Under the pieces are notes generated by a model. The model saw nothing but the letters and a program-made list of their open reading frames with translations. It did not search any database and had not been told where the DNA came from. A program made the position numbers and the translations under genes. Below, piece after piece: positions 1-64,000 of a stretch of 64,000 bases of DNA (positions within the stretch are counted from its first letter, which is position 1; every line of letters starts with the position of its first letter). The DNA is taken from positions 434,001-498,000 of the forward strand of contig NZ_JACHIG010000004.1 of NCBI RefSeq assembly GCF_014203095.1. Direction: 5' to 3'. The DNA is from Prosthecobacter vanneervenii (GTDB lineage Bacteria; Verrucomicrobiota; Verrucomicrobiia; Verrucomicrobiales; Verrucomicrobiaceae).

Positions 1-626
1 AGTTCGGGTTTGGACCAGCCGAGAGGAAAGCTGGCCTTGGAGGTTTCGCGCCGCCAGAAATGGCCGTCGTCGCTGGTGTAGAAGAGATGGGCCTTGGTGG
101 CGTCGCAGATGACCCAGAAGTCGATCCATTTAATTTTGTCTCCCCCTTCGGGCAGCGCATCGATCATGGGCTTCGGCTTGGTCCAGGATGCCGGATCGTC
201 CAAGGTAGCTGTGGTGGAAAAATACGGTGCCATCTTTGGTCCACGGCGCTCGTCGACGAGCTGGTAAATGAGATACCACTTCTGATGCGGCGTGTAGAAG
301 AACACCTGCGGAGCGCAGTGGTATTGATCATGAAAGTCGAGCGTGTGGCGTGTGGCTTTGCCTGCGTCTTTCCAGTCGGTGAAGCTGAGGTATTGCATGT
401 CCACCTTGCCCGACGCACGCCGATGCGTGGCAAAGAGGTGCCATTTTCCCTCATGAAACACCATCGACGGGTCTTTGAGCGCCACGTCGGGGTCAGTTTC
501 ATCAGTCGCAGGACCAATAAGAGCGGGCGTGCTTAGCCAATGGAATTCTCCCGTGCTTAACCAAGACGGATCAGTCGCGTGAAGCGCGCTGACAAGACAA
601 AGGGCGATCAGGGAGTGAAGCTTCAT
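1..626 (-). CDS. GH62-like alpha-L-arabinofuranosidase, 3' end cut by window edge
   Basis: This reading frame runs off the window start, so only the first 208 residues are present. Residues 1-17 form a signal peptide. The mature part shows the five-bladed propeller motifs of glycoside hydrolase family 62: ALKDPS near residues 49-54 (the Asp is the expected base), CAPQVFF near 104-110, and WIDFWVICD near 157-165 (the expected Asp modulator). The catalytic acid Glu would lie beyond the edge. GH62 enzymes release arabinofuranose side chains from xylan or arabinan. The ATG at 626-624 overlaps the stop of the upstream HAD gene in an ATGA, which suggests translational coupling. GH43 is the alternative family. 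Confidence 0.8.
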   Translation of the reverse strand, partial: MKLHSLIALCLVSALHATDPSWLSTGEFHWLSTPALIGPATDETDPDVALKDPSMVFHEGKWHLFATHRRASGKVDMQYLSFTDWKDAGKATRHTLDFHDQYHCAPQVFFYTPHQKWYLIYQLVDERRGPKMAPYFSTTATLDDPASWTKPKPMIDALPEGGDKIKWIDFWVICDATKAHLFYTSDDGHFWRRETSKASFPLGWSKPE

Positions 627-1285
627 GACATGAGTGCCTTGAGCGAGACATCAGCGAGTGAGTCAACGCGCTTCCACGCGCCGGTGAAATCAAGATGTCG
701 TGTCATCGGCCCCGGGGCGACGATGCAGCGGATGCCGGCGGCCATGGCGGCGCGGAGGCCATTGAGGGAGTCTTCAAAGATGACGGCTTCTTCAGGCGCG
801 ACGCCGAGCTTTTCGGCGGCATGCAGGAAGAGACTGGGATCGGGCTTCACCTTGCCGGTGTCGTCCACGGTGGAGATGTGGTGAAAGTGGTCGTGCAGTC
901 CCAGCTGGTCCATCCAGGAGTCGATCCATACACGCGGGCTGCTGCTGGCGATGGCGATGCGCAGGCCGAGTGCATCCGCCTCCTGCAGACGGTCCGCCAC
1001 CCCGGGCAGCAGGTGCAGATGTTTGCGCAGCTCGCCCTCGCGGATCTTGCGCTCAATTTCGATGGCAGCCCAGTCGAAGTCTCTGCCGGTGAGCTGTTCG
1101 AGGTCACGTTTGGGATCGTAGGCACCGGTCAGGAAGTCGGTGCCTACGGCCTGGGCATAACGCTCCACGGGAAGCTCATGGCCATGCTGGCTGAAGATCT
1201 CTCTCCAGGTGTGGTAACCGGTGCTTTCAGTGTCAACGATGAGGCCGTCGAAGTCAAAGATGACGGCGCGGATGGGTGGGGGCAT
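623..1285 (-). CDS. HAD-IA family phosphatase / phosphoglucomutase-like hydrolase
   Basis: A 220-residue haloacid dehalogenase-superfamily protein of the usual length for beta-phosphoglucomutase-like enzymes. Motif I is FDFDG at residues 10-14 (nucleophile Asp11, Asp13). Motif II is the Ser run at 113-115, motif III is the Lys in GKVKPD near 144-149, and motif IV is FEDS near 170-173. A helical cap lies between motif I and motif II. It is cytoplasmic, with no signal peptide. The substrate cannot be read from sequence, but a phosphosugar is likely given the coupled GH62 gene that starts inside its stop codon. Confidence 0.88.
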   Translation of the reverse strand: MPPPIRAVIFDFDGLIVDTESTGYHTWREIFSQHGHELPVERYAQAVGTDFLTGAYDPKRDLEQLTGRDFDWAAIEIERKIREGELRKHLHLLPGVADRLQEADALGLRIAIASSSPRVWIDSWMDQLGLHDHFHHISTVDDTGKVKPDPSLFLHAAEKLGVAPEEAVIFEDSLNGLRAAMAAGIRCIVAPGPMTRHLDFTGAWKRVDSLADVSLKALMS

Positions 1286-1292
1286 GGGCGAC

Positions 1293-1360
1293 TATGGAGC
1301 GCCGACGATTCGTCGGCAAAAAAAGATTCTCATTGGCCGACGATTCGTCGGCACTCCATA
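1293..1360. repeat. REPIN-like inverted pair of palindromic repeats
   Basis: Two identical copies of GCCGACGATTCGTCGGC lie at 1301-1317 and 1336-1352. Each copy is itself a near-perfect palindrome. The pair is bordered by TATGGAGC (1293-1300) and ACTCCATA (1353-1360), so the whole element is a larger inverted repeat with 25-base arms matching at 23 positions and an 18-base spacer. This is the architecture of a REP doublet (REPIN). It sits in the 236-bp gap between the start of the HAD gene and the end of the dehydrogenase gene; the rest of that gap, 1361-1521, shows nothing I recognise. Confidence 0.75.
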
Positions 1361-1521
1361 CCCCGCGAAGCTCAGCGTGAGGAAAGCAACGCCAGAATTC
1401 TTGCGAAGATGGCTGAAGTCATGGCGTGAAGAGCCGCTGAGCGACAGGCCGCAGATGTGGACAATCCACGGGACGCTGAATGCGTTTGGGTTTTGCGGGA
1501 TTCTGGCGTGGCGAGGAGAGA

Positions 1522-3549
1522 TCAAGAACCATTCGGCTGCTTCAGCAGATCAAACAACGTGACCATGCCCAGCAGGCGCTTTTGTTCGTCCACCACCACG
1601 GCCTTGCTGACGCCGCTGCGCATGAGGGTGCCGACGAGGACGGGAACGGGGGTGTCTGCGGTAACGCAAAAAGGCTTGGTCAGCGGCAGGTCCTGCAGTT
1701 TGTCCACACAAGTGAGGCCGTGATTTTTGAGCCATTCGTAGGCCACGGAACGGCGCAGCAGGCCGACCACGCAGCCCTCCGCCAGCACAGGGTAGGTGCT
1801 GTGCGGGTGAGCCTGAAACTCCGCTACGGCGTCCTGCACAGTCACTTTTGCATCGAGAGCGGCGATGCTGCGCGTCATCACATCGGCAGCACAGGCATTG
1901 CGTGTGGCCTCGGGGATCATCTCCACTGTGTTCTGGATCTCTTCCGGAAGATGGTACTGCTGAGCCGTGCCACGGAAGAGGCTGCCAAGGGAGCCGATGC
2001 TGTTGGCGAGTGTCTTGAAAGTTTCGCCATCGATGGCGACGAGTTCGCTGGATTCCTTGGCCGTGGCATCAAAGCGCCAGATGCCATCGCCCAGCAGGGC
2101 GCGCTCGCCAAAGTGCTCGCCCGGGCCGGCGGATTTGACGAGCTGGCCTTGCGCATCGGTGATCTCGACGCAGCCTTTTTTAACTGCGTAGAGGGATTGT
2201 GCGGGCTCGCCCGAGTGAAAAAGGGAATCTCCAGGTTCCAGGTGCATCTCTCCCAGAGGTGAGGTGAAACTGGGGGTGAGGAGATTGATGTCGCGTGGGA
2301 AGAACATCTCAAAGGTCCACTCCGCCATGACGCGCAGCTTGCGGTCAAAGCCCGGCAGCTTCATGAGATAAATGGTGCGCCACATGAACCAGGCGATGAT
2401 GCCCGAGAAGCGCATGCCCATGATCTGGGCCACGGCCTTGCGGTGGCCGATGGTGGCCAGCTCTCCGAGGCCGGTAAAGCGAAAGGGCTTCAAGGCGCGG
2501 CCTGTAAAACTGGCGGCGATGTTTCGCGCCACCAGAGCGCCCTGACGCATGGCAAACTGGGCGGTCTCGGGGCAGTTGCCACCGTCGGCCTTGGGGAAGA
2601 CGGCGCAGTCGCCAGCCGACCATACGTTGGCGAGGCCTCTGACCTGCCCCGTGGCTTCCACGACGACCTTGCCCTTTTCGACGGGCAGTGCGCCCTTGGC
2701 CCCCAGCGCTGCAATTTGCGGATGAGGTGCATTCCCCACGGTGCAGACCACGAGCGTGGCCGGCAGCCGGGTGCCATCGCCCAGCTGCACGGTGCTGGAG
2801 GTGACTGCGCGCACGCGGCTTTTGAAGGCGATCTTGACTCCCATCTCTGCGAGACATTTGCCGGTGTAGGTCCCCAGGCTGTCACTCAGCATGCCCAGCA
2901 GTCGCTCACCGCTGTGGATCAGGGTCACGTTGGGTTCATCGGGCTCGATATTTTCGTAAAACCGGCGTGCGCCCACGATCAAGTCCTGGATCTGTCCTGC
3001 GGTCTCCACCCCGGAGTAACCACCGCCGACGATGACGAAGGAGAGCAGCTCCTTGCGCAGCTTGGGGCTGGTAATGAGGTTGGCCTCCTCCATTCGGCTG
3101 ATGATGGCGGCGCGCAGTTTCATGGCATCACCCACGGTGCGCATGAGGTAGGCGTGCTCCGCCATGCCCGGGATGCGGCTGAGATCCACGCCCGCGCCTG
3201 GGGCCAGCATGAGGTGTTCGAACCCCACCGTGACCTGCGGGGTGAAGGAGCCGCCGTTCATGGTGATGATGCGGTTTTCCAGATCGATGTGTGTCACCTC
3301 GCCCTTCAGCACCTCCGCGCCGCGACAGATCATGCGGATGGGATTGACCACATGCTGTGGGGAGAGGGAGCCGCCTGCGACTTCCGGCAGCATGGGCTGG
3401 AAGACCATGTGGTTCTCGCTGGCGATCAGCCCCACGGTCATGTCCGCCATGTCTTCGGTCAGCCGCAGCAGCTCGCGCGCACAATAGACTCCGGCAAATC
3501 CTCCGCCAATGATGGCCACTTTGAAAATACGGTCGGGCTGCTTGGGCAT
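1522..3549 (-). CDS. NDH-2-like FAD/NAD(P)H dehydrogenase fused to cNMP-binding and CBS domains
   Basis: A 675-residue fusion. Residues about 8-400 are a type II NADH dehydrogenase-like flavoprotein, with the FAD motif GGGFAG at 15-20, the NAD motif GGGYSG at 165-170 and the second FAD motif SAGDCA at 301-306. After a hydrophobic stretch near 381-400 comes a cyclic-nucleotide-binding fold at about 420-525, with a cassette-like FGERALL and a following Arg. A CBS pair occupies about 555-670. NDH-2 enzymes of about 400-450 residues oxidise NADH and reduce quinone at the membrane; the added domains suggest control by cyclic nucleotide and adenylate. The upstream same-strand gene is a K+ channel, 55 bp away. 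Confidence 0.88.
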   Translation of the reverse strand: MPKQPDRIFKVAIIGGGFAGVYCARELLRLTEDMADMTVGLIASENHMVFQPMLPEVAGGSLSPQHVVNPIRMICRGAEVLKGEVTHIDLENRIITMNGGSFTPQVTVGFEHLMLAPGAGVDLSRIPGMAEHAYLMRTVGDAMKLRAAIISRMEEANLITSPKLRKELLSFVIVGGGYSGVETAGQIQDLIVGARRFYENIEPDEPNVTLIHSGERLLGMLSDSLGTYTGKCLAEMGVKIAFKSRVRAVTSSTVQLGDGTRLPATLVVCTVGNAPHPQIAALGAKGALPVEKGKVVVEATGQVRGLANVWSAGDCAVFPKADGGNCPETAQFAMRQGALVARNIAASFTGRALKPFRFTGLGELATIGHRKAVAQIMGMRFSGIIAWFMWRTIYLMKLPGFDRKLRVMAEWTFEMFFPRDINLLTPSFTSPLGEMHLEPGDSLFHSGEPAQSLYAVKKGCVEITDAQGQLVKSAGPGEHFGERALLGDGIWRFDATAKESSELVAIDGETFKTLANSIGSLGSLFRGTAQQYHLPEEIQNTVEMIPEATRNACAADVMTRSIAALDAKVTVQDAVAEFQAHPHSTYPVLAEGCVVGLLRRSVAYEWLKNHGLTCVDKLQDLPLTKPFCVTADTPVPVLVGTLMRSGVSKAVVVDEQKRLLGMVTLFDLLKQPNGS

Positions 3550-3604
3550 AGGCAGCAGCGCAGGCGCAGGGGGCGAGCCAGCTTGAGCGGAAATTTGCGC
3601 CTGC

Positions 3605-4615
3605 TCAGCGCCGCAGCACGCGTTTCATCATCACCAGCGCATCTCCAGGCATCAGCATCGCGCTGGGGCTGGGGTTCAGGTCGGTCGCTCCTTCCTTGCG
3701 CAAAATGGCCACGATGAGCATGCGGCCGCTGAGGCCGTTCTCGATCTCGTTCACGCGTTTGTGCACCCAGGGGGAGTCTGCGCGGATCTCGATCTCCTCC
3801 ATGTCCAGGCCCAGTTCCGTGAGGTGGTGGTCAAAGTCGATGCTGGCCTTGGTCTTGCCGCCGATGAGGTCGCGCGTGTTGGGGTGCAGGATCAGGTGGG
3901 CGATGCGGTCGGCTCCGATGTGGGCGGGCAGCACCACGCGGTTGGCGCCAGCTTGCAGCAGCTTGCGCTCAGTGGATGGTACCTCGCCGCGCGCGATGAT
4001 CTGGATGGCGGGGTTCATGTTTCGCGCACTCAGGGTGATGAAGACATTCGCAGCATCATTGGGCAGCACGGTGGCCAGCACGCGGGCGCGGTTGATGCCA
4101 GCGGCCTTCAGCACGGACTCGTCGGTGGCTTCTCCCTGAAGGGTGAGGAAGCCCGCGTCACGGACTTCGGCCACCCGATCAGTCGCCTGATCGACAATAA
4201 CAAAAGGAATGCCGCCTGCCTGCAACTGCGAGGCGATCATTCGCCCAATGCGGCCGTAGCCGCAGATGATGGCGTGGTTGCTGAGTTTATCGATTTCGTT
4301 TTCCATGCGTTTGCCTCCCAAAGCCCTCTGAATCTGCGCCTCTGTCAGCCACTGCACCAGAGTACCAGTGACGAAGATGATGCCCGTGCAGCCGAAGAGA
4401 ATGAGGATGATCGTCCAGGCTCGCAGCCAGGGGTCGGTGATGGGCACCACTTCCCCATAGCCCACGCTGAAGGCGGTGATGACCACCATATAGAATGAGT
4501 CCCCCCAGGACCACCCGGCGGCCCGGTAGCCCAGGGTGAAGACCGCCAGCACCAGGCCCACGTAGGCAAAGGCGTAGAGGAGGTTGGTCTGCGGGCGGCT
4601 CTTGGCGATGGGCAT
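3605..4615 (-). CDS. Two-TM potassium channel with RCK (TrkA-N/TrkA-C) domains
   Basis: A 336-residue ion channel subunit. TM1 is near residues 11-30, the pore filter SVGYGE is at 50-55, and TM2 is near 67-88. A TrkA-N Rossmann domain follows with GYGRIG at 119-124 and an acidic Asp near 142 expected to bind the ribose of NAD or another nucleotide. A TrkA-C domain fills about 255-336. The ATG at 4615 is chosen because the frame upstream is only antisense to the ThuA gene. Channels of this MthK/Kch type are gated by nucleotides or Ca2+. The dehydrogenase fusion lies 55 bp downstream on the same strand and is probably cotranscribed. Confidence 0.9.
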   Translation of the reverse strand: MPIAKSRPQTNLLYAFAYVGLVLAVFTLGYRAAGWSWGDSFYMVVITAFSVGYGEVVPITDPWLRAWTIILILFGCTGIIFVTGTLVQWLTEAQIQRALGGKRMENEIDKLSNHAIICGYGRIGRMIASQLQAGGIPFVIVDQATDRVAEVRDAGFLTLQGEATDESVLKAAGINRARVLATVLPNDAANVFITLSARNMNPAIQIIARGEVPSTERKLLQAGANRVVLPAHIGADRIAHLILHPNTRDLIGGKTKASIDFDHHLTELGLDMEEIEIRADSPWVHKRVNEIENGLSGRMLIVAILRKEGATDLNPSPSAMLMPGDALVMMKRVLRR

Positions 4616-4741
4616 GCGGCTGGGTAAAGGAAAGTCGAAGCGAAAGCCGTGCCATAACCTGTGTTCGTATAAAGATAGGCGCTGCTCGATGAAATGCTGC
4701 GTGCGTTCGGGGCGTTTGCTTGCCACGTTCCAGCCCCACCT

Positions 4742-5665
4742 ATGAAGCATCTGCTCACAGCCTTTCTGGCTTTTTCTCTCATCGGCTCCGCCTTCTCCGC
4801 GGACAAGAAATCCATCGTCATGATCGCAGGCAAGCCCTCGCATGGCCCAGGACAGCACGAGCACAATGCAGGCATCCAGCTTCTGAAAAAGTGTCTGGAA
4901 CAGGGCGCGGCGGACCAGGTGGACATCAAATTTCATCTCAATGGCGAGTGGCCCTCTCAGGAAGAGCTTTCCAAGGCGGACAGCGTCGTGATCTACTCCG
5001 ATGGCGGCGGCGGGCATCCCGCCCTGCAGGGAGACCGTCTGGCGCAGCTGGACAAGGAGATGAAGCGCGGCTGCGGTTTCCTGACGCTGCACTACGCGGT
5101 GGAGCCCACCATCGAGAAAGGCGGCAAGGAGTTCATCGACTGGATGGGCGGCTGCTTTGAGATCAACTGGAGCGTGAACCCGCACTGGGACGCCAATTTC
5201 AAGGAATTGCCAGCCCACCCGATTAGCTCTGGCGTGAAGCCCTTTGGCACGAATGACGAGTGGTACTTCTACATGCGCTTCCGCCCCAACATGCAGGGTG
5301 TGACCCCCATCCTCAGCGATGTGGCTCCTGAATCCACCATGAGCCGCCCGGATGGCGCTCATAGTGGCAATCCCACCGTGCGTGAGTCCGTGAAGAACAA
5401 GGAAAAGCAGCACGTGGCCTGGGCCTGCGAGCGTGCGGACGGCGGCCGCGGTTTTGGCTTCACCGGTGGTCATTACCACCGGGGCTGGGCGAATGACGAC
5501 CAGCGCAAGCTGGTGCTGAACGCGATCCTGTGGACCGCGAAGGCCAAGATCCCTGCGGATGGCGTGGCCTCCAATGTGACCGAGGAAGACATGAAGGCCA
5601 ATCTGGACCTCAAGCCAGGACAAGGTCTGCCAGAGAAACCGAAACCTGCACCTAAGGTAAAGTAA
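4742..5665 (+). CDS. Exported ThuA-like domain protein
   Basis: A 307-residue protein with a signal peptide at about 1-19, cleaved after AFS-A. The mature part starts IVMIAGKPSHG and continues as a class-I glutamine-amidotransferase-like alpha/beta fold of the ThuA family, known from trehalose utilisation in rhizobia and abundant in PVC bacteria, where it is linked to modified or 3-keto sugars. The HYAV and GGHYHRGW stretches are typical of the family. The ATG at 4742 is used because it begins a clean signal peptide. It is transcribed away from the K+ channel gene across a 126-bp divergent gap, and the sialidase-like gene follows after 17 bp. Confidence 0.85.
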   Translation: MKHLLTAFLAFSLIGSAFSADKKSIVMIAGKPSHGPGQHEHNAGIQLLKKCLEQGAADQVDIKFHLNGEWPSQEELSKADSVVIYSDGGGGHPALQGDRLAQLDKEMKRGCGFLTLHYAVEPTIEKGGKEFIDWMGGCFEINWSVNPHWDANFKELPAHPISSGVKPFGTNDEWYFYMRFRPNMQGVTPILSDVAPESTMSRPDGAHSGNPTVRESVKNKEKQHVAWACERADGGRGFGFTGGHYHRGWANDDQRKLVLNAILWTAKAKIPADGVASNVTEEDMKANLDLKPGQGLPEKPKPAPKVK

Positions 5666-5682
5666 CCAAGCTCTCTGCCATC

Positions 5683-6897
5683 ATGAACCGTCGTCGATTT
5701 ATCCAACAAAGCACGGCGGGCATGCTGGCCGTAAACCTTGCCGCCGGGCAGTCAGCGGCGCCGCTGATTGCCTCGCTGGAAAAAATCACCCTCAAACGCG
5801 GCCTCGATGGCAGCGGACCTTCGTGGTTTCATCCGCGGCCTTGTGTGGTGCCTGGCAAGGACGGTCCTGTCATCGTCATGATGATGCAGGAGATTCGTGG
5901 CTCGGATTATTTCATGCCGGTGCACTGGATGGAATCCCGTGACCTCGGGCGCACGTGGTCGGACCCGCAGCCGGTGCCGCCGCTGGGCCGTGTGCCGAAG
6001 AATGATGGTCGTGGTGATGAGGGCGTGTGTGATGTGGTGCCACAGTATCATGCGAAAAGCGGCACGGTGTTGGCGATGGGGCACAATGTCTTTTATCGCG
6101 GACCGAAGTTTGACCGCAACCAGCCATCACGCTGGCCGGTGTATGCGGTTTACAAAGACGGCCGCTGGTCCGAACGCAAACGCCTGGTGTGGGATGATCC
6201 GCGCGGGTCCAACATCTACACCAACAACTGCGGCCAGCGCGAGGTGCTGGAGGACGGCAGCATTGCCTTTGTGATGTCGTTCGGTGCCCAGCAGAACGGG
6301 CGCTCGGCCGCCGGAGTGCGCTGCTCGTTTGATGGAGAGACGCTGGCCATCCAGAAAGTGGGCCGCGAGATCAAACACTCAGCAGGGCGTGGTTTGCTGG
6401 AGCCTTCATTGGTGCGCTATCGCGGGAAGTTTTACGTGACGCTGCGCGCCGAGGACAACCGAGGCTATGTGGCCGCGAGTGATGACGGGCTCAACTTTGA
6501 GGAAAAGCAGCCTTGGTGCTGGGATGATGGCTCGCCGCTGGAGATGAGCACCACTCAGCAGCACTGGCTGCCGCACAGCGAGGCGCTGCATCTGGTTTAC
6601 ACGCGCAAGGATGCCAGCAATGTAAATGTAATGCGCTGGCGTGCACCGCTCTTCATGGCGCAGGTGGATATGAAGACCTTGCGCCTCATTCGCGAGACGG
6701 AGCGTGTGGTGCTGCCACTGGAAGGCGATGGCGTGAAAGCGCCGGATGAAGTCCCTCTGATGGGGAATTTCCAGACCACCAACATCTCACCAGATGAATC
6801 GTGGGTCACTGATGGCGGCATGCTGCCGAAGCATGGCTTTAAAGGAGATCTGCTGCTGGGCAGGATCCGCTGGAGCCGGCCGAATACGCTGGTGTGA
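5683..6897 (+). CDS. Tat-exported sialidase-superfamily (BNR repeat) protein
   Basis: A 404-residue protein with a twin-arginine leader, NRRRFIQQ near residues 2-9 followed by a hydrophobic stretch. The body is a six-bladed propeller of the exo-alpha-sialidase-like type: Asp-box-like motifs occur at SRDLGRTWSD (85-94) and at ASDDGLNFEE around residue 266. The PVC relatives of this family act on diverse glycans or are simply binding propellers, so true sialidase activity is not implied. It follows the ThuA gene by 17 bp on the same strand, which suggests cotranscription and a shared role in extracellular or periplasmic glycan processing. Confidence 0.75.
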   Translation: MNRRRFIQQSTAGMLAVNLAAGQSAAPLIASLEKITLKRGLDGSGPSWFHPRPCVVPGKDGPVIVMMMQEIRGSDYFMPVHWMESRDLGRTWSDPQPVPPLGRVPKNDGRGDEGVCDVVPQYHAKSGTVLAMGHNVFYRGPKFDRNQPSRWPVYAVYKDGRWSERKRLVWDDPRGSNIYTNNCGQREVLEDGSIAFVMSFGAQQNGRSAAGVRCSFDGETLAIQKVGREIKHSAGRGLLEPSLVRYRGKFYVTLRAEDNRGYVAASDDGLNFEEKQPWCWDDGSPLEMSTTQQHWLPHSEALHLVYTRKDASNVNVMRWRAPLFMAQVDMKTLRLIRETERVVLPLEGDGVKAPDEVPLMGNFQTTNISPDESWVTDGGMLPKHGFKGDLLLGRIRWSRPNTLV

Positions 6898-6903
6898 GCA
6901 TGG

Positions 6904-6975
6904 CTAAGCCGAGTAGCCGCCGGAGATGTAGGCGTTCAGTTGCTCGATGGTCATGCGCTGGGTGGCGATGATCTA
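6904..6975 (-). other. In-frame amber codon and 22-codon C-terminal tail of the CBS gene
   Basis: The CBS frame reads GDLVK then TAG at 6975-6973. It then continues in the same frame for 22 sense codons beginning IIATQRMTIEQLNAY and ends at a second TAG at 6906-6904. That tail matches the C-terminal helix usual in stand-alone CBS-pair proteins (pattern GDLVK-x-I-x2-Q...IEQL-x2-YI). The amber codon therefore most simply replaces a sense codon such as TGG (Trp). Possible explanations are a recent nonsense mutation, a base-call error, or readthrough. Confidence 0.8.
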
Positions 6976-7353
6976 CTTCACAAGGTCGCCGATGGAAACA
7001 ATGCCAAGCAGTTCATCTCCATCCAGGACCGGAAGGTGTCTGACGCGATGCTCCGTGATGATCTCCATGCATTCCGAAACGGTTTGAGCAGGCCCCACGG
7101 TCACCGGATCACGCGTCATGATTTCTCCCACCGGGGTTTCTTTGGAGGATTTGCCATGAAGCGCCACCTTGCTCATGTAATCTCGTTCTGAAATGATGCC
7201 GACCAGCCGGTTGCCTTCCACCACCGGCAGGGCGCCGATGTTTTTCTCAGACATCATCTGGATGGCCTGATAGACGGTGGCTTTTGGCGAGATGGTCCAG
7301 ATGTCCCGGCCTTTGTGCTCCAGCAGTGTCTTCGCAGCGGTTGGAATTTCCAC
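6973..7353 (-). CDS. Stand-alone CBS-domain pair protein
   Basis: A 126-residue cytoplasmic protein made of two CBS motifs, about residues 12-70 and 76-126, each with the typical hydrophobic strand and GIISERD or GIVSIGD ending. Such Bateman modules bind AMP, ATP, SAM or NAD and control partner proteins or Mg2+ homeostasis. The start is a GTG at 7353; no in-frame ATG lies near. The module itself is complete, but the usual C-terminal helix is cut off by the in-frame TAG at 6975-6973, described separately. It is divergent from the Gfo/Idh gene. The partner protein is not evident. Confidence 0.85.
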   Translation of the reverse strand: MEIPTAAKTLLEHKGRDIWTISPKATVYQAIQMMSEKNIGALPVVEGNRLVGIISERDYMSKVALHGKSSKETPVGEIMTRDPVTVGPAQTVSECMEIITEHRVRHLPVLDGDELLGIVSIGDLVK

Positions 7354-7504
7354 GGCGGTTGGATGTGGTGGATTCTTATTTTCTAAAATCGGCTTTGGTT
7401 AAGCAAGCCTTCGTTTTTTCACGTCCGTCTGGCCGGGGGAAATGCGGTAATTCGCATCACCTTGGTGCTTGAGAACGATCTGCCGCGCCGTTTCATGCAG
7501 TGCC

Positions 7505-8848
7505 ATGAGCACCCAACCCACGCCCCTCTCCCGCCGTCGTTTCGTCGGTGCCGCCGGTCTCGTCGCCGGCAGCATGATCACCCGCCCGCTGTTCGGTCAG
7601 AACGCCCCCAGCAACAAGCTCAACGTCGCCCTGATCGGCGTGTGGGGGCGTGGCCTGGCGCATTACGACTCCATTGCGGAGGAAAACGTGGTGGCGCTGT
7701 GCGACATCAACGAAGCACGCTTTCCCGATGCGCTAAAGCGTTTCCCGAATGCCACGACGTACATCGACTGGCGCAAGTGCCTGGATCATAAAGGCCTTGA
7801 TGCTGTGGTCGTTTGCACGCCGGACCATACGCATGCGTTCATTGCCAACTGGGCGCTGAAGCGGAACCTGCACTGCTACTGCGAAAAGCCGCTGGCCATC
7901 ACCGTGGATGAAGCACGCACCGTGCGCGCCACATGGGAGACAAAGAAGGGCAAGCTGGCCACCCAGGTGGGCATGCAGCGGCATGCCAATCCGAATTTCA
8001 ACCGCGTCCGCGAACTCATTCGCGACGGCGCCATCGGCGAGCTGAAGGCCGCCTACGCCTGGGGCAACCGCCAGATTCCCAGGCCGGGTTATTTCCCCGA
8101 GGAAGGCCAGCCGCCGAAGGGATTCCACTACGACCTGTGGCTAGGCCCCTCGCCGTTCCATCCGTACAACCCAGCCTACTTCTCCGGTGGAGCAGGCGCG
8201 AACTGCCTTTCCTGGAACATGTTCTGGGATTTCGGTGCAGGTCAGATCGGCGACATGGGCAGCCACACCATGGACCTGCTGTGGAATGCCGTGGACGGCG
8301 GACTGCCAACCTCTGCCGAAGCGAAGGGAGATGCCTACAACTCCGACGTGACGCCGGTGAAATGCGAATCCCACTTTGAGCTGCCCGCCAACGACTGGCG
8401 TGGACCCATCACCGTGGCCTGGTATCAGGGCGGCGCGATGCCGAGCTCGCCGAAGAAGCACATTGATCTCACGCAGATTGGTCATGGCGCGATGTTCAAA
8501 GGCACCAAGGGCTTCCTCATCGCCGACTTCGACTCCCGCCTCATCCTGCCCTATGGCAATGATGCGGACATGAGCTACTACAAGCCGCGCAAGAAAGAGG
8601 ATATGCTGCCTGACATCGGCCACTTCCAGAAGCAGTGGTTCGACGCCTGCCGTGACCCCAGCAAGCCCACCGCCTGCAACTTCGGCTACAGCGCCGACAT
8701 GATCGAGATGATGCTCCTCGGTCTCGTGGCCTACCGTACCGGCAAGAAGATCCAGTATGACGGCAAGACCGGCAAAAGCCCCGACACACCCGAAGCGAAC
8801 GCCTTCATGAAGAAGGAATACCGACCCGGCTGGAATATCGACGGCTGA
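7505..8848 (+). CDS. Tat-exported Gfo/Idh/MocA family oxidoreductase
   Basis: A 447-residue NAD(P)-dependent oxidoreductase. A twin-arginine leader (SRRRFVGAAG, residues 9-18) precedes the Rossmann nucleotide motif GVWGRG at 45-50 and the family motif EKPL at 127-130. The C-terminal half is the substrate-binding sheet domain. Tat export fits a folded, cofactor-loaded protein, as for glucose-fructose oxidoreductase. Substrates of this family are sugars or inositols oxidised at C3 or C1. The ATG at 7505 gives the clean Tat leader. The gene lies at the head of the plus-strand sugar cluster, 156 bp before the first ceramidase-like gene. Confidence 0.9.
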   Translation: MSTQPTPLSRRRFVGAAGLVAGSMITRPLFGQNAPSNKLNVALIGVWGRGLAHYDSIAEENVVALCDINEARFPDALKRFPNATTYIDWRKCLDHKGLDAVVVCTPDHTHAFIANWALKRNLHCYCEKPLAITVDEARTVRATWETKKGKLATQVGMQRHANPNFNRVRELIRDGAIGELKAAYAWGNRQIPRPGYFPEEGQPPKGFHYDLWLGPSPFHPYNPAYFSGGAGANCLSWNMFWDFGAGQIGDMGSHTMDLLWNAVDGGLPTSAEAKGDAYNSDVTPVKCESHFELPANDWRGPITVAWYQGGAMPSSPKKHIDLTQIGHGAMFKGTKGFLIADFDSRLILPYGNDADMSYYKPRKKEDMLPDIGHFQKQWFDACRDPSKPTACNFGYSADMIEMMLLGLVAYRTGKKIQYDGKTGKSPDTPEANAFMKKEYRPGWNIDG

Positions 8849-8867
8849 ATCGAGCATGAACACATTA

Positions 8868-8914
8868 CCACCCATCAGCACTGTTCCTTTGATGCTGGTG
8901 GGTGGCATCTGCCA
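8868..8914 (+). promoter_or_regulatory. Two overlapping stem-loops before the ceramidase-ThuA run
   Basis: CCACCCATCAGCA (8868-8880) pairs with TGCTGGTGGGTGG (8893-8905) over 13 bases, with one position that becomes a U-G pair in RNA. A second hairpin, TGGCA-TC-TGCCA (8903-8914), shares bases with the right arm of the first, so the two cannot form fully together. There is no following U tract, so this is not a standard terminator. It lies between the Gfo/Idh stop and the first ceramidase-like gene and may be an attenuation or mRNA-stability element. Confidence 0.35.
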
Positions 8915-9004
8915 GTATTGGTATGAATGAAACGCATGCTGGTACTCCCGGATATGCACTGAGGTTCGCCGATGGAGTCGGCCTCCTGATGGCGTATGGG
9001 AGGC

Positions 9005-10414
9005 ATGCGATTTCTCACCCTTCCATTCTGCATCCTTCTCTCGGTGGCACATGCGGCTGATCCGTCGCACGTTTTCAAAGCCGGTGCGGCCACCAGCAAC
9101 ATCACACCAGAGCTGGGCACCTCCATGAACGGCGGTTTTCAGGACCGGCAGGCGGTGTTTGTACATGATGAACTGCACGCCCGCTGTCTGGCGCTGGATG
9201 ACGGCAAGACGAAGCTGGTGCTGGTGGTGGCGGACAGCTGTGTCATTGGACGCGGCATTTTTGATGAGGCGAAGAAGATGGTGAACGAGGCCACCGGGCT
9301 GCCGATGGAGAACATGCTCATGTCCGTCACGCATTCGCACTCCTGCGGCACGGCGCAGGCGGTGGGCCAGAGCGAGCCGAATCCGATGTATCAGCGTTTT
9401 CTGGCACGTCGCATCGCCGATGGTATTCGCTGCGCCCTGAACAATCTTGCCCCCGCCAAAATCGCGTGGGGGAAGGTGGATGTGCCGCAGCATGTCTTTA
9501 ACCGCCGCTGGAAAATGAAGCCCGGCGGCATTCCCCCCGCGCCTCATGGAGTGACCACGGATCAGGTGAAGACGAATCCCGGAGTCAACAACCCGAACCT
9601 CCTGGAACCAGCCGGACCGACGGATCCTGAGGTGTGCTTCATCAGTGTGCAATCCATGGAGGGCAAACCCATCGCGCTGTATGCCAACTACTCGCTGCAT
9701 TATGTCGGCGGCACAGGGCCGGGCCATCTTTCGGCGGACTACTACGGTGTCTTTTGCAGCCGGATCGGCGAGCTGATCGGCGCGGGGAATCAAGACCACG
9801 CCTTTGTGGGCATCATGTCCAACGGCACCAGCGGCGACATCAACAACATCGACTGCCGCGGTGGTCAGGCGAAGCAGCCGCTGTATGGGCAGATCAATCT
9901 CGTCGCGAAGGATGTGGCGCAGGCTGTCGCCGGTGCGTGCAAGGCGCTGAAGTATCAGGACTGGGTGCCGCTCGGAGTGGCGCAGAAGGAGGTCACGCTG
10001 GGCCTGCGCATCCCCACCCAGGAGGAGGTGGAAAAAGCACGCGTGGTGACGAAGCAGTCCAAGCTCTTTCCGCGCATGGAGACAATGGAGCAGGTGTATG
10101 CGCGGGAAACGGTGCTGCTGGCGGACTTCCCCAAGGAAGTCTCCGCGCCTCTGCAGGTGCTCAAGATCGGCGACCTGCGTGTTTCAGCCATTCCTGCGGA
10201 GGTCTTTGTGGAGATCGGGCTGGGTTTGAAGAGCCGGCATGCGCAGACTTTCACCGTGTCCCTGGCCAATGCGTACCATGGCTATCTTCCCACGCCGGAG
10301 CAGCACAAGCTTGGCGGCTATGAAACCTGGCGCGCCAGATCCGCCTGCCTCGAAGCCGATGCCTCAACAAAGATCGTCGCCGGTCTTGAGGAGCTGTTTG
10401 CAAAACTTCAGTAA
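9005..10414 (+). CDS. Exported neutral/alkaline ceramidase-like hydrolase, copy 1
   Basis: A 469-residue protein with a signal peptide to about residue 18 (LSVAHA-A). It matches the N-terminal domain of neutral/alkaline non-lysosomal ceramidases: the opening AGAATSNITPELG, the metal-site-like THSHS and the internal SNGTSGDINNI. Family members are Zn-dependent amidohydrolases. Short PVC forms lacking the C-terminal Ig-like domain are common and their substrates are mostly unknown. An ATG three codons upstream (8996) is equally possible. A ThuA gene follows after 17 bp and a second ceramidase-like gene after that. Confidence 0.82.
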   Translation: MRFLTLPFCILLSVAHAADPSHVFKAGAATSNITPELGTSMNGGFQDRQAVFVHDELHARCLALDDGKTKLVLVVADSCVIGRGIFDEAKKMVNEATGLPMENMLMSVTHSHSCGTAQAVGQSEPNPMYQRFLARRIADGIRCALNNLAPAKIAWGKVDVPQHVFNRRWKMKPGGIPPAPHGVTTDQVKTNPGVNNPNLLEPAGPTDPEVCFISVQSMEGKPIALYANYSLHYVGGTGPGHLSADYYGVFCSRIGELIGAGNQDHAFVGIMSNGTSGDINNIDCRGGQAKQPLYGQINLVAKDVAQAVAGACKALKYQDWVPLGVAQKEVTLGLRIPTQEEVEKARVVTKQSKLFPRMETMEQVYARETVLLADFPKEVSAPLQVLKIGDLRVSAIPAEVFVEIGLGLKSRHAQTFTVSLANAYHGYLPTPEQHKLGGYETWRARSACLEADASTKIVAGLEELFAKLQ

Positions 10415-10431
10415 TATCTATTCACGCGACT

Positions 10432-11187
10432 ATGAAATTCATTCTGCTCTGCTTCGCGCTGCTTACCTGTGCCGCATCTGCTGCCAACATCGTCATCATG
10501 ACGGTGGAAGATCCCAACAACTACGAGGCTCCGCGCACGATGCGTGAATTTGCGGAGAAGGAGCTGCGGCCGCTCGGGCATCAAGTCACAATCATTGAAG
10601 GGGACAAGCCGCAGCCGCATCACTTTGCTGGACTTGTCGAAGCGCTGAAAGAGGCGGATCTGCTGGTGCTCTTCTCGCGCCGTCGTTTCCCACCGAAGGA
10701 GCAGATGGCGGCCATTCGGGCGCATCTGGCTGCTGGCAAGCCCTTGCTCGGCATACGAACGGCGAATCATGCCTTCATACCCAAGCCCAAGGAAGTCGTG
10801 GACCCTGGTCTGGAGCCATGGCCTGACTTTACTCATGAAGTGCTGGGTGGTGAAAATGCGGGCTATGAAACCAAGGGGCTGCCCTACAGCGTCAGAGTGC
10901 TTGATGGAGTCAAGACGCCTCTTCTTGAAGGGGTGAATGTGGCGAACATCCAGGGCTATCAGTCACTCTATAAAGTGCTGCCGCTGGCCGCTGACGCCAC
11001 GCCGATTCTCATTGGCACTGCACAGGCTGGAGCCACCACGCCGCCTCAGCCGGTGGCATGGACGCGCAGCTATGGCAGCGGAAAAGCGCGCATCTTTTAC
11101 ACCAGCCTCGGTGCCCCGGAGGACATGCGCAGCGCCGATCTGCAGCGCCTGCTGCGCAATGCCGTGGAGTGGACTTTGAAAAAATAG
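10432..11187 (+). CDS. Exported ThuA-like protein, copy 2
   Basis: A 251-residue protein with a signal peptide at about 1-17 (LTCAASA-A). The mature region begins NIVIMTVEDPNNYEAP and carries the ThuA-type glutamine-amidotransferase-like fold, with a conserved stretch LLVLFSRRRFPPKEQ and GIRTANHAF. It is clearly a paralogue of the protein at 13483-14256, which has ISVRRRTPP and GIRTASHCF in the same places. It lies between the two ceramidase-like genes with gaps of 17 and 6 bp, so it is very probably in one operon with them. No enzymatic activity can be assigned with confidence. Confidence 0.85.
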   Translation: MKFILLCFALLTCAASAANIVIMTVEDPNNYEAPRTMREFAEKELRPLGHQVTIIEGDKPQPHHFAGLVEALKEADLLVLFSRRRFPPKEQMAAIRAHLAAGKPLLGIRTANHAFIPKPKEVVDPGLEPWPDFTHEVLGGENAGYETKGLPYSVRVLDGVKTPLLEGVNVANIQGYQSLYKVLPLAADATPILIGTAQAGATTPPQPVAWTRSYGSGKARIFYTSLGAPEDMRSADLQRLLRNAVEWTLKK

Positions 11188-11193
11188 CGCGTC

Positions 11194-12678
11194 ATGAAAT
11201 TCGTCTGCCTCCTCCTGCTCGCATGCGTCGTCACCGCCAGGGCTGAAATGCTCGCAGGGGTGGCCAAGGTCGACATCACTGACCGCACCGTTCCGGTGAC
11301 TGATCCGTGCTTTGCCAAGGCGCTGGTGCTCAAGAACGACGACACCACGGCGGTGGTGATCACGCTGGATGCGGTGGCGGTGGGAGGCATCGGGCGCATT
11401 GGCAATGGCTTCATGGCGACGGTGCGCAGCGGACTGCGGGAGCTGGGCATCGCGCCGGAGAATGTGGTGGTGAATGCGAGCCACTGTCACGGCATCGTAC
11501 GCGGAGATCTGGAGCCGCTGGTCATCCAGGCGGTGAAAGAAGCGGTGCGGAATCTGGTGCCGGTGAAAGCGGGCAGCGGCGAGGGCTCGGAGACGCGCAT
11601 CAGTGAAAACCGGCGGCTCAAAATGAAGGATGGCAGCATGGTGGACATGCGGCGCGCCTATTCGATGCCGCCCGATGAAGACGTCGCCAGTGTGGGGCCC
11701 ATCGACCCACAGGTGGCCGTGTTGCGGCTGGACCGCATGGACGGCACGTCGCTGGCCGTGCTCTACCAGTTTGCCTGCCATCCGATCATGAACCCGCCCA
11801 GCAAGGGCTGCTCGGCGGACTATCCAGGCTTTGCCTCCAAGGTGATTGAGGACGCCCTTGGAGGCGGAGCGATGGCCTTCTTCATCCAGGGATGTGGTGG
11901 CGACATCAATCCGGTGCGCTACAAGGAGGTCTCCCGACCAGCCGATGCCGAACCGCTCGGCACCATGCTGGGTGCCACGGTGCTGGCCTCAGTGCGGAAG
12001 ATTGAAACCCAGGCCGGTGCGCCTCTCAAGGTGAACAATGAGACCATCGCCCTGCCGCGTGCTGCGGACTACACCGCACGCATTGCCAACATCGAGGCGG
12101 AGCAGAAAAAGCTCGTGGCCGCGCTCAAGCCCACCAACATCAACTTCAAGACCTTCCTGCCCCTGCTGCTGCAGCACAAGCTCTGGCCGGAAACGCCGTC
12201 GCATTATTCGCAGAGCTACCTGCATGACCAGTCATTGGATCGGAAAGCCATCCCCCAGCTTGACGCCGACAACCGCACGCTGGTGGAGAGCTACCTGGCC
12301 AACATCGAAATCATGGAGCGGCTCACACGTTTGAACGCCAACCTCGCGCTGCTGAAAATGCACCTGAAGCAGACCGAGGCTGCCGCCAGCCCAACGTTGG
12401 ATGCCGAGGTCTGCGGGCTGCGGGTAGGCGACTTCAAGCTGGTGACCTTCCCCGGAGAGGTCACAGTGCAGGTGGGACTGAACATCAAGAAAGCGGCGAA
12501 TGACGCCCGCGCTTTTGTTTCCGGCTACACCAATGGCTACATCTGGTACACACCCACTGTGGAGCAGCGCCTGAACAGCGGCTATGCGCAGGAAGACTGT
12601 GACACGCTGGTCGCGCCCGAGTGGCAGAAGATTTTTGAGACGAAGGCGCTGGAAGTTTTGCGCAATCTCAGCCGATAA
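11194..12678 (+). CDS. Exported neutral/alkaline ceramidase-like hydrolase, copy 2
   Basis: A 494-residue protein with a signal peptide at about 1-17. It starts its domain with AGVAKVDITDRTVPV and contains NASHCHG in place of the THSHS of copy 1, then CHPIMNPPS and GCGGDINPVRY, which are family motifs around the metal and active site. It is only distantly similar to copy 1, so this is an old duplication or a separate acquisition rather than a recent tandem copy. The start codon is 6 bp after the ThuA stop, and the LamG-like gene follows after 8 bp. Confidence 0.82.
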   Translation: MKFVCLLLLACVVTARAEMLAGVAKVDITDRTVPVTDPCFAKALVLKNDDTTAVVITLDAVAVGGIGRIGNGFMATVRSGLRELGIAPENVVVNASHCHGIVRGDLEPLVIQAVKEAVRNLVPVKAGSGEGSETRISENRRLKMKDGSMVDMRRAYSMPPDEDVASVGPIDPQVAVLRLDRMDGTSLAVLYQFACHPIMNPPSKGCSADYPGFASKVIEDALGGGAMAFFIQGCGGDINPVRYKEVSRPADAEPLGTMLGATVLASVRKIETQAGAPLKVNNETIALPRAADYTARIANIEAEQKKLVAALKPTNINFKTFLPLLLQHKLWPETPSHYSQSYLHDQSLDRKAIPQLDADNRTLVESYLANIEIMERLTRLNANLALLKMHLKQTEAAASPTLDAEVCGLRVGDFKLVTFPGEVTVQVGLNIKKAANDARAFVSGYTNGYIWYTPTVEQRLNSGYAQEDCDTLVAPEWQKIFETKALEVLRNLSR

Positions 12679-12686
12679 GCTTTTTC

Positions 12687-13445
12687 ATGAAATCATCACT
12701 CCTGCTTCTGTTTGCCGCATTTGCCTGCTCCAACTTGGCCGCAGACGATTTGCCAAAGACGCTCATGACCACGCGTGGCAAGCTGCTGGTCAGCGAGGAC
12801 TTTACGCCGCCGCTCGCGCCTGTGGTTGGCAAGCCGGTGGGATTTGCCAGCGGGTTCACCGGCTGGCGCTACAATGCAGGACCTGCAGGTGGGAAATCCG
12901 GCTATTGGAAACTGACCGACGGAGTTTTCACCGGGGTGGAAAGCCCGGGGGCCAATCATCCGGCGACAGCCTCGTTTGGCTTTCAGTTCACCGACGCCAT
13001 CATTCAATGTGAGGTGAGGCTGAACGACGTGCCCGATGAAGGCCGCAAATACCGCTCTTTGTTTGTGAAGGCGACGGATGCCAAGGACTACGTGATCGCG
13101 CTGAGCGTGGGACCGGGAGGCCTATTTCTGACGCCATATGATGCGGAGCGCATCAACCCCACGACCAAGCAGCGGGAAAAAGGAACGGCGGGCCGCGCGC
13201 TGACGCCCGTCAAACTCAACGAATGGCACACTGTGGTGCTGGAGATCAAAGGCACGGAAGTGGTGGGTACGATCGACGGCAAAAGTACCACGCTGAGCAA
13301 TCCGCTGATTGGCACGGCGAAACACAGCATCATGCTCGGGGCCGGCACGGAGGCGAGCTTTCGCCATCTGCGCATGTGGGAGGCGCTGCCCAACGCAGAC
13401 TGGGCCTCAGCCAAGGCGGCACTGCAGGCAACGGTGAAACCTTGA
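12687..13445 (+). CDS. Exported LamG/DUF1080-like beta-sandwich protein
   Basis: A 252-residue protein with a signal peptide at about 1-18. The remainder is a concanavalin-like jelly roll: a disordered lead, FTGWRYNAG, then KLTDGVFTGVES, FGFQFTDAIIQCEVRL and LNEWHTVVLEIKGTEVVGTIDG, the order of strands seen in DUF1080 (Pfam name 3-keto-disaccharide hydrolase) and LamG domains. It may bind or cleave an oxidised glycan. It lies 8 bp after the second ceramidase-like gene and 37 bp before the second ThuA gene of this operon. The lack of canonical DUF1080 motifs keeps the exact family open. Confidence 0.7.
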   Translation: MKSSLLLLFAAFACSNLAADDLPKTLMTTRGKLLVSEDFTPPLAPVVGKPVGFASGFTGWRYNAGPAGGKSGYWKLTDGVFTGVESPGANHPATASFGFQFTDAIIQCEVRLNDVPDEGRKYRSLFVKATDAKDYVIALSVGPGGLFLTPYDAERINPTTKQREKGTAGRALTPVKLNEWHTVVLEIKGTEVVGTIDGKSTTLSNPLIGTAKHSIMLGAGTEASFRHLRMWEALPNADWASAKAALQATVKP

Positions 13446-13482
13446 GCTGTCAGTCACTGCGAACCGTCATTTCATTAACCTC

Positions 13483-14256
13483 ATGAACTTGTCTTCCCTC
13501 CTCCGTCTCCTGCTCATCATGGCTGCCACTTGCGTATGGCAGCTCCAAGCCGCCGAACCAGCCCACATCGTCATGATGATCGGCGAGGACGAATATCACA
13601 CCTGGGAAACCCTGCCGGAGTTTGCCGCCCAAGAATTGAAAGCCGCGCCTTATCGCGTCACCATCATTCAGGCGGACAAGGCGGATAAGAACCAGTTCCC
13701 AGGCTTCGTGGAGGCCGTGCATGATGCCGATCTCCTTTTCATCAGCGTGCGCCGCCGGACTCCGCCGGTGGAGGTGATCAAAGCCGTGCGCGCTCATCTC
13801 GATGCCGGCAAGCCGCTGGTGGGCATCCGCACGGCCAGCCATTGCTTCGCGCTGCGTCCCAAGGAGCCGGAACCCAAGGCCGGCCTGGGCATCTGGCAGG
13901 ACTTTGATCCGCAGGTGCTGGGCGGCAACTACACCGGCCACTACGGCAAAGATCCCGCCGCTATCACAGTGATTCCGGGTGCGGAGTCACATCCCATCCT
14001 GCGTGGAGTTGTGGTCTCTGAACTCATCGGTCATGGCGGTCTGTATAAAAACACACCACTGCAATCCGGCACGACAGCGCTTTTGAAGGGAACGCTGCCA
14101 GGGACCGAGACCGAGCCTGTCGCGTGGACTCATCTGTATGGAGAAAAGAAGGCCCGCGTCTTCTACACCTCGATGGGGCATTGGGATGACTTCAAGCTGC
14201 CAGCCTTCCGGCGCTTTTTGCTCAATGGCATCGCCTGGGCGCTGGAGAAACCCTGA
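13483..14256 (+). CDS. Exported ThuA-like protein, copy 3
   Basis: A 257-residue exported protein, signal peptide about 1-23 (WQLQA-A). The mature part starts HIVMMIGEDEYHTWETLPEF and shows ISVRRRTPP, GIRTASHCF and a terminal FYTSMGHWDDF. It is paralogous to 10432-11187 and more distant from 4742-5665, so the window holds three ThuA-like proteins. The ATG at 13483 is 37 bp downstream of the LamG-like gene. The SDR gene follows after 88 bp, a gap large enough for an internal promoter. Confidence 0.86.
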   Translation: MNLSSLLRLLLIMAATCVWQLQAAEPAHIVMMIGEDEYHTWETLPEFAAQELKAAPYRVTIIQADKADKNQFPGFVEAVHDADLLFISVRRRTPPVEVIKAVRAHLDAGKPLVGIRTASHCFALRPKEPEPKAGLGIWQDFDPQVLGGNYTGHYGKDPAAITVIPGAESHPILRGVVVSELIGHGGLYKNTPLQSGTTALLKGTLPGTETEPVAWTHLYGEKKARVFYTSMGHWDDFKLPAFRRFLLNGIAWALEKP

Positions 14257-14344
14257 CATTTTTTCTTCGGCGTGTCGGCTGTGCAGCCTTGAGCATCGCC
14301 GCACGCTCGCCATAGGAAGCGGCTCACCAAACCACCCGACAAAC

Positions 14345-15151
14345 ATGCGACTTCAAGACCAGGTCATCCTCATCACCGGCAGCTGCACGGGCATTGGCGA
14401 ATTCATGGCGCGGCGCTTCGTTGCCGAAGGCGCCCGAGTCGTCCTGCACGGACTGGAAACCGAACGCGGCGAGGCTTTGAGGCAGGAGCTTGGCACCGAC
14501 AAAGCAGCCTTCTGCCAGGGCAACCTCGCCGACCCGGAGGTCCCGGCCAAACTGGCCGCTGATGCCATCGCCGCCTTCGGCAAAATCGACGCTCTGGTGA
14601 ACAACGCGGCCATGACCAACCGTGCGCGCATCGCCGAGACGGACGCGGCCATGTTTGACCGCATCATCGCCGTGAACGCCCGTGCACCCATGCTCCTCAT
14701 CCGTGCGCTGCTGCCCGAGCTGAAAAAAAACCAAGGCGTGGTGCTGAACATCGGCTCCGTGCTGGCCCACTGCGGTCAGGCCAATCTGCTGGCCTACTCC
14801 ATGTCCAAGGGCGCGCTCATGACGATGACCCGCAACCTGGCCGATGCGCTCGGCACCGACCGCGTGCGTGTGAACCAGCTCAATGTCGGCTGGACCCTCA
14901 CGGAGAACGAATACAAGGTGAAGCTCGGCGATGGTCTCGGTGAAGGCTGGCCCGAGCGTCTGCCAGCCTACGCAGTTCCCATGGGCCGTTTGCTGAGGCC
15001 TGAAGACATCGCCGCCGCCGCTGTATACTGGGTCAGCCGCGAGAGCTTTCCTGTCACCGGCACCGTGGCCGAGCTGGAGCAGTACCCGCTCATCGGCCGC
15101 TACACCAATCACGAGGGCGATCCTCTCAAACAACAAGATCACACCAACTAA
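14345..15151 (+). CDS. Short-chain dehydrogenase/reductase (SDR)
   Basis: A 268-residue cytoplasmic classical SDR. The nucleotide motif is TGSCTGIG at residues 11-18, the structural NNAA motif is near 83, the catalytic Ser is in NIGSV and the Tyr-Lys pair is in YSMSK. The ATG at 14345 is used because the upstream extension overlaps the ThuA gene out of frame and lacks any domain. The FAH-family gene starts 6 bp after its stop. The SDR plus FAH pairing resembles 2-keto-3-deoxy-L-fuconate dehydrogenase followed by its diketo-acid hydrolase. The substrate is inferred only. Confidence 0.9.
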   Translation: MRLQDQVILITGSCTGIGEFMARRFVAEGARVVLHGLETERGEALRQELGTDKAAFCQGNLADPEVPAKLAADAIAAFGKIDALVNNAAMTNRARIAETDAAMFDRIIAVNARAPMLLIRALLPELKKNQGVVLNIGSVLAHCGQANLLAYSMSKGALMTMTRNLADALGTDRVRVNQLNVGWTLTENEYKVKLGDGLGEGWPERLPAYAVPMGRLLRPEDIAAAAVYWVSRESFPVTGTVAELEQYPLIGRYTNHEGDPLKQQDHTN

Positions 15152-15157
15152 ACCACC

Positions 15158-16012
15158 ATGAAACTGATCCGCTTTGGAAACCCTGGAGAAGAAAAACCCG
15201 GCCTGTTGCTGGAAGATGGCCGCCGCATCGACGCAAGCGCCTTTGGCAGTGACTACGATGAGAAATTCTTTGGAGGAGACGGCCTTGAGCGTCTGGCCGC
15301 CTGGGCCAAGGCCAACGCCGCCACGGCTCCCACGGTGTCTGCTGAAACCCGCCTCGGCCCCTGTGTCGCCCGCCCCAGCAAGATCATCTGCATCGGCCTG
15401 AACTACGTGGACCATGCCAAGGAAAGCGGCATGCCCATCCCGGCGGAGCCTATCGTTTTCTTCAAGGCCACCAGCGCCATCGTGGGTCCGAATGACAACG
15501 TGGTCATCCCGCGCAACTCCAAGAAGACCGACTGGGAAGTCGAGCTCGCTTTCGTCATCGGCAAAAAGGCCAGCTACGTTTCCGAAGCGGACGCCATGAG
15601 CCATGTGGCCGGCTACTGCGTGCACAATGACTACAGCGAGCGAGAGTGGCAGTTGGAGCGCGGCGGCCAGTGGGTGAAGGGCAAAAGCTGCGACACCTTT
15701 GCGCCCATCGGGCCCTTCCTCGCCACCAGCGATGAGATCCCTGATCCGCAGAACCTCAAGCTCTGGCTCAAGCTGAACGGCAAGACCATCCAAAACAGCA
15801 GCACCGCGCAGATGATCTTCGGCGTGCAGAAGCTGGTGAGCTATCTGAGCCAGTTCATGAGCCTGCTGCCCGGAGACATCATCACCACCGGCACACCTCC
15901 CGGAGTCGGCCTTGGCTTCAAACCCGAGCCGGTTTTCATGAAGCCCGGCGATGTCATCGAGCTCGGCGTCGAAGGCCTCGGCGTCCAGGGCCAGACGGCT
16001 GTCGCCGCATAA
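15158..16012 (+). CDS. Fumarylacetoacetate hydrolase-family diketo-acid hydrolase
   Basis: A 284-residue cytoplasmic protein with a short N-terminal lobe and the FAH barrel from about residue 72. Family features are IGLNYVDHA, the metal-ligand stretch DWEVELAFVIG, NDYSERE, and the active-site GDIITTGTPPGVG. These features are those I associate with 2,4-diketo-3-deoxy-L-fuconate hydrolase-type members rather than with tyrosine-pathway FAH. The enzyme would use Mg2+ or Mn2+ to cleave a C-C bond and release pyruvate or a related acid. It closes the operon: a strong intrinsic terminator lies 50 bp downstream. Confidence 0.9.
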   Translation: MKLIRFGNPGEEKPGLLLEDGRRIDASAFGSDYDEKFFGGDGLERLAAWAKANAATAPTVSAETRLGPCVARPSKIICIGLNYVDHAKESGMPIPAEPIVFFKATSAIVGPNDNVVIPRNSKKTDWEVELAFVIGKKASYVSEADAMSHVAGYCVHNDYSEREWQLERGGQWVKGKSCDTFAPIGPFLATSDEIPDPQNLKLWLKLNGKTIQNSSTAQMIFGVQKLVSYLSQFMSLLPGDIITTGTPPGVGLGFKPEPVFMKPGDVIELGVEGLGVQGQTAVAA

Positions 16013-16061
16013 AGCAGTCGAGCTTTAGCTCGTCCGGAAAACTCAATAGCCTTTTGAATTG

Positions 16062-16095
16062 GGGTCCGCACAGTCTTCTGTGCGGACCCTTTTTT
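16062..16095 (+). terminator. Strong rho-independent terminator after the FAH gene
   Basis: A perfect 12-bp stem GGGTCCGCACAG / CTGTGCGGACCC with a TCTT loop is followed at once by six T. It ends the plus-strand sugar operon. A smaller perfect palindrome, CGAGCTTTAGCTCG, lies just upstream at 16019-16032. Confidence 0.95.
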
Positions 16096-16130
16096 GACTG
16101 CTCCTGCAAGGCTGGCATCGGAGATGTGGC

Positions 16131-17411
16131 TTATGGCCCCGTGTTTACCGGGCTGCACTTCAGCCGCACAAAACCTTTGCCGCTCAGATTCGCGTTGACC
16201 GTGATCGTGCCGTCGCCGTTGTTCGTCGTTTGCGCCGCAGGGATGTCAGTCCAGTTCACCAGGTCCGTGGAGGATTGCGCCTGGATGCTGCCCCATTCGG
16301 TGAAGACCATGCGAGGCTGGTAGGTCAATGTCAGCGCGCCATTCTGCAGCACCGGCCTTGGCATGCTGGAGGTGCCTGTGACATTCTCCAGTGCGAACTC
16401 GACGCCGTTGGGTATGCCGTTGCCATTCGAATCGGCCGTGAAGCTGCCACTCTGCCCCACTGAGGCGAGCCATTCGGTGAAGGGGATGTTGGGATCCAGC
16501 CCTAGCAGGGTGGAGATGATGTAGCTGTCGCTCACCGGTGTGATTGCCGTGGCTGGATACTGGGCATTGAAGGCATCCACGACCATCTGCGCGATCTTGG
16601 TATGCGCGCAGGTGTTGGGGTGAAATCCGTCTCCGGAGAATGCATAACGCGTCCGCGCATCGGCATCCGCCACACGGTAAAATTCGATGGCCTGGATGCG
16701 GAAGGGCTGCGAGATGAGCGACTTGGTGAACGCATACACGCCGGGCACAAATCCGATGCCGATGGACTGTGCATAGGCTGCCAGACTGGCGTTCAGGGCA
16801 TCCATTGCGGCGGTGACGCGGGCCGTTTTTACCGGATCGGTGGGGTAGCCCTGCTGAATTTTGGGCGTGCAGCCCACATGCGGCACGCTGACCAGCACGA
16901 TGGGAATGGATGGATTCACTCCACGCACAAAGCTGATGATCCACTGCAGATTTCCATAGGTCGTGGTAGTCACGGAGGCGTCCGCCGTGCCGTTGTAGAG
17001 ATTGGCGTAGTAGCTGTCAGCATCATTGCCGCCCGCGAAGATGACCACTCTCTCCACGGTGCCACGCAGCTGGTTTTTCAGCGTGTTGGTCCACCAAAAG
17101 TTGTAGATGCTGCTGAGCTGGTTGCGGATGTCCGTTGTGGTCGCTCCCGGGAAGGCCCAGTTATAAGCGTGCCCTGTGAGCCTGGGATCAGCATAGGCTC
17201 CCCACGTTCCAGTATCAAACCAGTCGGTGCGGTTCTGATGCAGGAGTTCGATCCAGTTCCGCGCCTGCCAGGAGGCAGGGTTGTTGGGATACAGCGCCGG
17301 AAACTCCTCTTCGTACTCCTTTGTCAGGCTGTCCCCGATCACCAGGCACTGCTCCGCCCTGAGCGAGAAGCTCATGAGCAGGAGCATGAATGTGAAGACA
17401 CAGCGGCGCAT
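16131..17411 (-). CDS. Exported SGNH/GDSL hydrolase with C-terminal repeat module
   Basis: A 426-residue protein with a signal peptide at about 1-19. The SGNH signature starts with GDS at residues 26-28, an FAGGND block supplies the oxyanion Asn, and DGFHPN supplies the catalytic Asp-His. After about residue 300 there is a degenerate Ca-binding repeat (DSNGNGIPNGVEF) and a terminal beta module with QSSTDLVNW and GFVRLKC. A related module occurs at the N-terminus of the protein at 58189-60384. The enzyme is probably an extracellular esterase or lipase acting on an acylated polymer. It follows the azurin fusion gene by 90 bp on the same strand. Confidence 0.86.
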   Translation of the reverse strand: MRRCVFTFMLLLMSFSLRAEQCLVIGDSLTKEYEEEFPALYPNNPASWQARNWIELLHQNRTDWFDTGTWGAYADPRLTGHAYNWAFPGATTTDIRNQLSSIYNFWWTNTLKNQLRGTVERVVIFAGGNDADSYYANLYNGTADASVTTTTYGNLQWIISFVRGVNPSIPIVLVSVPHVGCTPKIQQGYPTDPVKTARVTAAMDALNASLAAYAQSIGIGFVPGVYAFTKSLISQPFRIQAIEFYRVADADARTRYAFSGDGFHPNTCAHTKIAQMVVDAFNAQYPATAITPVSDSYIISTLLGLDPNIPFTEWLASVGQSGSFTADSNGNGIPNGVEFALENVTGTSSMPRPVLQNGALTLTYQPRMVFTEWGSIQAQSSTDLVNWTDIPAAQTTNNGDGTITVNANLSGKGFVRLKCSPVNTGP

Positions 17412-17501
17412 CTCCGATTTTGACGCAGGAACCAGGAGAAAAGTTCACCGGCAGATCAAAGTTTGTGCTGTGGCATCTCAGACAAGTCGGAGGCTCTATA
17501 T

Positions 17502-20500
17502 TCACTCAACTTTCAGCACGCCGTTCATGACCATCCAGTGGCCGGGGAAGGTGCAGAGGTAGGGGTAGTCGCCCTTCTCTCTTGGAGCAGTGATGTGGAT
17601 GGTGAAGCTCGACTGCGGATTCGTCATGTCGGTGTAAGCCAGCACGTCGTCGGAATCGGGCACGTAGTGCTTGGCCAGACCTTGCGGGTCGGTGATCATA
17701 AGGTTGGCCAGATTGCCGATCTTTTGCAGCGTGCCCGGTTTGGCGAGCATCCAGTTGTGCGGAACCACATCAGGGTTTTTGAAGACGATAGTGAGCTTCT
17801 CACCTGCCTTGGCGCTGAGCGTTTTTTGCACGTATTGCAGACCGAGAGCAGCCTCGATGACGATTTCACGTCCGCCTTCACCCTTGGCCCACGGATTGGG
17901 CTTGGAAGACTTCGGCGCCTCCATGCCGATCTGTGCAGCGTGATTGGTCTTCGCGATCTTGGTGTAGCCAACGAAATCGGTAAAGGGTTCTGCCAGAGCA
18001 TGGGCTGTGAGGAAAACATCATGGCCAGTGCTCAGGTGCAGATGGATCTGGCTGGCGGTGACGATCTGCGGGATTTCGAGGAAGAGAGTTTTACCACCAT
18101 CGAGCTTCTGCACGCTGTGCACTTCCAGCGGATCATGGCCAGGTGTATCAGCATATTTCACGGAGTATTCAGGAGAGCCATACTGAGGGCCATAGCGGTA
18201 GTTCCAGCATTGCGCAAAGCAGGTGGAGGCGTCGGCATCTTTCACGGGCTGGTTGAAGCGGAGCAGCACTCCATTGTCGCGGGCTTCGAATCCGATGGGC
18301 ACCGGCTTCTCGCCGCCAGTGAAGCGCACGCGTTGGAAACAGCCGTCCTTCGGGGTGTAGCTGCCCCAGCCCTGCATGCCGTTCACGTAGAGGTGGCCGT
18401 CCTTCGGATTGAAGCGCGCGCACTGCGGGCCGGAGTCGAAGTTGCCGCTGATCTTCACCGCTGCCGCCTGCCAGCGGCCTTTCACATTCTGCCGCATGAC
18501 GAGCCACGCGCCGCCACCGCCGGAGGAGAGATGAACGAAATTGCCATCGCCTTTGAGTGCAGCCCATTTGTCGCTGGAGATGAAGGCCTGGCTGCTGGCG
18601 CTGTTGTCCTCGCCACGAGGGAGATACATGAGCACGGGCTCGGGAGGCTGGCCGTTCTTGGGGCCGCCTGCGCCAAAGTGGGCACCCAGATTGTGGTCCA
18701 GTTCGATCTGGAAGATGGAGGAAGCCGGTGTCCAGTCGCCTTCTTGACCGCTGCTGGTGACAAAGCGTCCATCCGGCGAGATGCCGAGGCCATCCGGATT
18801 CCGGAAGCCGGTGCCGAGGACTTCGAGTTTGTCACGGCCCGTGATGCGGCAGACACCTTGATTGCCGGAGGCGAAATACCAGCGGCCTTCTTTGTCGGTT
18901 TCGAGACCGACGATGAAGTCGTGGCCGCCGGGAGATGTCTGCATCGCATTCGTCACACACTCGTAGAAGTCGGCCTCGTCATCGCCGTTAAGGTCATGCA
19001 GACAGGTGATCTGATCACGGCCGAGGACATAGAGCTTGTCCTTCACGATCTTCATGCCCAGCGGCTGATTGAGACCAGTGGCAAAGCGCTTCCAGCGGAT
19101 CTTGGACAGCTTCTCATCGATGCCTTTCACCAGCCAGACCTCGCCCGTCATGGTGGCGATGGCGGCAGTGCCATTGCTGAAGAAGTCATGTGCGGTGATG
19201 AAGAACAGCGCGCCATACGGATTATCAAAGGGCAGTTCGATGGTGTCGGTGGCGAAGGGCTGCTGCGTGCCTAGCTTGCCTTTGGTTTCCATCCACTTTG
19301 GCCATTGGGATAAGAACTCTTTAGCGAGTTGAACCTGCTCGCCATGAACATTCCAAAATGAATCACCCACTTTGAAGATGACGGCCTTGCCCTGACGATA
19401 GAAACCTTCGTACTGGCCTTGGAGCTTGATCGATGGCTTCGACGCCACCTTGCCATCCATCGCAGCGCCGCCCATGAAGCCGTGACGGTGATCGGTGAGC
19501 TTGATGAAGCCACCTGTCCAGGTGAGCGGGAATGAAAGTTTCTCACTGTCGAAGACATACGAGGTATCACCTTCGCGAACGCACACGGCCTTGGGGATCG
19601 TCAGACCCGCGCCTTTGAAGACGCAGCTAAAGACGCTGCCGTGATCACTTTCTGCGAAGCGGCCATCCTTCCAGGTCACCTGGTCGTTTTGATTCCCCCA
19701 GTGGCCCTGCTGGCCGCCATCGAGTCCGGGGAATTGTGGCAGCAATGCCGGAAGCGGCTTCTGCTTCATGAATTGCAGCGCCTGCTTGCCGTAGAAGTCG
19801 AAGACACGCTCACGGTTCACAAACTCCTCCCAGTGCACATTATCTTCAGGATGGAGTGGCTTGCGGTCCGGCTTGAAGGCTGCGGGCGGCGGAGCCTTCG
19901 GCGGCAGGATGGCGTCCAGATGATCGAAGTCCCAGAGACCGATGGTGTTGTCCATGCGCAAGCGTGGGCCGTTGCTCTTGCGCGGCTTCATCACACCGCG
20001 TGCGATGCGCACGTCGTCCAAAACCCCATCACAGCCGATGGAGCCTTCCACGAGGCTGCCGAAAGCAATGCCACCAGCTTTGGGTGTGCCCTTGAGGGGC
20101 TGCACTGGCTTCTCGAGCACCTGCTTGCCGTCCACCCAGAGAGCCACGCTCTTGTCATCGATGCTGGCCAGCAGGTCGTGCCACTTGCCGTCACAGATGT
20201 TCACCTGCGAATCATAATCGCCGCCACGTCCGGGCATGTAGAGCGCGAAGGTGCCGCGTTTGGCATGCGTGTAGATCTCCCAATGAGTGGCGGAGGATTT
20301 GGTGTCCGAGGCGACGAGGATGTTGAAATGATCCTTGCTGTTCAGTTTGGCGCGGCATTCAATCGTAATCGGCAGCGTGCGGAAGGGTTCGTTGTCCTGC
20401 TCAAAATAGCTGCCTTTCAGAGCCTCGCCGAATTCCTGATTGAGGGACGGCACGCCCTCACCGGTGATGGGGGGCTTGGCAATGAAGCTGACAGTGGCTG

Positions 20501-21410
20501 GCTTGTCCTTCCAGGTACGATACTTTGGCTTCGGTCCAGGTACATTGTCATCCAGCTGCGGCACCAGCCACGCAAGGCCGTCGAGATTGTCCAGCAGGCG
20601 GCCTTCAGCGTCTTCATTCGTGTGATTGAGAATGCCGATGGGGCCGTTGTAACCGCTCGCACGCACGATGCGCAGCACCTTCACGTCTTCCGTGCCGACA
20701 CCGAGTGGAAGAATCTTGCGGCCCTTGGCCTCGCCGTCGATGTCCATGCCGTTGAGATTGAAGCAGAGCAGGTGCGGCAGCATGCGTGGCAGCACTTTGG
20801 CTAGGCGGTCCAGATGGCCGTGGCCGTGGTGAAGGTTGTACACCATGCCGATGTTCTTGATGCCTTTGGCCTTCAGCGCCTCCACGATGGCGATGGCGTT
20901 TTCCGGCTCTCCATACCATCCACCGTGATTGTAAAGCGCCACCTGGCAGCCCAACGGTGCGGCGGCCTCGCAGATCGGCTGCAGACGTGCGACTTCCTTT
21001 TCCACGCGGGCTTTTTGATCTGCCTCATCCTTTACCTGAATCGCACCGCCGTTTCCATTCACCCAAAGCTGTGGGTGCACGCCATGGCGTTTGAAGAGCT
21101 CCAGCGTTTGCCGCGCTTCATCATTCAGCGTGGTTGGAAACCACCAGCCCATCAGCTCGATGTGGTGTTTCTTGAGCGCAATCAGCTCGTCGTCCCACTG
21201 CGGGATGTGCTCTTTGCGGTAATCATAGACGAACTTCTTCACGCCCATCTTTTCCAGCATGGCCGCACGCTCCTCCGGGCCGCGTTTGCCTGCATCGAAC
21301 GGCACAATGCACCACGCAGCGAGGTTGGTTTTGTCAAAGAGAGCTTCGGCTGCCTGAGATGCGCCGAGCGCAGAAACAAAGAGTGTGAAGGTGAGAAGGC
21401 GGAAGAGCAT
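17502..21410 (-). CDS. Four-part exported fusion: TIM barrel, LamG, DUF6797-propeller, azurin
   Basis: A 1302-residue exported protein, signal peptide about 1-20. Residues about 25-290 form a xylose-isomerase-like sugar phosphate isomerase/epimerase barrel. Residues about 345-510 form a LamG jelly roll (CDGKWHDLLASIDDKSVALW). Residues about 555-730 match the DUF6797 region that precedes PVC dehydrogenase-like propellers, and a propeller follows to about 1060. Residues about 1195-1302 are an azurin/plastocyanin domain with a complete copper set: His in VVPHNWML, then Cys1286, His1291 and Met1295 in YLCTFPGHWMVM. No CxxCH haem site is present. The PmoA-like gene lies 11 bp upstream. Confidence 0.85.
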   Translation of the reverse strand: MLFRLLTFTLFVSALGASQAAEALFDKTNLAAWCIVPFDAGKRGPEERAAMLEKMGVKKFVYDYRKEHIPQWDDELIALKKHHIELMGWWFPTTLNDEARQTLELFKRHGVHPQLWVNGNGGAIQVKDEADQKARVEKEVARLQPICEAAAPLGCQVALYNHGGWYGEPENAIAIVEALKAKGIKNIGMVYNLHHGHGHLDRLAKVLPRMLPHLLCFNLNGMDIDGEAKGRKILPLGVGTEDVKVLRIVRASGYNGPIGILNHTNEDAEGRLLDNLDGLAWLVPQLDDNVPGPKPKYRTWKDKPATVSFIAKPPITGEGVPSLNQEFGEALKGSYFEQDNEPFRTLPITIECRAKLNSKDHFNILVASDTKSSATHWEIYTHAKRGTFALYMPGRGGDYDSQVNICDGKWHDLLASIDDKSVALWVDGKQVLEKPVQPLKGTPKAGGIAFGSLVEGSIGCDGVLDDVRIARGVMKPRKSNGPRLRMDNTIGLWDFDHLDAILPPKAPPPAAFKPDRKPLHPEDNVHWEEFVNRERVFDFYGKQALQFMKQKPLPALLPQFPGLDGGQQGHWGNQNDQVTWKDGRFAESDHGSVFSCVFKGAGLTIPKAVCVREGDTSYVFDSEKLSFPLTWTGGFIKLTDHRHGFMGGAAMDGKVASKPSIKLQGQYEGFYRQGKAVIFKVGDSFWNVHGEQVQLAKEFLSQWPKWMETKGKLGTQQPFATDTIELPFDNPYGALFFITAHDFFSNGTAAIATMTGEVWLVKGIDEKLSKIRWKRFATGLNQPLGMKIVKDKLYVLGRDQITCLHDLNGDDEADFYECVTNAMQTSPGGHDFIVGLETDKEGRWYFASGNQGVCRITGRDKLEVLGTGFRNPDGLGISPDGRFVTSSGQEGDWTPASSIFQIELDHNLGAHFGAGGPKNGQPPEPVLMYLPRGEDNSASSQAFISSDKWAALKGDGNFVHLSSGGGGAWLVMRQNVKGRWQAAAVKISGNFDSGPQCARFNPKDGHLYVNGMQGWGSYTPKDGCFQRVRFTGGEKPVPIGFEARDNGVLLRFNQPVKDADASTCFAQCWNYRYGPQYGSPEYSVKYADTPGHDPLEVHSVQKLDGGKTLFLEIPQIVTASQIHLHLSTGHDVFLTAHALAEPFTDFVGYTKIAKTNHAAQIGMEAPKSSKPNPWAKGEGGREIVIEAALGLQYVQKTLSAKAGEKLTIVFKNPDVVPHNWMLAKPGTLQKIGNLANLMITDPQGLAKHYVPDSDDVLAYTDMTNPQSSFTIHITAPREKGDYPYLCTFPGHWMVMNGVLKVE

Positions 21411-21421
21411 GGTGGAAAGGT

Positions 21422-22402
21422 TTACTTGGTTTTGGAATAGGCGGCCCACTGAGCCTCGATCCATTCGGCATCAGGGACACCATCGAAGACGAGGATGCGA
21501 TACTTGGAGACGTAAGGTTTGCCGGGCTCGATGGACCAGTCGCCATCCTGCGAGGGGGCGATGCAGAGCTGCGGGTTTTTCGGATTGAGGCGCAGCGGCT
21601 GCGGAAAGCGAAAGTTGGAGGGATGAATCAATATCGCCATGCCGGCAGGCATGCCATCCACCTGGCCGCCGATGTGGACCCACTTGCCCTTGGTCGAGTC
21701 TCCTTTGAGGCGGTCATGCCCTTCACTGGTGAGCATCGTCACGGCATCGAGCGGATTCCACGCCTGATTTCCACGCACGCCGAGGCCGCCGTAGTGGTAC
21801 TTGGGCAGCCTCAGCGGTTTGTCAGTGGCACAGGTCTGAGTGCTCGTGAGGTCGATGATGTTCGTCAGCTTCCCATCCAGCTCCTTCTGCGCCACCGCCA
21901 CCTGCCACATCTCGCTCAGCACTTTCTGATCAGGGGCGTGACTGTGATCCAGAAACAGATGCCGACTGATGAAGCCACCGCCATCCACACCACCCCAGCT
22001 CTTGTCCAGCTTATCGAAGCGTACTTCCGCCAGGATCTGATCTCCGCTCTTGTCCTTGCCCTCGCCTTTGCCCTGATTCCAGAAGTCGGGGTGCGATTCG
22101 CCAAACTCCGTCTTCGTCCACGCCATCCAGATGCCGCGATGCCAGCGGTGGTCTTCCGGGTGGTTGCCAGTCACCAGCTTGCCGCTGGGCGAATAGACCG
22201 GGTGCAGATGTGCTCCGTGTTTGAAAACAGCGGCCACTCCCTCAGGCACCTCGCCAGCCTCCATTTGATAATCGCAGATGATTTTTCCCCCGGCGCTGAA
22301 ATGCAGTACGGAGCCGCTCTTCTCCACCTGAATATCTGCGGCGGAGGAGCGGAGTGCTGGCAGGGTGGCCAAGACAGCAGTGAGGAGAAGGGTTGGCTTC
22401 AT
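21422..22402 (-). CDS. Exported PmoA-like family protein
   Basis: A 326-residue protein with a signal peptide at about 1-21. It belongs to the family annotated as methane oxygenase PmoA-like: the strings GNHPEDHRWHRGIWMAWT and GGLGVRGNQAW are characteristic. Despite the name it is not a methane monooxygenase subunit; members are soluble beta proteins widespread in PVC and Bacteroidota glycan clusters, with no settled function. It sits 11 bp upstream of the azurin fusion and 22 bp downstream of the amidohydrolase, which indicates one operon. Confidence 0.8.
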   Translation of the reverse strand: MKPTLLLTAVLATLPALRSSAADIQVEKSGSVLHFSAGGKIICDYQMEAGEVPEGVAAVFKHGAHLHPVYSPSGKLVTGNHPEDHRWHRGIWMAWTKTEFGESHPDFWNQGKGEGKDKSGDQILAEVRFDKLDKSWGGVDGGGFISRHLFLDHSHAPDQKVLSEMWQVAVAQKELDGKLTNIIDLTSTQTCATDKPLRLPKYHYGGLGVRGNQAWNPLDAVTMLTSEGHDRLKGDSTKGKWVHIGGQVDGMPAGMAILIHPSNFRFPQPLRLNPKNPQLCIAPSQDGDWSIEPGKPYVSKYRILVFDGVPDAEWIEAQWAAYSKTK

Positions 22403-22424
22403 GACGATGGAACGGCCCGCTGTA

Positions 22425-23702
22425 TCACAAACTCGCAGGCTTTACGAGAGTTCCCGCTTTCACCACGCCGCCCTGCATCACGGCCATGAGGTTGTCGCGG
22501 TTTTCGAGAAGAGAGATGTCCTTGAGCACATCCCCCGCCACCACGAGCACGTCCGCCAGCTTGCCTTTTTCGAGTGTGCCGATCTCCTTCTCACGGCCCA
22601 TCATCTTTGCGCCGCCAAGCGTGGCGCACTTGATCGTGTCCAGCGGTGAGAAGCCCACGTAATCGACGAAGAAGGTCAGCTCCTGCGCGTAGGTGCCGTG
22701 CGGGGTCCAGGCAAAGCCGTAGTCGCCACCGAGCCCCAGGGTCCCACCAGCCTTTAGCACTTTGCGGCAGCTTTCAGCACCAGCTTCAAGAGTCTCCTGG
22801 TGGCCGTCCAGCACGCGCTGGGACAGGCCAAATTCCTTGCCGCGCTGCACGCTGAAAAGCTCAAACCCCAGCCCGGGGCACATCGGCACGTTGCGCTTCA
22901 GCAGCAGATCCAGGCACTCGTCATCCATGAAGGTGCCGTGCTCGATGGCATCATAACCAGCTTTCAGCGCGTTGCGGATGCCCTCGGTGGCGCGGCAGTG
23001 GCCGGTGACCTTGAGACCGTGATTATGCGCCGTGGCCACCACGGCATGCATCTCTTCAAAGGTCATGCACAGGGTGTGATGATCGTTGATGTCGGGAGAG
23101 GCGGCATCTCCGGTGGGGTAGGTCTTCACCCACTCGATGCCGTCTTTGACCAGTTTGCGCACGGCAGTGCGGGCCTGCTCGGGACCATTCACGATGAAGA
23201 CGATGCCCTCCATGCCGATGCGGCGGTAGTCGGGGTTCCAGTCCATCAGCCCGCCTGCGCCGCAGATCTCGCGGCCGCTGGCGCTGAGGCGCGGGCCGGG
23301 GATCATGTCTTCCTCGATCGCCTTCTTCATCCAGACATCGATGTTGTGCAGGCAGCCCCCGCTGCGCGCGGCCGTGTAGCCGCACTCCAGCGCGGTCTTG
23401 GCATTCACGCCAGACTGCAGGGTCACGTATTCCACGGGGTACTTGATGTCGAGGTCCTGCAGCTCGGACACATTGAAGTAGGTCAGGTGAATATGCGCCT
23501 CGATGAGCCCCGGCATGATGGTGCCGCCCTTGGCATCGATCACGCGTGCGTCAGTAGCAGCAGGCGGTGCGTCAGCGGCAGGGCCTGCGTAGGTAATGAT
23601 GCCGTCGGTGATGATCAGCGCGGCATTGGGGACAGCGGGCCTGCCCGTGCCATCGACGAGCTGGCCGTTTTTGACGATGGTGGTGCCTGGTTGGAGCTTC
23701 AT
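22425..23702 (-). CDS. Metal-dependent amidohydrolase (imidazolonepropionase-like)
   Basis: A 425-residue amidohydrolase-superfamily enzyme without a signal peptide. The N-terminal beta cap leads into the barrel with the metal motif EAHIH (His70, His72). Further ligands are in GHCRA and IEHGTF, and a late Asp lies in GGDYG. A Lys or Glu bridging residue is not obvious, so the metal centre may be mononuclear or atypical. Substrates in this group are cyclic amides, dipeptides or related nitrogen compounds. It is the second gene of the AraC-led operon, 12 bp after the regulator. Confidence 0.87.
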   Translation of the reverse strand: MKLQPGTTIVKNGQLVDGTGRPAVPNAALIITDGIITYAGPAADAPPAATDARVIDAKGGTIMPGLIEAHIHLTYFNVSELQDLDIKYPVEYVTLQSGVNAKTALECGYTAARSGGCLHNIDVWMKKAIEEDMIPGPRLSASGREICGAGGLMDWNPDYRRIGMEGIVFIVNGPEQARTAVRKLVKDGIEWVKTYPTGDAASPDINDHHTLCMTFEEMHAVVATAHNHGLKVTGHCRATEGIRNALKAGYDAIEHGTFMDDECLDLLLKRNVPMCPGLGFELFSVQRGKEFGLSQRVLDGHQETLEAGAESCRKVLKAGGTLGLGGDYGFAWTPHGTYAQELTFFVDYVGFSPLDTIKCATLGGAKMMGREKEIGTLEKGKLADVLVVAGDVLKDISLLENRDNLMAVMQGGVVKAGTLVKPASL

Positions 23703-23714
23703 GGTGCCAGGATG

Positions 23715-24527
23715 CTATCGCTTTGCCCGGCGCCGGGATAGAACAGGAGCGGCAGGGCTTGGAACATTCGCGGCGGCGTATTTTTCGCGGTAGGCGCCAG
23801 GTGTGAGGCTGGTGACGCGGCGAAATTCGCGCGTGAGATGGCTCTGGTCTGCGAAGCCGCAGCGCAGGCCGATGGCGGAGATGGACTCTCTCGTGTCCAC
23901 CAGCAGGCGGCAGGCGGTCTGGATGCGCAGGCGGCGCAGATACTGCTGCGGCGGCAGGCCATACTCGCGGAGAAAGCTGCGTTCAAACGCCCGCGCCGAC
24001 ATGCCCACGGCGTGCGCCATTTCCGCATTGGTCACGGATTCACCCAGCCGGCGTGTCATCAGTGAAATGACGACACCGAGGCGGATGTCCCCACGCTGGT
24101 CGATCTGCGCGGCATCCAGCATGCGCGTGATGCCAGCCGTGCCCACGACGCGGCCCCGCGCATTGCACACCGGCTTTTTGGTCGTGAAGCACCACGCCGC
24201 CGTGTGGTCAAACCGGCCCACCAGCTCAAGCCGGCCCTGCACCGTCTGCCCCGCCAGCACGGCTTCATCACCTGCCCGGAAATGCGCCGCCAGGTGCGGT
24301 GGCGAGAGATCGTCGTCTGTCCGGCCCAGCACCTCCTCCAACCGCTGCATGCCATAGTTCAGCAGAAAGGTGCGGTTCACCCAGAGGTAGCGGCGCCTCG
24401 CGTCCTTGATCCAGGCCTGCACGTCCGGCAGCGCGTCAAAAAGATCGCGCAGGGCATCGGCGGCGGATGTGGCGGCGGCATCGGCTTTCACAGTCGGGAG
24501 ACTATCTGGAACGCTATCTGCTCGCAT
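23715..24527 (-). CDS. AraC-family regulator with N-terminal PAS domain
   Basis: A 270-residue transcription factor. Residues about 25-140 are a PAS fold (DVQAWIKDARRRYLWVNRTF, then GRVVGTAGITRML). Residues about 150-250 hold two AraC helix-turn-helix motifs, with AHAVGMSARAFERSF and the signature IGLRCGFADQSHLTREFRR. It is the first gene of a same-strand set with the amidohydrolase, the PmoA-like gene and the azurin fusion. It therefore probably regulates them, and itself, in response to a small ligand sensed by PAS. It is divergent from the RRM gene across a 213-bp gap. Confidence 0.92.
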   Translation of the reverse strand: MRADSVPDSLPTVKADAAATSAADALRDLFDALPDVQAWIKDARRRYLWVNRTFLLNYGMQRLEEVLGRTDDDLSPPHLAAHFRAGDEAVLAGQTVQGRLELVGRFDHTAAWCFTTKKPVCNARGRVVGTAGITRMLDAAQIDQRGDIRLGVVISLMTRRLGESVTNAEMAHAVGMSARAFERSFLREYGLPPQQYLRRLRIQTACRLLVDTRESISAIGLRCGFADQSHLTREFRRVTSLTPGAYREKYAAANVPSPAAPVLSRRRAKR

Positions 24528-24605
24528 GTGGAATCATGCAGGCAGGAAAAAACGTGAAAACTCATCAGGCCATTCCAGCAGGTCCAGAGGGGGCTCACGC
24601 ATGGA

Positions 24606-24634
24606 TTGACACCCCCACCCGTCGAGCCTACTCT
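24606..24634 (+). promoter_or_regulatory. Sigma70-type promoter of the RRM gene
   Basis: TTGACA at 24606-24611 is a perfect -35 box. After exactly 17 bases comes TACTCT at 24629-24634, four of six matches to the -10 consensus. A start near 24641 would give a leader of about 100 nt containing the hairpin at 24639-24672. Confidence 0.7.
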
Positions 24635-24638
24635 CCGG

Positions 24639-24672
24639 TCCGTGTGCGTCCCTCGACGGACGCAGACACGGA
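24639..24672 (+). promoter_or_regulatory. Leader hairpin upstream of the RRM gene
   Basis: TCCGTGTGCGTCC (24639-24651) pairs with GGACGCAGACACGGA (24658-24672), leaving a two-base bulge and a six-base loop. It lies at the predicted 5' end of the transcript. It may be a binding or folding control site for an RNA-binding protein, possibly autoregulatory, or act as a stability cap. Confidence 0.55.
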
Positions 24673-24740
24673 AAATCGGGTTCACGCCATGACCTGTTCT
24701 CTGAAATGTGCGCCATGGCACAGTTTTCATATCTGAACCG

Positions 24741-25109
24741 ATGAACCTCTACGTGAGCAATCTTCCTTACACGATGACGGATGAAGAACTCCAGGGCGAG
24801 TTCGCCGCCTTTGGCAATGTCTCCAGCGCCCGTGTTGTCAGAGACCGCGACACGGGCCGCTCACGCGGATTTGCCTTCGTGGAGATGCCGGTGGAATCCG
24901 AGGCGCTCACAGCCATCAATGCCCTGAACGCCAAGGAGATCGGCGGGCGTGCCCTGCGTGTGGTGGAGGCCCGGCCAAAAGAGGAGCGTCCGCAGCGCCC
25001 CTTCGGTGGTGGTGGGGGCGGCGGCGGACATCGCAACCAAGGCGGTGGAGGAGGTGCGGGCGGCAGGCGCGATTCACGCTCAGACTGGGACCGCAACAAA
25101 CGCTCCTAG
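24741..25109 (+). CDS. Glycine-rich RRM RNA-binding protein
   Basis: A 122-residue protein. Residues 1-80 are an RNA recognition motif with RNP2 LYVSNL at 3-8 and RNP1 RGFAFVEM near 44-51. The tail is rich in Gly and Arg with long Gly runs, as in cyanobacterial and PVC cold-induced Rbp proteins. Such proteins bind single-stranded RNA and may act as chaperones at low temperature. The ATG at 24741 is the start that gives an intact first strand; a GTG at 24708 is in frame but adds nothing recognisable. No Shine-Dalgarno is seen. It converges with the TPR gene 7 bp downstream. Confidence 0.93.
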   Translation: MNLYVSNLPYTMTDEELQGEFAAFGNVSSARVVRDRDTGRSRGFAFVEMPVESEALTAINALNAKEIGGRALRVVEARPKEERPQRPFGGGGGGGGHRNQGGGGGAGGRRDSRSDWDRNKRS

Positions 25110-25116
25110 ATCACCC

Positions 25117-27627
25117 TTACTGCTTCGGCTGGTACTTCGGATATCGCTGCTTCAGCTGCTCCATCATGAGCTTAGCCTTGGCTGCATCTCCTGCTTTTTC
25201 CAGCACCTGAGCTGCCTTGTAGAGGGCGGCTGGAGTGACGTCAGGATCTTCAAAGACCTGGCTCGGCACGGCATACTTGGCGGCAGCGTCTTTCCATTTC
25301 ACCGCTGCCGCATCCTTCTGGCCTTCAGCGGCCAGCTTGTCGCCCTGGGCGGCATAGATGTCACCTTCCAGCAGGAGCAGCTCGGCCTGTAGCTTGCCGT
25401 CTTTCACCACCTGCAGGGCCTCCTGGGCGGCTTTGTCGGCATCGTCAAAGAGCCCCTTGCCCAGCTGGGCGCGTCCTTTGGTCAGCAGGGCACGAGAGCG
25501 TGTGGCGCTGTCCGGATTCGAGAGGAGGAAGTTGTCCGTGGCCTGGATGCTGGCGTCGTATTGCTGGTTTTGCAGCTGGGCCATGCCCAGGTAGTTCCAT
25601 ACCACCGGCTCGGTGTTGGCCGGAACCTGCGGGGTGACCGCAAGTTCCAGGAAGCGCGCGGCACGTTTGAAGTCATCACTGCTGAAGAGTTTGAGCCCCA
25701 GCCATTTCAAAACATTGGGCGGCACCTGGCCGTCTGGCTTGGACTGCAGGTAGTTGTCGATCGCCTTGGCCAGACTGTCGGCGTTCTGTCGCGCGTATTC
25801 GCACAGGATGATGAGCTGGCTGGATTTTTCGAGGTAGCCTTTGCTGTCCAGTTCGATGGAGCGGCGTAGTGCGGGCACGGCCTTGTCGTAGATCTTCTGG
25901 TCAAAGTTGCCGCGCCCGACCCCGTAATAGGCCTGGGCACCTGCAGTAGTGGTGGGGAATTTTTTCAGCAGCGTCTCAAAGGCGGTGACGGTGGCCTTTG
26001 GATCCTTCTGCTCCATGGCGATGAACCCCAGCTGCAGCCACGAGAGCTCGCAGGCGTCTGACTTGGGGAAGTCCTTGGTCACGTGTTCAAAGTCAGCCTT
26101 GGCCTTGGGCAGATCACGCGCATCGCGGTTGGCCATGCCGCGGCGGGCAAAGGCCTTGGGAAGGTATTCGTGGGCAGGATACTCGTTGATGAAGCGGGTG
26201 AAGGTGCCCACCGCTTCCTGGTGCCGTCCGGCCTCTCCCTGAGCCCAGCCCATGTTAAAGAGTGTGCCCGGGCGCAGTTTCTCAGGCAGCTTGTCCAGAT
26301 TGATCTCGTTGTAGCTCAGGGCCGCCTGCTGGTATTCAGCTTTGTTAAAGTAGAAGTCGGCACGGATAAGACGTGCGAGGGAGAGAAACTCATGGTTCGC
26401 CTGCTTCTGCGCGTAACGGGTGATGAAGGCCGTGGAAAATTCGCCGAGGTCCTTGTCATTCAGCAGGTAAAAGCAGTACAGCTTCCAGTAGCCCGCCTCA
26501 AAAGCTTCGTCGGTGTCTGCATGATACTGCTCGATCATCAGGTACACCTCCACGGCGCGGGCGTAGCTTTTGCGTGTGCGGTACGAGTGGCCCACCAGCA
26601 GCAGCATCTTGGCGCGGGAGGGGCCCGGAGGCAGAATTTCGGAGTTCTTGTTGTAGTATTCAATGACGCCGTCGTAGTCGCCCTTGGCATAGAGAGACTG
26701 GATGATGCCCACCAGCGAGATGCCGCGGTTCTGCTCGGTCGTCTCCGGCATGCGCAGCGCCTTTTCAAACATGGCGATGGATTCGTCCGGCTTCTTGAGC
26801 TCGGCATAGAGCACCGCAGCGCGGATGCTGGCCTCGGCGATGATGGCGCGGTCTCCACTGGTCTTGACGAGCTCGTCAAAAATGGGCAGAGCCTCGGTTT
26901 TCTTGTCCTGTCCCAGATAGAGGCTGCCAAGCGTGAGCAGTGCTGTCTCGCGGAAAGGGTTGTCGGTTTTCAACGCGATCACGCTGCTCAGCGCTGAGGC
27001 CTGCTTTTCCTTGTCTCCGGCCATGCCGTAGGCGCGGCTTTTGTGGTAGGCGGCGGCCAGCTTCACCTGCGCGCTTTTCGTTCTCGCCTCGCAGAAGGTG
27101 AAATACTTGGCCGAGTCGGCAAACTTGGAGTCGTTGAAGGCCATCGCCCCGAGGCGGTAGGCGGCAGATGGCGCACCATCACTCGAGGGGTAGCGGTTTA
27201 CCACCTCTTCGTAGTAGCCGCCGGCCTGCTTGAGCTGGTTTTGCTTCATGTAGCACTCGCCTACACGGAAGAGGGCTTCTGGCACCAGCGTGGCAGTGGG
27301 AAACTGCTGCAGGTATTTGGCATACGACTGCGCTGCCATGCCCCACTCCTGGCGGTCATAGGCCAGCGAGGCAAATTCAAACATGTCATCCCCTGGCTCC
27401 TTGGCTTTGGCGGCAGGGGGCGCAGACTTGGGGTCATCCGTCACTGGCTGTGCCTTGGGGGGCGTCTTGCCCACGGGGATGGCCTTGGGCACACGGTCAT
27501 CATCTTCCACCGGCAGTGCTCGAGGGGCCTGCTGGGCCATGGAGGAAAGAGTGGCCACGCAGAAAAACACTGGCAGCAGGCGGGGCGCATGACTGCGCGG
27601 GCTGGTTGGGAGCTTGGCGGCGGTCAT
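25117..27627 (-). CDS. Large exported TPR-repeat protein linked to ExbB/ExbD
   Basis: An 836-residue protein with an N-terminal export signal (hydrophobic LLPVFFCVATLSSMA), a low-complexity Pro/Ala/Asp linker to about residue 78, then tetratricopeptide repeats for the rest. Repeats such as ALFRVGECYMKQNQLKQAGGYYEEVVNRYP have the BamD/YbgF character of periplasmic Tol-system scaffolds. The start at 27627 is one base after the ExbD stop at 27629, so translation is probably coupled. This makes it the third partner of a TonB/Tol-type energy-transducing complex in which the TPR protein may link the inner membrane motor to the envelope. Confidence 0.88.
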   Translation of the reverse strand: MTAAKLPTSPRSHAPRLLPVFFCVATLSSMAQQAPRALPVEDDDRVPKAIPVGKTPPKAQPVTDDPKSAPPAAKAKEPGDDMFEFASLAYDRQEWGMAAQSYAKYLQQFPTATLVPEALFRVGECYMKQNQLKQAGGYYEEVVNRYPSSDGAPSAAYRLGAMAFNDSKFADSAKYFTFCEARTKSAQVKLAAAYHKSRAYGMAGDKEKQASALSSVIALKTDNPFRETALLTLGSLYLGQDKKTEALPIFDELVKTSGDRAIIAEASIRAAVLYAELKKPDESIAMFEKALRMPETTEQNRGISLVGIIQSLYAKGDYDGVIEYYNKNSEILPPGPSRAKMLLLVGHSYRTRKSYARAVEVYLMIEQYHADTDEAFEAGYWKLYCFYLLNDKDLGEFSTAFITRYAQKQANHEFLSLARLIRADFYFNKAEYQQAALSYNEINLDKLPEKLRPGTLFNMGWAQGEAGRHQEAVGTFTRFINEYPAHEYLPKAFARRGMANRDARDLPKAKADFEHVTKDFPKSDACELSWLQLGFIAMEQKDPKATVTAFETLLKKFPTTTAGAQAYYGVGRGNFDQKIYDKAVPALRRSIELDSKGYLEKSSQLIILCEYARQNADSLAKAIDNYLQSKPDGQVPPNVLKWLGLKLFSSDDFKRAARFLELAVTPQVPANTEPVVWNYLGMAQLQNQQYDASIQATDNFLLSNPDSATRSRALLTKGRAQLGKGLFDDADKAAQEALQVVKDGKLQAELLLLEGDIYAAQGDKLAAEGQKDAAAVKWKDAAAKYAVPSQVFEDPDVTPAALYKAAQVLEKAGDAAKAKLMMEQLKQRYPKYQPKQ

Positions 27628-27628
27628 C

Positions 27629-28072
27629 TCACTTGGTCGTGGCAGCAGGTTGGTCGGCGTCAGGTTTGCGCGTGGCGAAGGCAATGTTCCAGATGCCTGC
27701 CTTCTGGCAGGTGTCCAGTACGCGGATCACGTGCTGATAATCAACGATTTCGTCTCCGCGCAGGATCACGGCCTGGTCCTTGTAGAGAGCGACGATGTTC
27801 TTCAGCTTCACCAGCAGCTCGTCGGTGTTGAATTTCTGGCCGTTCACCAGGATCTCGCCGTCTTTTTTGATGTTGATGATGATCTCGCCGACATTGCGGG
27901 ATTCCTTTTCTTTCCCTTCCTCGGCGGCGGGCACGCTCACATCCATGACCTGCTCCTCCTTGGCATACTGGAAGGTCACGGCAAAGAAGATCACGAGCAG
28001 GAACAGCACGTCCACCAGCGGGGCCAGCTGCATGGGAGTGGGCTCAATGGAATGCTGTTTTCTGAAATTCAT
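27629..28072 (-). CDS. ExbD/TolR-family biopolymer transport protein
   Basis: A 147-residue inner membrane protein with one TM helix at about 17-36. It has the conserved Asp in APLVDVLFLLVIFF, the proton-path residue of ExbD/TolR, and then a periplasmic domain with GEIIINIKKDGEILVNG. It forms the stator/motor with ExbB, encoded 54 bp upstream, and uses the proton motive force. The TPR gene begins one base after its stop. It is a typical length for the family. Confidence 0.93.
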   Translation of the reverse strand: MNFRKQHSIEPTPMQLAPLVDVLFLLVIFFAVTFQYAKEEQVMDVSVPAAEEGKEKESRNVGEIIINIKKDGEILVNGQKFNTDELLVKLKNIVALYKDQAVILRGDEIVDYQHVIRVLDTCQKAGIWNIAFATRKPDADQPAATTK

Positions 28073-28126
28073 GTCAGGAAGGTTGCGACGCGGGCAGGAG
28101 ACGAAATCAAACCAATGAATGCCTCT

Positions 28127-28939
28127 TTACTGGCCGGCAGCGGCACGTGCTGCGCGCTTGTACTGCACCGCCAGCAAGGCCATCAGGTGGGTCGTCGCAG
28201 CCTCCATTTCGGAGATCAGCCGGTTCACCTTGCCACGGAAGATGGCGTAGAAGATCAGCGAGGGAATGCCGATGACGAGACCGGAGGCCGTGCAGAGCAG
28301 GGCCTCGGACACCCCCTGGGCCAGTCCCAGCTGGTTGGACCCACCGACACCCTTGCCGGAAATCTCGTGGAAGGTGGTGATCATGCCCAGCGTGGTGCCC
28401 AGCAGCCCCAGCATGGGGGCCACGGCGCCGACGTCTCCCAGGTAGGCGATGCGGGCCAGCAGCAGGCTGGACTGGCGGTTGCCCTCGGCCTCGGTCACCT
28501 CCTTCACCTCTTCAAAACTAGCGGTGGGATTACGCGTGGCAAAGTCCAGTGTCTTGGAGGTGATGCGGGCGATGCACTCGTTGCGGCGGTTGCACACAGC
28601 CAGCAGCCCCAGGTAGTCCTGTTTGCGGATCAGCGCATCGGCCGAGTTCATAAAGGCATCGCTCACCACCGTGCCCTGCCGAACCGTGAGGGCGAAGAGC
28701 ACGATCATGAAAAACGCCACCATCGATAAGGTGATCAGCGGATAGGCCATGACGCCGGTGCGCTTCACAAAGCCTTTGAACGTCAATGCATCGCTATAAG
28801 GGTTCTCATCCACGGCGGGGGCCTGAGTCACGACGACACCGGGAGCAGCCGGTGCAGGCTGCTGGGCCTGGGCGTTGATGTTCATCACGAAGATGAGCGC
28901 CACCAGCACAGCCAGGGCGAGGAAGATTTTTCGGTGCAT
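28127..28939 (-). CDS. MotA/TolQ/ExbB-family proton channel protein with N-terminal extension
   Basis: A 270-residue protein. Residues 1-25 look like a signal or first TM segment, followed by a Pro/Ala-rich stretch. The ExbB core has TM segments near 63-87 and two more after about residue 165. It includes the pore motif GAVAPMLGLLGTTLGMI and a later GLVIGIPSLIFYAIF. It partners the ExbD downstream. The start at 28939 excludes a frame extension that contains no domain. It is about 65 bp from the DUF1501 gene upstream on the same strand. Confidence 0.93.
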   Translation of the reverse strand: MHRKIFLALAVLVALIFVMNINAQAQQPAPAAPGVVVTQAPAVDENPYSDALTFKGFVKRTGVMAYPLITLSMVAFFMIVLFALTVRQGTVVSDAFMNSADALIRKQDYLGLLAVCNRRNECIARITSKTLDFATRNPTASFEEVKEVTEAEGNRQSSLLLARIAYLGDVGAVAPMLGLLGTTLGMITTFHEISGKGVGGSNQLGLAQGVSEALLCTASGLVIGIPSLIFYAIFRGKVNRLISEMEAATTHLMALLAVQYKRAARAAAGQ

Positions 28940-29004
28940 GAGGCGGCGACTGTAAACGTGTGCGCCAGCCTTGCAAGAGGCCGCTGGCTGGCTTTCCCGG
29001 GCCG

Positions 29005-30447
29005 TCAGGCCAGCAATTCCCGCACCACTTTGCACTCGTTTACGCCCGTCAGGCGGAAATCGAGGCCGGCGTAGCGGTACGTGAATTTTTCGTGATCAAA
29101 GCCCAGAAGACGCAGGATGGTGGCGTGCAGGTCGTGCACGTGCACCGGGTTTTCCGTGGCTTGGAAGCCAAATTCGTCCGTCGCACCGTGCGTGTAGCCG
29201 CCGCGCACTCCCCCGCCGGCCAGCCACATGGTAAAGCCGTAGTGGTTGTGGTCGCGGCCATGCTGCTTGCCGGCGTTCGCCCCGGGGGTGGGCAGTTCCA
29301 CGGCGGGGGTGCGTCCAAATTCGCCCCCCCACATCATCAGGGTTTCGTCCCAGAGACCGCGCTGTTTCAGGTCGCTCATAAAGGCGGCCATGGCCCCGTC
29401 CGTCTGCTGGCCGAGCTTCCGGTGGTCGAGAATTTCGTCATGGTTGTCCCAGGGCTGGCCTGCGCCGGTCCAGAGCTGGATGAAGCGCACGCCGCGCTCC
29501 AGCAAACGTCTGGCGATGAGGCACTGGCGGCCAAAGTCGTGATCGCCGTACATCTTTCGGACAGATTCAGGCTCCTTCATGATGTCAAACGCGTCCGTGG
29601 CCTCCATCTGCATGCGGTACGCCAGCTCATAGCTTTGCACGCGGGCCTCCAGCAGCTGGTCACGGTCCTGGGCCACCAGATTACGCTGGTTCAGGGTCTG
29701 CAGCAGGTCCAGCTGGCGGCGTTGCTGCTTCAGGTCCAGGGAGCCGTTCTTGATGAACTCCACCAGCTTGTCCACCCGGGTGTCATCTGTGTTGATGTAG
29801 GCGCCCTGGTAGGCGCTGGGCAGGAAGGCGGACTGCCAGTTCTTCGTGCGGCGGGTGGGCATGCCGCCCGGGCACATGGAGATGTAGCCCGGCAGATTCT
29901 GGTTCTCACTGCCGAGCCCGTATGTCACCCAGGAGCCCAGGGTGGGGCGGTTCAGGCGGCCCTCGCCGCTGTTCATCAGCCCCAGGGAGGGCTCATGGTT
30001 TGGCACGTCGGCGTGCATGGAGCGGATGACGCACATGTCATCGGCAAAGGCTCCGGTCTTCTCAAAGATCTCGCTCACCTCTAGGCCGCACTGGCCGCGC
30101 TTGGTGAACTTGAAGGGGGACTTGAAGCCCGCCCCGGTCGGCCTCTCGGTTTTGAGCACGTTGGGCAGCGGTTTGCCGTCGTATTTGTCCAGCATCGGCT
30201 TCGGGTCAAAGGTGTCCACATGGGACGGCCCGCCGTTCATGAAAAAGTGCACTACCCTTTTCGCCTTTGGAGTGAAGTGCGGGCGCTTCAGCGCCATGGG
30301 GTCCATCGTGGCCGCTGCGGCCTGCTGGTCAAACAATGAGCTGGCGGCCACGGCACCAAAGCCCATGCCCACGCGCTGCAGCAGTTCACGGCGCGTCAGA
30401 AAGGCATGCTCCAGATTCGGGGCATGATGTGAAAAAGAGGGGTTCAT
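29005..30447 (-). CDS. DUF1501 protein, sulfatase-like fold, Tat-type leader
   Basis: A 480-residue PVC-typical protein. The N-terminus has a twin-arginine-like TRRELLQRVG and a hydrophobic stretch. The body has VVHFFMNGGPSHVDTFDPKP, MHADVPNHEPS, TGAGQPWDNH and GGEFGRTP, the usual DUF1501 landmarks of an alkaline-phosphatase/sulfatase-like metal site. The function is unsettled; DUF1501 proteins normally follow a DUF1549/DUF1553 gene in an operon. Here that partner is 4.6 kb upstream, with two opposite-strand genes in between. The ATG at 30447 is taken because the longer frame adds antisense sequence only. Confidence 0.92.
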   Translation of the reverse strand: MNPSFSHHAPNLEHAFLTRRELLQRVGMGFGAVAASSLFDQQAAAATMDPMALKRPHFTPKAKRVVHFFMNGGPSHVDTFDPKPMLDKYDGKPLPNVLKTERPTGAGFKSPFKFTKRGQCGLEVSEIFEKTGAFADDMCVIRSMHADVPNHEPSLGLMNSGEGRLNRPTLGSWVTYGLGSENQNLPGYISMCPGGMPTRRTKNWQSAFLPSAYQGAYINTDDTRVDKLVEFIKNGSLDLKQQRRQLDLLQTLNQRNLVAQDRDQLLEARVQSYELAYRMQMEATDAFDIMKEPESVRKMYGDHDFGRQCLIARRLLERGVRFIQLWTGAGQPWDNHDEILDHRKLGQQTDGAMAAFMSDLKQRGLWDETLMMWGGEFGRTPAVELPTPGANAGKQHGRDHNHYGFTMWLAGGGVRGGYTHGATDEFGFQATENPVHVHDLHATILRLLGFDHEKFTYRYAGLDFRLTGVNECKVVRELLA

Positions 30448-30448
30448 T

Positions 30449-30590
30449 GGGGGTATGAAAGATACGTCCCGCAGAGGGGATGTTTTCGCAGGATCCTTTG
30501 CGCGAAGTTTATAGCACAGGAAAGCGCAAAAAAGGAGCAGAAGCTGCTGATGGAAGATCCGCTTATTCAGCGTATCAAAAATACCCCCCC
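30449..30590. promoter_or_regulatory. Divergent intergenic region with mirrored GGGGGTAT/ATACCCCC ends
   Basis: The gap between the DUF1501 and DUF1592 genes carries GGGGGTAT at 30449-30456 and ATACCCCCCC at 30581-30590. As a result both divergent genes have an ATACCCCC element a few bases before their ATG, in the same orientation relative to translation. The middle of the gap must hold both promoters; no clear -35/-10 pair stood out. Confidence 0.4.
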
Positions 30591-30592
30591 AA

Positions 30593-33500
30593 ATGTCTCT
30601 GAATCTACGCCATTTTGCTCTGGCCGCCTTTGTCGTCGGCCCGTTGTCCCTTTCCGCCGCTCCGGCATGGAAAGACGCTGAAGTCGTTTTAAAGGCCAAG
30701 TGCTACGAGTGCCACAACCCCAAGAAGAGCAAGGGAGAGGTGGATCTTCAGCAGTTTGCCGCTGATCCCCAGCTGGCCAAGCACTTTGATGTCTGGCTCA
30801 AGGTCAAGGACACCATCGAAAACGGCGACATGCCGCCGCCCAAGGCGCATCAGATGTCCGACCAGGAGAACAAGACCCTCCTCGGCTGGGTCAATGGCGA
30901 GCTCGATGCCCTGGCTGCCGCCCAGTCCGGCGATCCCGGCCCCGTGACCATGCGCAGGCTGACCAACGCCGAATACGACTACACCATCCGCGACCTCGCC
31001 GGGCACGACTACAGCCTGGCCAAGGAATTCCAGACCGACGGCGGTGGTGGCGAAGGTTTCAGCAATACCGGCGACGTTCTCTTCATGAGTCCGGCTGCAC
31101 TGGACAAATACTTTGGCGCGGCACGCAAGGTGGCCGATTTCGCCACCATCATGCCGGGCACCGGCATCGTGTTCAATTCGCAGCGCATCGGCCTGCGTGG
31201 CCCGGAGCAGGTCAAAGCCCAGGCCCAGCAGGCCTTGTATGTATGGTATCAGCAGAAGGCGGCGCCGCATCTTCCCAAGGACTTTGATGACATGCGAGAG
31301 GCGGACTACATGATCGCCTGCTGGAAGCACAAGCACTTCAAGACCCCGCTCGAACAACTCGCCAAGGAAGGCGGGCTGCAGCTGCCCTTCCTGCAAAACT
31401 GGAACAATCTCGTCAACGCCACCGAGCCCAAATCACGTTTCCTTGATCTCACCCGCGTGGCCTGGCGCGAGCTTCCTGTGCCCGATGCCGCCAAGCCCGG
31501 CCAGGTGCCGCAGGCCGTGACGGACGGTGCCAAGGCCATCCAGGCCCAGCTCCTTTCCTGGAACAATCCCAAAAAGCCCGGCAGCGGTGTGCAGCGCCAG
31601 CAGCAGGATGCCGACGGCATCCGCGCCTACCAGATGAACATCGAGGTGAAGGGCAAGAAGCAGGCCTTCCTGTGCATCGGCGACGATGGCGACGGCAACA
31701 AAGGAGACATCGCCTTGATCACCAAGCTCGATGTCCGCACCACCAAGGGCCATCTGCAATACATGGACTGGCTCAACAAGCAGATGGGCGAAGACCAGAA
31801 AGCCCTCGCCGCCACGCCCCCTCCGGCCAATGCCGAAGCGCTGAAGCAGCGCATCGCCGAGCTGGAAAAAGTGAAAAGCGCCTTCGGCAAGCACCCGCAG
31901 GGCCGCCAGATCGAGCCCGGAGTGCTGGCCATCGCAGCGCCGCTGGCTTTCACCCTCCCGCTGCCTGAAAACGCCACCTGGCTGCATGCCGAGGCCCGCC
32001 TGGATCTGCAAAATCCCGACATTAACGACGGCACCATTCAGTGGGCGCTCACCTCGGACAAGCCCTACGACGTCACCAAGATCATGCCCGGTGTGCTCAC
32101 CGTGTGGAAGACCCAGACCGATGCCGCGCGCAACACCATGCGAGATTTCGGCGTCATGAAGCAGGCCTTCCCGGACATGTATGAGCGCCGTCTGGAGGAA
32201 GTGGCTGGTAATCTCTATCGCTGGAAACCGGGCATCACGGTCTATTACTTCAGCGATGATCAGCTCGGCCAGCTCCTTGGGCCCAAAGACCGCGATCATC
32301 TCGCGGCCATGAAGAAGGACTTCGGCTACACCGCCAATCCCAAACTCAATCCGCAGCAGCAGAAAGAGTTCGACTCCGCCCTGCTCGGCCATCTGCGCTA
32401 CTTTGCCGGTCGTGCCTGGCGTCGTCCCCTCACTGCTGAGGAAGGGCAAAAGCTGGATGCCCTCTACTTTGAAGGGCGCAAAAAAGAGCTCGATCGTGAA
32501 TCGGCCGCACGCGAGGTCGTGGTGCGCGTGCTGGTTTCCCCTTTCTTCCTCTTCAAGGCGGAGACGCTGCCGCTGGCCAGCAATCCCACGGGCGATGTGA
32601 AGCTCAATGCCCACGAGCTGGCTTCGCGCCTCAGCTACTTCATCTGGGCCTCCCAGCCCGACTGGGAGCTGCGCAAGGCCGCTGATGACGGCAGCCTTCT
32701 CAAGCCCGAAGTCCTCGCTGCACAGACCAAGCGCATGCTGCGCGACCGCAAGGCCACGGCGCTGGCCAAGGAGTTCTCCGGTCAGTGGCTGAAGTTCAAC
32801 GGCTTCGACGAAAAGAGCACCGTCGATGAAAAGAAGTATCCCGAATTCACCACCGAGATCCGTAACGACATGCAGCGGGAGACCATCGAGTTCTTCTCTC
32901 ATCTCGTGCGCGATGACCGCAATGTGGGCGAGATCATCGGCGGCGACTACTCCTTCCTCAATGAGCGCCTCGCCAAATTCTACGGCGTGCCCGGCGTCAC
33001 CGGCGGCGACTTCCGCGAGGTGAAGGTGGCTCAGCAGCATCGTGGCGGCCTGCTTGGCATGGGCGCCATCCTCACCAAGACCTCCCGCCCCAACCGCACC
33101 AGCCCCGTGGTGCGTGGAGACTACCTCTACCAGGTGGTGCTCGGCTTCAGTTCACCGCCACCGCCGCCGAACGTGCCCAAGCTGCCGGATAGCGCCGTGA
33201 AGCCCGCCTCTCTGCGCGAGGCCCTCATGGTCCACCGTACCGATGCCGCCTGCGCCGTCTGCCATGAGCGCATCGACCCCCTCGGCTTCGCTCTTGAAAG
33301 CTTCGACCCCATCGGTCGCTTCCGCACTGCCGATGAAACGGGTGGTAAGATCGACGACACCGGCGAGCTCAAAGACGGCACCAAGTTCCAGGGCCTGCCC
33401 GGCCTGCGCGACTACCTCAAAAAGAACGAGGCCAATTTCACCGCCCAGTTCTGCCGCAAGCTCCTCGGCTACGCCCTCGGCCGCCAGACCATGCCGAGCG

Positions 33501-33640
33501 ACAAATCGCTGCTCGCCAAGATGCAGGCCACCCTCAAGCAGAACGGCGGCAAGTTCTCCGCCGCCGTCCTCGAAGTCGTCAACAGCCGCCAGTTCCTCAA
33601 CCGCCGCAGTGAGGCCGTCGTCGCCTCCTCCAATCAATAA
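30593..33640 (+). CDS. PSCyt1-DUF1587-DUF1592-DUF1588-DUF1585 protein
   Basis: A 1015-residue exported protein, signal peptide about 1-22. A cytochrome c-like PSCyt1 site, CYECH at 37-41, is followed by DUF1587 (RRLTNAEYDYTIRDLAG near 121-137). Then come DUF1595 (LRYFAGRAWRRPLTAEE), DUF1592 (SRLSYFIWASQPDWEL), DUF1588 with a second haem-type site CAVCH near residue 884, and DUF1585 at the C-terminus. These planctomycete-type proteins are thought to be periplasmic haem proteins partnered with DUF1552. An unusual insertion of about 280 residues (about 200-480) between DUF1587 and DUF1595 looks like added beta structure. The DUF1552 gene follows by 27 bp. Confidence 0.92.
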   Translation: MSLNLRHFALAAFVVGPLSLSAAPAWKDAEVVLKAKCYECHNPKKSKGEVDLQQFAADPQLAKHFDVWLKVKDTIENGDMPPPKAHQMSDQENKTLLGWVNGELDALAAAQSGDPGPVTMRRLTNAEYDYTIRDLAGHDYSLAKEFQTDGGGGEGFSNTGDVLFMSPAALDKYFGAARKVADFATIMPGTGIVFNSQRIGLRGPEQVKAQAQQALYVWYQQKAAPHLPKDFDDMREADYMIACWKHKHFKTPLEQLAKEGGLQLPFLQNWNNLVNATEPKSRFLDLTRVAWRELPVPDAAKPGQVPQAVTDGAKAIQAQLLSWNNPKKPGSGVQRQQQDADGIRAYQMNIEVKGKKQAFLCIGDDGDGNKGDIALITKLDVRTTKGHLQYMDWLNKQMGEDQKALAATPPPANAEALKQRIAELEKVKSAFGKHPQGRQIEPGVLAIAAPLAFTLPLPENATWLHAEARLDLQNPDINDGTIQWALTSDKPYDVTKIMPGVLTVWKTQTDAARNTMRDFGVMKQAFPDMYERRLEEVAGNLYRWKPGITVYYFSDDQLGQLLGPKDRDHLAAMKKDFGYTANPKLNPQQQKEFDSALLGHLRYFAGRAWRRPLTAEEGQKLDALYFEGRKKELDRESAAREVVVRVLVSPFFLFKAETLPLASNPTGDVKLNAHELASRLSYFIWASQPDWELRKAADDGSLLKPEVLAAQTKRMLRDRKATALAKEFSGQWLKFNGFDEKSTVDEKKYPEFTTEIRNDMQRETIEFFSHLVRDDRNVGEIIGGDYSFLNERLAKFYGVPGVTGGDFREVKVAQQHRGGLLGMGAILTKTSRPNRTSPVVRGDYLYQVVLGFSSPPPPPNVPKLPDSAVKPASLREALMVHRTDAACAVCHERIDPLGFALESFDPIGRFRTADETGGKIDDTGELKDGTKFQGLPGLRDYLKKNEANFTAQFCRKLLGYALGRQTMPSDKSLLAKMQATLKQNGGKFSAAVLEVVNSRQFLNRRSEAVVASSNQ

Positions 33641-33667
33641 AAACACCTCGCCACTCGTCTTACTGTT

Positions 33668-34987
33668 ATGAATCTCTCTCGTCGCAAATTCCTCCGTGGC
33701 TCTGGCATCGCCCTCGGCTTGCCGTGGCTTGAATCGATCAACTCCTTCGGAGCTGATGCGGTGAAAAACAACACTGCGCCGCGTCGCCTCGCCGTGTGCT
33801 TCACCGGCAATGGAGTCAATCCGCACCACTGGGGTGCCACGCAGGGCGCTGGCGGCATGGAGTTCATGAAGACCCTCTCGCCGCTGGAGCCGATCAAGAA
33901 GCACATCAGCGTGTTTAAGGGCCTTTGGAATCCCACCACCGTGGAAGGGGAAGGCGGACACTACCCCAAGATGAATGTGCTCTGCGGCCTTAAGGTGAAA
34001 AAGACCACCACGGATGTTGAAGTCGGCACCACCATGGACCAGCTCGTGGCCGCGCAGACGGGCAAGTTTACTCCTGTTCCTTGCGTTGTGCTGGGCACCG
34101 AGCGCCCCAGTTACAGCACCGACTCCGGTTTCACCTCCATCTACTCCGCCTACATCTCCTGGAGCACGCCGACGACCCCTGCGCCCAAGGAGATCTTCCC
34201 GCAGCAGGCCTTCGACCAGCTCTTTGATGACGGCAGCAAGCGCAAGCGCGACAAGAGCATCCTCGACCTCGTGATGCAGGACGCCGGCGCTTTGAAGCCC
34301 AAGCTCAGCCAGCGCGACAAGCAGAAGCTCGACGAATACCTCACCTCCGTGCGCGAGATCGAGCAGCGCGTCGAGCTCGCCGAAAAAATCAGCCAGGCCG
34401 AAACCCGCGGCGCAGGCTGGCAGCCCACTGTCAAGGTGCCCACCCTCGCACGTCCCGGCTCCGGCATCCCCACCAGCAGCGAGGACCACCTGCGCCTCAT
34501 GTTCGACATCATGCTCCTGGCCTTCCAGATGGACCGCACCCGTGTGGCCACCTTCATGATGAACAACGACCTCTCCAACATGCGCTTCCCCAGCCTGGAT
34601 GGCATCAGCGGCGGCATCCATGAGCTCTCCCACCACGCCAATGACGAGCACCGCCTGGACATGTACCAGCGCGTGAACCAACACCAGGTGAAGCTCTGGG
34701 GCGAGTTCCTCACCAAGATGCAGGCTACCAATGAAGGCGAGCGCACCCTGCTGGAAAACAGCATGGTCATGCTCACCAGCAGCCTCTTCGACGGCAATGC
34801 CCACGACTCCCGCCAGCTCCCGGTCGTCCTCGCCGGCAACGGCGGCGGCACCATTCAGGCGGGTCGCTTCCACGATCTCAGCGCCGACCCCAACCGCAAA
34901 ATGTGCCGCCTCCACATCGCCCTCATGGACCGCATGGGCCTCCACGTCGGCCACTTCGGCGATGCTGAGAACGCGTTGGCGATTTGA
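33668..34987 (+). CDS. DUF1552 (HXXSHH) protein, Tat-exported
   Basis: A 439-residue protein with a twin-arginine leader (SRRKFLRGSG, residues 4-13). It carries the family-defining HELSHH motif at about 319-324, plus TGNGVNPHHW early and VLAGNGGG late. DUF1552 proteins are the regular operon partner of DUF1592-type cytochrome-like proteins, as here with a 27-bp gap, and share the DUF1501 pattern of metal-binding histidines. Biochemical function is not established. It converges with the DUF1553 gene 42 bp away. Confidence 0.93.
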   Translation: MNLSRRKFLRGSGIALGLPWLESINSFGADAVKNNTAPRRLAVCFTGNGVNPHHWGATQGAGGMEFMKTLSPLEPIKKHISVFKGLWNPTTVEGEGGHYPKMNVLCGLKVKKTTTDVEVGTTMDQLVAAQTGKFTPVPCVVLGTERPSYSTDSGFTSIYSAYISWSTPTTPAPKEIFPQQAFDQLFDDGSKRKRDKSILDLVMQDAGALKPKLSQRDKQKLDEYLTSVREIEQRVELAEKISQAETRGAGWQPTVKVPTLARPGSGIPTSSEDHLRLMFDIMLLAFQMDRTRVATFMMNNDLSNMRFPSLDGISGGIHELSHHANDEHRLDMYQRVNQHQVKLWGEFLTKMQATNEGERTLLENSMVMLTSSLFDGNAHDSRQLPVVLAGNGGGTIQAGRFHDLSADPNRKMCRLHIALMDRMGLHVGHFGDAENALAI

Positions 34988-35020
34988 GGAATCGAAAAGA
35001 GAAGGTGCCTGAAGCGCTAG

Positions 35021-35048
35021 AAAAGACGATCACTCCTTCGTGATCGTC
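35021..35048 (-). terminator. Rho-independent terminator overlapping the DUF1553 stop
   Basis: Read on the minus strand, a perfect 9-bp stem GACGATCAC / GTGATCGTC with a six-base loop is followed by TTTTCT. The stop codon at 35032-35030 lies inside the hairpin, so transcription of the DUF1553 gene should end before the inserted pair. Confidence 0.75.
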
Positions 35049-38000
35049 TCGTCCAGATTCAGCAGTACACGCGCCACCAGCGTATGTGAGTCGATGTCTC
35101 CGAGCTTGGGCTCGTGGCGTTTCAGCATGCCGAGCAGTACGCTGGTTTCTTTCGCACTCGGCAGGCGGCCGGTGCAGAGGCGGAAGCCGTAGGCGATGCG
35201 GGCCGCATCATCGGCTCCACCTTCCTTCCACATGCGTGCGCCCAGGGCCTTCGCGGCCTCCATGCTCATGGTTTCATTCAGAGTCATGAGCGCCTGCAGC
35301 GGCGTGTTGCTTTTGGAGCGTCGGATGCAGGCGCTTTCGCCATTCGGCACATCAAAGGTGCTCAGGAAAGGATACGGCGTGCTGCGGCGTCGGAAGACAT
35401 ACACGCTGCGGCGGAACTGATTGGCGTCCTCATCCACCTTCCAGGGGAAGGGCGCGTAGCTGGCGGGCTTTTCAAACAGATACGCCGGCGCAGGCGGCAT
35501 CACAGGGCGGCCACCCACGGCGGGATTCAGCAGCCCGCTCGCCGCTAGCTGAATGTCACGCACCACCTCGCCTTCCACGCGGAAGCGCGGGCCTCGGGCC
35601 AGCAGGCGGTTGTAGGGGTCGCGCTCCAGAAGCTGTGGCGTAACCTTGCTGCTCTGCTGATAGGTCGCACTGCTGGTGATCAGGCGCAGCAGATGCTTCG
35701 TGCTCCAGCCGTGCTCCATGAAATCCACCGCCAGCCAGTCCAGCAGCTCCGGGTGGCTCGGAGGCGAACCCTGCGTGCCCAGATCCTCGGCGGTCTCGAT
35801 CAAGCCGGTGCCAAAGCAGGCCTGCCACACGCGGTTCACATAGGCGCGGGCCGCTGTGGGCGATTTCTTATCCACCAGCCACTTCGCAAAGGTCAGGCGC
35901 GAGCCATCCGCATTCTTCGGCAGCGGATTCAGCACCGCAGGCACGCCGGCGGTCACGCGATTGTCAGGCTTCAGGAAATCACCGCGCTTCAGCACGGAGG
36001 TCATGCGCGGCTCCGCACGGCGGTCCAGCACCAGCGTCGTGGTGCCCTCGGGGTGCTGCTTCCACAGCGCCTCGATCTCGTCATTCACCGGCTGCCAATC
36101 CGCCACCGTGGTGCGGAAGACGGAAAACTCCGACTTGGCTCCGTAGAGCGGATTCGCCGCTGCATTCGGCGCATCGGTCACGCTGATGCGGTAGCGCCCC
36201 AGGTTCATCGTCTGCAGGTCGTCGCTGTTCCAGCCGCCGTGCTTCATGCTCAGTGTCACCACCAGCTCGCTGTCAGGCTTCAGCTCCACCGGCTTCTCCA
36301 AAACAAACACCGCATTGCGCGGCACATTGCGCCGTCCCGGCCCTGCGTTGATTCCCCACGCCGTCTCTGCCTTGCCGTCAATCGCGTAGCCAATCGGCCC
36401 CGTCACGCGCTTGTCCTTCTCGCTTTCCTTGTCGCGCGCATACGGTGCCAGCGGTGTATTTTCCGCTTCACCAAAGTCGGCGGTGGCCTGGCTGAATTTC
36501 AACTTCGTCGGCTTCCCGTCGATCTTCATCTCAGCCACAAACTCCGTCAGCGCCGCCGTCCCTTTCTGAGAGCGCCCCGGCCCATACGCCGGCAGGTTCG
36601 GGTCATTCATCAGTTCCAGCCGGAAGGCGGCGATGGTTTTGACGGGAGCGTGGACACTCTTATCCGCAGCCTTGGTGTCTTCGCCCGAAGCCTTGGTGTC
36701 GTGGAATCCCTTCACCACAAATTTCACATCGCTCTTCGTCGGCGCATACCCCTGCGCCAGGATGCTGCCATCCGGCTGCCGCAGCGCCTTCTCCCCACCG
36801 GAGGGATCATCTTCAAAAGCCAGCGTGTGCCACTGCGGCTGCGCGGCCTTCACCGCATTCACCCACTTGTTCATCTGCTTCTTCCAGTCTGGGTGGTCAT
36901 GCTTCAGCTTCGCCTCCAGCTCGCCGATCTGCGTCAGCAGCTGCGAGCGCTGCATCTGCTCGCTGCTGGTGTACACCACGCGCCAGGGCTCGTTGTCATT
37001 GTTCAGGAAGGCAAACATCCGGTAGTACTCCTCCTGCGAAATGGGGTCGTACTTGTGGTTGTGGCACTGCGTGCAGCCGATGGTCAGCCCCAGCACGCTT
37101 TTGCCGATGACGTCCATGCGGTCAAACATCGCCTCCATGCGGAACTGCTCCGGGTCCACGCCGCCCTCCTCGTTGATCATCGTGTTGCGCAGGAATCCGG
37201 TGGCCACGATCTGGTCTTGCGTGGCCTTGGGCAGCTCGTCACCTGCTAGCTGTTGGATGATGAACTGGTCGTACGGCAGGTCGCGATTGTAGGCGCTGAT
37301 CACCCAGTCCCGGTAGAACCAGATGAAGCGCATCGGGTCCTTCTCATAGCCGTTGCTGTCTGCATAGTGCGCCGCGTCCAGCCAGTGTCGTGCCCAGCGC
37401 TCGCCATAGTGCGGGGAGTCCAGCAGGGTGGCGGTGGCGTTCTGGATGCTCGCGGCAGGATCCTTCGCATACGCCTTGGCAAAGGCATCCACCTCCTGCG
37501 GCGTGGGCGGCAGGCCGGTCAGGTCCAGGTGCAGGCGGCGCAGCAGCGTGGCAGGCTCAGCAGACGGGGACGGGGAGAGACCTTCTTTCTTGAGCCGCTC
37601 GCGGATGAAGGCGTCGATCGGATGCTCCGCATTCGTTGGCACCTTTGGTTTCACCGGTGGCTTGAAGGCCCAGTGATCGGTCTTCTGCTCCAGCTTCACA
37701 CTCGCGCTGTCCGGCCACACTGCTCCGGCATCGATCCACTCCTTCAGTTTCGCGATCTCCGCCGCCCTCAGCGGCTCGCCCTTGCGCGGCATGCGCATCT
37801 TCGGGTTCGTGCCCAGCACCGCGTGCATCAGCCGGCTGTCGTCGGCTTTGCCTGGCAGGATCGCCTTGCCAAAATCCCCGCCTTTCAGCGCGCTTGGTTT
37901 GTGGTCCAGCCGAAAGGCTGCCTCCTGCTTGTGCCCGCCGTGGCATTGGTAGCAGTGCTCCGAAAAGATGGGCTGGATGTCCTGGACGAAATCCACCGCT

Positions 38001-38080
38001 GCCGTTGCGGGCGCGGCTAGCAGCAGAAAGAGAAGGGCGGGTTGGCTTTTCACGACGTGGAGAAATACGCGGTCCCACAT
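35030..38080 (-). CDS. PSCyt1-DUF1549-DUF1553 cytochrome-like protein
   Basis: A 1016-residue exported protein, signal peptide to about residue 28. PSCyt1 has CYQCH at 43-47. DUF1549 spans about 150-370, with RRLHLDLTGLPPTPQEVDAF and a second haem-type site CTQCH near 337-341. A beta-rich discoidin-like insert spans about 490-690, and DUF1553 spans about 740-1000 with RAYVNRVWQACFGTGLIETA and SNTPLQALMTLN. The protein is expected in the periplasm. Its usual DUF1501 partner is displaced downstream by the opposite-strand DUF1592-DUF1552 pair. An internal GTG a few codons in is an alternative start. Confidence 0.93.
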   Translation of the reverse strand: MWDRVFLHVVKSQPALLFLLLAAPATAAVDFVQDIQPIFSEHCYQCHGGHKQEAAFRLDHKPSALKGGDFGKAILPGKADDSRLMHAVLGTNPKMRMPRKGEPLRAAEIAKLKEWIDAGAVWPDSASVKLEQKTDHWAFKPPVKPKVPTNAEHPIDAFIRERLKKEGLSPSPSAEPATLLRRLHLDLTGLPPTPQEVDAFAKAYAKDPAASIQNATATLLDSPHYGERWARHWLDAAHYADSNGYEKDPMRFIWFYRDWVISAYNRDLPYDQFIIQQLAGDELPKATQDQIVATGFLRNTMINEEGGVDPEQFRMEAMFDRMDVIGKSVLGLTIGCTQCHNHKYDPISQEEYYRMFAFLNNDNEPWRVVYTSSEQMQRSQLLTQIGELEAKLKHDHPDWKKQMNKWVNAVKAAQPQWHTLAFEDDPSGGEKALRQPDGSILAQGYAPTKSDVKFVVKGFHDTKASGEDTKAADKSVHAPVKTIAAFRLELMNDPNLPAYGPGRSQKGTAALTEFVAEMKIDGKPTKLKFSQATADFGEAENTPLAPYARDKESEKDKRVTGPIGYAIDGKAETAWGINAGPGRRNVPRNAVFVLEKPVELKPDSELVVTLSMKHGGWNSDDLQTMNLGRYRISVTDAPNAAANPLYGAKSEFSVFRTTVADWQPVNDEIEALWKQHPEGTTTLVLDRRAEPRMTSVLKRGDFLKPDNRVTAGVPAVLNPLPKNADGSRLTFAKWLVDKKSPTAARAYVNRVWQACFGTGLIETAEDLGTQGSPPSHPELLDWLAVDFMEHGWSTKHLLRLITSSATYQQSSKVTPQLLERDPYNRLLARGPRFRVEGEVVRDIQLAASGLLNPAVGGRPVMPPAPAYLFEKPASYAPFPWKVDEDANQFRRSVYVFRRRSTPYPFLSTFDVPNGESACIRRSKSNTPLQALMTLNETMSMEAAKALGARMWKEGGADDAARIAYGFRLCTGRLPSAKETSVLLGMLKRHEPKLGDIDSHTLVARVLLNLDETITKE

Positions 38081-38165
38081 GAGAAATCACCGCCTGCAGC
38101 ATGGAGAATGCTGTCGGAATGAAAAGGGCCCAAGTGGCGCCGCTCTTTGCGTCGGCTCCCCTGCT

Positions 38166-39359
38166 TTACTTCTTCTCGGCAGCCGGGGTGTTTTTATCTG
38201 GCGCATTCACATCAGTCACCACTCGGCGGGGCCAGAAAATCAGCCCGAGAACGATCACGGCGATGAGATTTAGCACCACAGCCAGCACGATGCGTTTATC
38301 CAGCGGCTTCTTCGGAGCCGGCGCAGCGGCAGGTCCGGCAGTCGCAGCTGCCTTGGCGGGGGCTGCCGTTGTGGCAGGCTTGCCAGCACTAGGCTTGGGC
38401 TTGGCTGCAGGTGCTGCTGCGGGAGCCGGTGCGGGTTGAGCGACGGCGACGGGCACGGGAGCAGATGCTGGGGCAGGAGCAGGCGCTGCCGCCACCAGCG
38501 GCATGGTCTGCGCACCCGGCATCATCATGGGCGGCTGCTGCTGCATGTAGGCGTACCCGGCATGCATCGTCATCATCAGCATTTCCAGCGCCTGGCCTAC
38601 GACCTGTGGTCGCTGCTGCGGCACCGGGTTCATCAGCCACGCCAGCCAGTCACGTAGCGGCTGGTCCAGGTCTGGCCGCAGGTGCATCAGTGCATGGGCA
38701 GCGTTAAAGGTCTGCAGCCCCATCATCACCTCGGCGGGCGTGTTGCCCTGAGCGGGTGCGCTGTTCGTGGCCAGGCAAAAAAGGCTCGCTGCGGCGGTGT
38801 AAAGATCGCTCTGCGTGGTGGGCTGGCCGCCGGCAAGCAGCTCGGGCGCGCGGAACCACAGCGTCTCCGCCGGGTGCACCTGCCGTGCCAGGGAGAGGCC
38901 CCAGTCCTGCAACTGCAGGAAAAGACCGCCTCCTGGATGATCGGCGATGATGATATTACTCGGCTTGGGGTCTCCATGCGGCATGCGCAGGTGCTCGCCC
39001 ACCATCAGTGCATGCATCAGCTGCATTGCCAGCGCGCGCAGATCGGCGGGCGTGGGCCTGCGCTCGGCGGCAAAGCTGCGCGCATTCATCCCCGGCATGT
39101 ACTCAGAAATGATGTTGAATGCACCCTCCGGCGTCGGCATGACCGTCAGCAACCCCGCGATCTGCTGGTGCCGCACTTGCATGAGCGCAGGGGCCAGCAT
39201 CTGCAGCCGTGCACGGTCCACCGGGTTCTCCGTCTCGGCATCTGGCAGCAGGGCTTTGATCAGTACCTTGCGGCCTGTCGCCGCTTCCACTCCTCGGTAA
39301 ACCGTGGCCGAGGGCCCGGAGGCAATCATCTTTTCGGGCTGAAAATGGTCGGGGTGCAT
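38166..39359 (-). CDS. Membrane-tethered Ser/Thr protein kinase homologue with altered motifs
   Basis: A 397-residue protein. Residues about 5-255 form a Hanks-type kinase fold: glycine loop SGPSATV at 14-20, ATP Lys35, catalytic loop HGDPKPSN at 128-135 (HGD instead of HRD), DWG at 152-154 instead of DFG, and APE at 171-173. The essential Lys, both Asp and the Asn are present, so activity is possible. An Ala/Pro-rich linker of roughly 70 residues leads to a single C-terminal TM helix at about 357-376 and a short outside tail. An alternative ATG lies at 39386. It is divergent from proC. Confidence 0.88.
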   Translation of the reverse strand: MHPDHFQPEKMIASGPSATVYRGVEAATGRKVLIKALLPDAETENPVDRARLQMLAPALMQVRHQQIAGLLTVMPTPEGAFNIISEYMPGMNARSFAAERRPTPADLRALAMQLMHALMVGEHLRMPHGDPKPSNIIIADHPGGGLFLQLQDWGLSLARQVHPAETLWFRAPELLAGGQPTTQSDLYTAAASLFCLATNSAPAQGNTPAEVMMGLQTFNAAHALMHLRPDLDQPLRDWLAWLMNPVPQQRPQVVGQALEMLMMTMHAGYAYMQQQPPMMMPGAQTMPLVAAAPAPAPASAPVPVAVAQPAPAPAAAPAAKPKPSAGKPATTAAPAKAAATAGPAAAPAPKKPLDKRIVLAVVLNLIAVIVLGLIFWPRRVVTDVNAPDKNTPAAEKK

Positions 39360-39463
39360 TTTTGTAATGATTCTTTGCAGCAGCATGGGCGCACTTCCTA
39401 GCCTCTTGCAAGAGAAGATTGTCGCCCACTTGCAGGATGCCGCATCCGCTCCACCATCGTAAC

Positions 39464-40267
39464 ATGATGAAACTCGGACTTATCGGTTGTGGCAAAATGG
39501 GTGGCGCACTTCTCCGCGGTGTGGAGCAGGCGCTTGGAAAAGGCGGCCTGCAGGTGGCGCTCAGCGATGTCGTGCCCGAAGCCGTGGCCGCCCTGGGCCA
39601 GTGTCTCCGCTGCAAAGTCACCACCGGCACCCCGGCCGAAGCCGCCGCTGTTTCCGATGTCATCATCCTCGCTGTCAAACCCGGCGACATGAAGCCTCTC
39701 TGCGAAGCTCTCGGCCAGGTCCCCGGCTCCCGCCTTTATCTCAGCATCGCCGCTGGCATCTCGCTCACCCACCTCGAAACCTGGCTCGGTGAAAAGCAGC
39801 GCGTCATCCGCAGCATGCCCAATACTCCCGCACTCGTCGGCCGTGGTGCGGCCGCCTTTGCTCGTGGTGCCAAGGCCACCGCCAAAGACGCTGCGCTCGC
39901 CGCCAAAATCCTCGGTGCCGTCGGCACCGCCGACGAGGTCGCTGAAAAGCTGCTCGATGCCGTCACCGGTCTTTCCGGCAGCGGCCCCGCCTACATTTAC
40001 ACCGTCATCGAGGCCCTGGCTGATGGCGGCGTCCTCATGGGGCTGCCCCGCGCTGCCGCCCTGCGCCTCGCCGCACAGACCGTTGCAGGCGCTGCCGAGA
40101 TGGTCCTCAGCACTGGCAAGCACCCTGCGTCATTGCGCGATGAAGTCACCAGCCCCGGCGGCACGACCATTGCCGGACTGGAAAAGCTGGAGCAGCACGG
40201 CTTGCGAAATGCAATGATCCAAGCCGTCCGCGCGGCTACCGAGAAGAGCAAAGCCCTCGGCGCTTAA
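39464..40267 (+). CDS. proC: Pyrroline-5-carboxylate reductase
   Basis: A 267-residue enzyme of proline biosynthesis that reduces pyrroline-5-carboxylate with NAD(P)H. The Rossmann motif GCGKMG is near residues 9-14. The substrate-pocket RSMPNTPALVG and SGSGPAYIY follow, and the family signature DEVTSPGGTT lies near 226-235. Length matches the family. Either of two adjacent ATG codons (39464, 39467) may be used. It stands alone, divergent from the kinase and closed by a terminator. Confidence 0.96.
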   Translation: MMKLGLIGCGKMGGALLRGVEQALGKGGLQVALSDVVPEAVAALGQCLRCKVTTGTPAEAAAVSDVIILAVKPGDMKPLCEALGQVPGSRLYLSIAAGISLTHLETWLGEKQRVIRSMPNTPALVGRGAAAFARGAKATAKDAALAAKILGAVGTADEVAEKLLDAVTGLSGSGPAYIYTVIEALADGGVLMGLPRAAALRLAAQTVAGAAEMVLSTGKHPASLRDEVTSPGGTTIAGLEKLEQHGLRNAMIQAVRAATEKSKALGA

Positions 40268-40293
40268 ATATAGATCAGTCTCACAGTCTGAAC

Positions 40294-40320
40294 GGCGGCT
40301 GGTCTCCAGCCGCCTTCTCT
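40294..40320 (+). terminator. Terminator after proC
   Basis: A perfect 9-bp stem GGCGGCTGG / CCAGCCGCC with a TCT loop, followed by TTCTCT, lies 26 bp after the proC stop. The U tract is weak, but the stem is very stable. On the minus strand it could also serve the convergent membrane protein gene. Confidence 0.7.
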
Positions 40321-40331
40321 GCATGGGCCGA

Positions 40332-40673
40332 TCAAAACGCCGGCTTGAAATATCCCAGATAGCCCAGCACTGCGCCCACGATCACCGCCAGCAGCACCAC
40401 CACCGGAGCGGCGATCACGCGGCGCTTCGCCAGCACCGGCAGGAATCCCAGCACCAGCCAGAGGGCGATCTTGATCCACACCCACTTGGGCATCGCACCC
40501 ATGATTCCCAGCTTGGCCAGCATGCCAAAGCCCGAGATCAAGCTGATCACCAGGCCAATGCCGTGCCACATCATGGCTTTCTTTGCCCCCTCGCTGGAGA
40601 GCAGGCCACCAAAGCCAACAAAAACAAGGATCAGGCCGATGAGATGCAGGTAGTGATAAAACGCGAGAGACAT
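40332..40673 (-). CDS. Small four-TM membrane protein of unknown function
   Basis: A 113-residue integral membrane protein with four predicted helices, about residues 6-24, 35-54, 62-80 and 87-108. The opening MSLAFYHYLHLIGLI with its His residues, and the motif WHGIGLVISLISGFGML, recall SirB2-like or cytochrome-b-like small membrane proteins, but I cannot place it firmly. The start at 40673 gives a first TM directly after the N-terminus. It is convergent with proC and divergent from the Gly/Cys-rich membrane protein. Confidence 0.72.
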   Translation of the reverse strand: MSLAFYHYLHLIGLILVFVGFGGLLSSEGAKKAMMWHGIGLVISLISGFGMLAKLGIMGAMPKWVWIKIALWLVLGFLPVLAKRRVIAAPVVVLLAVIVGAVLGYLGYFKPAF

Positions 40674-40820
40674 GGCGGAGTCTGTGGCCCATGGAAACGC
40701 CCCGCACAAGTGCCGGGATGCTTAAAGTAGCCTTGGGGAGCCGCAACGAGCTCTCCTCACAAGTCCAGCCTCCCTCAGTCCGGGCTTGCCAGCGCCCATC
40801 GTACACCCACAGTGGCCTCC

Positions 40821-41645
40821 ATGAACGCGACTCATGATCCGCTGTGGCTCAAGCTCCAGGACTTCGCCTTCGACCATCCCGGCGACGCTCTCACCTTCAC
40901 CCGCCGCCTCGCACGGGAAAACCGCTGGTCGCCCGAGTTCGCACGGCGCGTAGTGGATGAGTATCGCCGCTTCCTGTTTCTGGCCCTCCGTGCTGGGCAT
41001 GCGGTCACACCCTCCGATGAGGTTGATCAGGCCTGGCACCTGCACCTCGTTTACACCCGCTCTTATTGGGAGGATCTCTGCCAGGGCGTTCTTGGCCGTG
41101 CATTGCATCATGGACCCACGCGCGGGGGCAGGGTGGAGGACGATCGTTTCGAGCGCCAGTATGCTGACACCAAAGCCAGCTACACCCGCTGGTTTGGCCA
41201 GGAGCCTCCTGCCGACATCTGGCCCCCGGCGGAAATCCGTTTCGCCCCCCGGGCTCGTTTCGCACGGGTGGACGTGGCGGCTTTCTGGATGCTGCCCAAA
41301 GAGCGAATCAGCCGTGCGCTCGCTGCCTGCCTGATCACCGCGCTGTCACTGCTGAGCCTGGCGGCCTGCGATGCAAAAACGGGCGGCATCCAGTGGGGGA
41401 ATGTGGTGCTGTTGGTTTTCCTGCTCTTCGTCATTGGCATGGTAGTCAGGGCTGCACGCCGGGGCGGCGGAGGCAAAGGCGATGGCAGCGGCTGCGGAGC
41501 CGGCTGTGGTGGTGGTGCCGCTGGTTGTTCGGGGACGGGGCATCACTCTGACGGCGGTTCTCACAGCGGTTGTTCATCCGATGGCGGGTCCTCTGGCTGC
41601 AGTTCCGGCTGCGGCGGCGGTGGTTGTGGAGGTGGCGGAGACTGA
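40821..41645 (+). CDS. GRDP/TIGR04222-like membrane protein with Gly/Cys-rich tail
   Basis: A 274-residue protein. The first 140 residues match the glycine-rich-domain-protein-like family, with VDQAWHLHLVYTRSYWEDLC as the hallmark. Two TM segments follow near 160-180 and 194-212. The last 60 residues are almost only Gly, Ser, Cys and His, including many Cys-Gly pairs and HHSDGGSHSGC, which could bind metal or form disulfides at the surface. The ATG at 40821 is preferred over a GTG at 40812. It has no operon partner. Confidence 0.8.
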   Translation: MNATHDPLWLKLQDFAFDHPGDALTFTRRLARENRWSPEFARRVVDEYRRFLFLALRAGHAVTPSDEVDQAWHLHLVYTRSYWEDLCQGVLGRALHHGPTRGGRVEDDRFERQYADTKASYTRWFGQEPPADIWPPAEIRFAPRARFARVDVAAFWMLPKERISRALAACLITALSLLSLAACDAKTGGIQWGNVVLLVFLLFVIGMVVRAARRGGGGKGDGSGCGAGCGGGAAGCSGTGHHSDGGSHSGCSSDGGSSGCSSGCGGGGCGGGGD

Positions 41646-41693
41646 CTTCTTGCCCGGGTGGGGCTTATTTTCCGCCGCTCCTGAAGTGGCCAC

Positions 41694-41725
41694 AAAAAAA
41701 GGCGGTCCGCTCATCACGGACCGCC
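41694..41725 (-). terminator. Strong terminator of the sulfite reductase gene
   Basis: Read on the minus strand, a perfect 9-bp stem GGCGGTCCG / CGGACCGCC with a 7-base loop is followed by seven T, 25 bp after the stop codon. Confidence 0.93.
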
Positions 41726-41749
41726 TCAGAAACGACGCTTTTTGGCAGA

Positions 41750-43540
41750 TCAGCCCTCTTCGGATGCCTTGGCACCGGCCAGTTTGGCGGCGCGCTCAGC
41801 CAGTTCGATGTGGAACTGCTCCGGTGTCGGGGCTTCACCCTTGGTGCGGGTGCGGGCGAACCAGTCGGCAAAGATCTCGCCATCCTTGCGCTCGGCCTTG
41901 AAGGCTTCCAGGAAGGCGCGGACCTTGACGGGGACTTCTTCACCGAGGACGGTCTTGAACTCCAGCCCTGCGAGGCGGTCGCCACGCACACTGCCACCCA
42001 CAAACATGGCGTACTTGTTCGGCGAGCGGCCCACAAAGCCGAAGTCGGCGTTGTAGGGGCGACCGCAGCCGTTGGGGCAGCCGGTCATGCGGAAGAGGAT
42101 CGGCTCGTTTTCCAGGCCCAGCTCGCGCAGCGCCTCATCGATCTTGTCCATGAATCCGGGCAGCACGCGCTCAGATTCGCTCAGGGCCAGGCCGCAGGTG
42201 GGCAGAGCCACGCAGGCGTGTGCCACCTTGCGGGCGCGGGTCATGCCGTCGGCATGCACGACACCGTGCTTGGCCAGAATGGCATCCACCGCAGCCTTCT
42301 GCTCAGGGGCGACTTCGGCGATGATCAGGTTCGTGTTCGGCGTGACGATGTAGGGCAGGTCCAGCGTCTTGGCGATCTCCGCAAAGGCGCTGCGGTAGTG
42401 CGGGCCGTTTTCACGGTCCACGATGCGGCCCATGCTCACGTGCACGGCGCAGTACAGCTTGCCGTCACCCTGCTCGTGCCAGCCCAGATTGTCTTCCACG
42501 GTGTCAAAGCTCAGCGCCTTCGGCGGGAAGGTCTCGATGCCCGGCAGGCGGCGCACCACCTCGGCGCGGAAGCCATCCAGACCCATCGTCTGCACGGTGT
42601 ACTTCAGGCGGGCGTTTTTGCGCTCGGTACGGTTGCCATGGTCGCGCTGAGTCGTCACGATGGCCTCGATGGCATCGACGACGTTCGCACGCTTCGCATA
42701 CAGCAGCGGCTGGCCCAGGAAGGGGCGGGTCGTCAGCTGGCCGTGGCTCATGCCAAAGCCGCCGCCCACCGTGATCGTGTAGCCTTCCACTTCCCCATTC
42801 ACCACGTGAGGCACGAGGCCCACGTCCTGGGAGAAGATGTCCGCGTCATTGCAGGGCTGGATGGCCACGCCGATCTTGAACTTACGCGGCAGATAGACCT
42901 TGCCATAGATGGGGTCGTCGCCCTCGGCGGCCTTCGTCACTTCACGGACGGCAGGGTTCACCTCGGGGTCTTGGATCCAGTTGGGCTCCAGCTTTTCGCC
43001 ATCCAGCCAGATGTCGGCGTAGGCTTGGCTGCGCCACAGGAAGCGCTGGCTGATCTCCTCCGTAAGCTTCTGAGTATCAGCATGCACGGCGTCCTTGATC
43101 GGGGCGGCGGGGCCCATCGTGTTGCGCACCACGTCGCCGCAGGCGCCCATCGTGCTCAGACCGCTATGGCACACATTATGAATGACTTCCTTCAGCCCGC
43201 CCTTGAGCACGCCGTGCAGCTGGATGCCCTGGCGGTTGGTCAGGCGCATGTTGCCCATGGCCTTGGTGCACAGGTCGTCATGAATGAGCCACTGCTTGGC
43301 GGTGATACGGCCGCCGGGCATCTTGCTGCGAATCATGAAGCTCCAGGCCTTTTCCAGCTTGGCCTTGGTGCGTTCGGCGCGCACATCGCGGTCGTCCTGT
43401 TGGTAGGAGCCGTGGTGCTTGAGCAGGATGTTGGAGTCCTCCGGGATGTTCGGGGTGCTGGTATCAGCGAACTGCTCGGCCAGTTGGCCACGCAGGCCCG
43501 CAGAGGCGAGTTTGATGTCTTCGACGGAGGCTTTGCTCAT
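41750..43540 (-). CDS. cysI: Assimilatory sulfite reductase haemoprotein subunit
   Basis: A 596-residue sirohaem enzyme reducing sulfite to sulfide in cysteine synthesis. Two nitrite/sulfite reductase ferredoxin-like repeats flank the catalytic parts. The four [4Fe-4S]-sirohaem Cys are C443 and C449 (CVALPTC) and C488 and C492 (CPNGC). The Arg/Lys anion-binding region TNRQGIQLHG is near 101-110. No flavoprotein CysJ is next to it, so the electron donor could be ferredoxin (Sir type) rather than NADPH via CysJ. It is monocistronic, with a strong terminator and a divergent lipoprotein gene upstream. Confidence 0.92.
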   Translation of the reverse strand: MSKASVEDIKLASAGLRGQLAEQFADTSTPNIPEDSNILLKHHGSYQQDDRDVRAERTKAKLEKAWSFMIRSKMPGGRITAKQWLIHDDLCTKAMGNMRLTNRQGIQLHGVLKGGLKEVIHNVCHSGLSTMGACGDVVRNTMGPAAPIKDAVHADTQKLTEEISQRFLWRSQAYADIWLDGEKLEPNWIQDPEVNPAVREVTKAAEGDDPIYGKVYLPRKFKIGVAIQPCNDADIFSQDVGLVPHVVNGEVEGYTITVGGGFGMSHGQLTTRPFLGQPLLYAKRANVVDAIEAIVTTQRDHGNRTERKNARLKYTVQTMGLDGFRAEVVRRLPGIETFPPKALSFDTVEDNLGWHEQGDGKLYCAVHVSMGRIVDRENGPHYRSAFAEIAKTLDLPYIVTPNTNLIIAEVAPEQKAAVDAILAKHGVVHADGMTRARKVAHACVALPTCGLALSESERVLPGFMDKIDEALRELGLENEPILFRMTGCPNGCGRPYNADFGFVGRSPNKYAMFVGGSVRGDRLAGLEFKTVLGEEVPVKVRAFLEAFKAERKDGEIFADWFARTRTKGEAPTPEQFHIELAERAAKLAGAKASEEG

Positions 43541-43639
43541 AATAGATTGGTTTGGGGGGCTCCCAGTGTCGGCTAGGATGTCCCGAATGCAAGCGCCGGG
43601 GTCTGGGCTGGAATCTCTAAAAAAATGTTTCAAGCGCAC

Positions 43640-43669
43640 GTGACAAATGCACTCGGAGGGGATTATTAT
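43640..43669 (+). promoter_or_regulatory. Promoter of the coiled-coil lipoprotein gene
   Basis: GTGACA (43640-43645, five of six) and TATTAT (43664-43669, five of six) are separated by 18 bases. The start would fall near 43676, only about five bases before the ATG at 43681, so the mRNA would be nearly leaderless. Confidence 0.6.
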
Positions 43670-43680
43670 GAGACCTTGAT

Positions 43681-44775
43681 ATGAACAGAGCCTGCATTTT
43701 GACGTGTCAAACGGCGGCAGCACTGCTGCTGACGGTGACCGGCTGTGTCAAAAAAAGTGAGTACGATGCCCTGCAGGTGGAAAATCAGGCCCTGCAAAAC
43801 CGCGTGGACCAGACCAGCCAGCAGCTCGCCGAGTCCAAAGCGGATGTCGCGGCGCTGCAAAGCCAGGTGCAAAAGCTCACCGCTCTGGAGTCAGAACTGC
43901 AGAAAAGCCGTCAGGCACTGGTCCAAGCGCAGAAGGAGGTTGCCGATCTTGGAGAGCGTCTGAAAAAAGCTGGCGAAACACAGCCCGAGGTCCTGGCGAT
44001 GCAGCAGACGCTGAAAAAATCCCAGCAGGACTACAAGATCCTTCTCAGCCACTATGACCAGTTCCTCTCCGAGCGCCGAGGCGCCATGGTGGGCCGTAAA
44101 TACCCCACGCTAAGCCTTGAAGGCGGCCAGGTGCTCCAGCAGGCGCAGGTGGAGTCCATCATCGGTGACGATATTTTGATCAAGCACGCCGACGGTCAGG
44201 TCACGGTGCCCCTGGCCAAAGCCTCTCCCGAATTACGCTGGGATGTCTGCTATGATTTGCAGGAGCGCAAAGGTCTGAACCGCGAGGCCATCCCGAGAAG
44301 ATCAGTGGAAAAGATCGCCACATTGGCCCCGGCGCCAGGGAGCCTGGTCAAGCCCATCTCATCATCTCCATCTGTATCTTCATCATCTTTGTCATCATCA
44401 ATGCTTACGTCAAAGACTCCCGGCTCGTCTCCATCGATGCCCCCGGTGCCTGCGTCGCCAGCGCCTTCCTTCAATTCACTGCCGCCCGTCGTGGTTCCGC
44501 CACAGCCTCGTCGCAGTGGTTTGGCGGAGGAGCTGACCGCCCAGCTGGCCGCACAGCGCGCCGCTTTGAACGCCGAATACCAGGCTCTGGCGGCCAAGAA
44601 TGTTGCAGCCCTGCGCAAGGTGCAGTGGAACACCGCCCAGCCAGAATCCAATGCGTTGCTCAGCACTATGTCAGGCAGCCGCGCCGTGCTCGGCATCAGC
44701 CGGTTGCAGATGTATCGCAATGCCATCTACGACACACTGCAGCAGCTGCGGGATCTCTCCCCTGCGGCCCGCTAA
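43681..44775 (+). CDS. Coiled-coil lipoprotein of unknown function
   Basis: A 364-residue protein with a lipoprotein signal (hydrophobic TAAALLLTV, then lipobox VTGC with Cys22). Residues about 27-135 are a long heptad coiled coil rich in Gln, Glu and Lys. Next comes a small beta region (IIGDDILIKHADGQVTVPLAKA) that resembles an SHD1-like strand set. A Ser/Pro-rich low-complexity stretch follows at about 225-275, encoded by a TCATCA-type repeat at 44358-44402. The C-terminal 90 residues are helical. A cell-envelope structural role is likely but not proven. The SHD1/PSCyt pair follows 68 bp downstream. Confidence 0.8.
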   Translation: MNRACILTCQTAAALLLTVTGCVKKSEYDALQVENQALQNRVDQTSQQLAESKADVAALQSQVQKLTALESELQKSRQALVQAQKEVADLGERLKKAGETQPEVLAMQQTLKKSQQDYKILLSHYDQFLSERRGAMVGRKYPTLSLEGGQVLQQAQVESIIGDDILIKHADGQVTVPLAKASPELRWDVCYDLQERKGLNREAIPRRSVEKIATLAPAPGSLVKPISSSPSVSSSSLSSSMLTSKTPGSSPSMPPVPASPAPSFNSLPPVVVPPQPRRSGLAEELTAQLAAQRAALNAEYQALAAKNVAALRKVQWNTAQPESNALLSTMSGSRAVLGISRLQMYRNAIYDTLQQLRDLSPAAR

Positions 44776-44843
44776 GTTGAAGGAGCCCGTAAAAAATAAG
44801 CTAGGCAAACGGCTTCTTTGATCGTTCCATGTCGCTTCCAATC

Positions 44844-45407
44844 ATGAAATTCAGCTTTTTCTTCGCCCTCGCCCTGACCACCGTTACCGCCTCTGCGGTC
44901 GATTACAAATCCCAGGTCGCCATCATCTTCCGTACCAAATGCTACGCCTGCCACAGCGTCACCAAGAAGGTCAAAGGCAAGCTCGCGCTCGATGACGACA
45001 AGATTTCCGAGCAGATCGGGCCCGGCAAAAACATCATCCCCGGCAAAGGCGCGCAGAGCACCATGTACGTCAATTGCACCCTGCCCAATGACGATGGAGA
45101 TGTGATGCCCCCCGAAGGCAAAAACCGCCTGACCGATGCCGAGCTGGCCACCCTCAAGGCTTGGATCGACGAAGGTGCCAGCCTCACCGGCGGCGGTGCC
45201 GCTCCTGCGCCTGCACCCGCCACAGCACCCGCGGGTGGCGTCATGAAGTGGACCAACACCGAGGGCAAGACCATCGAGGCCGAGTTCATGGGCCTGCAGG
45301 GAGACAGCGTCCTGCTCAAGATCCCCTCCACCGGCACCACGCACATCCTGCCCCTGGCCAAGCTCTCTGCTGAAAGCCAGGCACAGGCCAAGGCTGCTCA
45401 GAAATAA
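44844..45407 (+). CDS. Exported PSCyt1-like cytochrome with C-terminal SHD1 domain
   Basis: A 187-residue protein, signal peptide about 1-18. The PSCyt1-like part has KCYACHS (CxxCH near residues 34-38) and VMPPEGKNRLTDAELATLKAW, the usual pattern of planctomycete cytochrome C domains. After an Ala/Pro linker comes an SHD1-type beta domain (WTNTEGKTIEAEFMG, then HILPLAKLS). An ATG five codons upstream, at 44829, is possible. The next gene starts 11 bp after the stop and opens with the same SHD1 module, so the two probably interact or are regulated together. Confidence 0.85.
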   Translation: MKFSFFFALALTTVTASAVDYKSQVAIIFRTKCYACHSVTKKVKGKLALDDDKISEQIGPGKNIIPGKGAQSTMYVNCTLPNDDGDVMPPEGKNRLTDAELATLKAWIDEGASLTGGGAAPAPAPATAPAGGVMKWTNTEGKTIEAEFMGLQGDSVLLKIPSTGTTHILPLAKLSAESQAQAKAAQK

Positions 45408-45418
45408 CCCGCCATCTT

Positions 45419-46783
45419 ATGCGATTCCCCCGGCATTTTGCAGCCATCAGCCTTCTGCTCTTTCACAGCACGGCATGGGCGGAAATGCGAGTCTGGACCA
45501 ATTCCAGCGGCCAGCTCATCGAGGCCGAAATGCTCGGGGTGAATGTCGAGAAGCGTGCAGTCAAAGTCCGTCTCAAAAACGGCACGGAATTCGAGATCCC
45601 CATCGAAAACCTCAGCCCGCCTGACAAGGCCTATGCCAGGGAGCACTGGGCTGCCATGCAGAAAGAAGCACCCGCAGGCGCTCCTTCAGCGGCAGGTGGT
45701 TCCACGGCGGCCATTCCAGACGCCGTGCTCAAAAGCCTGCCTTCATCCATCCGCACCCGGGTGGACCCCGCCGCCCGTCAGGAGGCCCTGCGCCAGGGCG
45801 GTGGTACGCCGGAGATGGAGGCGGCCGTGGTCACTTCTTTGGATCTCTTTGCAACCACCCAGAACCCCGATGGCTCCTGGGGCCGCAACAACAAAGGCGC
45901 CATGACTGGCTTCGTGCTCCAGTGTTTCCTTGGCCATGGCGAGACCGCAGACTCCGCCAAGTATGGAGACGCCGTGATGAAGGGCCTCATGTATCTCATC
46001 AATCTCGGAGGTCAGAACCCCCACGGTATCTATTCTGCATCATGGAACACTCAGACTGGCGGCGCAGGCACTTACGAGCATGCCATCGCCACCACGGCAG
46101 TCGGAGAGGCCTACCTCATGGCCCGGCTCGGCACCAAGGCGCTCCCTGGTCTGCGGGAGAGTTTTGAAAAAGCCATCCATACCATCATTGAACAGCAGAC
46201 CGAAAAAGGCTCCTGGACCTATGGCGGAGACACCATCGTGTACAACCCCAAAGGCAGCTATGACCTCTCTCTGGCCAACTGGCACTTCCAGGCGCTGAAA
46301 GTGGCGCAGGAAACCGGCTTGAAAATCGACGGCCTTGGCCCATGCGTTAAAAAAGCGGTGCGCTATATCGAGTCTATGCAGACCAAGGAAGGAGGCTTTG
46401 GCAGCACTGTCAGGGACGCTCACTACAATCAGTGGTCCCTCAGCGGCGGAGCCGCCGCAGGTTGTTTCCTGCTCGGTGGCAGCGATTCCAAAGAAGCCAG
46501 ACGCGGCGTCAAATTCATCACCGGCTTCCTTCAGGCCGAGCCCCCGGATTGGAACAAAAACTGCAATCTCTACTCCTGGTACGGCTACAGCAATGCTCTC
46601 TTCCTGAATGGTGGCATAGAGTGGAGAAACTTTGCCTCAAAGGTCATGCCTCAAATCCTGGCCGCCCAGGATCCCACAGGTTCCTTCAAGCACGGCCGCC
46701 CCAGCTGGCCTGCGTCAGATGCTGCCGACGCCACCTACCGGCAGGCGCTCTGCACCTTGATGCTCGAGCGCTTCTACCGCTGA
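45419..46783 (+). CDS. Exported SHD1 plus terpene-cyclase-like toroid protein
   Basis: A 454-residue protein, signal peptide about 1-21. An SHD1 domain at about 22-80 (WTNSSGQLIEAEMLG, IPIENLSPPDK) is followed by a linker. An alpha/alpha toroid spans about 130-454, with prenyltransferase/squalene-cyclase-like repeats (TTQNPDGSWG, EQQTEKGSWTYGG, SMQTKEGGFGS, AAQDPTGSFK). Such repeats in PVC exported proteins need not be cyclases; the DxDD motif of squalene-hopene cyclase is not seen. The gene follows the cytochrome-SHD1 gene by 11 bp and meets the AlkD-like gene tail to tail with a two-base gap. Confidence 0.83.
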   Translation: MRFPRHFAAISLLLFHSTAWAEMRVWTNSSGQLIEAEMLGVNVEKRAVKVRLKNGTEFEIPIENLSPPDKAYAREHWAAMQKEAPAGAPSAAGGSTAAIPDAVLKSLPSSIRTRVDPAARQEALRQGGGTPEMEAAVVTSLDLFATTQNPDGSWGRNNKGAMTGFVLQCFLGHGETADSAKYGDAVMKGLMYLINLGGQNPHGIYSASWNTQTGGAGTYEHAIATTAVGEAYLMARLGTKALPGLRESFEKAIHTIIEQQTEKGSWTYGGDTIVYNPKGSYDLSLANWHFQALKVAQETGLKIDGLGPCVKKAVRYIESMQTKEGGFGSTVRDAHYNQWSLSGGAAAGCFLLGGSDSKEARRGVKFITGFLQAEPPDWNKNCNLYSWYGYSNALFLNGGIEWRNFASKVMPQILAAQDPTGSFKHGRPSWPASDAADATYRQALCTLMLERFYR

Positions 46784-46785
46784 TC

Positions 46786-47889
46786 TCAAGACAGCACAAA
46801 CACCGTCTCCGCCACACGCTCGCCGTTGATCTGCATCTCCACCCGGTGCTTTCCGGCATAATGTTTTCGGGTGGTGAAGTCTTTCATCACTTGCGACTTG
46901 CTGAGCTCGATCTCCCCACGCGCAGGCAGATCAAGCTCCGTCCACTTGAAGACCTTCTCCGCACTGCCACCACTCGCTTTCACGTAGTGCACCACGTAGT
47001 CGATCGCCAGCCGCTGCACCCGGTTGCTGGTGGAAGTGACCTTTGCCGTGAGCGTGAGTCGCTGTCCCAGCTTAAGCACTGCGGGAGCAGCAGTCAGCTT
47101 TGCCGTGGCCTCCGCCTTTTTTCCAAAGCCAAAGAGCTTCAGCGCACGCGGATGCCCGCGCTTGATCAGCGTCCGGCACGCATGCTTGGCTATCCAGCGC
47201 AGATGATCGCGCTCCAGCTCCCACCCTTCGAGTCGTTGCAAAACGTACTCATGATGATCTTTCGTGATGTCATTGAGATGATTGGCCACCGAGCGCCGCA
47301 CAAAGAGGGAATCATCATCCTTCAGCGCGTCCAGGATCGCCGCTGTGGGCGCAGGGTCTCGCACCAGCGACTGCAGGCGCATGCCCCAGGGCAGGCGCGG
47401 GCGCGAGCCCTCGCTGGCCAGTCGGCGCACTTTCTCATCAGGATCAGCCGTCCACGCATGCATCGTCTGCAGCGCACGTTTTTGATCCGCCACAATGAAG
47501 GGCCTTACCGCAAACTCTGCCGTGCCAAAGACCGTGAAAAACCGCAGCGCCTCCATCGAGAAATCAAATTCCTTCAGGCCAAACGTCGCCACAAAGTCCC
47601 CCAGAAAGATGGTCACAAACTCATGCCCGATGCGCGGCGCCAGCTCCTGCAGCACTTTGACCTTCTGCTGATAGCTGCCCGGCAGCGCAGCCTCCACCGC
47701 TACCGCGCATTCATGCACCCGCTGCATCAGGCTCCGTGCTTCCAGGCCCTTCAGCACATGATCAAGAAAAACCTCCTCACGAAATTTCGGCGCTAGCTGC
47801 ACCAGCTCTTTCGCGATGGCACGATGCCTTGCGGCATCAAACCACTCTTTGAGCTGGGGTGCGGATTCAGGGGCTGGTTCGGCGGGCAT
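46786..47889 (-). CDS. AlkD-like DNA alkylation repair protein (HEAT repeats)
   Basis: A 367-residue protein of the HEAT-repeat DNA glycosylase-like group. Repeats run from about residue 15 to 265; landmarks include MHAWTADPDEKVRRLASEG and DDDSLFVRRSVANHLNDI, the positions where AlkD proteins contact DNA. The last 100 residues form a beta domain (KLGQRLTLTAKVTST) often found on these proteins. They remove or recognise alkylated bases such as 3-methyladenine. The ATG at 47889 removes an upstream extension that carries no domain. The DUF1080 gene lies 13 bp upstream on the same strand. Confidence 0.85.
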   Translation of the reverse strand: MPAEPAPESAPQLKEWFDAARHRAIAKELVQLAPKFREEVFLDHVLKGLEARSLMQRVHECAVAVEAALPGSYQQKVKVLQELAPRIGHEFVTIFLGDFVATFGLKEFDFSMEALRFFTVFGTAEFAVRPFIVADQKRALQTMHAWTADPDEKVRRLASEGSRPRLPWGMRLQSLVRDPAPTAAILDALKDDDSLFVRRSVANHLNDITKDHHEYVLQRLEGWELERDHLRWIAKHACRTLIKRGHPRALKLFGFGKKAEATAKLTAAPAVLKLGQRLTLTAKVTSTSNRVQRLAIDYVVHYVKASGGSAEKVFKWTELDLPARGEIELSKSQVMKDFTTRKHYAGKHRVEMQINGERVAETVFVLS

Positions 47890-47902
47890 TCGAGGAGACA
47901 GG

Positions 47903-48556
47903 TTAAGGCAGGGGCTTGATGCGGATTTCCTTGAAATAAAAGACGCTTCCCGGGTCATGCGCCTGCAGCGCTATCCCGCCGCCCTGCGGATTGATCACAC
48001 GTCCGGCACGCTCAGGCGGGCGCGTCACATTCTCCGGCTCGGTGTAGTCCACCACCTGCTTGTCATTGAGATGAATGGTGATGTGCTTTCCATCCACCGT
48101 CACACGCACCTTGAACCACTGGCTCTCATCCACGGGAGACTGCGCCAGATCCACCACTGCGTACAGGCTCCCCGTCTTGCGCTTCTCCTTCACGGTGCTG
48201 TTGAGCTGGATCTCGTAGCCTTTCGCCAGATGCAGGGCTTTATCCCGCGTGCTCAGGTCTGTGTGGATGAAGATGCCTGAGTTGGAGTTCGGCTCGCTCC
48301 GGCAGGTGGCTTCGAGCACGAAGTTCTTGAAGCTCATGAAGCCGGTTTTGAGGTCGCCCGCATAAAAGAGATGAGCGCTCGGCTTGGTGGCCTGGGCGCG
48401 GATCGCTCCATCCACTACAGTGAAGGACTCCGGCATCACATTCGCCCGCCAGCCGGTCAGATCGCGGCCGTTGAAAAGCGTCATCCATTCTTCAGAGCGG
48501 CACGTGCATGGAGCTGCGAGCAGCAGCAGGACGGGCAGGAGATTCCAGCGGGGCAT
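47903..48556 (-). CDS. Exported DUF1080 protein, 3-keto-disaccharide hydrolase family
   Basis: A 217-residue protein with a Cys-containing signal peptide at about 1-21 (AAPCTCRS); a lipid anchor is possible but the lipobox is poor. The DUF1080 jelly roll is clear: WMTLFNGRDLTGWRAN, then FKNFVLEATCR, NSGIFIHTD, QWFKVRVTVDGKHITIHLND and GGGIALQAHD. The family is named for cleavage of 3-keto-disaccharides and is frequent near Gfo/Idh and ThuA genes. It precedes the AlkD-like gene by 13 bp and is divergent from the aminotransferase. Confidence 0.9.
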   Translation of the reverse strand: MPRWNLLPVLLLLAAPCTCRSEEWMTLFNGRDLTGWRANVMPESFTVVDGAIRAQATKPSAHLFYAGDLKTGFMSFKNFVLEATCRSEPNSNSGIFIHTDLSTRDKALHLAKGYEIQLNSTVKEKRKTGSLYAVVDLAQSPVDESQWFKVRVTVDGKHITIHLNDKQVVDYTEPENVTRPPERAGRVINPQGGGIALQAHDPGSVFYFKEIRIKPLP

Positions 48557-48609
48557 ATGGGTCAGATTGGTTGGTTGCACGTTGGCTGCGTCTCGTCCAA
48601 ATCGCAAGG

Positions 48610-49767
48610 ATGCCCGCAACTTCCCGCCGCCTCCAGGCCTTCACCGAGTCCGTCATCCGTGCCATGACGCGCCTCTCCAATCAGCATGGCGCCATCAATC
48701 TTTCCCAGGGCTTTCCCGACTTCAATCCGCCGGAGGAAATCCTCGCCGCACTGGAGCGTGCCACCCGCGGCCCCTTCCATCAGTACGCCGTCACCTGGGG
48801 CGCACCGCGTTTCCGCCAGGCCCTCGCCAAAAAAATCACCCATTTTTCCGGCACGCCCGTGGACCCGGATCAGAACCTCGTCGTCACCTGCGGCAGTACC
48901 GAGGCCATGATGTGCGCCATGATGACCTGCTGCGAGCCGGGAGACAAAGTCATTGTCTTCTCCCCCTTCTACGAAAACTACGCCGCAGACGCCATCCTCT
49001 CTGGTGCCGAGCCTATCTACGTGCCCCTTCGCCCGCCGCACTTTGGCTTTGATCCCGACGAACTCGCCCGCGCCTTTGCCCAGGGGGCCAAGGCCATCAT
49101 CGTTTGCAATCCCTCCAACCCCACCGGCAAAGTCTTCACCCGCGCCGAGCTGCAGACCATCCTCGACCTTGCTGAAAAGCACGACGCCTTCGTCATCACC
49201 GATGAGCCCTATGAGCACATCGTCTATGCACCGCACGAGCATGTTTACATGCACACCCTGCCCGGCGCAGCCGACCGCGTGATCGTGTGCAATTCACTCT
49301 CCAAAACCTACTCCATCACCGGCTGGCGTCTCGGTTACGTGCAGGCCGCGCCGCACATCATCGCCCAGGCGCGCAAGGTGCACGACTTTCTCACCGTCGG
49401 TGCCGCCGCACCGCTCCAAGAGGCCGCCGTCGCCGGGCTCGAACTCCCCGACAGCTACTACCACGGCCTGCGTGATCTCTACACCGCCAAGCGCGATGTC
49501 TTCCTCAACCACCTCCGCGCCACCGGCCTTCCCTTCACCGAGCCCCACGGTGCTTATTACGTGCTGATGGACATCTCATCCCTCGGCTTCCCCACCGACA
49601 CCGAAGCTGCCGAATGGTTCGTCAAAGAAGTCGGCGTCGCCGGCGTCCCCGGCTCCAGCTTCTTCCGCGAGCCCGAGCACCGCTTCATCCGCTTCCATTA
49701 CGCGAAACAGGTGGAGACGCTCAATGCAGCCGGGGAAAAACTGCTGCGTGTGAAGCAGGGACGGTAA
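48610..49767 (+). CDS. PLP-dependent class I/II aminotransferase
   Basis: A 385-residue fold-type I enzyme. Landmarks are NLSQGFPDF for the substrate loop, CGSTEAM for PLP phosphate binding, NPSNPTGKVF, DEPYEHIVY, the Schiff-base Lys in SLSKTYSITGWRLGY, and the late Arg in HRFIRFHYA that binds the substrate carboxylate. It resembles the methionine/kynurenine or aspartate aminotransferase-like branch; the exact amino acid cannot be read. The ATG at 48610 removes 34 residues that overlap the DUF1080 gene on the other strand. Confidence 0.93.
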   Translation: MPATSRRLQAFTESVIRAMTRLSNQHGAINLSQGFPDFNPPEEILAALERATRGPFHQYAVTWGAPRFRQALAKKITHFSGTPVDPDQNLVVTCGSTEAMMCAMMTCCEPGDKVIVFSPFYENYAADAILSGAEPIYVPLRPPHFGFDPDELARAFAQGAKAIIVCNPSNPTGKVFTRAELQTILDLAEKHDAFVITDEPYEHIVYAPHEHVYMHTLPGAADRVIVCNSLSKTYSITGWRLGYVQAAPHIIAQARKVHDFLTVGAAAPLQEAAVAGLELPDSYYHGLRDLYTAKRDVFLNHLRATGLPFTEPHGAYYVLMDISSLGFPTDTEAAEWFVKEVGVAGVPGSSFFREPEHRFIRFHYAKQVETLNAAGEKLLRVKQGR

Positions 49768-49905
49768 TTGGAGCACGCTTTTGGTGTGGCACAGAGCCAG
49801 GATGTGGGTCGCGGCTGCTTGCTGGCCGGATCCTTTCTATTTGCGGTTAAAACACTTTGAAAACTGCGCCGCTCCCACCGTTTCTTAACCTCTCCAATCT
49901 ACTCC

Positions 49906-51501
49906 ATGAGACTCCTCTCACTCACCACCCTCCTGGCCACGCTGGCTTTCACTGCCCGGGCTGAACTCAAACTCCCCGCCATCATCGGCGACAACATGGT
50001 GCTGCAGCAAAAGCAGACCAACCCGCTCTGGGGTTGGGACGCCCCTGGCACCGAAGTAACAGTGAAATTCGGCGACCAGACCAAGACCGCCAAGGCCGGA
50101 GCCGACGGTAAATGGACAGTCAAGCTCGACCCTGTGCCGGCCAACGCCAAGCCCGCTACGATCTCCATCAAAGGCAGCAGCAGCAAGGAGCTCAAAAATG
50201 TGCTCGTCGGTGAGGTGTGGATCTGCTCCGGGCAGTCCAACATGCAGTGGTCTGTCAGTTCCAGCTGGGACGCTGATCTTGAGATCGCCACCGCCAAGTA
50301 TCCCAACATCCGCCTGATCACGGTGCCGAATGTCGGCACCCAGGAGCCGCAGCAGGATTTCAAAGGCGAGTGGAAGGAGTGCTCCCCCGCCACAGTGGGC
50401 GGCTTCAGCGCCGTGGGCTTTTTCTATGGCCGTGTGCTTCACAAGATGCTGGATGTGCCCGTGGGCCTGATTAACAACGCCTGGGGTGGCAGCGCCTGCG
50501 AGGCCTGGGTGAACCGCGCCGAGCTCGAGAAAGATGCCCGCTTCAAACTGCTGATGGAAAACACCAGGAAGAACGAGGCCACCCTCAGCGCCCCTGAGGC
50601 CAAAACCAAGCATGACGCCGCCATGGCTGAGTGGAAAAAGCAGGCGGAAGAAGCCAAAAAGGCGGGCAAGCCATTTACCGTTCGCGCACCCGCAGCTCCC
50701 GAGGCTTGGCTGCGTGGCAATGCCCGTCCCGGCAATATCTACAACGGTGCTTTGCTGCCCACCATCGGCTACGGCATCAAAGGTGCCATCTGGTACCAGG
50801 GAGAGAGCAATGCAGGCCGTGCCTATGAATACGCCAGCCTCTTCCCCTTCATGATCCAGAACTGGCGCACGGAATGGAAGCAGGGAGATTTCCCCTTCTA
50901 CTGGGTCCAGCTCGCCGATTTCATGGCCGAAAAAACCGACGCCAACCAGGCCACCGGAAGCTCATGGGCTGAACTCCGCGAGAGCCAGACCAAGACCCAG
51001 AACGCCATCAAAAACGGCGGTCAGGCTGTCATCATTGATCTTGGCGATGCCAACGACATCCATCCCAAGAACAAGCGCGACGTGGCCGAGCGCCTCGCCC
51101 GCTGGGCGCTGGTGAAGGACTACGGTCTCAAGCTCCCCTATCGCAGCCCCGAGCTTAAGTCCGCCGAGTTCAAGGATGGCAAGGCCATCGTCACGCTCGA
51201 CACCTTTGGCAGCAGCCTGCGCACCGTGGACATCAACGAAGTGAAGGGCTTTGTCGTTTGTGGCGAAGACAAGAAGTGGGCCTGGGCCGAGGCCAAGATC
51301 ACCGGCAAGGACACGCTGGAAGTCAGCGCCAAGGAAGTGGCCAAGCCCGTGGCTGTGCGCTACGCCTGGGCCGACAATCCAGTTTGCAACCTCTACAGCA
51401 TCGACGGCCTGCCGGTGACACCTTTCCGCAGCGACGACTTTGAGATGCTCACCAAGCCAGTGATCGCCAAACCGGCCGCCACCAAGCCAGCTGCCAAATA
51501 G
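49906..51501 (+). CDS. Exported sialate O-acetylesterase-type SGNH esterase
   Basis: A 531-residue protein, signal peptide about 1-19. It has the two-part SGNH architecture of sialate 9-O-acetylesterases: catalytic Ser in CSGQSNMQW near residues 107-115, Gly in NNAWGGSACEAW, WYQGESNAG, and catalytic Asp/His in DLGDANDIHPKNK. Between and after these lie beta domains. The likely role is removing acetyl groups from sialic acids or, more generally in PVC bacteria, from acetylated polysaccharides. It is monocistronic, with a strong terminator 24 bp after the stop and a 138-bp upstream gap for its promoter. Confidence 0.92.
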   Translation: MRLLSLTTLLATLAFTARAELKLPAIIGDNMVLQQKQTNPLWGWDAPGTEVTVKFGDQTKTAKAGADGKWTVKLDPVPANAKPATISIKGSSSKELKNVLVGEVWICSGQSNMQWSVSSSWDADLEIATAKYPNIRLITVPNVGTQEPQQDFKGEWKECSPATVGGFSAVGFFYGRVLHKMLDVPVGLINNAWGGSACEAWVNRAELEKDARFKLLMENTRKNEATLSAPEAKTKHDAAMAEWKKQAEEAKKAGKPFTVRAPAAPEAWLRGNARPGNIYNGALLPTIGYGIKGAIWYQGESNAGRAYEYASLFPFMIQNWRTEWKQGDFPFYWVQLADFMAEKTDANQATGSSWAELRESQTKTQNAIKNGGQAVIIDLGDANDIHPKNKRDVAERLARWALVKDYGLKLPYRSPELKSAEFKDGKAIVTLDTFGSSLRTVDINEVKGFVVCGEDKKWAWAEAKITGKDTLEVSAKEVAKPVAVRYAWADNPVCNLYSIDGLPVTPFRSDDFEMLTKPVIAKPAATKPAAK

Positions 51502-51525
51502 CAGTCCTGCCAGTTCCGTTCTCTG

Positions 51526-51557
51526 AATCCCCCGGCATCACCGCCGGGGGATTTTTT
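51526..51557 (+). terminator. Terminator after the O-acetylesterase gene
   Basis: A perfect 11-bp stem AATCCCCCGGC / GCCGGGGGATT with a six-base loop runs into six T. The T tract shares bases with the stop codon of the convergent TerC gene. Confidence 0.92.
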
Positions 51558-52428
51558 ATTTCCGTACGGCACCAATGAGGGCTGAAATGGGCCAGAAGAT
51601 GGCGCTGACGAGACCGGACACGATCCGGGCCGGAATGAGCAGGAGACGCGCCACCGGGCGCAGCACGGCTTTGACCCCCGCGTTCTTCTCATATGCCAGA
51701 TGCATCAGGATGATGCCGATGATCCCGGCAAACTTCACCGCCTTGGCGATGTGATAATGGCCGTCAGCTTCGCTGATCAGCTTCAGGCCGCCGAGATCAT
51801 ACACCTGCTTGATGCTCTGGTCCCAGAAGAGCTCCAGGCCGAGCAGGAGACCCACGAAGCCGACGAGCAGGAAGGCGGTGTGCTCCAGCCAGGGCTGGCG
51901 CTCCAGCAGCTTGATGCAGTAGCCCGCTACCAGACGCAGCGTGATGATGCCGAGCGTCACACCGATATAGACCAGCATCTTGCTGTCTCGGGCAAAGGCC
52001 ACGGCGGCGACGACGTTGTCAAAGCTCAGGCTCAGGTCGAGAAAGGCGATCATGGCGATCGTCTTGGCAAAGCTGTGAGAGGCTCCTTTGGACTCGCCTT
52101 CCTCTCCTTCACTCTCGCCGCTCTGCTCGGCGAAATGGGAGCACATGAGCCACACGAGGTAGAGGGAGCCCAGCAGCATGAGCCAGTGGTTGCCCATGAT
52201 CATGCTGGCGGTGAGCAGGGCCACGATGCGGAAGCCGTACGCGCCGATGTAGCCGATGTTCATGGCCTTCTTGCGCTGCTCCTCGTCGAGGTGGGAGGCC
52301 ATGGCGGCGATGGCCAGCGCGTTGTCCACGGAGAGAAGCCCCTCGATCACGACGAGGGCCAGCACCACGGGGATGCCATCTTTAACGGTGGTCCAGAGGT
52401 CTGCGGCGGCGAGAAATTCGAATATCAT
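51556..52428 (-). CDS. TerC-family integral membrane protein
   Basis: A 290-residue protein with seven or so TM helices. The two internal repeats carry the diagnostic acidic motifs LLSVDNALAIA near residues 32-42 and LSFDNVVAAVAFA near 134-146. A charged loop rich in Ser, Glu and Gly lies at about 102-116. TerC proteins take part in tellurite resistance in some hosts and, more generally, in metal (Mn2+) export that supports secreted enzymes. It has its own transcription unit, since a terminator lies between it and the upstream TPR gene. Confidence 0.92.
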   Translation of the reverse strand: MIFEFLAAADLWTTVKDGIPVVLALVVIEGLLSVDNALAIAAMASHLDEEQRKKAMNIGYIGAYGFRIVALLTASMIMGNHWLMLLGSLYLVWLMCSHFAEQSGESEGEEGESKGASHSFAKTIAMIAFLDLSLSFDNVVAAVAFARDSKMLVYIGVTLGIITLRLVAGYCIKLLERQPWLEHTAFLLVGFVGLLLGLELFWDQSIKQVYDLGGLKLISEADGHYHIAKAVKFAGIIGIILMHLAYEKNAGVKAVLRPVARLLLIPARIVSGLVSAIFWPISALIGAVRK

Positions 52429-52484
52429 CAGCCCGCAAAATGGAGGACATAGGCAGTCTTTCCAAGTACCAATTGGCGATGAAG

Positions 52485-52520
52485 AAAAAACACCCCGTTT
52501 CGTAAAGGCGAAACGGGGTG
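52485..52520 (-). terminator. Terminator of the TPR gene
   Basis: Read on the minus strand, a perfect 12-bp stem CACCCCGTTTCG / CGAAACGGGGTG with a six-base loop is followed by six T. Confidence 0.95.
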
Positions 52521-52554
52521 CTGTGAGGAGCGGGACTGTCCCAGAGGGCTGCTC

Positions 52555-53922
52555 TTACGAGTAGGAGGATTCCACGCGCTTGGCCACGTCTCTGTAGCCG
52601 TAGTCGGCGTTGTAGATTTCCTTGAGAGCTTCCAGGCTGCCGGCACGGTCGCCCATTTTCTCTGAGACGTTGGCCAGTTCGTAGAGCACTTCCTTCTTCG
52701 TGGCGTCCATGACGAGCAGCTCCTTGGAGGCCTCCATGAAGGAGGTCCGGGCCAGGTCGTTCATGTTCTTGCGCTCGAAGCAGCGGCCCAGCAGCAGGAT
52801 GGCCTTGATGCGCATCTTCGGGTTGGACTTGGCCTGCTGCAGCTCGGGCAGTGCCTCGGTGTACATGCCTGCTTCAAAGTAGGCCTGCCCCAGCTCGTAG
52901 CGCAGGTTCTTGTCCGTCGGGTTGCGGTCCACACGGGCCTTGGCTTCGTTGATCACAGCCATGCCGCGCTGGCGGCGGATCTCAGCCACCTGGGCGCGCT
53001 TGTCGTCAATGTCCGGTGCATCAGGATTGGCTTCAATCTCGCGCTCAAATTCTGCGATCTGCAGGTCCTGCACCTTGTTGCGCAGGTCTTCCACCTTGCG
53101 CTGCAGCGCCACGTCACCGGGATTAAGGGATAGTGCGTAGTCGTAGAAGGTGAGTGCCGTCTCCAGATGGCCCAGACGCTCATAGAGGTCCGACATGCGC
53201 TTGACGATCAGGATGTTCGTCTGGTCGGCATTGTACTGCTCGATGGTTTTCGCCAGGAACTGCTCCATCTGATCCTGCGTCATGCCTTGGCGGCTGAGCA
53301 TTTCCAGTTCAGCCGCTTCCGTGGCATCTTTCTTGGCGTCATTGAAATTGCCGCTGTTCCAGCCACCGCGGTTCATGGAGCTCATGGCGGCGGCGTCTTT
53401 TTCACCCTGCTTGGCCTCGATGTCACGCGGGTTGACCTTGAGGATGGCATTGTAGGTGTCGGCGGCTTTCTCTGGCTGATTGATGGCCAGGTAGTGCTTC
53501 GCCAGCTTGTGCATGTTCTTGGTGTTCTCGGGATGACCCATGCGGATGGTCTCCAGAGCAAAGGAGGCCAGATCCGGGTATTGGATCTTCATCGCGAGAT
53601 CAAACAGCTGCTCATTGGCGGTGAGGCTGAAGGGATCCTTGCGGAAGGTGTTTTCCTCCAGGTCGGCGATCGCTTCGACCGGCTCTTTCTTGGAGCTCGG
53701 CTTGAGACCACCGAGGCCGAAGCTGAATTTCTTGCCATTGCCCACGCTTTCGCCTTCGGCGGTGCGCAGCAGCTTGCGGCCGTCAAGGAATCCGACATTG
53801 GCGGTCACGATGGGCAGCACTTGGTCCACCACGTACTCCCAGTTTTTCCGCTCGGCGGAGATGAGGGCTTTTTTCCAAAGGGTTTGGTACTTGGGGTCGA
53901 GTTCGGCTTCGGTAACGGTCAT
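52555..53922 (-). CDS. Cytoplasmic TPR-repeat protein
   Basis: A 455-residue protein without a signal peptide, largely tetratricopeptide repeats from about residue 105 onward (HKLAKHYLAINQPEKAADTYNA; DLYERLGHLETALTFYDYAL; ELGQAYFEAGMYTEALPELQ). A charged coiled-coil-like middle lies near 290-335. The partner is unknown. It is preceded on the same strand, 51 bp away, by a gene for a 53-residue membrane protein, which suggests the two work together at the inner membrane. A strong terminator follows. Confidence 0.87.
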   Translation of the reverse strand: MTVTEAELDPKYQTLWKKALISAERKNWEYVVDQVLPIVTANVGFLDGRKLLRTAEGESVGNGKKFSFGLGGLKPSSKKEPVEAIADLEENTFRKDPFSLTANEQLFDLAMKIQYPDLASFALETIRMGHPENTKNMHKLAKHYLAINQPEKAADTYNAILKVNPRDIEAKQGEKDAAAMSSMNRGGWNSGNFNDAKKDATEAAELEMLSRQGMTQDQMEQFLAKTIEQYNADQTNILIVKRMSDLYERLGHLETALTFYDYALSLNPGDVALQRKVEDLRNKVQDLQIAEFEREIEANPDAPDIDDKRAQVAEIRRQRGMAVINEAKARVDRNPTDKNLRYELGQAYFEAGMYTEALPELQQAKSNPKMRIKAILLLGRCFERKNMNDLARTSFMEASKELLVMDATKKEVLYELANVSEKMGDRAGSLEALKEIYNADYGYRDVAKRVESSYS

Positions 53923-53973
53923 AATCTTTGAGGTGGGGGAAAGGATCTGGTCGGTTGGAGAAAGCGGAGCGGG

Positions 53974-54135
53974 TTATTTTTTCCCGCCACCAAACCATGC
54001 GGCGATGCCACGCAGCTCGGCTCCCGTTCCTTCGGTCAGGCCCTTCATGCTGAATCCGTGCTCAAAGAGCACCATCCAGACGAAGGTGGCCACCAGGAAA
54101 GCGAGGGTCCAGAGGACTTTGGAGAGAATGCGCAT
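53974..54135 (-). CDS. 53-residue single-TM membrane protein
   Basis: A short frame from ATG 54135 to TAA 53976-53974 encodes MRILSKVLWTLAFLVATFVW followed by a soluble tail ending FGGGKK. It has a positively charged start, one TM helix at about 7-25 and an amphipathic C-terminal half with small residues. It lies just upstream of the TPR gene on the same strand in a gap otherwise without a gene. Codon use (G/C third positions) matches its neighbours, which supports a real gene. The function is unknown; a membrane anchor or partner for the TPR protein is plausible. Confidence 0.7.
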   Translation of the reverse strand: MRILSKVLWTLAFLVATFVWMVLFEHGFSMKGLTEGTGAELRGIAAWFGGGKK

Positions 54136-54213
54136 GCCGATTTTCTCTACTGTATGAAGAAAAGGGGGGAATCGTCCAGCACGGAGTTGCGCAGAAGAAA
54201 AATGGGCGCGGAT

Positions 54214-56481
54214 TTACTCCTTTTCGAAGAGCAGTCGCAGGCTGTTCAGGCACACCACCACCGTGCTGCCCTCGTGCGTCAGCACCCCCAGGGTCAGCGG
54301 CACGATCCCAAAAAGGGAAGCCACCGCCATCACGATGACGCTGCCGAGCGAGATGAACAAATTCTGCTGGATGATCTGCCGCGCCCGGTGGCTGATCCGG
54401 CGGGCGGCGAGCAGCTTTTCAATCTTGTCCTTCATCAGCACCACGTCGCTCTGCTCCAGCGCGGCGTCGCTGCCTCGGGCGCCCATGGCCACGGAGACGT
54501 GGGCGGCGGCCAGGCTGGGGGCGTCGTTCACACCATCTCCCACCATGGCCACCTTGTGCCCGGCCTGGGTCAGCTCGCGGATGGCGGCCACCTTGTCCTC
54601 CGGGTGCAGGCCGGCCCGCACTTCGGAGATGCCCAGCTTTTCCCCCACTTCGGCGGCGGCGGCGCGGCGGTCGCCGGTCAGCATGATGGTGCGCACGCCG
54701 TCAGCGGCCAGCCGCTCCAGCACGCCGCGGCTGCCGGCCCGGATCTCATCCTTGAGCAGTACCCGCCCCACGATCTGCTCGTGCAGCACCCAGACCTCAC
54801 TGAAACCCAGGGGTGCGTCTGGCACCGCCGCCAGCACTTCGCCCAGCGGACTGTCTTTGACGAGCTCCCGCCGCCCCACGTAGCTGAGGCCGTGCTCGGT
54901 GCGCCCCCGCAGTCCCTGGCCGGTGATGGATTGAAACTCGGCCAGTTTTTCCATCTCGATGCCCTGGGCCTTGGCATATTGGGTGATGGCGCGGGCGATA
55001 GGGTGGTTGGAATTGGCCTCCAGGCTCGCGGCGATGCGCAGCACCTCCTGCTCGCGTCCGGCAGGGAAGCTCTCGATCCGACTCACCTTCAACTCGCCCT
55101 CGGTCAAGGTACCGGTCTTGTCCATGGCGATGACGTCCACCTCCGCGAGCTTTTCGATGGCGGCACCGCCGCGGAAGAGCACACCGCGCCGTGCGCCCCA
55201 GGCGATGGCCGCCAGGATGGCGGAGGGGATGGAGAGCACCAGGGCACAGGGGCTCATGACCACCAGCAGTGTCATGGCACGATAGAAGGAGGACTTGGAC
55301 GCCGCCGTGTTTTCAAAAGGCGGGATGCCCAGGGCCAGCCACCAGACGAAGAACATGGCTGCCACCACGCCCAGAGTGAGGATGGTATAGCTGGTGCCAA
55401 AGCGATCCGTGAAGCGCTGGCTCGGCGCACGCAGATGCTGCGCGGTCTGGATGAGGTTGATGATCTTGGCCAGCGCGCTCTGCGTGGCCGGACGGTCCAC
55501 CCGCACATGCACCAGTCCCCATTGGTTCAAGGTGCCGCCATAGATCGTGGCCCCTGCCTCCTTGGGAATGGGCACCGCCTCACCGGTCAGGGTGGACTCA
55601 TCCGCCGCCGTCGAGCCCGAGATCACCGTGCCGTCCACGGCAAAGAGTTCATCCGGCTTCACCACGATCACCTCGCCGATCTGCAGCCCGTGCACATCGC
55701 GGTCAGCGGTCGAGCCGTCCGGCTGCAGCACATGCGCAAACTTGGGTGCCGCCTTGGTCAGTGCATTGATCTCCCGATGTGTGCGGAACATCACAAAATG
55801 CTCCAGCGCGCCGGAGGTGGAGAAAAGGAAGAGCAGCAGCGCTCCCTCCTCCCAGGCGCCGATGGCCACCGCCCCCAGGGCCACGGCCAGCATGAGGAAA
55901 TGCACGTCCAGGCGTCGCTCACGCAGGTTTTCCCAGGTGTCCTTGGCCGCATCCCATCCGCCGGAAATCAGAGAGATGGCGAAGAGGCCCTTCGGCAGCC
56001 AGTGCGAGGTGGAAAAGAAGCGCTCAGTGATGTAGCCCGCCGCCAGAGTCACGGCGCAAAGACCCGCCTGCATGGCCAGCGTGCGCCACTCGTCTTCGCT
56101 TTCCTGTTCCATCTCGTCCGGCTCCGGCCACGCAAAGTCACGCCAGTGCCAGAGCTTGGGTGCGGTGGGGCATGAGGGCTTGGCCAGCACAAAAGCGCCG
56201 TCTTTTTCCTCCACATCCAGCATGCCGTGGTTGGGTGTCACGTGGCCGTTTTGCTTGAGCCATCGGGCATCCACCGCGCGCAGGATCTCAGAAAGCTTTG
56301 CCTGAAGCAGCTCGCCATCCACCCGACCGAGGGTCGCCATCTCCACACGCTTGGCATCAGGATTCAGCCGGATGGATTCGACGGCGGGTTCTTCCAGCAG
56401 GAAATCCGCCAGCGCGGACATCCAGGAGGATGCATCAGGAGGGGCTGCGTTGGAGTTTGGCATGCGCGTTGGCATGAGCAT
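54214..56481 (-). CDS. P1B-type heavy-metal ATPase with SPC metal site
   Basis: A 755-residue cation pump. The N-terminal 120 residues look like a degenerate HMA fold with no CxxC. The transport core has the actuator TGE at 299-301, the membrane metal motif SPC at 410-412, phosphorylation Asp454 in DKTGT, the HP motif at 493-494 and GDGVNDAP late. The last TM carries THEGST. SPC with HEGG/S/T is the P1B-4 pattern, associated with Co2+, Zn2+, Ni2+ or Fe2+ efflux rather than Cu+. ATG codons at 56475 and 56463 are alternative starts. It is divergent from plsC with only 48 bp between. Confidence 0.92.
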   Translation of the reverse strand: MLMPTRMPNSNAAPPDASSWMSALADFLLEEPAVESIRLNPDAKRVEMATLGRVDGELLQAKLSEILRAVDARWLKQNGHVTPNHGMLDVEEKDGAFVLAKPSCPTAPKLWHWRDFAWPEPDEMEQESEDEWRTLAMQAGLCAVTLAAGYITERFFSTSHWLPKGLFAISLISGGWDAAKDTWENLRERRLDVHFLMLAVALGAVAIGAWEEGALLLFLFSTSGALEHFVMFRTHREINALTKAAPKFAHVLQPDGSTADRDVHGLQIGEVIVVKPDELFAVDGTVISGSTAADESTLTGEAVPIPKEAGATIYGGTLNQWGLVHVRVDRPATQSALAKIINLIQTAQHLRAPSQRFTDRFGTSYTILTLGVVAAMFFVWWLALGIPPFENTAASKSSFYRAMTLLVVMSPCALVLSIPSAILAAIAWGARRGVLFRGGAAIEKLAEVDVIAMDKTGTLTEGELKVSRIESFPAGREQEVLRIAASLEANSNHPIARAITQYAKAQGIEMEKLAEFQSITGQGLRGRTEHGLSYVGRRELVKDSPLGEVLAAVPDAPLGFSEVWVLHEQIVGRVLLKDEIRAGSRGVLERLAADGVRTIMLTGDRRAAAAEVGEKLGISEVRAGLHPEDKVAAIRELTQAGHKVAMVGDGVNDAPSLAAAHVSVAMGARGSDAALEQSDVVLMKDKIEKLLAARRISHRARQIIQQNLFISLGSVIVMAVASLFGIVPLTLGVLTHEGSTVVVCLNSLRLLFEKE

Positions 56482-56529
56482 TACGAACAAGCAAGGCGCG
56501 TGACAACTTGATCTTCTTCACACATCTTG

Positions 56530-57135
56530 ATGCTCATGATTCGCAGTCTCATCGCTGGGTCCTTGCGCGTGTTTTCAGGTTCCGTGGCCCGCTGGCAGGG
56601 CTGCGCACCTGAGCTGGCGCAGCGCGTGTATTTTGCCAATCACACCAGCAATCTCGACGGCCCCGTCCTCTGGGCCTCGCTGCCGCCACCGGTCCGGGCG
56701 GTGACACGCCTGATCGGTGCTCGGGACTACTGGTCCGTGGGCCGCATGCGTCCCTTCCTGGCCTGCCATGTTTTCAATGCGGTGCTCATTGAGCGCAAGA
56801 AGCCCACGCCCGATGCCAATCCTCTCGTCGAAATGGTCAACGCTCTCGGAGATCGCCACTCGCTGATTCTCTTTCCCGAAGGCGGCCGCCACTCCGGCGA
56901 TGAGCCGCAGCCCTTCAAGCCCGGCCTCTATCATCTGGCCAAAAAGCGTCCGGATGTGCAGCTCGTTCCCGTGTGGATGGAGAACCTCAACCGCATCCTG
57001 CCCAAGGGAGAAATCCTGCCCGTGCCCGTGCTTGGCAGCGTGACCTTTGGCGAGCCGATCCGCTTGCAGGATGACGAACCCAAAACCGACTTTCTCGTCC
57101 GCTCCCGTGAGGCCGTGCTGAAGCTCCGGCAATGA
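56530..57135 (+). CDS. PlsC-like 1-acyl-glycerol-3-phosphate acyltransferase
   Basis: A 201-residue lysophospholipid acyltransferase homologue. The catalytic block NHTSNLD (H-x4-D) is near residues 37-43, the glycerophosphate-binding EGGRHS is near 117-122, and a following VPVWM matches block IV. A hydrophobic N-terminus would anchor it to the membrane. It is short for the family but has all four blocks. It would make phosphatidic acid or act on another acyl acceptor. An ATG two codons downstream, at 56536, is an alternative start. Confidence 0.86.
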   Translation: MLMIRSLIAGSLRVFSGSVARWQGCAPELAQRVYFANHTSNLDGPVLWASLPPPVRAVTRLIGARDYWSVGRMRPFLACHVFNAVLIERKKPTPDANPLVEMVNALGDRHSLILFPEGGRHSGDEPQPFKPGLYHLAKKRPDVQLVPVWMENLNRILPKGEILPVPVLGSVTFGEPIRLQDDEPKTDFLVRSREAVLKLRQ

Positions 57136-57199
57136 TTTAGAAGCCAGCAGATTGAGAAGATGACAATTGGATTGCGCATAAATGAGAACCGGATGCGCC

Positions 57200-58192
57200 T
57201 CAATGCCTTCTGCTGCGCATGGCCATCAGTACCGCCAGGCTGATACCCGCTGCTGCCAGAGTCCACAGCACCCAAGGTTTCAGCGCCGTGTGCTGGCTCG
57301 GAATGACCGTTGGCGTTTTTTGTACAGCCACCACCGCCTCAGGGGCTTTCGGCGGCAGTACACCAGCGACAGGCCAGGGGCGCGGCGGCGGCATGGGATG
57401 GCCGGTCTCATAGGTCCATTCACGATAGGGCTTGGAGGCATCTGACTTCCACCATGACTGCAGGGTATCGATGGCAGAGCTGGTAAGAGTCAGGCTTCTG
57501 GGGAGTTGCACCGGCGAGGCATCTCCCAGTGCCTTGACCATCGCATACGCGGCCCCATTCAAATTGCTGCTAGGGGGGGCTCGGCTGCTCTCGATCATGT
57601 GCAAACTGATTGCCTCGTCAGGATTGCGTCTGTCGTCCAGGAACCGCCCGATCTGCTGGATGGCCTCCATGCTGCCGAGCAGACCCAGTTTGCGTAATGC
57701 TCCCTCTCGATAGTTCCAGTACCCCACTTCTTGGGACATCATCTCCAGGCGGTCTCCAATCGCCTTGGCATGTCCGGGGATTGCAGCGAGCTTGGGACGC
57801 ACGTACTCGGCGATTCTTTTGTTCAGTTCGTCACACTTGGCGGAAGCCTCTTTTCGGTTCGGATACAGCCGACTCATGTCGCCATAACCAATGCTTCGTG
57901 CGGCTGCTTCGGTGAAAATATACCACAGAGCTTCCGCATCTTTTTGGGTGGCGGCGGTGTCCACACCTGCATAATCCCCACGAATCAGTGCACTGATGAT
58001 GGGCCTCACTCGTCTGTCCAATTTGGCTTGCCTCTGGTCACTGACTGCGTCGATCTCACGTTCGCGTTGGAAAATGCGTTCGATTTTCTCGGCATTGGAA
58101 GGATCCGGTATGGCTCTGGCGTGGATCAATGACAAAGTCAGAAACCCGCAGATGGCGATGGTGGAAAGAGTGGATGTTTTCATCAGTTTCAT
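57200..58192 (-). CDS. Exported/anchored helical-repeat protein, third gene of coupled operon
   Basis: A 330-residue protein with a signal peptide at about 1-27 and a C-terminal TM helix (ALKPWVLWTLAAAGISLAVL) followed by basic residues, so it is probably anchored with its body outside the cytoplasm. The body is alpha-helical with HEAT-like repeats (REGALRKLGLLGSMEAIQQI) but matches no family I know. The ATG at 58192 overlaps the stop of the previous gene in an ATGA, which fixes the start. A proline-rich segment lies before the TM helix. Confidence 0.75.
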   Translation of the reverse strand: MKLMKTSTLSTIAICGFLTLSLIHARAIPDPSNAEKIERIFQREREIDAVSDQRQAKLDRRVRPIISALIRGDYAGVDTAATQKDAEALWYIFTEAAARSIGYGDMSRLYPNRKEASAKCDELNKRIAEYVRPKLAAIPGHAKAIGDRLEMMSQEVGYWNYREGALRKLGLLGSMEAIQQIGRFLDDRRNPDEAISLHMIESSRAPPSSNLNGAAYAMVKALGDASPVQLPRSLTLTSSAIDTLQSWWKSDASKPYREWTYETGHPMPPPRPWPVAGVLPPKAPEAVVAVQKTPTVIPSQHTALKPWVLWTLAAAGISLAVLMAMRSRRH

Positions 58193-60384
58193 CGATTGTT
58201 GGGGCCTAATTTCTTGTTGAATCTGCTCCATTCGAATTTGATGAGGGTTTTGGGGCCCTGTTCACGTTTGGGGCCTTCGAGGCTGGTCATGAGGCGGCTT
58301 TCATTATCGCTATTGGGCATATGGTTGTTGTCTGATGGCACGGTCGAATGCCCAACTTTGGCGACATAATGCATGATTTCATGGGCAATCGCCCACATAT
58401 GTGGCGGCTGTTCAGAGCCAGCTGGTCTGGGGTAATCCCACACAAAGAGCACACCGTTGTTGACCGGTTTGGCCTTGCCGGCATGACCAAGCACCGGCCG
58501 CCAATTTTGCAAGTAGCTAAAGCCACGTTGTTTCGGGTCTTGTGGTGGGTAATAACTAAGGCTAACCATGCCATTTTTCTCGTTACCCATGTCGGTTCCG
58601 GGAGCGGCAAAGAAATAAACATTCACATCAGCAGCTTCATCAGGTGGCGAGGCAAGCTGCATGGCTGCCTCCTCGGTAGATCCTACTGGATTCAAATTAC
58701 CGTCCAGGCCAAACAGCAGCTCCAGCCGCCCGTTTCCGGCCATCACATCACTCCCTAGCCCCAAGCCCGTGTCCCAGTCCACTCCCACAGTGGGCAGGAC
58801 GGTGACATTGGTGACCACATTGGCTTGGGCAAAAATGGAGTCGAGGTAATCTTGTAGATCTTCTGCGTCCGGGGTGTCCACCGGCTCTGCCAGCACTGAT
58901 CCTGTGGCAGACAGCAGTCTGATCGGATGCACCGTGACTTTGAGTTCCACCGTGTCATACACCACAATCTTCATCAGGGGTTTATTGGTGGCCATGTTGG
59001 CATCTCCGGTGTCGCCGTAGGCGATACCGGCGGTGATCACGCCATCCTCGTCCTCCAGATCGCTTCCAGCGTTGAAGGCAATGATGGAGACAGCGTTGAA
59101 AGGGTTGTCTGAGGTATATACAAGTCCGGAGGAGGTGGAAACACCCAGCCCGTCCACCGAGATGTTATTTCCGCTGACACTGTAAACGATACGGTGCGGA
59201 CTACTGGTTGACCCATTAAAGTTTAGGCTTCGAGGCTGGCCTACGGGCAGCATCAGCCAGTGGTCTGTCACACCAGGCAACGCTTCCACCTTTGGCGGAT
59301 CCCCTGGATTTGGTCCCGGCACCTCGGAGGTGCCAAGGATGCTGCTTTGGAGATCCATGACGACATCGCCGGTCACAGCAGGATATACGAATGCTTCGTG
59401 CACGGTGGCTTCATCTGCCATGCTAGGTGTTAGTGATAAAAAATCTGAGACTTCTCGGTGTGCCTTGGTGTTAAACTGATGAAGAATCACATTGCCATAG
59501 CTGCAAGAGTGAGGGTCGTTCTTGATCGTAGCATCGAATTTCAGATAGTTTTTTGACACGCACCATGGCTGCTCCTGGCCACGTATGGCGGTCCCCAGAG
59601 TGACATCGAGGTGATAGAGGCTGCCGTAGCCGACCTGAGCGCTCTCTGTTTGGAAAGTGTATGCAAAGGCATAAGCCCAGCCCTTGTTGACCAGAGAACT
59701 GAGATCACCCTCAGGGAAATAAAGCTTGCCGAGCTTTTGTGAAATTTTGGATGAAAACCCTGAATAGTCATCACGGCCGGAGTTTGGAACTGAATCCAGC
59801 CAGCTGACATAGGACTGGCTGGGAGGCTGATACCACTGATTGGTAATGGATTTAAAGTAGGCGTGCAGCGTCATGGGCAGTTCGACCCCTCCTTTTTCCG
59901 CGACTCCGGTCAGATCATTGGAAGCGGCGTCCAAGGGGTCGGAGTCATGTGCGAGTTCCTCACCATCGCCGATGCCATCTCCGTCTGAATCGGCTGCAAA
60001 AGGGTTCAGCCCCAGCGCCAGCTCTTCATCATTCGAAGATCCGTCTCCGTCAAAGTCTGCATTCCCGGCAGAAAGTCCGCCCGTGCTGGTGTCTGTGTAG
60101 CGCAGCCGCCAGAACTGGCGGGAGTCGGTGCAGGCGAAGTTCAGCCCGTCCACGGCATTGCTGCCGCTGTGCACCACGGGCACGTAGCTCCAATGGACTA
60201 GATCGTATGACTGCTGCACGAAGTAGGTGCGGCCCGCACGGCCCCACCAGCTGAGCACCTGCGCGCCGGTGGTGGCATCTGCCGTAACGCGCACGCCTTC
60301 GTATGGATCGGTGGCGATTTGCGCACTGCATGGCATGGTGCCGAGCGGCAGCAGGAGGGCCGCAGCAAAAAGAGCAGGCCTCAT
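58189..60384 (-). CDS. Exported HExxH putative metalloprotease with TSP3-like Ca repeats
   Basis: A 731-residue protein, signal peptide about 1-21. Residues about 35-100 form a beta module with VQQSYDLVHW and FWRLRY, like the C-terminal module of the GDSL protein at 16131-17411. Residues about 110-150 are thrombospondin type 3-like Ca-binding repeats (DFDGDGSSNDEE, DSDGDGIGDGEE). A large beta region follows. The C-terminal HEIMHYVAKVGH at 668-679 gives a zinc-binding HExxH plus a third His, arguing for a metalloprotease, though the spacing is not the metzincin HExxHxxGxxH. It overlaps both neighbours by ATGA. Confidence 0.78.
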   Translation of the reverse strand: MRPALFAAALLLPLGTMPCSAQIATDPYEGVRVTADATTGAQVLSWWGRAGRTYFVQQSYDLVHWSYVPVVHSGSNAVDGLNFACTDSRQFWRLRYTDTSTGGLSAGNADFDGDGSSNDEELALGLNPFAADSDGDGIGDGEELAHDSDPLDAASNDLTGVAEKGGVELPMTLHAYFKSITNQWYQPPSQSYVSWLDSVPNSGRDDYSGFSSKISQKLGKLYFPEGDLSSLVNKGWAYAFAYTFQTESAQVGYGSLYHLDVTLGTAIRGQEQPWCVSKNYLKFDATIKNDPHSCSYGNVILHQFNTKAHREVSDFLSLTPSMADEATVHEAFVYPAVTGDVVMDLQSSILGTSEVPGPNPGDPPKVEALPGVTDHWLMLPVGQPRSLNFNGSTSSPHRIVYSVSGNNISVDGLGVSTSSGLVYTSDNPFNAVSIIAFNAGSDLEDEDGVITAGIAYGDTGDANMATNKPLMKIVVYDTVELKVTVHPIRLLSATGSVLAEPVDTPDAEDLQDYLDSIFAQANVVTNVTVLPTVGVDWDTGLGLGSDVMAGNGRLELLFGLDGNLNPVGSTEEAAMQLASPPDEAADVNVYFFAAPGTDMGNEKNGMVSLSYYPPQDPKQRGFSYLQNWRPVLGHAGKAKPVNNGVLFVWDYPRPAGSEQPPHMWAIAHEIMHYVAKVGHSTVPSDNNHMPNSDNESRLMTSLEGPKREQGPKTLIKFEWSRFNKKLGPNNR

Positions 60385-61163
60385 GGCTGGCTGGCTCCTT
60401 TCTGCCGCTGAGCGTTTTCCTGGATGGCGGCACGCTGCGCGGGCTGCAGCGGCCAGAAGTGGATGATGCTGTGCCGAGGCGGAGGTGGCGGGGCATTGCG
60501 CGCTGCCAGCTCCCGTGCAGCCTGATCTGTCGCACGCTGCGCCTGCTGCTGCATTAGCTCCGCCTTGTGGGCGTCGTAGTAGGCCAGCAGCAGTTCCATG
60601 ACATCCAGCGCGGATTGATCTGCCGGGCCTATGGCGGTAGTGTCGGCCACCAGGGCAAAGGCGGTGCCGCCATCTGCTGGCAGCAGTTGCGCCGCTTGCG
60701 CTTCGGCTGGCGTCAGATTTTGCTCATCGGGTCCAGCGCTCAGAATGAGGACGTAATCGGTTTGTTCTGTTTTCACCTGGCCCAGGCCTGCGAGGGCGCG
60801 GAAATCGACATTGGTCACGGCATGCAGGCGCTGGGAGGTGCCGCAGGTCCAGTGCAGCACGGTGAAGCCATCGGCATGCACGGAGGCGGAGATGCTCAGC
60901 ATCTGGGTTTCCTGCACCGGCACCTGGCTCAGGACCGCCTCCTGAGCCGCCGTCAGTGGCACAGCAAAAGCTGCTGCTGGTGGCTTCGCCTGAGGAGAGA
61001 CCACCGGAGGCAGCACCTGAAGGAAGGTGACGGAGCTACCGTCCTTCTGCTGCACGGTGGATTCGGAGAGCACTTGATAGACTGGCGCGGCAGATACTGC
61101 ATCTTGTGCGGTAATGCTTCCTGACGCGAGCAGGGGCATGAATAGGGCTAGGGCACGTTTCAT
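60381..61163 (-). CDS. Exported protein of unknown function, first gene of coupled operon
   Basis: A 260-residue protein with a signal peptide at about 1-19. The rest is a mixed beta/alpha domain (VTFLQVLPPVV, FTVLHWTCGTSQRLHAV) and a C-terminal helical, Ala/Gln-rich tail ending in proline and basic residues. I recognise no family. The stop overlaps the start of the metalloprotease gene in an ATGA, so it is translated in step with it; a chaperone, inhibitor or pro-domain role is one possibility. A GCATTA-A-TAATGC palindrome lies 10 to 22 bp upstream of its ATG. Confidence 0.72.
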   Translation of the reverse strand: MKRALALFMPLLASGSITAQDAVSAAPVYQVLSESTVQQKDGSSVTFLQVLPPVVSPQAKPPAAAFAVPLTAAQEAVLSQVPVQETQMLSISASVHADGFTVLHWTCGTSQRLHAVTNVDFRALAGLGQVKTEQTDYVLILSAGPDEQNLTPAEAQAAQLLPADGGTAFALVADTTAIGPADQSALDVMELLLAYYDAHKAELMQQQAQRATDQAARELAARNAPPPPPRHSIIHFWPLQPAQRAAIQENAQRQKGASQP

Positions 61164-61593
61164 GAGTGTTTTGCATTAATAATGCTTCGGATTTTAAAAA
61201 AGAAGTCATGCCCATTTCTGAGGCACTGCTAAGAACTAAATTGAAAAGACTCGGAGCGGGACGCTCCTCCAGTTGGTTGTATCTTCCGAAGGATTGTTCT
61301 AGCGTTGGGAGGGTGAAGATTAGCGCTTTTGCGCGGAGCCACATTGCCAATATATGTAGCAATCAAACTACATAATGTTATTAAACAATGATTGATGTTT
61401 AAGAAAAAATAAATTATGTTTAAGTATGCGGCTTATAGGCATTGAGGCAACCAAAAAAGATGGAAAAATGATCTAATTGTCAGTCCAAACTGCTGGATGA
61501 ATCGCTTGGCGGTTGGAGGCCTCGAATCAAAGGAAGGGCGCTTTCACGCGCTCCTGGTAGGCTGGTTGTCGCTACAAGCTCTTCCAAGGCGTA
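61164..61593. promoter_or_regulatory. AT-rich intergenic island upstream of the coupled operon
   Basis: This 430-bp gap between two minus-strand genes holds no convincing reading frame. It contains a 13-base palindrome GCATTAATAATGC at 61173-61185, a hairpin GGAGCG-GGA-CGCTCC at 61253-61267, and a very AT-rich stretch at about 61365-61480. That stretch has one TTAAACA (61381-61387) and two ATGTTTAAG copies (61395-61403 and 61416-61424), 21 bp apart. These are candidate regulator sites for the operon at 57200-61163; the base composition differs sharply from the GC-rich neighbours. Confidence 0.5.
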
Positions 61594-63000
61594 TCACTTC
61601 GTGACAGGTCGCAGCTTTTCCGCCAGGCGCGCGCGCAGTTCTTTCAGCACGGCGGCATGCTGCGGCTCATTCGCCAGATTCGTGTACTCCTGCGGATCAC
61701 TCTCGTGATCGTAGAGCTCGATACCGTTTTTCCCTTCGTCCCATTCCGTGCAGCGCCAGCGCGCGGTGCGGATGCTGCGGCCCCAGAATTCAGCATCCTT
61801 GCCGCGACGTGCTTGCGTGAATGCCTCCTCATGAATCGCCGCTGTCGGATCGCGCAGCAGTGGGTTCAGGGACAATCCCTGCAGATGCTTGGGCGCGGGC
61901 ACGCCGCAGAGATCGCAAAGCGTGGGATACACATCCAGCAGTTCGATGAGGCCCTGGCTCTGCTGCCCGGCGGCTTTCATGCCGGGTGTGTGCAGGATGA
62001 AGGGCACGCGCGCACATTCCTCAAACAGGCTGCGTTTGTGCCACAGGCCGTGCTCGCCGAGATGCCAGCCGTGGTCGCTGGTGAAGAGGATGATCGTGTT
62101 GTCATCCAGCCCCATTTGTTTGATCGCCTCCAGCACCCGCCCTGCCTGCGCGTCCACATAGCTCACGCACGCTAGGTAGGCCCGGATGGCGGCGCGGCGC
62201 TGCTCCGGCGTGCAGCTCAGTGCATAGCCTGGCACCGCCCCATTGCGCGCAGGGGCTGGGATGTCCGCCTCGTCATCGGCTGGGGCCTCGGGTAGCGAGA
62301 TGCTTTCGAGAGGATACAGATCGAAATACTTCGCCGGCGCCACCAGTGGCAGATGCGGGCGGTGAAAGCCGACCGCGAGAAAGAAGGGCTTCGTTTTGTC
62401 GCGGCGCTCCAGCCATTCGATGGCCGTTTTGGCAAAGTTGCCATCCACCAGTTGGTCATCATCTCCCGGTATTTCCTGCCAGCCCAGGCCCTGCTTTTTG
62501 CCGGCCTTCACCTTAACAAGGCTCTCGCGTTTGGGCGGGTAGGGGAGTTCACTTTTGAAAGGTGTTCCAAAGTCCCAGGCTTGGGGGTCGTCCATGCTTT
62601 CCAGTCCGCTGGGCACGCCTAGATGGAAAATCTTCCCGCATCGCGCCGTGGCGTAGCCGTTGTTGCGGAAATGATGCGGCAGCGTCAGCACCTCCGGAAG
62701 GTTCGTGTACAGATTGTCTTCGTTGTTCGTCACCCGCGTCGTGTTCGGCCGCAGCCCGCTCATCATCGAGGAGCGCGAGGGATTGCAGTGCGGAAACTGG
62801 CAGTAGGCGCGGTGAAACACTACGCTCCGCTTCGCCAGCGCATCGAGGTTCGGCGTCTTGGCCTGAGGGTGGCCGTAGCAGCTCAGGGTCGCCGCCAGAT
62901 CATCCGCCATGAGCAGGACGACATTGGGGCGCGTATCAGCAGCCCGGGCGGAAATCAAAGTGCAGCCCAGCAGCAGGAGAATGACACGGAGTTGGTTCAT
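61594..63000 (-). CDS. Exported Cys-type sulfatase, iduronate-2-sulfatase-like
   Basis: A 468-residue protein, signal peptide about 1-20. The N-terminal metal site LMADDLAAT and the formylglycine signature CNPSR (Cys about residue 72, to be converted by a formylglycine-generating enzyme) are intact. SDHGWHLGEHGLW carries further Ca2+ and sulfate ligands. The overall pattern is iduronate-2-sulfatase-like, that is, family S1 acting on sulfated glycans. No maturase gene lies in this window. The ATG at 63000 gives the signal peptide. The DUF1080 gene lies 65 bp upstream on the same strand, suggesting cotranscription. Confidence 0.93.
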   Translation of the reverse strand: MNQLRVILLLLGCTLISARAADTRPNVVLLMADDLAATLSCYGHPQAKTPNLDALAKRSVVFHRAYCQFPHCNPSRSSMMSGLRPNTTRVTNNEDNLYTNLPEVLTLPHHFRNNGYATARCGKIFHLGVPSGLESMDDPQAWDFGTPFKSELPYPPKRESLVKVKAGKKQGLGWQEIPGDDDQLVDGNFAKTAIEWLERRDKTKPFFLAVGFHRPHLPLVAPAKYFDLYPLESISLPEAPADDEADIPAPARNGAVPGYALSCTPEQRRAAIRAYLACVSYVDAQAGRVLEAIKQMGLDDNTIILFTSDHGWHLGEHGLWHKRSLFEECARVPFILHTPGMKAAGQQSQGLIELLDVYPTLCDLCGVPAPKHLQGLSLNPLLRDPTAAIHEEAFTQARRGKDAEFWGRSIRTARWRCTEWDEGKNGIELYDHESDPQEYTNLANEPQHAAVLKELRARLAEKLRPVTK

Positions 63001-63065
63001 GGCCTGCTGAAACAGCGGCATGCAGTCGCATCTATCCGTCAGTTGCAATGGGGGAACGCGGGTGG

Positions 63066-63704
63066 CTACTTCAGCTCCTTGATCCGCACATTGCGATACC
63101 ACACCCGCAGCGCCTCATCCTGAAAAGCGATCTGCCCCACATTCGGACGGTCTGCCATTTTGATGTCGTCGAGGCTGGTGTCGATCACCTGCTCGCCATT
63201 AAACACCACCTTCACGCTGCGGCCTTTGACCGTGATGGTGTAGCGGTTCCACTCTCCGGCAGGCTTCACCATGTTTTTGGAGGGGCCAATGCCGTGCACG
63301 ATCCCACCGCAGTCATGATGTCCCGGCTTTTCCAGCCCATAGGTATCGAGGATCTGCACCTCGAATCCAGTCTTCACCGGCTCCTTCATGTCTCCCACGC
63401 GCATGAAGACGCCGCTGTTGCCCTTGGCATTGATCTTGAATTCCAGATCCAGCACAAAGTCGCCGTATTGCTTCTCCGTGGCGATGTAGGCGTCATAGCG
63501 CTGCCAGCCCTTCTCCCCCTCACGCGGGTGCAGGGAGAGGCTGCCATCCGGCTCCACCAGCCAGTTGCCGGTGGTTTTCCAGCCGGTGAGGTCCTTGCCA
63601 TTGAAGAGAGGGACAAACCCAGGAGCATCCGCGGCGGGGTGGAGATCCTCGGCAAAGGCGGAGATGGCTAGGCCGAGGATCAGGAGAAGGGAGGCAAGTT
63701 TCAT
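63066..63704 (-). CDS. Exported DUF1080 protein linked to the sulfatase
   Basis: A 212-residue protein, signal peptide about 1-18. Clear DUF1080 jelly roll: FVPLFNGKDLTGWKTT, then DFVLDLEFKI, GNSGVFMRVGDM, FEVQILDTYG, EWNRYTITVKGRSVKVVFNG and IAFQDEALRVWYRNVRI. It is closer to the canonical family than the protein at 12687-13445. It would bind or hydrolyse a (3-keto) disaccharide in the periplasm. It is the first gene of a pair with the sulfatase and diverges from ahcY across 131 bp. Confidence 0.92.
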   Translation of the reverse strand: MKLASLLLILGLAISAFAEDLHPAADAPGFVPLFNGKDLTGWKTTGNWLVEPDGSLSLHPREGEKGWQRYDAYIATEKQYGDFVLDLEFKINAKGNSGVFMRVGDMKEPVKTGFEVQILDTYGLEKPGHHDCGGIVHGIGPSKNMVKPAGEWNRYTITVKGRSVKVVFNGEQVIDTSLDDIKMADRPNVGQIAFQDEALRVWYRNVRIKELK

Positions 63705-63739
63705 GGTGGTGAGCTTCAAACGGGCCGACAAATCCCCGT

Positions 63740-63791
63740 TTGACATCCGGGCATCCATTTGGAACATATCATCGTATCCTGATACGTTGAT
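63740..63791 (+). promoter_or_regulatory. Promoter-proximal palindrome upstream of ahcY
   Basis: A perfect -35 box TTGACA is at 63740-63745. Just downstream, ATCATCGTATC (63768-63778) and GATACGTTGAT (63781-63791) form an 11-base inverted repeat with one mismatch and a two-base centre, placed where a -10 region would be. This arrangement suggests a repressor operator. The SahR-type regulators of the methionine cycle are a candidate class, but the assignment is inference. Confidence 0.55.
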
Positions 63792-63835
63792 TTGTTCCTT
63801 TTTACCCAAACCTGAACCCACGCCCCACCCACCTC

Positions 63836-64000
63836 ATGTCCGACTACAAAGTAAAAGACATCGCCCTCGCTGACTTCGGCCGCAAAGAACTCGACATCGC
63901 CGAGAGCGAAATGCCCGGCCTCATGGCCACTCGCGAGAAGTACGGCCCCAAGAAGCCCCTCGCTGGCGTCCGCATCACCGGCTCCCTGCACATGACCATC
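63836..64000 (+). CDS. ahcY: Adenosylhomocysteinase, 5' end only (cut by window edge)
   Basis: Only the first 55 codons are inside the window. They read as the conserved N-terminus of S-adenosyl-L-homocysteine hydrolase: [32 protein letters not shown] and [13 protein letters not shown]. The NAD-dependent enzyme splits S-adenosylhomocysteine into adenosine and homocysteine in the methyl cycle. The ATG at 63836 is the natural start. The promoter region with its palindrome is described separately. Confidence 0.95.

What the first reader, a model, noticed from the sequence alone, without database searches (positions are those of the whole stretch)
57200..61163. Three-gene ATGA-coupled operon of exported unknown proteins with an HExxH enzyme
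Both junctions are exact ATGA overlaps (60384-60381 and 58192-58189), so the three proteins are likely made in fixed ratio. All have signal peptides. One is a large Ca-repeat protein with a zinc-binding HEIMHYVAKVGH, one ends in a TM anchor, and the first matches no family I know. This looks like a self-contained secreted or surface protease system and is the best candidate here for an undescribed system.
Basis: partly seen in the sequence, partly recalled or inferred. Interest (0 to 1): 0.65.

Follow-up and report, generated by a model that had tools for sequence, protein, structure and literature searches.

The report
Protease allele of bacterial toxin system
Three linked genes for exported proteins look like one version of a mix-and-match toxin system that many Verrucomicrobiota carry: a constant front part, here fitted with a metal-dependent protease, and a membrane-anchored partner that probably protects the producer.

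Summary
In detail: three minus-strand genes (g1 61163-60381, g2 60384-58189, g3 58192-57200), two exact ATGA overlaps, signal peptides, TSP3 repeats and HEIMHYVAKVGH in g2, a C-terminal TM helix in g3. Order is conserved; HExxH and third His are invariant in 7 of 7 aligned sequences, window included.

But it is not a self-contained protease system. g1 plus the N-terminal domain of g2 form a constant module, found in 17 of 68 family and 20 of 387 phylum genomes. g2N follows g1 in 54 of 67 loci; 12 of the other 13 are cut or masked. Behind it the effector changes: 25 BLAST-distinct ends in 37 loci. Relatives carry RHS repeats, Ntox50, and Ntox10 followed by Imm27. HExxH lies near the end of 14 of 39 effectors. 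The next gene is exported and TM-anchored in 14 of 25 non-RHS and 0 of 9 RHS cases.

Best reading: an allele of a Sec-exported polymorphic toxin system with a metzincin-like effector (g2) and membrane-anchored immunity protein (g3); g1 is the constant delivery partner. Toxicity, immunity and delivery are inferred.

The parts
60381..61163 (-). g1: 260-aa exported protein, constant partner of the module; no Pfam/NCBIfam family above cut-off
   Evidence: ORF; homologues
60447..60470 (-). conserved C-terminal motif of g1 (SIIHFWPL; typical form T-[VI]-I-x-F-W-P-[VIL])
   Evidence: a loose pattern for it is found in 23 of 24 rows of A5; the 24th is cut by its contig end
60381..60384 (-). ATGA stop/start overlap g1/g2
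   Evidence: four-base overlap in 41 of 54 g1/g2N pairs
58189..60384 (-). g2: 731-aa exported effector
60070..60312 (-). conserved N-terminal domain of g2 (WWG..GRTYF.Q.S.DL..W.Y.PV...RQFWRLRYTD)
   Evidence: alignment A6, 21 rows
59908..60069 (-). TSP3 Ca-binding-type repeats of g2
   Evidence: Pfam PF18884 E 2.6e-7
58192..59058 (-). C-terminal metzincin-like domain of g2 (variable effector part)
   Evidence: A3; matrixin/reprolysin matches in two homologues; profile against PDB ranks MMP-1 first
58348..58383 (-). zinc-binding motif HEIMHYVAKVGH (H668-H679)
   Evidence: H, E, H and third H invariant in A1 and A3
58288..58311 (-). SDNESRLM: Met-turn-like motif after the zinc site
   Evidence: S692, N694, R697, L698, M699 invariant
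58189..58192 (-). ATGA stop/start overlap g2/g3
   Evidence: same in L010, L018, L019, L022
57200..58192 (-). g3: 330-aa exported partner, candidate immunity protein
   Evidence: orphan and remnant-linked copies
57218..57274 (-). C-terminal TM helix of g3 followed by a basic tail
   Evidence: hydropathy scan residues 307-325

Best explanation
The operon is one allele of a multi-copy polymorphic effector (toxin-immunity) system of Verrucomicrobiota. Shown by sequence: g1 and the N-terminal domain of g2 are a constant pair; the g2 C-terminus is exchangeable and here ends in a metzincin-like zinc-protease motif; a partner gene follows the effector directly. Inferred: all three proteins leave by Sec. 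g1 and g2N with its Ca-binding TSP3 stalk then carry the effector to or through the cell surface, plausibly through a secretin (the own genome has 9 secretin matches and no VipB or RHS match). The protease cleaves envelope or surface proteins of neighbouring cells. g3, held in the inner membrane with its main domain in the periplasm, blocks the protease in the producer.
For: Constant front: g2N follows g1 in 54 of 67 loci, 12 of the other 13 being cut or masked. Of 18 N-domain hits with E < 1e-15 outside the own genome (which scored at most two candidates per genome), 17 sit next to a g1 hit. g1 and g2N identities correlate over 20 loci (Mantel r 0.61, 0 of 5000 permutations).

Variable back: among pairs whose g2 is complete, L097/L098 (59% over the N-terminus), L110/L111 (48%) and L110/L116 (47%), each pair from one genome, and L099/L101 (88% over 80 residues, two genomes) have C-termini at shuffle level. 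There are 25 single-linkage BLAST groups of effector ends in 37 loci.

Toxin nature: RHS repeats or core over cut-off in 15 of the 47 loci whose effectors were scanned; Ntox50 at the end of L141 (2.4e-6, over cut-off); Ntox10 (1.7e-47) then Imm27 (1.1e-17) directly downstream in L130.

Protease end: HExxH within the last 200 aa of 14 of 39 effectors, shuffle expectation 0.23.

g3 as immunity: similarity of partners follows similarity of effectors (7 of 9 partner pairs, permutation mean 0.21, 0 of 10000; after dropping four close relatives 2 of 4, 19 of 10000). Partners of non-RHS effectors score as signal peptide in 20, C-terminal TM in 16 and both in 14 of 25; partners of RHS effectors in 3, 1 and 0 of 9. 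g3 homologues stand alone (L071, L073) or behind protease remnants (L072, L074).
Against: No activity data. No Pfam or NCBIfam toxin or immunity family covers the window's own g2 or g3. 9 of 16 effector-similar pairs have partners with no detectable similarity, and the association rests on few pairs once close relatives are removed. Exported TM-anchored partners would also suit an anchor or chaperone. L109, L135 and L146 have no RHS match but partners without signal peptide. L129 has no next gene in reach, and the nearest called genes in L126 and L143 are 250-266 nt away. The window's zinc motif has one residue more than the classic metzincin spacing and no Gly at the usual place. L131 and L134, also behind g1-g2N, have partners with PEP-CTERM-like tails; L131, the one scanned, has an Ig-like domain, as has L140; these look like surface proteins rather than toxins. 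The own genome has one g1 copy only. Structure models were poor.
Confidence: 0.65

Rival explanations
1. A secreted, Ca-stabilised nutrient-scavenging or matrix-degrading metalloprotease, with g3 as its membrane-held chaperone or anchor and g1 as an accessory export factor. The g1-g2N module would be a general export tag for exoproteins.
For: Several effectors have enzyme-like ends (zinc motifs in 14 of 39); TSP3 repeats recur in many other proteins of the phylum; sulfatase and 3-keto-disaccharide hydrolase genes lie next door; L131 and L140 carry the module on Ig-domain proteins.
Against: The same module carries RHS proteins, Ntox10 with Imm27, and Ntox50; C-termini differ beyond detection between paralogues of one genome; g3 copies occur without any effector.
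Confidence: 0.2
2. A surface self-recognition, adhesion or processing system: g2 matures a surface partner and g3 is its membrane receptor or substrate; no killing is involved.
For: g3 has an ectodomain and TM anchor; near-identical protease ends (L010 and L019, 88.8%) go with g3 proteins of only 45.9% identity, as expected for a fast-changing receptor as well as for an immunity protein.
Against: Named toxin and immunity domains in the corresponding slots of one relative, L130; partners without signal peptide plus TM anchor in the same slot when the effector carries RHS.
Confidence: 0.1
3. Chance neighbours in a minus-strand run, with no functional unit.
For: Four-base overlaps are common in bacteria (general knowledge).
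Against: Order and overlaps recur in relatives.
Confidence: 0.02

Closest known systems
Polymorphic toxin systems, Sec/T2SS-exported class (Zhang et al. 2012, PMC3482391; passages seen)
   Same: Constant N-terminal leader, exchangeable C-terminal toxin, downstream immunity gene, RHS variants; metallopeptidase toxins and a few secreted or TM immunity proteins are described there. A transglutaminase-like domain lies near the start of the RHS proteins of L100 and L129; 'inactive transglutaminase' is one of that paper's Sec leaders.
   Different: The Sec leaders in the table passage seen are MAFB-N, MicroscillaN, APD1, APD2 and inactive transglutaminase. The g1 + g2N + TSP3 pair is not among them, and 'thrombospondin', 'TSP3' and 'metzincin' have 0 occurrences in the text held. 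Its peptidase-toxin rows seen list no immunity protein for Tox-HopH1 and Tox-MPTase1-5.
RHS toxins (PF05593, TIGR03696)
   Same: Several g1-g2N loci in other Verrucomicrobiota carry them, either fused to g2N or as the next gene.
   Different: The window's g2 has no RHS repeats; the own genome has no RHS_repeat match.
Metzincin peptidases (matrixin M10, reprolysin M12, serralysin, pappalysin)
   Same: HExxH, a third His and a following Met-turn-like LM; two homologues match Peptidase_M10 (best 2.3e-4) and Reprolysin_5 (best 3.2e-4); the 51 PDB profile hits at E up to 1 are nearly all matrix metalloproteinases.
   Different: The best PDB profile hit has only E 0.005. L101, the one metzincin-like member shown with cut-offs, is below them; the window protein itself matches no peptidase family; its third His lies one residue further out.

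Membership tests
Polymorphic toxin system | constant N-terminal leader with variable C-terminal domain | tested here: met
Polymorphic toxin system | known toxin domains at the C-terminus in family members | tested here: met
   Ntox10 in L130, Ntox50 in L141; two of 47 loci scanned, and not the window's own g2
Polymorphic toxin system | immunity gene directly downstream | tested here: inconclusive
   Imm27 in L130; no Pfam family over cut-off in the 18 other partners scanned nor in the window's g3, for which the case is position, association and topology
Polymorphic toxin system | several divergent copies per genome | tested here: met
   seven matches in G329, six in G115; four in G067; but only one in the own genome
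Polymorphic toxin system | toxicity and neutralisation | not testable with these tools
   needs expression and competition assays
RHS toxin | RHS/YD repeats | tested here: not met
   window g2 has only TSP3; the own genome has no RHS match
Metzincin peptidase | HExxHxxGxxH/D zinc motif (recalled) | tested here: inconclusive
   L022 HEIGHALGLDH and L101 HELGHCLGLDH fit; window HEIMHYVAKVGH has the third His one residue further and no Gly
Metzincin peptidase | Met-turn after the zinc site | tested here: met
   RLM invariant in 7 of 7 rows of A3; sequence motif only
Metzincin peptidase | family profile above curated cut-off | tested here: not met
   window: none; L101 below cut-off for Reprolysin_5, M10 and DUF4953 and for serralysin NF035945
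Metzincin peptidase | metzincin fold | tested here: inconclusive
   two-sequence AF2 model, pLDDT 42.9, pTM 0.49; best Foldseek hit PAPP-A, E 0.11

The most novel reading that the evidence does not exclude
g1 plus the g2 N-terminal domain is an undescribed Sec-dependent two-protein delivery platform of Verrucomicrobiota. It works without T6SS, loads unrelated cargo (metzincins, lysozyme-like enzymes, RHS-Ntox toxins), either fused or as the next gene, and its metzincin toxins are paired with a new class of inner-membrane-anchored periplasmic immunity proteins.
Probability: 0.4. Interest if true: 0.8.

Novelty: new variant of a known kind. Interest (0 to 1): 0.62.

Why it matters
g1 and g2N give a marker that finds candidate toxin loci without knowing the toxin, and a list of new effector ends and partners to test in a phylum whose antagonism systems could be probed this way. 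Periplasm-facing immunity proteins against metzincin toxins would also be new protease inhibitors. On print: six searches of the open-access library listed no paper that, by title, abstract or the passages I saw, describes this module; subscription papers are mostly not held there, and Zhang et al. 2012 does list Verrucomicrobia among carriers of other polymorphic toxins.

Tried and rejected
g1 as inhibitor of the protease: rejected, because g1 is constant across effector ends that BLAST cannot relate. A plasmid-borne unit: no match of g1 or g2 in the plasmid collection. Viral carriage: no relative of the protease domain confirmed in viral contigs. Influenza haemagglutinin matches (E 0.02 or worse) taken as chance. 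T6SS delivery in this organism: no VipB match in the own genome. Structure prediction gave low confidence for g2C and g1, so no fold is claimed. The first genome-contig scan with one protein found nothing; the second, with A1, found only L056, the same contig as G035. The whole-length A1 search was swamped by TSP3 repeats and was used only for its strong N-domain hits. In one search the effectors of L143 and L157 were assigned wrongly; one search repeats the test with corrected assignments. One search drops L130, L138, L102 and L140, any locus whose effector or partner is cut by an end, and any partner more than 60 nt away. One search leaves out L131, L134, L138, L102 and L140 by name, and its tallies use only partners within 20 nt; it scored a wrong downstream ORF for L130, which lies outside that limit, so the Imm27 gene is not in the tally. 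In one search, the g2 of L108, L113, L132 and L139 is cut by an end, so their 'last 250 residues' are not true C-termini; I do not count those pairs as evidence on C-termini.
Full report
What is there. On the minus strand g1 (61163-60381, 260 aa), g2 (60384-58189, 731 aa) and g3 (58192-57200, 330 aa) follow each other with two exact ATGA overlaps. All three start with signal peptides (by eye). Pfam recognises only two TSP3_bac stretches in g2; g1 and g3 match nothing above cut-off in Pfam or NCBIfam. g2 carries HEIMHYVAKVGH at 668-679 and SDNESRLM at 692-699; g3 ends with a TM helix (307-325) and a basic tail.

Close relatives. A search of 68 family genomes with the g2 body found it in 5, own genome included, all in one genus. 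g1-g2-g3 is whole in L022. In L023 a transposase-like ORF (by eye) lies within g2. G026 has five partial or whole places with contig breaks inside g2, G051 one; G056 keeps only a frame-broken end of g2 running in frame into g3. The zinc residues, the third His and the RLM turn are invariant in 7 of 7 rows, window included. Other members have near-classic metzincin motifs (HEIGHALGLDH, HELGHSLGNLDH); two members match Peptidase_M10 (best 2.3e-4) and Reprolysin_5 (best 3.2e-4), while the window protein matches neither. The profile's best PDB matches are matrix metalloproteinases (E 0.005). So the domain is a divergent metzincin-like protease; the fold is not proved, because the two-sequence AF2 model is poor and its best Foldseek hit, the metzincin PAPP-A, has E 0.11.

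The three genes have different distributions. g3 is found in 8 of 68 family genomes, g1 in 17 of 68 and in four of 11 genera, and with an enlarged alignment g1 is in 20 of 387 phylum genomes, 13 of 197 genera. The protease domain reaches E 1e-5 in 2 of 387, one being the own genome and the other, G329, a partial match. In G329 (L076) a 1037-aa protein with that domain and HEIGH is followed by a g3-like gene, with no g1 or g2N match in the stretch fetched. So g3 goes with the protease end.

Constant front. I fetched the g1 loci and tested each for g2N. It follows in 54 of 67 loci (the window is counted through L025), 41 of them with a four-base overlap. Of the 13 without it, eight stop at or within 400 nt of a contig end (L104, L117, L122, L123, L142, L144, L151, L155), four are masked (L105, L106, L119, L121), and one, L156, has 10.7 kb and no g2N. 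In reverse, of 18 N-domain hits with E < 1e-15 outside the own genome (at most two candidates scored per genome), 17 lie beside a g1 hit; L158 (G415) does not. g1 ends in an [TS]-[VI]-[IV]-x-F-W-P-like motif, found by a loose pattern in 23 of 24 rows; the 24th is cut. g1 and g2N identity matrices correlate (r 0.61, 0 of 5000 permutations, 20 loci of the family).

Variable back. Paralogues of one genome with complete g2 keep the front and differ at the back: L097/L098 are 59% identical at the N-terminus, L110/L111 48%, L110/L116 47%, each with C-termini at shuffle level; L099/L101, from two genomes, are 88% identical over 80 residues and alignable to about residue 400-470, with C-termini at shuffle level. 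L108/L112 (71% at the N-terminus) align only over their first 234-250 residues and L113/L116 (92%) over the first 676-678, but L108 and L113 are cut, so their ends are unknown. Against the pattern, L128/L150 keep a weak C-terminal similarity (score 64, shuffle maximum 54). BLAST groups the last 200 residues of 37 effectors into 25 single-linkage groups. The effector is either fused to g2N or encoded by the next gene.

Toxin evidence. Over 47 loci whose effectors were scanned, some only in their last 500-800 residues, RHS repeats (14) or the RHS core alone (L141) pass cut-off in 15. Two have named toxin ends: Ntox50 in L141 (2.4e-6) and Ntox10 in L130 (1.7e-47). In L130 the next gene is Imm27 (1.1e-17). 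HExxH lies in the last 200 residues of 14 of 39 effectors against 0.23 expected by shuffling; 12 of the 14 have a following LM or IM by eye. L110 and L149 share a C-terminus that looks lysozyme-like by eye only; Pfam does not name it.

Partners. Among 25 non-RHS effectors with a partner within 20 nt, 20 partners score as signal peptide, 16 as C-terminal TM, 14 as both; among 9 RHS effectors the numbers are 3, 1 and 0 (the script misses evident signal peptides in L010 and L150 and over-calls others, such as the TM of L136). L109, L135 and L146 have no RHS match and partners without signal peptide. Of 19 partners of relatives scanned by Pfam, only the Imm27 of L130 is named over cut-off. Similar effectors have similar partners more often than by permutation (7 of 9 partner pairs, mean 0.21, 0 of 10000; without four close relatives 2 of 4, 19 of 10000), but 9 of 16 effector-similar pairs have dissimilar partners. 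g3 homologues stand alone in L071 and L073, and behind only the tail of a protease in L072 (at a contig end) and L074. L010 and L019 have protease ends 88.8% identical but g3 proteins 45.9% identical.

Mechanism. Most likely (0.65) the window holds one allele of a Sec-exported polymorphic toxin system. Shown: constant front, exchangeable back, zinc motif, partner position and topology. Inferred: g1 and g2N deliver, g2C cuts envelope proteins of rivals, g3 protects. The own genome has 9 secretin matches, no VipB and no RHS, which fits secretin-type export but does not prove it.

Known context. Zhang et al. 2012 (PMC3482391, passages only) describe polymorphic toxins, Sec leaders, metallopeptidase toxins and the rare secreted or TM immunity proteins. 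The g1-g2N pair is not among the leaders in the table passage I saw. PMC12057145 (passages) reports large proteins with RHS and TSP3 regions in one PVC lineage; the passages seen do not mention this module. Absence from print is claimed only for the searches, judged by listing, title, abstract and those passages.

Noticed in passing
window 61594-63821 (-): Sulfatase (PF00884, 6.7e-49) and 3-keto-disaccharide hydrolase (PF06439, 2.2e-47) genes lie upstream of the operon on the same strand.
   Followed up: no
window 54214-56490 (-) and 56527-57135 (+): P-type (E1-E2) ATPase and an acyltransferase gene flank the operon downstream.
   Followed up: no
L023:5463-6869: A transposase-like ORF (judged by eye) interrupts g2 in G035, between its N-terminal piece and the rest.
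   Followed up: partly
L024:6267-7598 (-): The end of a broken g2 reads in frame into g3, a protease-partner fusion frame in G056.
   Followed up: partly
L131 and L134: g1-g2N followed by partners ending in PEP-CTERM-like tails (motif recalled); L131's g2 has an Ig-like domain. Looks like surface anchoring rather than a toxin.
   Followed up: no
L109:6078-7337: Two adjacent, similar-looking partner genes without signal peptide (209 and 204 aa) behind an effector with a histidine-rich nuclease-like end; Pfam finds nothing in the effector or the first partner.
   Followed up: partly
G026 contigs C14, C15, C29, C42 (L018-L021): Contigs break within g2 at the same place, as expected when several near-identical copies of the module defeat assembly.
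   Followed up: partly
L158:1-2829 (-): The g2N-type domain occurs about six times in one protein without g1 (G415).
   Followed up: no
L074, just upstream of its g3: The tail of another protein with a TM helix and basic end precedes the g3 remnant locus, perhaps a small array of partner genes.
   Followed up: no
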